DNA of 26,086 nucleotides, taken from positions 1 through 26,086 of the IMG/VR virus record IMGVR_UViG_3300020472_000147, one strand, 5' to 3'. Of the stretch, positions 1 to 26,086 are shown piece after piece; position 1 is the stretch's first letter; each line of letters starts with the position of its first letter. This stretch comes from a virus. Position numbers and translations under genes: made by a program. The notes beneath the pieces are model-generated. The model was not told the DNA's origin and did not search any database. It worked only from the letters and a program-made list of their open reading frames with translations.

Positions 1-1
1 C

Positions 2-133
2 GCAAGTACACCAATCAGAGAGAGATATTATCATCCGAAGGATGATTCAATTCGAGCGAAGTACGCCATCGACGAGCTCTTCGAGGAGATGGGGACAGCG
101 AAGCTCGGTCACGGATGTGTTCATGAGTCATCT
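2..133 (+). CDS. possible 3' end of an upstream gene (partial)
   Basis: A reading frame is open from the window edge to a TGA at 131-133. It encodes about 43 residues with a natural-looking acidic/basic mix, including YYHPKDD, KYAIDELFEEMG and KLGHG. A second frame is open to 140, but it reads as low-complexity Ser/Arg and looks like a shadow. I do not recognise the family. The stretch is more GC-rich than the structural genes to the right, so it may belong to a different module. The call rests only on the open frame and amino-acid character. Confidence 0.35.
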
Positions 134-220
134 TGACGAATGAAGGGCTTATCATTTTACCGCAAGCCCATCAAGAGTCCGACCCTACAGGAGGACCGTA
201 GATGGTTCGTGGTCTTAGGG

Positions 221-238
221 GTAAACGTATACGTTTAC
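221..238. promoter_or_regulatory. 18-bp perfect palindrome, candidate operator
   Basis: GTAAACGTATACGTTTAC equals its own reverse complement over all 18 bases. Perfect palindromes of this length are typical of sites for dimeric repressors. It lies about 130 bases upstream of the candidate late promoter, in a gene-free stretch. The binding protein is not identified in the window. Confidence 0.45.
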
Positions 239-369
239 ACCGCCCACGGATATGCTGTTCGAGTTCGCCTTCTGACGAGCACTTCGAAGCGAGACAGACT
301 AAGGCGTACATCTCGACAGCACACCAAACCAGTTGCAACAAAGCTTCATTATTAACAACCGAATTGGAC

Positions 370-400
370 TTGACAGGTTTATGTAAATCCCCCTTATATA
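370..400 (+). promoter_or_regulatory. candidate sigma70-like promoter for the late genes
   Basis: A perfect -35 consensus TTGACA lies at 370-375. An AT-rich block (TTATATAT, 394-401) could act as the -10 at a spacing of 18-19. The -10 match is only partial. The position, 44-74 bases before the first packaging gene, fits a promoter for the rightward operon. Confidence 0.35.
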
Positions 401-415
401 TCCCCCGGAGGGGGA
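401..415 (+). promoter_or_regulatory. C/G hairpin just upstream of the small terminase gene
   Basis: TCCCCC (401-406) and GGGGGA (410-415) can form a six-pair stem with a GGA loop. A second ATCCCCC lies just upstream (387-393) and could compete for the same G tract. No T tract follows, so this is not a standard terminator. It would sit at or near the 5' end of a transcript from the candidate promoter, where it might affect RNA stability or translation. Confidence 0.35.
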
Positions 416-443
416 ATGACGATCCTGAATAGGAGTGACGCAT

Positions 444-836
444 ATGCCCGAACCATATCTCAATAAGTTACAGCAAAAAGAAATAAGAAAGAAACAATTA
501 TCACCGTTGAGGTTACAGATGATAGAGCACGTTGTCGCAACAGGTGATGGGCACTCGGCAACAGCTAGAGCATTGAATTGTAACAGGTCTTCTGTAGTAC
601 AGGCCATGAATGATCCATATGTTCAGGAGGTATTACAGCAGAAGGTAGGTGAACGTCTTACCAGAGCCAGTGCAATAGCCAGTAACACACTCATTAAGTT
701 AGCGAGACAAGGTAAGTCTGAGTACGTACAGCTACAAGCGAGTGATTCCATTCTCGATCGTACAGGGTTCAAGCCACCCGATCGCTCTATACATCAGGTA
801 CAAGGTGACGTTAGTATACGTATCAACCTCGAGTAG
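444..836 (+). CDS. terminase small subunit-like HTH protein
   Basis: This 130-residue protein is the likely DNA-recognition subunit of the packaging motor. The ATG at 444 is chosen because AGGAG (431-435) lies eight bases upstream; a GTG at 435 would overlap that site. Residues about 24-56 (LQMIEHVVATGDGHSATARALNCNRSSVVQAM) form a helix-turn-helix-like segment. The rest fits small terminases of this type: helical repeats (ASAIASNTLIKLA), then LDRTGFKPPD and a beta-like C-terminus ending SIRINLE. It is the first gene of the packaging cluster, about 600 bases before the large terminase. It could instead be a general HTH regulator, but the context and C-terminal pattern favour terminase. Confidence 0.7.
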   Translation: MPEPYLNKLQQKEIRKKQLSPLRLQMIEHVVATGDGHSATARALNCNRSSVVQAMNDPYVQEVLQQKVGERLTRASAIASNTLIKLARQGKSEYVQLQASDSILDRTGFKPPDRSIHQVQGDVSIRINLE

Positions 837-1003
837 AGGTAGGGGGGGTTAAAAACTACCTGTCATTGCGAGTATATGTCCCACTCACTCAATTTTCTTA
901 AAAAAAAGCACTTTCATCCTGTGCGTGTACTAAGTTCCTCTTCTTTGTAATTAATACTCCTTCGATGTTTGAATTATTTTTTAAATGCTTGGAGTTAGAT
1001 CAT
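837..1003. other. intergenic gap with a weak hairpin
   Basis: There is no gene here. AGGTAG (837-842) and CTACCT (856-861) can pair around a G-rich, A-rich loop, but no T tract follows. The rest is AT-rich and ends in the ribosome binding site of the next gene. I see no tRNA or convincing promoter. Confidence 0.4.
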
Positions 1004-1240
1004 ATGCATATTGGTTCTTTAAAGAAGCGAATGATAAAGTTAAGTAAGCGCCTTCATCGTTCTATTGATGGTTCTCCTCAGGGGAATAAGTTAGAGGAGT
1101 TGGTTAATGAGTTTGAGTCTACTGTAGACGATGCTCATCGTTCTTTGTCTGATGGTCGTGGTAAGGCGAATAAAATATTAGACAAGTCTCTTGCTGAGAA
1201 GGCAGAGAAACCCAAAGCCAAACCTAAAAAGAAAAAGTAA
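1004..1240 (+). CDS. hypothetical protein with lysine-rich tail
   Basis: This encodes 78 residues. The ATG at 1004 has GGAG at 991-994. An earlier in-frame ATG at 965 would add 13 residues but has no clear ribosome binding site. The protein is highly charged and mostly helical (KKRMIKLSKRLHRSI, LEELVNEFESTVDDAHRSL). It ends in a Lys/Pro/Ala tail with KPKKKK at the C-terminus, a pattern often seen in proteins that touch nucleic acid. It overlaps the next gene by one base (TAATG), so the two are probably translationally coupled. I do not recognise the family. Its place between the terminase subunits suggests a packaging-related or DNA-binding role, which is inference. Confidence 0.65.
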   Translation: MHIGSLKKRMIKLSKRLHRSIDGSPQGNKLEELVNEFESTVDDAHRSLSDGRGKANKILDKSLAEKAEKPKAKPKKKK

Positions 1241-1431
1241 TGAGCTTTTGCTCAGAACTCCGGCATGAGGATTTGATGAGGCTCCGCAAGGTGCTTCGTC
1301 AGATGTTTAAGGTCCGTACCAAGCGTCATGAGGTATCTGATTGGGAGCTTGATAGGTGGATTGAATCCATTGGGCCTAAAGTACGCGAGAAAACTGTACA
1401 ACAGGCAGTAGATAGAGGTCTTGTGGAGTGA
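1240..1431 (+). CDS. small hypothetical protein upstream of TerL
   Basis: This encodes 63 helical, basic residues. The start ATG overlaps the preceding stop and the TGA overlaps the TerL GTG start, so all three genes are coupled. The sequence (MRLRKVLRQMFKVRTKRHEVSDWELDRWIESIGPKV) has a conserved-looking SDWELDRWI core and no membrane segment. I do not recognise a named family. Short proteins at this spot are common in podovirus packaging modules, and a terminase accessory role is possible but unproven. Confidence 0.7.
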   Translation: MSFCSELRHEDLMRLRKVLRQMFKVRTKRHEVSDWELDRWIESIGPKVREKTVQQAVDRGLVE

Positions 1432-2969
1432 GTTATGAATTTAATTATACGCCAGCAGGTGAAGTCCTTAAAACATTTCTTAAAGATGAAAGTTACTTCC
1501 GCGGTATACGTGGTCCTGTGGGAAGTGGTACCTCCTCTGCTTGCTGTGTCGAGATATTTCGTAGAGCGTCTGAACAAGTTGCAGGACAAGATGGAGTCAA
1601 GCGAACACGCTTCGCGATAATCCGTAATACCAATCCTCAGCTGAAGACAACCACGGTAAAGACTTGGCTTGAGTGGTTTCCTGAACATATCTTTGGTAAA
1701 TTCAACTGGTCTGTACCTTTTACCCACAATATCAAGATTGGTGCGATAGAATGTGAGGTAATTTTCCTGGCATTGGATCGCCCTGACGATGTAGACAAGC
1801 TGTTATCTCTTGATCTGACAGGGGTATGGATCAATGAGGCCAGAGAAATCAGCAAATCTGTGGTTGATGGGTGCACAATGAGGTGCGGCAGGTACCCTTC
1901 TATGAAGGATGGGGGGCCGACTTGGTATGGGGTAATCGCTGATACCAATGCGCCAACCGATGACCACTGGTGGCCCATTATGGCGGGAGAAAGCCCTATT
2001 CCAGACTATATTCCAAGGGAAGAAGCAGCCATGTTGCAGAAACCAAGCAACTGGACCTTCTTTACCCAGCCATCTGGTATGATTGAGAAGTTTGATAGCA
2101 CAGGAAAGACCATTCTAGGCTATGAAATGAACCCTGAATCAGAGAATACGGACAATTTAACCCCTGATTATTACAACAATATCATTAAAGGTAAGACGAA
2201 AAGCTGGATTGATGTCTATGTCATGAACCGATTGGGTTCAATTGATGAAGGAAGGCGGGTTTATCCTACATTTAATGACGATGTTCATGTTGCCCCAGAG
2301 AGTTTGATCCCAATTGAAAGCCTAGACATCTATGTGGGCATTGATTTTGGTCTAACACCCTCTGCAATCTTTGGTCAGCGCAGACCTGATGGCAGATGGA
2401 ATATCTTACGAGAACTTGTGACCACTGATATGGGCACGGTTCGCTTTGCGGAGACTTTAAAATATGAAATTAAAAGACATTTTCCGGGTTTTGGGCCTGA
2501 TCGCTTTAATTTCTACGGTGATCCTGCTGGGGATCAGCGCGCCCAAACGGACGAAACCACACCCTTTCAAATCCTACGATCTAACGGCATCGTGGCCCTG
2601 CCCACCAACACCAATGATCCTGTTGTACGGATAGAAGCCATCGAGGGGATGCTCAACCGTATGGTTGATGGACAGCCGGGGCTGTTATTAGACCCGAGTT
2701 GCAAGACATTGCGCCAAGGCTTCCGTTCTGGCTACCAGTATCGCCGTTTATCTGTCTCAGGTGATGCCAGATACGAGGATAAACCCAATAAAAATAAATA
2801 TTCACACCCTCATGATGCCCTTCAGTACATGGCAATTGGCGCGGGGGAAGGCAAAAACATTCTTCATGGCGGCAGATCATTCAAACAAGTCAACATTAAA
2901 CCGGAGTCAGGATTTTGGAATCGACAAAGAAATCAACGGAGGGGGTCAAGGGCTACATATGGTATGTAG
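1428..2969 (+). CDS. terL: terminase large subunit (TerL)
   Basis: This 513-residue protein is the packaging ATPase plus headful or terminus-cutting nuclease. It starts at GTG 1428, coupled by a four-base overlap. The ATPase half carries a Walker A-like loop GPVGSGTS (29-36), a Walker B-like VWINEA (133-138) with catalytic Glu137, and an ADTN motif III (171-174). The nuclease half shows the acidic motifs GIDFG (Asp306), YGDPAGDQR (Asp365) and HPHDALQ (Asp463), as expected for the RNase H-like fold. Two details are odd. The usual Walker A lysine is Thr35, and the usual Walker B aspartate is Asn136. Size and motif order are normal. It is confidently TerL; only the ATP-site chemistry is in question. 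Confidence 0.93.
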   Translation: MSYEFNYTPAGEVLKTFLKDESYFRGIRGPVGSGTSSACCVEIFRRASEQVAGQDGVKRTRFAIIRNTNPQLKTTTVKTWLEWFPEHIFGKFNWSVPFTHNIKIGAIECEVIFLALDRPDDVDKLLSLDLTGVWINEAREISKSVVDGCTMRCGRYPSMKDGGPTWYGVIADTNAPTDDHWWPIMAGESPIPDYIPREEAAMLQKPSNWTFFTQPSGMIEKFDSTGKTILGYEMNPESENTDNLTPDYYNNIIKGKTKSWIDVYVMNRLGSIDEGRRVYPTFNDDVHVAPESLIPIESLDIYVGIDFGLTPSAIFGQRRPDGRWNILRELVTTDMGTVRFAETLKYEIKRHFPGFGPDRFNFYGDPAGDQRAQTDETTPFQILRSNGIVALPTNTNDPVVRIEAIEGMLNRMVDGQPGLLLDPSCKTLRQGFRSGYQYRRLSVSGDARYEDKPNKNKYSHPHDALQYMAIGAGEGKNILHGGRSFKQVNIKPESGFWNRQRNQRRGSRATYGM

Positions 2970-3379
2970 GTTTTCGAAATACGACCCGACCCCTCCCCTT
3001 ACCTTGGAGGTGGATTTGTAGAGATGGATATAAGCACGTTTATGCAATGCGGTATGATCCTAATATGGACTGCTGGATACTTTGTGAGTGGCTTGGCTTT
3101 CGTCTTCATATCGAACTATTACGGGGAGAGAAGGTTGAGGCGTTATTCCATCAAGCCTCTCAAAGCGGCGGGATGGTTTCTTATGAGTCTGAGTATCGCG
3201 ATGGTCTTGCTCTTAATTTCAGGATGCCAATCTATTGTGTCACTTGGGCAAAGCACTTGCTCGGTTTGCAATTATGTCCTGCTGTAACCCCTTATCAATT
3301 ATTCTGTGCGTTGAGAAATCGCGGCGGTTCAGTCATGTTCGAGCAGGAGAAACGTAATGGATTTTTTTGGAAGCGATGA
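2915..3379 (+). CDS. TerL-adjacent protein, possible permuted papain-like (NlpC/P60-type) fold
   Basis: This encodes 154 residues and starts at TTG 2915 with GGAG at 2903-2906. It overlaps the 3' end of TerL by 55 bases and the next gene by 23. Residues WRWICRDGYKHVYAMRYD (31-48) and YCVTWAKHLLG (107-117), followed by TPYQLFCALR (125-134), look like conserved blocks. His41 in a strand-like segment, followed much later by Cys108 at a helix start, is the H-then-C order of circularly permuted NlpC/P60 (YiiX/LRAT-like) proteins. That is a hypothesis from order and spacing only. A hydrophobic frame at 3024-3287 overlaps it completely and is judged a shadow. The role is unknown; I recall similar small proteins beside TerL in other tailed phages. 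Confidence 0.7.
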   Translation: MESTKKSTEGVKGYIWYVGFRNTTRPLPLPWRWICRDGYKHVYAMRYDPNMDCWILCEWLGFRLHIELLRGEKVEALFHQASQSGGMVSYESEYRDGLALNFRMPIYCVTWAKHLLGLQLCPAVTPYQLFCALRNRGGSVMFEQEKRNGFFWKR

Positions 3380-3569
3380 AAAGCCTGTTGTTCAACAGGA
3401 AGACCCTGAATTAACCCGCCTGAAAAAAGAAGAGGAAGCTCGTCTTTTAAAACAGGAACAAGCTCTGGCAGAAGAAAAAACCGCCAGATCAAAACGCCTT
3501 CGTGGTGCGCGATCTCTTATGTCGGCTGGGTATCGTGGGTATGATGACAATAAATTAGGAACAGCATAA
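3357..3569 (+). CDS. small coiled-coil protein with C-terminal SLMSxGYRG motif
   Basis: This encodes 70 residues. The ATG at 3357 follows AGGAGA (3345-3350), and the TAA overlaps the next ATG. Residues 17-46 are Glu/Lys/Leu/Gln-rich and predicted coiled coil. The C-terminus has RGARSLMSAGYRGY (49-62). The next protein ends in almost the same motif. Short proteins with R-x-G-x-x-SLM-type tails occur between TerL and portal in other podoviruses, as far as I recall. The repeated motif suggests a shared binding partner, perhaps the portal or procapsid. No enzymatic motif is visible. Confidence 0.75.
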   Translation: MDFFGSDEKPVVQQEDPELTRLKKEEEARLLKQEQALAEEKTARSKRLRGARSLMSAGYRGYDDNKLGTA

Positions 3570-4366
3570 TGGGTGATAGTTCAGGAAGTGAATCGGGTGG
3601 CGGTTTCGATGATGTTGCCAGTGCTTATGACGACCAAGGTCGTGAACGTCAGTCTAACGTCAATCCCGTTGGTTCTTTTCTAGGAAGTGCCACACCTGCT
3701 GAACATTCAGAAAATGACAGGCGTGTTAGTGCGGCCTTATCGGCTATGCCTGACCCTGATACGGGTGAACGTATGTTTGATAACGTCATCACAGGGCAAA
3801 GGGAGTCAGTAGAAACTTATAGTCGGCCAGAATTTGCTCCAACAGAGGGCAGTGCTTTGGATTTTAATCAAGAACCGTCCATCACCGCAACACCTCTTGG
3901 TGTTGTTGGTCGGGTGCTAGGCAGTCTGGCTTTTGGGGGACCGCTTGGTCTTGCGGCAAGTACACTATTAGGTGCGGCTGGTAATAAAATGAGTGAAAGC
4001 GCTGGTCATGGCTCAATTACCATAAGAGCCAGTGATGGTGTCACGGTTAATCGTGGTGATAGTGGAACGGGTAATCGTAATGTCTATACGACTGAAAATA
4101 CAAAAGATGTTCCTGAAGGATTAATGGCAGGAAAAGACCCAGCTTTTCCCGGCAGATATGATAATCCTCCTGACGGAGATATTGATTATGGCAATGATTC
4201 ACCTTTGCCCTCTTCTGTACCAAAAGCACCAAAACAAAAAGCAAGTTTGTTGTCTCCACAGCAACCAAATATCCAAGAGGAAGAAGTTGATCCTCTGGCA
4301 CAGTCACGACGAAGATATGCTGGGCAAAACAGTTTAATGAGTAGTGGTTATAGAGGATTTGCGTAA
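3569..4366 (+). CDS. portal-proximal structural protein with Gly-rich hydrophobic segment and SLMSxGYRG tail
   Basis: This encodes 265 residues and starts at ATG 3569, overlapping the previous TAA. Its stop overlaps the portal start. The N-terminal third is acidic, Gly/Ser-rich and probably disordered. Residues about 108-137 (LGVVGRVLGSLAFGGPLGLAASTLLGAAGN) form a glycine-zipper-like hydrophobic stretch that could insert in or lie on a membrane. The region after that is polar and Pro-rich. The last 19 residues (RRRYAGQNSLMSSGYRGFA) match the end of the preceding protein. A minor virion or ejected protein attached by its C-terminus would fit this arrangement. I do not recognise a named family. 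Confidence 0.75.
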   Translation: MGDSSGSESGGGFDDVASAYDDQGRERQSNVNPVGSFLGSATPAEHSENDRRVSAALSAMPDPDTGERMFDNVITGQRESVETYSRPEFAPTEGSALDFNQEPSITATPLGVVGRVLGSLAFGGPLGLAASTLLGAAGNKMSESAGHGSITIRASDGVTVNRGDSGTGNRNVYTTENTKDVPEGLMAGKDPAFPGRYDNPPDGDIDYGNDSPLPSSVPKAPKQKASLLSPQQPNIQEEEVDPLAQSRRRYAGQNSLMSSGYRGFA

Positions 4367-5925
4367 TGGCAATGAAAACAATTAGAGAAGTTGTAGAAGG
4401 CGAGGAACGTGCACTTTCTTTGCGCCGTTTGTGGGAACCTATCTGGGGTGATTGTTATGATTACTGTCTTCCCGGTCATAATGGTTTTACAAATCTGTCT
4501 CCCGGTCAGCGTGCTGATGAATTAATCTTTGATGAGACTGCTATTGTTGGAACTCAGGAGTTTGCATCACGCATGGTACAGGGAATTGTCCCCAATAATT
4601 CAAGGTGGACACGATTAGAACCTGCACCCGCGGCAGTTGGTGAGCTCGATGACAAACAGTTGGCAACCTTGCAGGGCGAACTTGATGAGGTTACTGACTA
4701 CGCTTTTGAAGTCATCAATAATTCTAATTTTAGCCAAGAAGTCCATGAGGCTATGCTTGATGTTGGCATTGGCACGGGGAATATGACCATTGAGGAAGGG
4801 GATGCGGTCAATCCTCTCAAATTTAATGCTGTTCCATTGAGCCATGTTGCTCTGGAACGTGGTCCTTACGATTCAATTGGAGCTCAGTATCGTAAACGGG
4901 TTGTCCGGGTTGACAATATCAAGACCATATGGCCCGAAGCGACCTTCAATACAGAGCTTCGGGGCTTGCTCGATAAAGAACCACATAAAGAAATAACGAT
5001 TTCTGAGGTTTGCTATCGCGATTGGGCAGAGATTGATGAAACCCATCACTACTGCGTTTATCTTAAATCCAGTGAGCATAAAATTTATAGTGAAACCTAT
5101 TCAGGGATAGGCTCAAATCCGTGGGTCTCTTTTCGCTGGGCTAAAACCGCAGGTGAAATTTATGGTAGAGGTCCAATTTATAATGCTTTAAGTGCAATTA
5201 AAACGTGCAACTTGACGGTTCAGCTTATTTTAGAAAATGCGGAACTGGCAGTTTCGGGTGTATGGCAGGGGGATGATGACGGCGTGTTGAACCCTGCCAA
5301 CATTCGTATGATACCTGGCACCGTCATTCCCAGATCAGCAGGAAGCAGAGGATTGGAAGCCCTGCAATTCCCGGGTAGTTTCGATGTTGCCCAGCTGGTG
5401 CTTAATGATATGCGTCACAACATTAATCGAGCTCTTTACAATGAGACATTGGGACGCAGGGAAGGTACACCAATCAGTGCAACAGAGGTTGCCGAGCGTA
5501 TGGGTGAGCTCTCCAGACAATTGGGAAGTACCTATGGCAGACTGCAAGCTGAACTGGTTCTGCCTTTAATGAAGCGGGTTTTATATATCCTGAAAAAGCA
5601 GGGAAGGATTACGCTTCCCCAGATTGACGGTCGGGAGATTCAGATTCGTGCTGTCTCTCCAATGATGAGAGCCCAGCGCAATGAAGATATTTCACAGCAT
5701 ATTAATTATGTAAGAACAATTGGTGAGTTATTCGGCCCTGCAACAGTTCAGACAATTGTTGATCCTACCAAGTTTTCTGAAAAGCTTGCGCCTTGGTACG
5801 AGGTCGATCCTGATGTTCTGATGGATGAAGAGAAACGCCAGCAACTTACCCAGCAAACTGGAGAAGCAATGGCTCAAGGTGGTGGTGGTGAAATGGTATC
5901 ACAGATAAGGGAGTTAATGCCTTAA
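4366..5925 (+). CDS. portal protein (T7-type head-tail connector)
   Basis: This 519-residue protein would form the dodecameric ring at the capsid vertex through which DNA enters and leaves. It matches the T7-like head-tail connector family in size and pattern. The N-terminus has a helical LRRLWEPIWGDCYDYCLPGHNGF segment. It is followed by FDETAIVGTQEFASRMVQGIVPNNSRWTRL and, near residue 365, EGTPISATEVAERMGELSRQLGSTYGRLQAEL. The last is the classic block around the portal stem and tunnel helix. It ends in a Gly/Gln-rich acidic tail. It lies where expected, before the scaffold and capsid genes. ATG 4366 is coupled to the previous TAA (TAATGG). Confidence 0.92.
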   Translation: MAMKTIREVVEGEERALSLRRLWEPIWGDCYDYCLPGHNGFTNLSPGQRADELIFDETAIVGTQEFASRMVQGIVPNNSRWTRLEPAPAAVGELDDKQLATLQGELDEVTDYAFEVINNSNFSQEVHEAMLDVGIGTGNMTIEEGDAVNPLKFNAVPLSHVALERGPYDSIGAQYRKRVVRVDNIKTIWPEATFNTELRGLLDKEPHKEITISEVCYRDWAEIDETHHYCVYLKSSEHKIYSETYSGIGSNPWVSFRWAKTAGEIYGRGPIYNALSAIKTCNLTVQLILENAELAVSGVWQGDDDGVLNPANIRMIPGTVIPRSAGSRGLEALQFPGSFDVAQLVLNDMRHNINRALYNETLGRREGTPISATEVAERMGELSRQLGSTYGRLQAELVLPLMKRVLYILKKQGRITLPQIDGREIQIRAVSPMMRAQRNEDISQHINYVRTIGELFGPATVQTIVDPTKFSEKLAPWYEVDPDVLMDEEKRQQLTQQTGEAMAQGGGGEMVSQIRELMP

Positions 5926-6161
5926 TGAAACAACGGCGTGTTGAGTCAGAGGAATCAATAAAATTAAATAAGATGTACAGGGCAACATTTACCAAAGGTT
6001 CAGGTAAGGCTGTTCTCAATCATCTCAAACAGATCAGTATTTATAGTGTAGGGGGTCCGGGCATTACGCCAGATACCCTTATGCATATGGAAGGTCAGCG
6101 ATTTATTGTCGCTGAAATTGAAAACCGTGTAGAACAAGGAAAGGACTCTGGCGATGAATGA
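5925..6161 (+). CDS. Bbp19-like small phage protein
   Basis: This encodes 78 residues. Its ATG overlaps the portal stop and its end overlaps the scaffold start. The pattern YRATFTKGSGKAVLNHLKQIS, followed by HMEGQRFIVAEIENRVEQG, resembles the Bordetella phage BPP-1 Bbp19-like family, recalled from memory. In that family a short helical domain with an EGQR...I block sits between portal and scaffold or capsid genes. The molecular role is not established. Its constant position suggests capsid assembly. The assignment rests on motif similarity and synteny. Confidence 0.7.
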   Translation: MKQRRVESEESIKLNKMYRATFTKGSGKAVLNHLKQISIYSVGGPGITPDTLMHMEGQRFIVAEIENRVEQGKDSGDE

Positions 6162-6924
6162 CGATAGTGCAGGTGCAGTAGAGGCTGAAGCACCAGCTGA
6201 AGCAACTGAAGAGGTTAATACTGAAACGGCTTCACGGCCTGAATATGTGCCTGAAAAATACTGGAACGCCGAGCGTGGTGAGACAGATATTGAGAAATTA
6301 AGCAAAGGTTATAATGAGATAGCCAGTGCTTTTGGTAAAAAAAATGAAGACTTAGAAGCTGAAATTACCAAAAAATTAGAAACGAATAGGCGAAAGGATG
6401 TTCCAGAAACGGCGGCTGATTATGTTTTTGAGCCAAATCCTGAACTTATTCCTGAAGGTGCCAAGTTTGAAATGGATAAGGAAAACGCCCAGTTAAAAGA
6501 ATTTGGGGAACTTGCTCATGAAATTGGTTTATCACCTGAACAATATAACAAAGTGGTCAGTCTCTATGTCGCCAATGAAATGGCGATGATGCCAGACAAA
6601 AAAGCTGAAGCCGCCAAACTTGGTGAAAATGCACAAGCCCGGATTGAGCGTGTTGATATGTGGTCTAAAGCAAATCTCTCTGAAAATGCTTATACGGCGG
6701 TTGTTGGTCAGGCAACATCAGGTGAGTTTATTATGGCGATGGAGGAGCTCATCGACAAAACATCTGGTGCGACACTTGATGGTGGTGATGAGAAAAAACA
6801 AGGGGCACTAACCCTAGAAGAGCTTCAAACCATGCAGAAAGACCCACGTTATCGTGATCCCAGACATCGTGAAGATGCTTATGTAAAGCGTGTGGAAGCT
6901 GGTTTTGCGGCATTAACTCAATAA
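6154..6924 (+). CDS. capsid assembly scaffolding protein
   Basis: This 256-residue acidic protein starts at ATG 6154, preceded by AAGGA. It has an Ala/Glu-rich N-terminus, then the block RPEYVPEKYWNAERGETDIEKLSKGYNEIASAFGK typical of T7-like scaffolds. Long charged helices follow, then a C-terminal helix-rich segment (LEELQTMQKDPRYRDP...RHREDAYVKRVEAGFAAL) of the kind that binds the coat protein. It lies between portal and major capsid protein, as in T7 gene 9. It should guide procapsid assembly and leave before or during packaging. A strong terminator follows. Confidence 0.88.
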   Translation: MNDDSAGAVEAEAPAEATEEVNTETASRPEYVPEKYWNAERGETDIEKLSKGYNEIASAFGKKNEDLEAEITKKLETNRRKDVPETAADYVFEPNPELIPEGAKFEMDKENAQLKEFGELAHEIGLSPEQYNKVVSLYVANEMAMMPDKKAEAAKLGENAQARIERVDMWSKANLSENAYTAVVGQATSGEFIMAMEELIDKTSGATLDGGDEKKQGALTLEELQTMQKDPRYRDPRHREDAYVKRVEAGFAALTQ

Positions 6925-6963
6925 TTCTCCCTGTGTAACTTGGACATTTTTTATTCTGTCCGT

Positions 6964-6994
6964 TGACCTGTCGTTATTGGCAGGTCATTTTTTT
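6964..6994 (+). terminator. intrinsic terminator between scaffold and capsid genes
   Basis: TGACCTG (6964-6970) and CAGGTCA (6981-6987) form a seven-pair stem with a ten-base loop, followed directly by seven T (6988-6994). This is a standard rho-independent terminator on the + strand. It sits 40 bases after the scaffold stop and 117 bases before the capsid start. It should lower read-through into the capsid gene or isolate a separate capsid transcript. Confidence 0.85.
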
Positions 6995-7110
6995 ACCGTA
7001 ACCCTCGGCCTGAAGTTTCGGAAAGCGGCCCTTTATGGATACCCGTCCTACGAATCCGACGACACCCGAATTAACTTTAACTCTTGTGTTCAACGATTTG
7101 GAGGATAGCA

Positions 7111-7941
7111 ATGGCTTTTCCAGATATTAATGATTCATTTGTTAAGCAATTTGAATCTGAGGCGCATATGGAATACCAACAAATGGGTTCCAAACTGCGT
7201 AACACCATTCGTACCAAAGCTGGTATTACTGGTGAATCTACTACTTTTCAGGTTATTGGAAACGTAGACGTTGGAACTAAAGCCCGAAACGGCAAGGTTC
7301 CTCGTTCTGAAGCTTCCCATGCACCTGTCGAAGTTTCTCTACAAGACCGTTATGCATCAGTAATGATTGACGATCTTGATGAGTTAAAAATCCAACATGA
7401 CGAGCGTGGTGTTCAAGCTAAGAATATCGCGGCGGCTATGGGTCAAGATACCGATACTATCATACTCACAGCTATGGATGCGTCAGCTAACAGTAACAAC
7501 GTAAGTACCGCCGAAACATTTTCTGCGGCGGCTACACCAATCGGAATTATGGAAGACTTTGGTAATGCTTCTATTCCTTTCGATGGTGAGCTTTATGCTT
7601 GTGTTTGCTGGGAAGCTTGGGGCGATCTGCTCGATCTTGATGAGTTTTCAAACGCTGATTATGTACCAAGTGAACAGCTTTGGTTTGAAGGCGTAACAGC
7701 TAAGAAGTGGTTGGGCTTTAACTGGTTCCCACATGAAAACTTACCTGTTGACGGCTCTAGCGATGCTAAGTGCTTCTACTATCATCGTTCTTCAACTGGT
7801 CATGCAATCGGTCAGGATTACTCACAGCGGATAGATTATCTTGCTGAGTATGATTCCAATCAGGTCATGGCTAAAATGTCGCATGGTGCTGGTCTTATCG
7901 ATGATACGGCTTGCATTGAGCGTGTTTACAACAGTGCTTGA
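7111..7941 (+). CDS. major capsid protein
   Basis: This 276-residue protein is the coat subunit. The ATG at 7111 is chosen because GGAGG (7100-7104) lies six bases before it; an upstream in-frame TTG at 7084 has no such support. The sequence fits the compact HK97-fold capsid family of podoviruses. It opens AFPDINDSFVKQFESEAHMEYQQMGSKL, followed by TTFQVIGNVDVGTKARNGKVPRSEASH (E-loop region), then YASVMIDDLDELKIQHDERG and DTDTIILTAMD. The C-terminal half (WFPHENLPVDG, FYYHRSSTGHAIGQD) is also typical. It follows the scaffold gene and a terminator. Confidence 0.93.
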   Translation: MAFPDINDSFVKQFESEAHMEYQQMGSKLRNTIRTKAGITGESTTFQVIGNVDVGTKARNGKVPRSEASHAPVEVSLQDRYASVMIDDLDELKIQHDERGVQAKNIAAAMGQDTDTIILTAMDASANSNNVSTAETFSAAATPIGIMEDFGNASIPFDGELYACVCWEAWGDLLDLDEFSNADYVPSEQLWFEGVTAKKWLGFNWFPHENLPVDGSSDAKCFYYHRSSTGHAIGQDYSQRIDYLAEYDSNQVMAKMSHGAGLIDDTACIERVYNSA

Positions 7942-7958
7942 TAAAGGAGATTTGAATC

Positions 7959-8246
7959 ATGGCTTATAGTGCGGCAGGTCTTGTCAAAATGGGATCAGGA
8001 GGCGGTTTTAATATTTATTTCTACCGTTCACTTGATACCGCGGCAACGGTCAATTCAGCGGCTTATTTCAACAGCGCAGTAGATTTTCTGAATGTTGGTG
8101 ATTTAATTATACAACAGCAAGTTGGTGGCACAGTGGCTACCCCTACTTCTGTTACTGCTGGAACATTAATGTGGGTGCTATCGAACAATGGCACAGCCGT
8201 CGACGTTTCGGATGGAACGGCGATAGTTGTAACGGACGGCGATTAG
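7959..8246 (+). CDS. small beta-rich protein after capsid, possible decoration protein
   Basis: This encodes 95 residues. The ATG at 7959 follows AAAGGAG (7945-7951). It is almost devoid of charge, rich in Ala/Val/Thr/Gly and predicted mostly beta. The block YFNSAVDFLNVGDLIIQQQ recurs, as far as I recall, in small proteins directly after capsid genes of many phages. The place and composition suggest a capsid cement, head-fibre-like or decoration protein. No direct motif proves this. Confidence 0.65.
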   Translation: MAYSAAGLVKMGSGGGFNIYFYRSLDTAATVNSAAYFNSAVDFLNVGDLIIQQQVGGTVATPTSVTAGTLMWVLSNNGTAVDVSDGTAIVVTDGD

Positions 8247-8336
8247 AACTCCACGCCGGAGTATGGCGGGGCGAGGGTTTTTCTCATATGACTCTCTGGT
8301 TTGGCCTGAGTCCCGCCTGTTCCTGAAAGTATATAA
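8247..8336 (+). promoter_or_regulatory. structured intergenic RNA before tail tube gene
   Basis: Several stems can form. ACTCC (8248-8252) pairs with GGAGT (8258-8262). GACTC (8290-8294) pairs with GAGTC (8308-8312). GGCGGG (8265-8270) and CCCGCC (8312-8317) could enclose the last one. An alternative CCxCGCC/GGCGxGG stem (8251-8271) is followed six bases later by five T, so partial termination is possible. This is much more GC-rich than the flanking genes. Confidence 0.35.
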
Positions 8337-8915
8337 ATGAGTGTAGCGACTACTGATATTGCTGTTGCATCAAAAGGATTGGTTCTTATTGGGGCTGATC
8401 CTATTGCGGCTTTTGACGGAAGCAGTCGCGGAGCGATAGTTGCCGAACATATCTATGATGAGGCAATTGAAGATATTCTAACAGATACACCGTGGTCGTT
8501 TGCAACGACACAGGCTGATCTGTCCCATGTTTCAGATACACCAGAGTCGATCTGGTCTGATGCATGGCAAAAACCAACAGAAGCTTTATTGATACGCCGT
8601 GTAACGGTTAATGATAAAGACATTGATTATGAAGTCTATGCAGACAAAGTGTACTGCAATTATGACGAAAACAATATCCTGACAATGAATTATATTTTTC
8701 GGGCACTGGAACAGGATTGGCCTCCATATTTCAGGTATGCCGCTGAATTAAAGCTTGCCAGCATCTTTGCGATGTCGGTGGCGGGAAAGCCTGATATGGC
8801 TGACACCTTTCAACAACAGGCTGAATTTGCGTTACGTAAGGCTAGAAGTCAGGATGGTCAGGCTGACACAACCCACGCAATTACGACAAGCCGTTTTATT
8901 ATTGCTCGGAGGTAG
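8337..8915 (+). CDS. tail tubular protein A (T7 gp11-like)
   Basis: This 192-residue protein forms the adaptor ring between portal and nozzle in T7-like virions. Family features include an N-terminal VASKGLVLIGADPIAAFD, the helical block AEHIYDEAIEDILTDTPWSFATTQADL, YVYADKVYCN-like strands (here YEVYADKVYCNYDE) and the C-terminal PPYFRYAAELKLASIFAMSVAGKPDMADTF...AEFALRKARSQDGQ. Size matches T7 gp11. It lies just before the gp12-like gene, as expected. No strong ribosome binding site precedes the ATG at 8337, so translation may depend on the structured leader. Confidence 0.9.
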   Translation: MSVATTDIAVASKGLVLIGADPIAAFDGSSRGAIVAEHIYDEAIEDILTDTPWSFATTQADLSHVSDTPESIWSDAWQKPTEALLIRRVTVNDKDIDYEVYADKVYCNYDENNILTMNYIFRALEQDWPPYFRYAAELKLASIFAMSVAGKPDMADTFQQQAEFALRKARSQDGQADTTHAITTSRFIIARR

Positions 8916-8918
8916 ACT

Positions 8919-11165
8919 ATGCCTTTAAGAGCAACAACTTTCCAAACCAACTTCTCATCTGGTCAACTTGATCCTCGTATGATGTCACGCGCTGATGTTG
9001 GTGTGTATAATAACTCAGGAGAAAATCTTCTTAACAACTCCCCTTTGGTTCAAGGAGGAGCTCGTCGTCGACCTGGCTCAGATTATGTTGCGACATTAAC
9101 TGGACATACACGCCTTGAAAAACTGCGCTTTAATGACACACAGCTGTATATCTTTGCGTTCTCAAATACTGAACTAAAGATATTTAATTCTGCTGGGAGC
9201 TTGTTGCAGACCCTGACATCCCAGCCGTGGAGCGCAACGACTATGTGGGAGATGCGTTTAACCTCAGCTGGCGATACAACGATTATTACTCATGAAGACT
9301 TCGCAATGCAGAAATTACTTCGTACAGGGGCAACGACGTTTACGATTGCCGCTTATGCATTTGAGTCTCATAGTTCTGGTTATCCCCGGTATCAGCCGTT
9401 TTATAAATTTGCTGACGATAGTACGACACTGACACCCAGTGCAACGTCAGGCAGTGGAGTTACTTTGACAGCTTCCGCTGCTTCTTTTGTCTCTGCTCAT
9501 GTTGGATCAATCATTCGATATAAAGGAAAAGAATGTGATGTCACAGGTTTTACCGATACCACCCATGTTACCGTTACGGTCCGGGAAACGCTGTCGGGAA
9601 CATCTGCCGATACCGATTGGGACGAAAATGTTTTTTCAGCGGCGAGAGGGTATGCTAAATCGTGTGCGTTCCACCCTCGTAGATTGTGGTTTGGTGGCTC
9701 CAGAGATTTGCCCTCCCATTTATTTTCGTCGCAGTCGAACGCCTTCTTCAACTTTAATGTTGGAACTGGGCTTGATGCAGAGAGCATCCAAGCACCGTTA
9801 GGATCAGATAGTGTTTCTGAAATACTTCACCTTCACTCTGGTCGACACCTCACTGTTTTCACAGATAGTGGTGTTTATTACGTTCAGGAGTCAAATACGA
9901 CTCCTGTAAGCCCTTCTAACTTCAATCCTCGCTTCTCGGTACCCTATGGTAGCGCACAAGCCCCTCCTAAGCGCTACGATGGCGCTACGCTCTTTATACA
10001 GGATACGGGGAAAGTCGTGCGAGAATTGCTGTGGAATGACCTTCAGCAATCTTATACCGCTGAACCGATCAGTTTGGTGTCAAATGACATGATTGATGAC
10101 GTACAGGATCAAGAGGTATTCTACGGAAATGATACAGGACCAGAGCAGTTTAATGTTATTGTAAACAACAATGGCAACATTTCTATTTATCATTCTGTTC
10201 GATCAGAGAAGATCGCGGCATGGTTTCCATGGGAAACAACTGGTGATTTTGAAAGTGTAACAGAATTAAATGGTGAAATCTTTGTTTCTGTTAAACGTGA
10301 TAATAAAAATGTACGAGAAAATGGAACAATCACGGTTACTGATTATGCAAATATTGCTGTTGGTACAACAATAACTATTACCATAGCAGATGGTACTGCA
10401 TATACCTTTACATCAGAAGCTTCTAGCGGGTCATCTCCATCAGAAAGTACAGGGTGGCGACCCTATTCAAACAACGATACAACCGCGGATAATATATATA
10501 CTACTATCAATAATCACAGTTTATTTACTGTGGCTAACCCTAGTGCTAATATTGTTACAATTACAGAAAGTAGCCCAACAGGTTTGCTGACAATTGAAAC
10601 ATCTGATTCTACACGATTGGCTGTATCAGCACAGACTTATCAACAGGTTTATTATTTAGAGAAATTTAATTTTCTTAAAACAGTAGATTGCTCCGCAACA
10701 TTAAGTAATGTCTCTGGCAATATATGGGGCGGCTTATCTCACCTTCTTAATTCAAGTGTCTCTTGTGTTGATAGTAATATTTATCATGGAGATTTTACCG
10801 TAGCATCTACGGGGCGTATTACCTTAAACGAAACTGGTACGGCTCCTGTTGCTGGTTTGAATTTTACTCGTAAGATTATTGATATGCCAGCTAACATTCA
10901 GGGGCCGAATGGTTCTTTGCGTGGATCGCAAAAGATGGTTGGTGAAATTATTGTTGAAGTTTACGACACCGCTAACTTTGCAGTAAATGGTCAGGAATTT
11001 CTTATTCGTCAGGTTGATGACGATCTTAGCACCAGCCCGTCAGCAGTAACAGGAACGTATCAGTTTTATGGTGGTGGTTGGTCGCGTGATGCCCAAGTGA
11101 CTATTACACAAACGGCTCCTCTCAAGGGAACAATCCTCAGTATTTGGAAGGAGATATTAGCATGA
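8919..11165 (+). CDS. tail tubular protein B (T7 gp12-like nozzle)
   Basis: This 748-residue protein makes the hexameric tail nozzle. Family features are the start TTFQTNFSSGQLDPRMMSRADVGVYNNSGENLLN, the RRRPGSDYVA motif, RLWFGGSRDLPSHLFSSQSNAFFNF, and VRELLWNDLQQSYTAEPISLVSNDMI. The central blades continue to about residue 462. At about 465-572 a Thr/Ile/Val-rich segment (GTITVTDYANIAVGTTITI...ATRLAV-like end) interrupts the expected blade before YYLEKFNF, and looks like an inserted beta-sandwich. Normal sequence resumes to the end. ATG 8919 follows GGAGG (8910-8914). It overlaps the next gene by four bases. Confidence 0.9.
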   Translation: MPLRATTFQTNFSSGQLDPRMMSRADVGVYNNSGENLLNNSPLVQGGARRRPGSDYVATLTGHTRLEKLRFNDTQLYIFAFSNTELKIFNSAGSLLQTLTSQPWSATTMWEMRLTSAGDTTIITHEDFAMQKLLRTGATTFTIAAYAFESHSSGYPRYQPFYKFADDSTTLTPSATSGSGVTLTASAASFVSAHVGSIIRYKGKECDVTGFTDTTHVTVTVRETLSGTSADTDWDENVFSAARGYAKSCAFHPRRLWFGGSRDLPSHLFSSQSNAFFNFNVGTGLDAESIQAPLGSDSVSEILHLHSGRHLTVFTDSGVYYVQESNTTPVSPSNFNPRFSVPYGSAQAPPKRYDGATLFIQDTGKVVRELLWNDLQQSYTAEPISLVSNDMIDDVQDQEVFYGNDTGPEQFNVIVNNNGNISIYHSVRSEKIAAWFPWETTGDFESVTELNGEIFVSVKRDNKNVRENGTITVTDYANIAVGTTITITIADGTAYTFTSEASSGSSPSESTGWRPYSNNDTTADNIYTTINNHSLFTVANPSANIVTITESSPTGLLTIETSDSTRLAVSAQTYQQVYYLEKFNFLKTVDCSATLSNVSGNIWGGLSHLLNSSVSCVDSNIYHGDFTVASTGRITLNETGTAPVAGLNFTRKIIDMPANIQGPNGSLRGSQKMVGEIIVEVYDTANFAVNGQEFLIRQVDDDLSTSPSAVTGTYQFYGGGWSRDAQVTITQTAPLKGTILSIWKEILA

Positions 11166-11629
11166 GTTGGGAATATGTTGTAATGGCATCAGCGGTTGCA
11201 AGTGCGGGTGCTCAGTATGCGGCGGCATCAACACAAGCGAAAGCTGGAGCTAAAACAGCACGTATAAAAGCTCAGATCGATTCTACCAATGCATCTTTGG
11301 CAAGCTTGGAAGCTACGCAGACTGAAAGGTCGAGGCTTAAACAATTTGCGGCCTTACAATCATCTAATATATCGTCAACATCTTATGACCCCTATTCAAG
11401 TAAGTCATTTCTAGCAATAGAAAATGATTCAGAAGATGAATTAAAATCAGATGTCGACAGCATTAGGCTTTTAGGTCAGATAAAAACAGATCGTTATGCG
11501 AAGCAAGCAAAAATATCAGACATTACAGGTGATTCATATCGAGCAATGGGCAAAACAGCTTGGCTGAAACCTGCTGGTACTCTTATGGCGGGTGGATATA
11601 AAGCCCATAAAGTAACGAAAGAAGGATAA
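11162..11629 (+). CDS. internal virion protein (T7 gp14-like)
   Basis: This encodes 155 residues. The ATG at 11162 is chosen because AAGGAG (11147-11152) precedes it and it overlaps the previous stop as ATGA; an upstream TTG would lie in front of that site. An Ala-rich hydrophobic N-terminal segment (EYVVMASAVASAGAQYAAAST, residues 3-23) is followed by Ala/Lys/Ser-rich helices. T7 gp14 has the same design: a hydrophobic N-terminus and Ala-rich helices that let it enter the outer membrane during ejection. The assignment rests on composition and on its position before two very large internal proteins. Confidence 0.75.
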   Translation: MSWEYVVMASAVASAGAQYAAASTQAKAGAKTARIKAQIDSTNASLASLEATQTERSRLKQFAALQSSNISSTSYDPYSSKSFLAIENDSEDELKSDVDSIRLLGQIKTDRYAKQAKISDITGDSYRAMGKTAWLKPAGTLMAGGYKAHKVTKEG

Positions 11630-14532
11630 TGGCTATAAAACCATATGTAAGTCAAAGCAAAGTTACACCAATTGCAGGTGTAGATACGTCAGGAATTAAC
11701 AGAGTAGCGAATATACAGGCTAACAGTATGTTAGGAGCCGCTCGGGTTTTAGACACTATTGGCGAGATGGCTTTTCAAGAAGGAAAGAAAGAACGAATAA
11801 AAGAAGGAACGCTTGATGCGGCATCTGCTAAACTTGGTCGTAATGAACATGGTGAGCCCATATTACCTGACTCAATACCTAGTGATAACACCTTCTATGG
11901 TGAAGCGTATCAAAATGCTTTATATACTAGGTATGGGAGTGAAGTTGAGATTGATTTAGCTAATCGATTTCAAACACTAGCAGGTGAAATGACTTACGAT
12001 TCTCCTAAAACGGGGATGTCAAAAGCGCAAACATTTATGGAAGCCGCCACTCTTCAGCTTAATGCAACAATAGAAAATGTTGATCCAAATGTACGGGACT
12101 CTGTTCGGAAATATGGAATAGAACGTATTCGTCAACACCACAGTTATATTGATAATGCAGAAAAGAAAGCTGAATTTAATCAAGCTAATAAATCTAACGG
12201 TGAATTAATTACTCAAAGATATGGTGAAGTTATGTCACTAGTTCGAGAAGGAGAACCTTTCGAAGCTGTTCGTCTTTCTCCGCAATATAAAAGGTTTACT
12301 ACTGCAATTGGGTTGAGAAGACAATTTATAGGAACACGCAACGCAAACAATCTTTTGCATAAATATGATGTAGCTCTTGTTATGCAGGAAGTTGCCAATA
12401 GATTTTATCGAATAAAAGATGATAAAGGAGCGATCAGGCCCAAAACAATGACTACAGAACAGGCCGCATTAAAACGCAAAGAATTTCTTGAAAAAATCTT
12501 AACTAAAAATATGACAATAGGGAGTGGAAAACTCAAAGCAGGGAACATAGGAAGCTGGACAGAAGAACAACGAAACGGTTTGGTTACGTTATTAAAATCT
12601 TATGATTCAGCTATGATTAATGTTTCCAAGGCACAAAACAACTATATTTCAGCACAGCTGTTAGAAAAATTAGCAGGTGCGGCAATGTCCCATGGGACGG
12701 AAGATGCTCAAATTAGAACGACTAATTTGTTTAACAGCACAAGAAACGAAATTTTTAAAACAACAGGTAAGATGCCTTCAAACGGACAGGTACTAAGTAC
12801 CGTTTCTGGTATAATTGCAGATCAAGAACGTCATAAGAACCTTGAGTGGAAGACAGATACCCGAAATCGCTTAATTAATGCACGTGCAGATAATGAAGCG
12901 AATAGAAAGGTTATTATAAAGGATGCTCTTCATTTACTAAAAGAAGATCATCCGGGTGAATTTGAAGGTATAAAGGCTACCCTTAGAAATATGAAAGGCT
13001 CTCAGGGCCAAGTTGATTATTTAAGACAGGTTTTAAAAACCACAGGTCTTACGGCAGATCGAGTGCAAGCTGATTATGCAAATGAACGGTTAAAATTAAA
13101 TATTAAAAATTATGGCAGAGAGTTAGGTCGCAATGTTTCTGCGCGGATTTTACAAATAGCTAAAGCTGGTGATCCTATAAAAGAAGAACGCCGCTTAAAA
13201 CAATTTGAATCAGAGCTTGTTAAAGAGCTCAACGGCAGAACAGCACATATGAACAAACTGGCACCTTTGTTACGATCATTTAGAAATGGGCGTTCTGTTC
13301 CATCCAGTAAAACAAATGGTGATTTATTTATTCCGGCATTAAGATTTCTGGGTGTAGATAATCCAACTGATCCCGATGTTGCATTTGCTCATGTACGAAT
13401 GGGTATACCAACATACATGATTGAAGCAATGCTTGATGGGTTGCGAGGAGTTAATTCAAATAATCCTCAAGCAGTCGATCAGGCAATGGCAATATTCAAT
13501 AGATATAAAGGATTGCAAGGGGGCATAGAACATCTTTCTGCACAGCTTGGTTCTGATTATGCGGTGTTTCACAATATTTCTATTATGGGATTAGAAAACC
13601 ATAAGAAACATATGGATCTTGTTCAAAAAGCTTCCCAAGGAGATAACACTCCATTCGGGGGTTATAAAAATATAATACCTGGCTATCGAACAATTAATGA
13701 TGAGGGTGAAGAAAAATTTGATGGTGATGCCGTTAAAGCCGCATTTAATAATTCTATGACTAGGGTCAACAAGGATTTACTTGACGGCTATACTCCGTGG
13801 ATTTCAACATTTCCAGTAAGTATCTTTGATATGTTAACAAATCTGCCAGATTCTGAAAAAGAAAACCTAAAATACAAAGCAGAACGGGCTGACAAGTCAC
13901 CTGTTCCCGATGAATTTAAACGTCAGGCTGAGAAAATTTGGCTTGCTAGTCTTCATCATTTTAAGAAAGGCGATCAAATAACAGACGAGGAAATGGATGA
14001 AGCTATGAAATATGCTGTTCATACGGCTATGTCGAGCCGTGTGTCTAACTGGGGTTATACAATGGCAATGAAAGGATCGGGTAATTATGGTGAATTAAAC
14101 TTAGTTCAAAATGCTCCTAATAGATTTTTTGCTATCGACACGCCAGAGGGTCCATCTGCTGACTGGATATTTGATGCAATTAATAAGATGGTGGCTAAGA
14201 CTGCTGATCCCCGAATGAACAAAGGGAAACTGGTATTAGGTTATAATTATTTCTTGCAAGATACCGGGAAAAAATCATCAGCGGGGACACCTATTTATGA
14301 TGTTAGAACGTGGCATGACGAACACGCTGGTGATTGGATGTATAATAAAAAACGTAAGGTTATCGAAATTGATTTATATCCTGAATGGCAAGCAAAGCAA
14401 GTTGATGCTCTGGTAGAAGAACAGCTTAGAAAAGCTAATGAGCAAGAAAAAATTCATAAGAAAGCGGAAGAATTAAATAAACAGTTCTTTAACGAGAGAG
14501 GCCGTGCAAGAACGCATATGTCAATAAGGTGA
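11629..14532 (+). CDS. large internal virion protein (T7 gp15-like position)
   Basis: This encodes 967 residues, mostly alpha-helical, polar and charged, with no signal peptide or membrane segment. The N-terminus (SQSKVTPIAGVDTSGINRVANIQANSMLGAARVLDTIGEMA) resembles the start of ejection proteins that join the gp14-like protein. The long helical body (KAEFNQANKSNGELITQRYGEVM and onward) suits the periplasmic tunnel role known for T7 gp15. Identification rests on order and size; T7 gp15 is 747 residues. The start at 11629 overlaps the preceding TAA. No enzymatic motif is visible. Confidence 0.75.
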   Translation: MAIKPYVSQSKVTPIAGVDTSGINRVANIQANSMLGAARVLDTIGEMAFQEGKKERIKEGTLDAASAKLGRNEHGEPILPDSIPSDNTFYGEAYQNALYTRYGSEVEIDLANRFQTLAGEMTYDSPKTGMSKAQTFMEAATLQLNATIENVDPNVRDSVRKYGIERIRQHHSYIDNAEKKAEFNQANKSNGELITQRYGEVMSLVREGEPFEAVRLSPQYKRFTTAIGLRRQFIGTRNANNLLHKYDVALVMQEVANRFYRIKDDKGAIRPKTMTTEQAALKRKEFLEKILTKNMTIGSGKLKAGNIGSWTEEQRNGLVTLLKSYDSAMINVSKAQNNYISAQLLEKLAGAAMSHGTEDAQIRTTNLFNSTRNEIFKTTGKMPSNGQVLSTVSGIIADQERHKNLEWKTDTRNRLINARADNEANRKVIIKDALHLLKEDHPGEFEGIKATLRNMKGSQGQVDYLRQVLKTTGLTADRVQADYANERLKLNIKNYGRELGRNVSARILQIAKAGDPIKEERRLKQFESELVKELNGRTAHMNKLAPLLRSFRNGRSVPSSKTNGDLFIPALRFLGVDNPTDPDVAFAHVRMGIPTYMIEAMLDGLRGVNSNNPQAVDQAMAIFNRYKGLQGGIEHLSAQLGSDYAVFHNISIMGLENHKKHMDLVQKASQGDNTPFGGYKNIIPGYRTINDEGEEKFDGDAVKAAFNNSMTRVNKDLLDGYTPWISTFPVSIFDMLTNLPDSEKENLKYKAERADKSPVPDEFKRQAEKIWLASLHHFKKGDQITDEEMDEAMKYAVHTAMSSRVSNWGYTMAMKGSGNYGELNLVQNAPNRFFAIDTPEGPSADWIFDAINKMVAKTADPRMNKGKLVLGYNYFLQDTGKKSSAGTPIYDVRTWHDEHAGDWMYNKKRKVIEIDLYPEWQAKQVDALVEEQLRKANEQEKIHKKAEELNKQFFNERGRARTHMSIR

Positions 14533-14536
14533 ATAA

Positions 14537-17500
14537 ATGGGATTTATAGAAGAATTAGATCGCATAAACGGACAAAATCGACAACAGGATAACCGTCCAG
14601 TTCATCAATTGGATACATCTGAGCGAATATGGAACGCTTTGCAAACTGATACCTTGGTTGGTCAGATTGGCACAAGTCTCAAATATCATATTGAAATGGG
14701 GGATTTTGGCGATTACCAGCCCGTTGAAGGTTATAATCCTTTTAATGATAATATGATTGGTTATGAAAATTATGCTGATGAGTTTATCACATCGATGAGC
14801 CCAGCAGAAACAATGGTACGAAAAGCAATCATTGATCGTAATAACGAAAGCCGAAGATCATTTGAAAATCATGGATGGTCACGTTTACTTGGCAATCTAA
14901 TGGACCCTATTAATATTTTACCGATACCTTTAGCCAGAGGCATTGGATTTATTCAAGGTGCCAAGCAAGGATCAAAGGTTGGTCTTTTAGGTCTTGGCCC
15001 AGCTGAGGCAATACGTGCAGGTATGGACCCTACTAATCCTACCTTAGAGCCGTATTTTGCAATTGCTGGTGCAGGGATTTTAGGCGGTGCGATTGGCGGT
15101 ATAGCAGGTGGTATCGGTAAAGTTAAATTAGATTTCATGGCTGATAACTGGTTTGCAAGTCAAAGTGCTGTTGATGCTTATAATCGATTAGAAGAGATTA
15201 TGCCTGATACTGCGGCAACGGTTCGTCCGTTTTCTGAAAGAAAAACATTTGTTAATAAGGATGGTTTAGAATATCAGGAGTCAATTTTTGACCACGTAAA
15301 ACGCTTGATTGATAAATCATCGCGGGAAAGCAATACTGAGTATGATGCACGAATACTTGAAATAACCAGTGATCCTAAAAAATATGAAGACTTAATAGAA
15401 GTTAGCAAAAGCTGGAATCCAGATTCTTTTGTTCCAACTGGAACAGGAATCGAAACAATGCGATTAGCACAGCATCCTTATTTTTTACTGAAAAATAATT
15501 TATTTAAAGGCGAAATGGGTAATTCAATTCGTAGATTGGCTGATCGAATTACTGGTTCTCCGGGCATGATAACAAAAGGTATGGCCGCTGGTGATTCTAT
15601 AGCTCAAGGTGTTCATAACAAATCAAAGTTACATAACAAATTAGCAGTAGATGCCAGTAAAGGGATGTATCATGCTTATTTAAAAGAACAAAATATTAAT
15701 CCAGATACTATGACACCATTTGGTCGGGCTCTTAAATCTGTTGAGACAAGTATTTTTCATGGCAGAGAATATAAACAATTTAAAGATGATGTTATGTGGA
15801 TGGTGTTGTCTGGTGAGAAAAGCACTAATGCCAATGTTATTGAGGCGGCTACTGCCCTTAAAACTTATATGGATGCAATGGGTAAAGCTGGTCAGGATGC
15901 AGGTATTTTTGGTATCGCACGTTTAAATCGGCGTAAGAAATTTTTACAGGAAGAGGTAATACCTAACTCAGACCGTTCTGTTTTAAATCAGGTAGATCGT
16001 CTTAGAGGTGCATTATCTGATGAAGAAAACCTTTTAGGAAGAGATTGGTTAGTCAGGGCTATTGATGATTTAGAAGGCAAGTCAAATTTGAGCCAAAAAC
16101 AATTTGATAATCTTGAAAAATTTAGGGAAGAACTCAAAGAAGTAGATTTTATTTTAATGGGAGACAACCGTAGTTTTTTGTTAGATCGAACTCGCGAGTC
16201 TTTTAAAAATAAGGGTGCTCAGATTTATCATGATAGGATTAAACGTCAGCAAGAATGGGTTGATGAATTAGCAGATATTGAAGCTCGTTTAGAAAATTGG
16301 AAAACAGCAAGTGCCCGTGGTGAATTACCTCAAGCTGAAAAACAGGCGTTCACTCACTGGTCACGTATGTTTAAGCATGATGAAATTGTTAATCATAGGG
16401 CAGAATTTTTAAAGATTTTAGAAGATTGGTATATCAAGACAGATACTACAGGTGTTCGTGCTAACCAAACGCTTGATAGTATTTTAAAACAACGTACCCA
16501 AGGTGACATTAAGCGATTGCTTGATGATGCTATGAGAAAAGAAGGTTTACCAGAATCTACTATCAATTCCGCGTTAGCAAAAATTGATGACATATTTAAA
16601 ACTAAATCAGTTGATCCAAAAATTAAACAATTACAATTAGAAGAAGCACATAATTATGTTCGTGGTCTAGTTGATACTTATGGTGTTGGCAAAGATGCCC
16701 GTCTTCAGGAAGCTTTAAAAGAAGTTGAGCGAATGGCATCACGGGGAGAGCCAGAAGATTTTGCGTTTGGTGCGGCTTCAGCTACCAGAGAACGTATCTT
16801 GGAAATGCCATCTTATATGCTGACCAAACGATATAATGGTATTGCTGATTTTATTGAAACTGATCCAGAAATTATGTTGCGTCGTTATCATCGCCGTATG
16901 GCGGCATCGATTGAGATGGGTAATGAATTTGGCGATGCTACGATGAAGAACTTTACAGATGAATTAAAGCTTCGTCTTGAATCTGAGGTAGATAATGCTG
17001 TTGGTAAAGAAGCAGAAGCGTTAGCGCGGGAGAGCTCACGGGTTATCCAAGCTGTTACTGACATGAAGGAAAAGGTCTTAGGTGTTTATAAGCTTCCAAC
17101 TGATCCTAGTTCAGCCAGTGCTCGCGGGGTTCGAAGTATAAAAAATGCTATGGTTTTAGCTTTAATGGGTAAAGCAACTGTTGCGGCGTTAGCTGATATG
17201 GGTCGAACAGTTATGTCTGTTGGATTGGAACGGGCATTTAAAGGGGCATTTGATAAATTTACTGTCGCATCTCATGATTTTAAGATGGGTGGCGCAGAAG
17301 TAGAGCTTGCTGGAGAAGCAGCTGAAGTTGCATTACATGGACGATGGGAAGCATTTTTTGATGTAGATGGTGGGTTTGGTGGAAACACAATGATCGAGCG
17401 TATGCTTGATACTGGTGTCAATAAGATGTTCGTTCTTAATGCTTTGTCGCCATATACCGATATGATGAAACGATTTTCTGGTTCAATCATTCAATCTGAA

Positions 17501-18364
17501 ATGATCCGTACATCTGTTAAATGGGCGGGTGATTTAAAGTGGGTTAATGAAGGTGGCGAGATGGTCATGCGTGGAAAACAAGGAAGGCTGACCAAATCTG
17601 AGCGTGATGCATTACTTAAAGTAGGTATTAATTTAGATGATGCTGTTAAAATAGCAGATCAATGGACAAGAGCAGGAGCCCAGAAAGGTAACACCTTACA
17701 TTTAGCTAATACTGGAGCGTGGGATGATCCTGTTATTCGTAACAAGTTCCGTGTTGCGCTTGTTGACGAAATTAATAATGCGGTTATTACACCCGGCCCT
17801 GCTGAAAAACTTAATTTCATGAGCACTCAGGTTGGTAGCTTAATGACCCAGTTTAAGTCATTTGGATTCTCGGCAACTCACAGAACCTTATTGGCTGGCT
17901 TACAACAACGTGATGCCAAAGCGTTTCATGGCATACTATCAATGATCGCAATGGGTTATATGGTCGATATTATTAAGTCGCCCAGCTATGACAAACGTGA
18001 CTTTACCTCAATTGATCGCTTGGTTCAGGCGATTGATTACTCTGGTGCTACTGGAATTATGTTTGATCTCGACAATATGCTTGAGGTCATGAGTGGGAAT
18101 ACGCTGGGTATTCGCCCTATGCTGGGTGTCGATAGTTTTTTTAAAGACCCGAACCTCGCTCAGCGCACAGGCCAAGTTGGTGGGCCTGTGGCCTCGCTGG
18201 GATTAGACCTGGCTAACTCAATTCTTAATCCTGACGCAGATAGTCAGGACATAGCTCGTTCTGTTCGGCGGCTCCTGCCGTTCAACAATCTTATCTGGTT
18301 TTCATGGGCGGTTGATAGATTGCAAAGGTCAGCTGGCAGTATTGGTGAGGATGATGATGAATAG
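14537..18364 (+). CDS. giant internal virion protein (T7 gp16-like position)
   Basis: This encodes 1275 residues, close to the 1318 of T7 gp16, with GTG spacing of four bases after the previous gene. Unlike T7 gp16 I see no lytic transglycosylase domain at the N-terminus. A Gly/Ala/Ile-rich segment (FAIAGAGILGGAIGGIAGGIG, about 174-194) could cross or sit in the inner membrane during DNA ejection. The rest is long and helical, with many charged segments (REELKEVDFILMGDNRSFLLDRTRESF, EYDARILEITSD). The C-terminal part (LSPYTDMMKRFSGSIIQSEMIR, MTQFKSFGFSATHRTL) looks like blocks conserved in podovirus core proteins. The product should form the core stack and the translocation channel. No peptidoglycan hydrolase is evident in it. 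Confidence 0.78.
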   Translation: MGFIEELDRINGQNRQQDNRPVHQLDTSERIWNALQTDTLVGQIGTSLKYHIEMGDFGDYQPVEGYNPFNDNMIGYENYADEFITSMSPAETMVRKAIIDRNNESRRSFENHGWSRLLGNLMDPINILPIPLARGIGFIQGAKQGSKVGLLGLGPAEAIRAGMDPTNPTLEPYFAIAGAGILGGAIGGIAGGIGKVKLDFMADNWFASQSAVDAYNRLEEIMPDTAATVRPFSERKTFVNKDGLEYQESIFDHVKRLIDKSSRESNTEYDARILEITSDPKKYEDLIEVSKSWNPDSFVPTGTGIETMRLAQHPYFLLKNNLFKGEMGNSIRRLADRITGSPGMITKGMAAGDSIAQGVHNKSKLHNKLAVDASKGMYHAYLKEQNINPDTMTPFGRALKSVETSIFHGREYKQFKDDVMWMVLSGEKSTNANVIEAATALKTYMDAMGKAGQDAGIFGIARLNRRKKFLQEEVIPNSDRSVLNQVDRLRGALSDEENLLGRDWLVRAIDDLEGKSNLSQKQFDNLEKFREELKEVDFILMGDNRSFLLDRTRESFKNKGAQIYHDRIKRQQEWVDELADIEARLENWKTASARGELPQAEKQAFTHWSRMFKHDEIVNHRAEFLKILEDWYIKTDTTGVRANQTLDSILKQRTQGDIKRLLDDAMRKEGLPESTINSALAKIDDIFKTKSVDPKIKQLQLEEAHNYVRGLVDTYGVGKDARLQEALKEVERMASRGEPEDFAFGAASATRERILEMPSYMLTKRYNGIADFIETDPEIMLRRYHRRMAASIEMGNEFGDATMKNFTDELKLRLESEVDNAVGKEAEALARESSRVIQAVTDMKEKVLGVYKLPTDPSSASARGVRSIKNAMVLALMGKATVAALADMGRTVMSVGLERAFKGAFDKFTVASHDFKMGGAEVELAGEAAEVALHGRWEAFFDVDGGFGGNTMIERMLDTGVNKMFVLNALSPYTDMMKRFSGSIIQSEMIRTSVKWAGDLKWVNEGGEMVMRGKQGRLTKSERDALLKVGINLDDAVKIADQWTRAGAQKGNTLHLANTGAWDDPVIRNKFRVALVDEINNAVITPGPAEKLNFMSTQVGSLMTQFKSFGFSATHRTLLAGLQQRDAKAFHGILSMIAMGYMVDIIKSPSYDKRDFTSIDRLVQAIDYSGATGIMFDLDNMLEVMSGNTLGIRPMLGVDSFFKDPNLAQRTGQVGGPVASLGLDLANSILNPDADSQDIARSVRRLLPFNNLIWFSWAVDRLQRSAGSIGEDDDE

Positions 18365-18429
18365 ATTTCGTTCTGTGCGTGGTGATTTTTATTTTATTAA
18401 CTTATTTTGAGGGGAAACGGAGATAGAGT

Positions 18430-19137
18430 ATGACACATATTACAATCGGAACAACAACAACGATTGCTAAATATACTGCGACATCGGGTCAGACAGCGTT
18501 TAGCATACCGTTTGAGTTTTTTGATGATGATGACATAGATGTTTATAAACAAGGTACCTTATTAGAGAAATCGACACATTATAATATAACGCCTGTCACT
18601 ACTTACAGCGGTGGATATAATGGTGGTACGATGACCCTGACATCAGGTGCAACAACATCTGATTCAGTTGTCTTAGAATTAAATATATCCCCAACACGGA
18701 CAACAGATTTCCCGACTACTGGTGGATTTAATATCGATACGTTAAATACGTGGATCGATAAAATGATTGTATTATTCAAACAAGCTTTTGAAAATATAGA
18801 TCGTAAAGTCGGTAGAGCTTCGACTGACACATCAACTTATGCATTAACTTTACCTGTTCCTACTTCGACAGCGCAGAACCTCCAGTTAAGTACATCTGGT
18901 TTTACTCTTATAGAAAGGGGCAATGTTGTTTTAAATGGTACTGGTGCACCCGCTGGTGGCACAGGTATCAACGGTGATTTTTATATCGATAGCAATGCAA
19001 ATAATCTTTACGGCCCAAAGGCAGGTGGTTCATGGCCTACGGCTGTTTCAATGGTTGGACCTACAGGCTCTACAGGGGCCACTGGTGCCGCAGGAGCGAC
19101 AGGTGGCATTGGTTTAATGATAGCGTTAGGAGGTTAA
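18430..19137 (+). CDS. tail-fibre adaptor with T7 gp17-like N-terminus and collagen-like end
   Basis: This encodes 235 residues. The ATG at 18430 follows GGAG about eight bases upstream. Residues 1-130 match the T7 tail-fibre N-terminal domain that docks on the tail: YTATSGQTAFSIPFEFFDDDDIDVYKQG, HYNITPV, TSGATTSDSVVL and a closing helix LNTWIDKMIVLFKQAFENIDRKVGR. A GDFYIDSNANNLYGPK segment follows, then a short collagen-like run GPTGSTGATGAAGATGG (210-226). The protein stops there, without a receptor-binding tip. It therefore probably serves as an adaptor to which separately encoded tips attach. Its stop is one base away from the next start. Confidence 0.85.
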   Translation: MTHITIGTTTTIAKYTATSGQTAFSIPFEFFDDDDIDVYKQGTLLEKSTHYNITPVTTYSGGYNGGTMTLTSGATTSDSVVLELNISPTRTTDFPTTGGFNIDTLNTWIDKMIVLFKQAFENIDRKVGRASTDTSTYALTLPVPTSTAQNLQLSTSGFTLIERGNVVLNGTGAPAGGTGINGDFYIDSNANNLYGPKAGGSWPTAVSMVGPTGSTGATGAAGATGGIGLMIALGG

Positions 19138-19138
19138 T

Positions 19139-19465
19139 GTGGCTGACACATTTCATATGGTAAATGCAGATATTACGACAAGCGATCCTACTGTTTTGAC
19201 AGCTGGTTCTGGTGAAACTTTAGTCGTTGTTGGATGTCAGGTTGCTAATATGCACGCAAGTACAGCTTGTTGGTTGACAGCGACTGTGTACCAAAGCGGT
19301 GGAGGTACTAATGCAATTCTTTGTAAGGAAGTATCGATTCCAATCAATGACGCTTTTAACCCGATACAGGGAAAACTTGTTTTGGAAACAGGTGACTATA
19401 TTAAAATGGATGCTCAAGCAAATAGTTCACTTGAAGCTACAATTTCTTATTTGAAGCAGACTTGA
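19139..19465 (+). CDS. small beta-rich fibre-associated protein
   Basis: This encodes 108 residues. It starts at GTG 19139, preceded by AGGAGG (19128-19133). It has almost no helix and is rich in Thr/Ala/Val. The order LTAGSGETLVVVGCQVANMHASTACWLTATV, then KEVSIPINDAFNPIQGKLVLETGDYIKMDAQANSSLEATISYL, reads like a single jelly-roll or beta-sandwich domain. I recall similar short proteins next to tail-fibre genes of marine phages, but no named family. Its place between fibre adaptor and fibre tip suggests a fibre component. The following ATG lies one base after its stop. Confidence 0.65.
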   Translation: MADTFHMVNADITTSDPTVLTAGSGETLVVVGCQVANMHASTACWLTATVYQSGGGTNAILCKEVSIPINDAFNPIQGKLVLETGDYIKMDAQANSSLEATISYLKQT

Positions 19466-19466
19466 T

Positions 19467-20204
19467 ATGAGTAATTTCTTATCAGGAAGAACGAGCCTTA
19501 CAACAGTTCAAACTGCAGATATAGCTGATAACGCCATTACATTGGCTAAGATGGCTGGTGGAACGGATGGTCAAGTCATTACCTATGACGCATCAGGCGA
19601 TCCAAGTGCTGTAGGTCCGGGAACAGACGGCCAAGTGTTAACCAGTACTGGGGCAGGTTCTCCCCCTGCTTTTGAGGCTGTAGGTGGTGCTGGTAAAATT
19701 CTTGAAGTTGTTCCGTTAGTTTGTGATGGCTCTGCTGTCACTGTTCCTTCTGGAACTTACACTTCAACAGATGTAACAGCCGTTCAAACATCTACTCAAA
19801 CGTATGTCGATTTAAATGGAAGCTCCATCGACTACACACCTCCATCTGGAACATCATCTGTTATTTATGAATATCAATTTATGACAGGCTTTGCAGACGC
19901 TACGGGCTGTTTGCACATTAAATTATTTCTAGCTGGAACTGAAGTTACTGATGCGAGGGGTGGTTATTCTTGTTACAGCATGGTCTTAAATCGGCCATAT
20001 TTTAAGTGGGTTTTCAGAATTGGAGATGGTGATGACGCGGGTGCTGGTAAGGTTTCAAGTTGGAGTAGTGGTAAAATTATAAAACTCCAAGCACGAGATT
20101 ATTCATCAGCATCAACTGTTAAAATTCATGAAACTGCCTACTGGGATGGCACGGGCGGTAGTCACATTGGCAAGCCTGTTTTAACCGTTACAGCGATTGA
20201 TTAG
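19467..20204 (+). CDS. tail-fibre tip protein, copy 1
   Basis: This encodes 245 residues, starting FLSGRTSLTTV. The N-terminal module is ADIADNAITLAKMAGGTDGQVITYDASGDPSAVG, then DGQVLTSTGAGSPPAFEAV, a known tail-fibre linker type. The C-terminal 150 residues are beta-rich (TSTQTYVDLNGSSIDYTPPSGTSSVIYEYQFMTGF, HIKLFLAGTEVTDARGG), consistent with a jelly-roll receptor-binding head. It is paralogous in the N-terminal module to the gene at 20371. Start context is weak, so translation is probably coupled. The host receptor cannot be told from sequence. Confidence 0.75.
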   Translation: MSNFLSGRTSLTTVQTADIADNAITLAKMAGGTDGQVITYDASGDPSAVGPGTDGQVLTSTGAGSPPAFEAVGGAGKILEVVPLVCDGSAVTVPSGTYTSTDVTAVQTSTQTYVDLNGSSIDYTPPSGTSSVIYEYQFMTGFADATGCLHIKLFLAGTEVTDARGGYSCYSMVLNRPYFKWVFRIGDGDDAGAGKVSSWSSGKIIKLQARDYSSASTVKIHETAYWDGTGGSHIGKPVLTVTAID

Positions 20205-20212
20205 GAAATGTT

Positions 20213-20368
20213 ATGTCAGATTATAAAATAATTAGAAGAGTTGAATATCCATCTGTCCATGATTTTCTTGAAGCTTTGCACGATAAGGAAAAAGGTGACG
20301 ACACTAAGTATAATGCGTGGATCGCCGCTTGTGACAAAGTCAAAACTGACTTTCCAAAGGGGGATTAA
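20213..20368 (+). CDS. 51-residue YPS-motif protein, copy 1
   Basis: This short frame starts at ATG 20213 and ends at TAA 20366-20368. The peptide contains EYPSVHDFLEALHD near the middle and ends CDKVKTDFPKGD. The C-terminal half of the protein at 21018-21305 matches it as YPSIGDQLDALWKG followed by IDKVKSDYPKG, so the pair are paralogs. Each follows directly after a fibre-tip gene. Small proteins with a YPSIGDQLDAL motif are common near phage tail-fibre genes in my recollection, and may be assembly helpers or fibre parts. The function is unproven. Confidence 0.75.
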   Translation: MSDYKIIRRVEYPSVHDFLEALHDKEKGDDTKYNAWIAACDKVKTDFPKGD

Positions 20369-20370
20369 CG

Positions 20371-21021
20371 ATGAGTAAAAGTTCTTTTTTATCTGGAAAT
20401 TTTGCACCACTTGAGCGTTCTGTGACTTTGGCAAAAATGGCATCTGGAACTGATGGTAATTTAATTACATATGATGCTAGTGGAAATCCAGCCCATGTTG
20501 CAACAGGTAGTGCTGGTCAAGTCTTAACTAGTGCTGGTGCTGGTGCGCCACCAACTTTTGCTGGTGGCGGTAAACTTTTGCAAACAGTCACAACTGTAAA
20601 ACTTGATGCCTTTTCGGCTACTGCCACAAGCATGACAGATGTAACTGGACTATCTGTTCAAATTACTCCTAGTGCTACATCAAGTAAAATTTTAGTTACT
20701 GGTGCAATTACAGGGGCAGGAAGTCATTTCGTTTGGTTTAGAGTTTTACGTGACAGTACACAATTACAAATACCAGCTAGTCTAAGCAACAGAACTACAG
20801 GTTCTATTGTTTTTCAAAATAGTGAAACTTATATGGTAACTACACTTCCGATTTCCATACTAGATTCTCCATCTTCTACGAGTACGCTAACTTATAAAGT
20901 TCAGTGTGAGGTATATTCTGGTTCGGGATATGTAAATCGTACTGAGCGAGACGATGACAATGCCGCTGGATATGATGCACGGGGAAGCAGTTCAATTACA
21001 GTACAGGAGATAGGAGCATGA
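20371..21021 (+). CDS. tail-fibre tip protein, copy 2
   Basis: This encodes 216 residues. The ATG at 20371 follows a purine-rich AAAGGGGG stretch. The N-terminal module (SFLSGNFAP, VTLAKMASGTDGNLITYDASGNPAHVATGSAGQVLTSAGAGAPPTF) repeats that of the preceding fibre tip with many substitutions. The C-terminal part (LSVQITPSATSSKILVTGAITGAG, VWFRVLRDSTQLQIP, SSTSTLTYKVQCEVYSGSGYVN, ending SSSITVQEIGA) is of the beta type common at fibre ends and differs from copy 1. So the attachment module is duplicated while the heads diverge, which would let one virion carry two binding specificities. Its stop overlaps the next ATG (ATGA). Confidence 0.78.
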   Translation: MSKSSFLSGNFAPLERSVTLAKMASGTDGNLITYDASGNPAHVATGSAGQVLTSAGAGAPPTFAGGGKLLQTVTTVKLDAFSATATSMTDVTGLSVQITPSATSSKILVTGAITGAGSHFVWFRVLRDSTQLQIPASLSNRTTGSIVFQNSETYMVTTLPISILDSPSSTSTLTYKVQCEVYSGSGYVNRTERDDDNAAGYDARGSSSITVQEIGA

Positions 21022-21305
21022 CGCATCGCGCAATTTACGCACTATACGATAATGTCGTTAAAGTTAATGGTGACGGTGATGATATGGTTGCCTATGACAA
21101 AGATGACAAGGTAGTTGCTTGGGATAAGGACGATGTTTCGGCAAAAGAAATAGCGATTGAAAAAGAAATTGGTCATATCGAAAAAAGACGTAGCAATTAT
21201 CCATCCATAGGAGATCAATTAGATGCATTGTGGAAGGGTGGAGATGATCAAGCGGCAATGAAAGTCATTATAGACAAAGTTAAGTCTGACTATCCCAAAG
21301 GCTAA
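21018..21305 (+). CDS. 95-residue YPS-motif protein, copy 2
   Basis: This starts at ATG 21018, overlapping the previous stop, with GGAG just upstream. The N-terminal half has two acidic near-repeats (VAYDKDDK and VAWDKDDV). A charged helix (EIAIEKEIGHIEKRR) and the motif NYPSIGDQLDALWKG follow, ending IDKVKSDYPKG. The C-terminal half is paralogous to the 51-residue protein at 20213. It closes the second fibre cassette. A role as fibre component or assembly helper is inference. Confidence 0.75.
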   Translation: MTHRAIYALYDNVVKVNGDGDDMVAYDKDDKVVAWDKDDVSAKEIAIEKEIGHIEKRRSNYPSIGDQLDALWKGGDDQAAMKVIIDKVKSDYPKG

Positions 21306-21308
21306 GTA

Positions 21309-21815
21309 ATGGTTATCGCGGAAACTCTTGCTGGGATTAGTTTAGTAAAAGCAGCTGTTTCTGGAATTGCTCAAGTTATTGGCAGTAGTGAAGATGTCGG
21401 CGAAATTTCTGGGTTTATAGACCAGATGTTTAAAGGAGCTAAACAGTTAAGGGATGCTGACAAACCTGTAACTCGGGCAGAAAAAATAGGATCATTTATT
21501 CAAAGTAAACTGGGAAAGCCTAAAGATGAAACATCATTAGGTGCTGTAGCACAGGCTCATATAGATCGTTTATACGCAGATGAAGCTCTTAACAATATGG
21601 GCAAGATGATTAATCAAAGGTTTGGTTTTGGAACGTGGGAAAATATCTTAGTTGAACAGGCTGAATTAGTTAGAGAAAAAAATAAAGAAGCAATTGAGCG
21701 TAAACAATTAAGAGAAGCACATCATCAGAAGTTATTTGAAATTGGAATTGGGATCATTGCTCTATTTGTAGGTGTTGGCGGTATTATTTTTTATATCAAT
21801 TGGGTAAGACGATAA
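21309..21815 (+). CDS. C-tail-anchored membrane protein in the lysis region
   Basis: This encodes 168 residues. A helical soluble part includes DKPVTRAEKIGSFIQSKLGKPKDETSLGAVAQAHIDRLYADEAL and an Arg/Glu/Lys-rich amphipathic helix. A single hydrophobic segment (FEIGIGIIALFVGVGGIIFYINWV, about 143-165) and WVRR end the chain. The start is ATG 21309. It lies directly after the fibre cassettes and before other lysis-type genes. It could be a holin partner, a spanin-like part or a virion membrane protein. I do not recognise the family. Confidence 0.7.
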   Translation: MVIAETLAGISLVKAAVSGIAQVIGSSEDVGEISGFIDQMFKGAKQLRDADKPVTRAEKIGSFIQSKLGKPKDETSLGAVAQAHIDRLYADEALNNMGKMINQRFGFGTWENILVEQAELVREKNKEAIERKQLREAHHQKLFEIGIGIIALFVGVGGIIFYINWVRR

Positions 21816-22166
21816 ATGGAATTTTCATTACGTGACCTGGCATCGTTTGGTGCAATAGCTGTATCGTTGATAGGTGGTTTTGTTACTGCACGTATCCAGA
21901 TTAAACAGTTGATGGAAAAAATGGCAGAACATAATAGTATTTTTACCCGCACAGATCAGCGTTTAGATGAAGCTGAATCAGCCAGAGGTGTTATTGAGAG
22001 TCGTGTTGCAATTCTTTCTGAGATTAACAGTGTGTCAGCGTTAGAAAAACGAACGATGCAGATAACAGATTTAACAACAACCGTTCGGATGTTGCAGTCA
22101 GAGGTTAGTCTTCTTCGATCCCTGCATAATGGATCACACCCTGTAACTACCAAGGAGGATAAATAG
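21816..22166 (+). CDS. N-anchored coiled-coil protein, possible spanin or holin-associated
   Basis: This encodes 116 residues. The ATG at 21816 follows the previous stop directly. Residues 8-25 (LASFGAIAVSLIGGFVTA) form one membrane helix. The rest (IKQLMEKMAEHNSIFTRTDQRLDEAESARGVIESRVAIL...VRMLQSEVSLL) is a long predicted coiled coil. One N-terminal anchor plus a coiled-coil body is the layout of inner-membrane spanins (Rz-type), but many other phage proteins share it. No lipoprotein partner is clear. The place right before the endolysin supports a lysis role. Confidence 0.65.
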   Translation: MEFSLRDLASFGAIAVSLIGGFVTARIQIKQLMEKMAEHNSIFTRTDQRLDEAESARGVIESRVAILSEINSVSALEKRTMQITDLTTTVRMLQSEVSLLRSLHNGSHPVTTKEDK

Positions 22167-22588
22167 TGGAGTATGAACATTTTTCACAAGCACCTTGGCA
22201 AGAAGATAGATGGCCTAATTTTAAAGCAGTTGAGTTGGCCTGTCCTCATTGTGGTGAGTATTATCATGATGAATGGATGCTCGACGGTATCCAATACTTG
22301 CGACGAAATCTTAATCAACCAGTCCAAATCAACAGTGCACGGCGTTGTGCCTTCTACAATGCCAGCAACAAAATCGGTGGAGCTGTCCACAGTCAGCATA
22401 AAATGCGTGTCGCCTTCGACATCTCAATCAGAAATCGTGATCCCGCCAAAATACTTGGGTTATTACGAGAGTATGGATATTCGACTTTTGGTTTCTACGG
22501 TTCTTTCATTCATGTAGATGCCAGAAAGAATAGGAAATGGTCAACTAAGTCAGGAAAAAAAGTATGGAAATCATTGGTAGCCTTTTAG
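22166..22588 (+). CDS. M15-family peptidase endolysin
   Basis: This encodes 140 residues. GTG 22166 overlaps the previous stop, and GGAGG lies about nine bases upstream. The zinc-peptidase motifs of the M15 (D-Ala-D-Ala carboxypeptidase-like) family are visible: SQH-x6-D, giving His78 and Asp85, and HVD, giving His116 and Asp118. The N-terminus carries a CPHCG (Cys26/Cys29) pair as in several phage M15 enzymes. It should cut peptide cross-links of peptidoglycan during lysis. One detail is unusual: Arg81 stands where the loop normally has Gly (H-x2-G-x-A-x-D). No signal peptide is seen, so it needs a holin. It overlaps the holin-like gene by 25 bases. Confidence 0.88.
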   Translation: MEYEHFSQAPWQEDRWPNFKAVELACPHCGEYYHDEWMLDGIQYLRRNLNQPVQINSARRCAFYNASNKIGGAVHSQHKMRVAFDISIRNRDPAKILGLLREYGYSTFGFYGSFIHVDARKNRKWSTKSGKKVWKSLVAF

Positions 22589-23106
22589 GAGCAGGTGCAA
22601 GTGTAGCATCTGGAGGATTATTTGGACTGTTGGGCAGTCTAGTAGGTGTAGGTACGAAGTACCTTCAACAGCGACAGGCCAACGCACAGAAAAGCAAGGA
22701 ATGGCTACATGAAATTGAATTACGCAAACTTAATATGGAAGCTGGTGATCGTGAGACTGAGAATGAACTGGCAATAGCACAGTCGGAGGGCTCATGGCGT
22801 GGACTAGAAGCCAGCTATAAGACAGTTATACCTGCATCTCAGGTACATACAGTGGTTAATGATTTGAGGGCATTGTTTAGACCCCTTCTCACCTTTAGCT
22901 TAATTGCCCTGTCAGCGGTACTCTTCTGGTGGGTATGGTCAGGTATACTAGAGGCGAATCCAAAGGTCTTAGCGGTCTTCTCTGAGTCTGATATTAAAGA
23001 TATCATACGGTATATGATCCATACGATCTTCTTTTCTACAAGCACAGCAATTGTCTGGTGGTTTGGTGACAGAGCTATGGCACCTCCGGGATCGAAGACT
23101 AGATAA
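22564..23106 (+). CDS. holin-like membrane protein
   Basis: This encodes 180 residues starting at ATG 22564, 25 bases inside the endolysin gene. A glycine-rich hydrophobic N-terminus (SLLGAGASVASGGLFGLLGSLVGVG, 6-30) precedes a charged helical linker. Two membrane helices follow: about 107-128 (PLLTFSLIALSAVLFWWVWSG) and 148-167 (IRYMIHTIFFSTSTAIVWWFGDR). The WWFGDR ending of the last helix resembles holin-type proteins I recall from podoviruses. Overlap with the endolysin supports a shared lysis role. The stop codon lies inside the 23-bp repeat found again at 23245-23267. Confidence 0.72.
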   Translation: MEIIGSLLGAGASVASGGLFGLLGSLVGVGTKYLQQRQANAQKSKEWLHEIELRKLNMEAGDRETENELAIAQSEGSWRGLEASYKTVIPASQVHTVVNDLRALFRPLLTFSLIALSAVLFWWVWSGILEANPKVLAVFSESDIKDIIRYMIHTIFFSTSTAIVWWFGDRAMAPPGSKTR

Positions 23107-23109
23107 GTT
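23087..23109 (+). repeat. 23-bp direct repeat, copy 1 (holin gene 3' end)
   Basis: It begins CGGGATCG and ends GATAAGTT, and includes the last codons and stop of the holin-like gene. An identical copy lies at 23245-23267, with 135 bases between them. Flanks do not match beyond the 23 bases. Confidence 0.95.
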
Positions 23110-23111
23110 AC

Positions 23112-23197
23112 GGAACATAAGGGAACATGACGGAACATTGTTCCTTTAGATTACGGAACATATGGAACACACCCCCTATAGGGGTGTTCTATGTTCC
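23112..23197. promoter_or_regulatory. phased GGAACAT repeat array with palindromes
   Basis: GGAACAT occurs at 23112, 23122 and 23132, spaced exactly 10 bases, so all would face the same side of the helix. It occurs again at 23155, with a variant GGAACAC at 23164. The inverse ATGTTCC is at 23191-23197. Around 23132-23144 the array gives GGAACATTGTTCC, a small palindrome. The stretch lies between convergent genes. It may bind a protein or act as a weak bidirectional terminator. Confidence 0.6.
23169..23187. terminator. short hairpin between convergent genes, possible weak terminator
   Basis: ACACCCC (23169-23175) and GGGGTGT (23181-23187) form a seven-pair stem around CTATA. It lacks a good T tract on either strand, so it could reduce read-through but is not a classic terminator. 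Confidence 0.35.
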
Positions 23198-23244
23198 AAT
23201 TACAATTCCATTAGAATATAGTATCGCTTCAATTGCATCACATT

Positions 23245-23267
23245 CGGGATCGAAGACTAGATAAGTT
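23245..23267 (+). repeat. 23-bp direct repeat, copy 2
   Basis: It is identical to 23087-23109. This copy covers the stop codon (23257-23259, minus strand) of the leftward gene. Having both convergent genes end in the same repeat suggests that a duplication or insertion event built the gap between them. Confidence 0.95.
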
Positions 23268-23559
23268 TTAGTTGTTTAGGTTCTTCACCTAGAATATTTA
23301 GTATAAAGGTTTTCATCTCAGGCTCTTGCGGATAATCATTATCATATGATTTTATATACCAATCATGATAGAAGCCAGTATCTGTTAATGGTATACATAT
23401 ATCTGGCCACATACTTATAGAGTGAAAACCTTTTCCACCCCAACTGAATCCCGTATGCCAATCGTATCTAACTTCAATATCAATTGTGGCTTCTCCCCAT
23501 CTTAATCGAAAATTCATTTCTGGAAGTTTGGTATATTTCTCCATCCAATTACCATTCAT
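23257..23559 (-). CDS. 100-residue hypothetical protein near attP
   Basis: This leftward gene has a good ribosome binding site (AAGGAGA before the ATG at 23559). The peptide is aromatic-rich (RLRWGEATIDIEVRYDWHTGFSWGGKGFHSISMWPD) with beta-like spacing, then FYHDWYIKSYDNDYPQEPEMKTFILNIL. It has no signal peptide or membrane segment and I do not recognise a family. It follows a 57-residue gene with two bases after that stop, so the two look like a small operon. The position next to attP and antisense to the late genes is typical for accessory genes carried at prophage ends. Confidence 0.7.
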   Translation of the reverse strand: MNGNWMEKYTKLPEMNFRLRWGEATIDIEVRYDWHTGFSWGGKGFHSISMWPDICIPLTDTGFYHDWYIKSYDNDYPQEPEMKTFILNILGEEPKQLKLI

Positions 23560-23562
23560 ATG

Positions 23563-23736
23563 TTATTCTCCTTTCAGAACACCTAAATTTTTATAATGTT
23601 GATAGAGATAATCACAAGAATCAGTCTGTATATACTCTTCATCTGACTTATCAAATTTATTTCCATACTCATTTTCCCAACTTTCAGTATCAATTTCTAA
23701 AGTGAGAGAGATTTTTACTTTAACAATTTTCCCCAT
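23563..23736 (-). CDS. 57-residue hypothetical protein near attP
   Basis: ATG is at 23736 with AAGGAG about eight bases upstream; the TAA is at 23563-23565. The peptide opens MGKIVKVKISLTLEIDTESW, followed by an acidic middle (NKFDKSDEEYIQTD) and YLYQHYKNLGVLKGE. The Val/Ile-rich strand at the start and the acidic tail give no function. It is the first gene of a two-gene leftward operon whose promoter must lie in or next to the attachment site. Confidence 0.7.
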   Translation of the reverse strand: MGKIVKVKISLTLEIDTESWENEYGNKFDKSDEEYIQTDSCDYLYQHYKNLGVLKGE

Positions 23737-23756
23737 TTATCGTTCTCCTTTTGTTG

Positions 23757-23779
23757 CTGTGCCCAAAACTGTGCCCAGT
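23757..23779. repeat. integrase arm-type site, left (two CTGTGCCCA)
   Basis: This 23-bp element consists of CTGTGCCCA, three A, and CTGTGCCCA followed by GT. An identical copy lies at 23978-24000 on the other side of the tRNA core. Paired repeats on both sides of a core match arm-binding sites of tyrosine integrases. The site also overlaps the promoter region of the leftward genes. Confidence 0.8.
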
Positions 23780-23792
23780 AGTTTGTTATAAT

Positions 23793-23819
23793 ATGAGCGA
23801 TATGAGCGATATGAGCGAT
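23793..23819. repeat. three tandem 9-bp repeats in attP
   Basis: ATGAGCGAT occurs three times without a gap. It lies between the left arm site and the core. Direct repeats here could be sites for the excisionase-like protein encoded at 25149. The repeat also reads Met-Ser-Asp three times, but no gene follows. Confidence 0.75.
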
Positions 23820-23840
23820 TCAAATCAGGGGATCAGACAC

Positions 23841-23865
23841 AAAAAAACCCCAGTAAACTGGGGGT
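23841..23865 (-). terminator. terminator following the tRNA 3' half (minus strand)
   Basis: On the minus strand, a CCCCAGT/ACTGGGG hairpin (23848-23863) is followed by seven T (23841-23847). It lies five bases from the encoded CCA end of the tRNA fragment. It looks like the natural tRNA terminator carried by the phage together with the 3' half. It could also end transcription from the integrase side. Confidence 0.85.
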
Positions 23866-23869
23866 TAAG

Positions 23870-23914
23870 TGGTGCCCGGGGGCGGATTTGAACCACCGAC
23901 ACGCGGATTTTCAG
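23870..23914 (-). other. attP: attP core: 3' half of tRNA-Phe (GAA)
   Basis: Read on the minus strand, it covers the anticodon loop (CTGAAAA), the 3' anticodon stem TCCGC, variable loop GTGTC, T-arm GGTGG-TTCAAAT-CCGCC, acceptor CCCGGGC, A and CCA. The 5' part of a tRNA is missing: the bases before the loop (CGTA) do not pair with TCCGC. This is the standard way for a phage to carry the target's 3' end so that the tRNA is restored upon integration. The crossover should lie at the anticodon loop side. It resembles alphaproteobacterial tRNA-Phe from memory. Confidence 0.9.
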
Positions 23915-23977
23915 TACGTTTATCCATGATTAAAAACCCTATATAAACTGCGGGATACAGAGTATTATATTTAGTTA

Positions 23978-24000
23978 CTGTGCCCAAAACTGTGCCCAGT
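23978..24000. repeat. integrase arm-type site, right (two CTGTGCCCA)
   Basis: It is identical over 23 bases to 23757-23779. It lies 64 bases from the core on the integrase side. Presence on both sides indicates an intact attP. Confidence 0.8.
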
Positions 24001-24017
24001 GTTTTGCATTTTTTATT

Positions 24018-24221
24018 TTAACCACCATTAAGTGAGCATACATTAAATTGCAGAATCAGATCACGTTTATTTAACTTAATGTAACACTTTCTAATATCTC
24101 TTTCGTTTGTTGGATATTTGTTTTCAATACAATAATCAACGGCTTGTTTTTTAGTAGCAAAGTATTCAGTTCTTTCCTCCCCAACAAAATCATTCGGAGT
24201 TATTAATCTGTAGAATATCAT
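24018..24221 (-). CDS. 67-residue hypothetical protein downstream of integrase
   Basis: It starts at ATG 24221, one base after the integrase stop, and is probably cotranscribed. The sequence MIFYRLITPNDFVGEERTEYFATKKQAVDYCIENKYP, then IRKCYIKLNKRDLILQFN, alternates strands and helices like a small alpha-beta domain. I do not recognise the family. Its position between int and attP suggests a minor regulatory or accessory role. Confidence 0.6.
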   Translation of the reverse strand: MIFYRLITPNDFVGEERTEYFATKKQAVDYCIENKYPTNERDIRKCYIKLNKRDLILQFNVCSLNGG

Positions 24222-24222
24222 T

Positions 24223-25269
24223 TTATTTTCCAGTTTTTAAAAGTTTATCATGCACCTTATCTTCTTCAAGAAAGGCGTAGCGTTCTTGGGTTACTCTAAC
24301 TGATGAGTGACCCAGTAATAACGATACTTCTTGCATCGTCAGTTTCCTGTCGTTTAACATTCGGCATCCATAAGTGCGCCTAACATCGTGCCATGTAATA
24401 CGTTGTATCTTCGCACGTTCTACTGCTCCATCCATACCTCGCTTACGATCTTTGAATCTGTTACCTGTACTTGGATTAAAGAAAACATAGGGTGATGTGA
24501 TATGACGCACTTGTCGGGCTCGTTCTAATACTTCCTTGGCTTCAGGTAAGAGAGGTACCTTCCGTTGTTTATCACCTTTGCCTGTAATAATTAAACGACT
24601 GTTATAAAGATCAACGTGGTTTGGTTTCTTATTATCATAAGGGTCATGGGTTAATGCCCATAATTCATCTGCACGTAGTCCAGTATAAAGGCAAAGTATT
24701 AATGCATCCCTGAATGTACCATGAGTAGCCTCGATGAGGAGCTCCTGTTCGTGATGATTAAGGTATCGTGTACGAGGTGGTGATTCTTTAAGCTTGCCTT
24801 TATTCTGCTGTTGTTTTTTCCATACGAGAACAGGGTTATTAATATCCCACTCAAGATTTATTTGTGCAAATCCATACATACTAGAGAGACAAGCCAGGTC
24901 ACGATTGATGGTGGGTTCTTTACACTCAAGGATACGTGCTGAATAGTATGCCCATAGATCAGCACCTGATATCTCATCTAATTTTTTTCCTTTGAAATAT
25001 GGGGTTAGCATACGAAGAGAAGTTACATACCGTCGTTGTTCTTTTAGTGTGGGTATGTATTCAGTAATAAATAATTCAGCTAACTGATCGTATGTATAGT
25101 TACATCCTGTTTGATAACTACCATTATCAAGATCATATATCCATTGGGCTAGGCGTTTGTTGGCTTCAACTTTAGAAGTTGTTCTAAGCGAGACTCGGAT
25201 TTCTTTGCCATTTCTGTAGGCACGACCCCACCAGTTTTTAGATAGTTTGTGTTTGTAGACACTCGCCAC
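24223..25269 (-). CDS. int: tyrosine recombinase integrase
   Basis: This encodes 348 residues. GTG at 25269 is chosen because AGGAG lies about eight bases before it; the upstream GTG at 25296 has no such support. Catalytic residues of the family are all present: Arg199 (YTGLRADEL), Lys231 (TGKGDKQRKVP), His294 and Arg297 (WHDVRRTYG), His321 (LGHSS) and Tyr331 (TQERYAF). The N-terminal region (YKHKLSKNWWGRAYRNGKEIRVSLRTTSK) fits an arm-binding domain, then a core-binding SAM-like domain. It should recombine attP with the host tRNA-Phe gene. The neighbouring attP, arm repeats and excisionase-like gene support this. Confidence 0.95.
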   Translation of the reverse strand: MASVYKHKLSKNWWGRAYRNGKEIRVSLRTTSKVEANKRLAQWIYDLDNGSYQTGCNYTYDQLAELFITEYIPTLKEQRRYVTSLRMLTPYFKGKKLDEISGADLWAYYSARILECKEPTINRDLACLSSMYGFAQINLEWDINNPVLVWKKQQQNKGKLKESPPRTRYLNHHEQELLIEATHGTFRDALILCLYTGLRADELWALTHDPYDNKKPNHVDLYNSRLIITGKGDKQRKVPLLPEAKEVLERARQVRHITSPYVFFNPSTGNRFKDRKRGMDGAVERAKIQRITWHDVRRTYGCRMLNDRKLTMQEVSLLLGHSSVRVTQERYAFLEEDKVHDKLLKTGK

Positions 25270-25436
25270 TGTTCTCTCCTCTGCATTTTCCACCACCTGT
25301 TTATTTCACGCTTGTCAAATCTCCAAGCTGATCCGGGGCGTAATTGAAATGCTGGTATGTTTCCAGCTTGTGCCATCCTACGAATAGTTGCATCTGAATA
25401 GCCAGTTAATTCTTTTACATAAGTTATATTAACCAT
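25149..25436 (-). CDS. excisionase-like HTH protein overlapping int
   Basis: This encodes 95 residues. The first 50 form a MerR/AlpA-type winged helix: YVKELTGYSDATIRRMAQAGNIPAFQL, RPGSAWRFDKREINRWW. The rest (about 45 residues) is polar and lies in the region shared with the integrase. It overlaps int by 121 bases and the upstream gene by eight bases. Such small proteins usually direct excision or activate integrase. No good ribosome binding site precedes the ATG at 25436, so coupling with the upstream gene is likely. Confidence 0.8.
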   Translation of the reverse strand: MVNITYVKELTGYSDATIRRMAQAGNIPAFQLRPGSAWRFDKREINRWWKMQRREQWRVSTNTNYLKTGGVVPTEMAKKSESRLEQLLKLKPTNA

Positions 25437-25701
25437 CTTGTGATGCTTTAGCTTTTGCTAACTTCGCTATAGAAGGATGGTCGACAGGGATATCAGCGTG
25501 CTTGTCTAAAGAAGCAGCGACTTGTAATTGTTCGTGACTAGCTTCTCTTAATATTTTTTTGTAAGCATAGGTTATATCTGCACCTGTAAGATCATCTGAT
25601 TCTTTTAGCATAACATGAAGTTCGGTAATGCCTAAGCAACCAGAGTTAAACAATGCTTGGACATTTTGTATTTCGGTAGCGGCATACGATAGCTTACTCA
25701 T
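25429..25701 (-). CDS. 90-residue hypothetical protein upstream of xis
   Basis: ATG 25701 follows AAGGAG closely. The peptide is helical (SYAATEIQNVQALFNSGCLGITELHVMLKESDDL, TGADITYAYKKILREASHEQLQVAASLDKHADIP) and ends in Lys/Ala-rich KLAKAKASQDG. There is no membrane segment. It belongs to the leftward operon with xis and int. I do not recognise it. Confidence 0.65.
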   Translation of the reverse strand: MSKLSYAATEIQNVQALFNSGCLGITELHVMLKESDDLTGADITYAYKKILREASHEQLQVAASLDKHADIPVDHPSIAKLAKAKASQDG

Positions 25702-25714
25702 GGTATCTCCTTTG

Positions 25715-26086
25715 TTAAAAGATTATGCCAGTAAAGGCAGGTGGGTTGTTGGTATGTAGACGCAAGCAATCCTTGCACCTGAAGTTTGTATTAGAGACAG
25801 GCTGAAATTCACAGCGACACGCCATACATTTGCGTGGCTTGGTTGGTTTCTGTGGATCGATATCAGATTGAGGACGTTGGTATGACATGGTGTCATTCGG
25901 TAAACGTCTGCGCTTTCTTTTATAAGCGTTATCGTATTGTTGTTTAATACGTTTGATATCTACTGGTTTGTCAGATTCGTATTGGCTTTCAAAAGCTTGG
26001 CGTCTGCTTGCTTCATTCTTGTACCATTCAGGGAGCACATCGTATCGCAATTCAATACCATTGCAGTACGCAAAGAAAGCTCGTTG
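25715..26086 (-). CDS. zinc-ribbon protein, partial (runs off the window)
   Basis: The frame is open from the right edge to a stop at 25715-25717, giving at least 123 residues. Although a TTG exists at 26050, upstream codons (RAFFAYCNGIE) continue naturally, so the true start lies beyond the window. A basic middle (DIKRIKQQYDNAYKRKRRR) is followed by a CxxC-x12-CxxC zinc ribbon: KCMACRCEF and FRCKDCLRL. That suggests nucleic-acid binding. The operon position before xis and int suggests a regulator or early protein. Confidence 0.65.
   Translation of the reverse strand, partial: QRAFFAYCNGIELRYDVLPEWYKNEASRRQAFESQYESDKPVDIKRIKQQYDNAYKRKRRRLPNDTMSYQRPQSDIDPQKPTKPRKCMACRCEFQPVSNTNFRCKDCLRLHTNNPPAFTGIIF

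Follow-up and report, generated by a model that had tools for sequence, protein, structure and literature searches.

An attP-like site between lysis genes and integrase

Half of a tRNA gene that lies between lysis genes and an integrase gene in viral DNA raises two questions: is it an intact phage attachment site (attP), and does the DNA stem from unintegrated phage or from the end of a prophage? The window, i.e., the whole stretch of DNA that was analyzed, comprises 26,086 bases and is the entire virus record; it is linear and probably a fragment. Two relatives are referred to throughout: NZHS01000019.1, a near-identical phage contig filed in the MAG MED638 (the MED638 contig), and a distant sister genome, G113. 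The predicted features of the window are as follows.

1428..2969, plus strand: terminase large subunit, the clade-defining gene (profile and relative comparisons)
22166..22588, plus strand: M15 peptidase endolysin (PF08291, PHROG 894)
22564..23106, plus strand: holin-like membrane protein from the final late gene ahead of attP (PHROG 6637, unknown function)
23257..23559, minus strand: 100-aa ORF between holin gene and attP (no family match; absent from the MED638 contig)
23757..23779, minus strand: attP arm repeat, lysis side (exact 23-bp copy, two GGGCACA motifs)
23848..23863, minus strand: terminator-like stem-loop directly after the tRNA CCA (from sequence; similar place in G113)
23870..23915, minus strand: attP core, the 46-nt 3' half of tRNA-Phe(GAA), which starts with the last base of the anticodon 5' stem and ends with CCA
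23908..23914, minus strand: anticodon loop CTGAAAA, probable 7-bp crossover (overlap) region (from the G113 comparison)
23978..24000, minus strand: attP arm repeat, integrase side (exact 23-bp copy)
24018..24221, minus strand: 67-aa ORF flanked by integrase gene and arm (without family match; missing in the MED638 contig)
24223..25296, minus strand: tyrosine integrase, 357 aa (PF00589, E=2e-14)
25149..25436, minus strand: HTH_17/excisionase-family protein, 95 aa (PF12728, PHROG 66, TIGR01764 above cutoff)

Read along the minus strand, a 90-aa ORF is followed by the Xis-like HTH gene, the integrase, the 67-aa ORF, arm A (24000-23978), the tRNA-Phe 3' half, the stem-loop (23863-23848), arm B (23779-23757), and the late genes (M15 endolysin, holin-like). 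The integrase is full length, and its candidate catalytic residues R208, H303, R306, H330, and Y340 are invariant in an alignment with the G113 integrase. The 95-aa HTH gene overlaps the integrase start, and its family matches suggest that it probably encodes Xis. Within the window, no gene was identified as a repressor; G104, a relative that has no integrase, carries an HTH_3 gene in its early region. A holin role for the 22564..23106 protein would fit with G113, where a GTA_holin_3TM gene adjoins attP. The end of this holin-like gene (23081-23109) recurs in the intergenic region at 23239-23267 as a 29-nt direct repeat (93%), which suggests a recent local duplication or an insertion scar.

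The sequence-only reading had described identical 23-bp repeats flanking the core. Both copies of CTGTGCCCAAAACTGTGCCCAGT are exact (23757-23779 and 23978-24000); the extended copy measures 37 nt at 89% identity. With up to 3 mismatches allowed, no further match was found elsewhere in the window, nor was any seen in 100 shuffles. From base composition, approximately 1e-5 such repeat pairs are expected by chance. Each arm consists of two 8-mers, TGTGCCCA, 12 bp apart, with GGGCACA read on the integrase strand. This 8-mer has only four copies in the window, all inside the arms.

The core between the arms, ACTGAAAATCCGCGTGTCGGTGGTTCAAATCCGCCCCCGGGCACCA (0 expected in shuffles), was located correctly in the sequence-only reading, although at 23870-23914 it was drawn one base too short. 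All 46 nt recur unchanged as the 3' part of a tRNA-Phe(GAA) gene in the viral contig L045, where this gene is complete and adjoins a different phage. In agreement with the earlier claim that only the 3' half is present, ARAGORN detected no complete tRNA in the window. An Rfam search returned no RNA at the site; its best match was elsewhere and at chance level. When the 5' half from another host's tRNA-Phe was joined to the phage 3' half, the product folded as a complete tRNA-Phe. Thus, the sequence features of a lambda-type attP are found here: a full-length R-H-R-H-Y integrase, a tRNA 3' half as core, and arms on both sides.

The module is conserved in two relatives and rare in the clade

The MED638 contig (32,492 bp) is approximately 98% identical to the window over the shared parts and carries the same attP. 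The arms, core, and terminator show 0 base differences; neighboring bases differ. Besides the missing 67-aa and 100-aa ORFs, this contig carries another ORF, of 146 aa, beside the Xis gene.

G113 (33,130 bp) is 62% identical in the terminase and 38% in the integrase. Its gene order matches that of the window, with the Xis-like HTH gene and the integrase on one side of attP and a 3TM holin on the other. Its attP occupies the corresponding place in the genome, but the core is the 3' half of tRNA-Met(CAT), and a stem-loop can be read from the sequence after the CCA of this half. Its own paired arms are CGGCACAATTCTGGTCACAGG (GGCACA-n5-GGTCACA). Relative to the integrase and arms, the cores of G113 and the window are in opposite orientations; once integrated, the two prophages would therefore be oriented oppositely with respect to their tRNAs. 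G113 also has a degenerate third copy of the arm at 14973-14993 (L035:14441-15300).

Comparison of the two cores points to the probable crossover. In the window, the half-sites CGTA and TCCGC flank the anticodon loop CTGAAAA, and the corresponding stretch of G113 reads CGTA-ATCATAA-TCCGC. Since both cores begin with CGTA, followed by seven loop bases and TCCGC, the anticodon stem is probably what the integrase recognizes, with crossover in the loop.

The module is missing from the relative G104. The ends of this genome (34,845 bp, terminase 92%) overlap by 199 nt at 99.5% identity, and those of a further relative, G110, by 333 nt at 96.7%; both thus appear to be complete circular maps. In G104, the distance from the holin gene to the homologue of the ORF at 25715 is approximately 0.6 kb vs. 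2.6 kb in the window, and neither an integrase nor a tRNA half is found between the holin and early genes. A PF00589 integrase was found in 0 of 31 further terminase relatives (records of 12-35 kb), indicating that the integrase is a rare module in this clade, although fragments may hide a few.

The contig probably stems from unintegrated phage DNA

The sequence-only reading had proposed that an intact attP marks the contig as a circular or replicating phage form and not as an integrated prophage. The attP is indeed intact: arms, core, and integrase are in place, and the layout is the same in NZHS01000019.1 and, with another tRNA, in G113. As had also been stated, phage-type genes lie on both sides, the M15 endopeptidase and holin-like genes on the left and the integrase and excisionase-like genes on the right. 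The circular map of G104 gives this arrangement its context. There, the lysis genes are succeeded by the early genes, which in turn run on to the terminase, and the attP of the window lies exactly between lysis and early genes. Since the G104 circle runs through this place without the whole module, the site is flanked by phage genes on both sides, and an integrated copy would be cut at attP. Host genes left of 23757 in relatives and a complete tRNA-Phe at the site, which the sequence-only reading had named as signs against it, were looked for and neither was found.

Could the tRNA half nevertheless be a passenger or decoy RNA without a role in integration? With arms on both sides, an adjoining integrase, and the same layout around a different tRNA in G113, and with nothing found in its favor, we give this practically no credence. 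It is also very improbable that the window represents one end of a prophage, whether a single integrated copy or a tandem array. Tandem prophages would likewise have an attP between phage genes, but the phage genes on both sides come without host genes or a complete tRNA, and the relatives are circularly permuted complete genomes. We therefore consider it highly probable that a marine podovirus has here a lambda-style attP, with integrase, core, and arms as modeled below, and that the contig derives from unintegrated phage DNA. The proposal of a circular or replicating form was too narrow in one respect, in that it left out packaged linear virion DNA. Such DNA contains attP as well, and viral contigs commonly stem from it. 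Packaged virion DNA, circular DNA, and replicating DNA fit the data equally well.

Proposed integration and lifestyle

The repeats, the core, the terminator-like site, the integrase and Xis families, and their conservation in relatives can be read from the DNA itself; from them we infer binding, crossover point, integration, excision, and host group. The integrase would contact the two paired arm repeats through its N-terminal domain and the core through its catalytic domain. Strand exchange would take place at the anticodon loop of the host tRNA-Phe(GAA) gene. After integration, the host 5' half and the phage 3' half would together form a working tRNA-Phe again, with the phage's own stem-loop (23848-23863) as its terminator. 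The lysis genes would come to adjoin the rebuilt tRNA; at the opposite prophage end, the integrase would neighbor the 3' half displaced from the host gene. The HTH protein whose gene overlaps that of the integrase would probably serve as the excisionase.

An integrase with an attP indicates a capacity to integrate, and "temperate", as the phage had been called, can only be presumed from this capacity. T7-like cyanophages with an integrase and attP integrate without forming stable lysogens (PMC8776855). A similar behavior here, with functional integration but no true lysogeny, so that an essentially lytic phage would insert only transiently, is plausible, if rather unlikely. The cyanophage precedent speaks for it, as do the rarity of the integrase in the clade and the absence of the module from the close relative G104; an excisionase-family or HTH gene beside the integrase in both integrase-bearing lineages and small HTH genes in the early regions of relatives argue against it. 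We regard it as improbable that attP and integrase are disused remnants. Small ORFs were gained or lost around the site between 98%-identical phages, as might be expected of a relic, but the arms, core, and terminator remained unchanged between the window and the MED638 contig despite differing neighbor bases, and the integrase has kept its full length and catalytic residues. An otherwise integrase-poor marine podovirus clade can carry a complete integration module, and some of its members may thus enter host chromosomes.

An alphaproteobacterial host is likely

Compared by eye, the core is 2 bases off the tRNA-Phe of Neorhizobium, 3 off that of Paracoccus, and approximately 9 off E. coli pheV. 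Rhodovulum phage RS1 matches it at 95.7% over 47 nt, and plasmid and phage collections yielded near matches only (Neorhizobium, Paracoccus, and Rhodovulum phage RS1). Together with the match to L045, these similarities suggest that the host is likely an alphaproteobacterium.

A search of genome contigs with the integrase had a sole match, the phage contig filed in the Flavobacteriales MAG MED638. The tRNA half was absent from 98 other genomes of the MAG's phylum (up to 2 mismatches) and from 51 genomes of its family (up to 3 mismatches). In the genomes and collections covered, neither an attL nor an attR or attB of this phage turned up. A Flavobacteriales host, as the MAG label would imply, was thus ruled out, as the sampled relatives of the MAG do not have the tRNA half. 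MED638 contains at least two phage-like contigs (G001:C22 and C66); besides the near-identical relative of the window, it has one with a T7-type RNA polymerase and an integrase. The missing tRNA half in MAG relatives and this second phage-like contig indicate that the label almost certainly results from wrong binning.

In the 32.6-kb viral contig IMGVR_UViG_3300030222_000033, this tRNA-Phe 3' half is present twice (L043, L044), preceded each time by a different sequence. The two copies are possibly two attachment sites or stacked elements.

A T7-like virion outside the T7 relatives

The phage had been described as temperate with a T7-like virion, a combination less common than strictly lytic T7 relatives. 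The virion part of this description holds, since portal (head-tail connector, PF12236), tail tubular, and large internal virion proteins match T7-like families (PHROG 332, 394, 376, and 342); kinship with T7 does not. A T7-type single-subunit RNA polymerase is absent from the complete circular genomes of G113 and Pelagibacter phage EXVC031P Hodr (OQ414635), with a positive T7 control; the window does not include the early region. The T7-type family-A polymerase domain DNA_pol_A is also absent from complete relatives, and control genomes were positive. As complete relatives have neither enzyme, we do not count the phage among the T7 relatives. G104 encodes a YqaJ-type recombinase.

Among cultured phages, Hodr and Methylophilales phage MEP301 are the closest. 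Hodr comes nearest in its virion genes (TerL 59%, portal 46%, capsid 44%) but has no PF00589 integrase. In MEP301, TerL (42%) and portal (37%) are related, and its paper likewise reports neither an RNA nor a DNA polymerase of T7 type; no tyrosine integrase was found in it, and only a resolvase-domain protein is reported (PMC8024684).

Integrase-carrying marine podoviruses are already known (PMC8776855, PMC6918029). The cyanophages P-SSP7 and S-TIP37 have an integrase and an attP in a tRNA (PMC8776855) but differ in that the tRNA is tRNA-Leu and the phages are of T7 type, whereas the clade of the window has no T7-type RNA polymerase or DNA_pol_A. Two further cases were compared by description. 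CRP-3, a marine alphaproteobacterial podovirus of Roseobacter RCA (HMO-2011 type), integrates into tRNA-Met(CAT), the target type of G113, but HMO-2011-type phages differ by an unusual DNA polymerase (PMC6918029). The marine alphaproteobacterial Citromicrobium prophages phiD1, phiD3, and phiE have an attP that targets tRNA-Phe-GAA (PMC12486242). This kind of site is thus known; the additions here are a module that is rare in its clade, a sister with a swapped and inverted core, and an arm motif that is widely spread.

The arm motif recurs beside diverse integrases

Scanning viral contigs with TGGGCACANNTTTGGGCACA yielded 10 contigs, 9 of them with a PF00589 integrase. A looser motif, TGGGCACA-n3/4-TGGGCACA, was found in 103 stretches vs. 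22 for the reversed motif used as control (counts include a few near-duplicate contigs). An integrase was located within 1 kb of 38 of the 103 motif stretches vs. 0 of 22 controls (Fisher p=2e-4). A second direct copy 60-500 bp away was detected in 27 of 103 vs. 1 of 22 (p=0.026), and a tRNA 3' half lay between the paired arms in 11 of these 27.

The doubled GGGYACA recurs beside diverse integrases (L131-L140, L151-L243, L266) and in mycobacteriophage Boilgate. The Boilgate paper showed integration at tRNA-Lys by PCR and mentions putative arm sites (PMC10865867). As in the window, a tRNA 3' half core lies between paired direct arm repeats. The Boilgate arms, TTGGGTACAGTTTTGGGTACAGT, differ from those of the window, CTGGGCACAGTTTTGGGCACAGT, mainly by the change from GGGCACA to GGGTACA. 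Boilgate differs further in its actinobacterial host, its target, a core that is reversed relative to the arms, and a barely alignable integrase that shares only a short catalytic segment with ours.

We tentatively propose, as a possibility just short of an even chance, that the doubled GGGYACA serves as the arm-type site for a very broad group of tyrosine integrases that target tRNAs, kept despite nearly unalignable integrases and swapped or inverted cores. The same near-even caution applies to the span of this group, which might reach from marine alphaproteobacterial podoviruses to mycobacteriophages. The shared motif could be either ancestral or convergent. No report of the motif letters was found in the text of the literature searched; this is not evidence that the motif is unreported. 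If the proposal is true, the doubled GGGYACA could locate attP sites and tRNA targets directly in viral DNA and, once confirmed, would be a simple signature in the DNA by which attP sites can be recognized and the host tRNA targets of metagenomic phages predicted.

Other differences between the near-identical phages

Outside the module, the block that follows the tail-fiber-like genes differs in both content and length between the 98%-identical phages (window 20378-21307, 0.9 kb, vs. L002:4400-6946, 2.5 kb). Within the tail protein gene, a shorter stretch (10295-10647) is also unalignable between them. The early region of the MED638 contig (L039:13104-13997) encodes an ArdC-type anti-restriction/zincin-like protein (PF08401 and PF18818).
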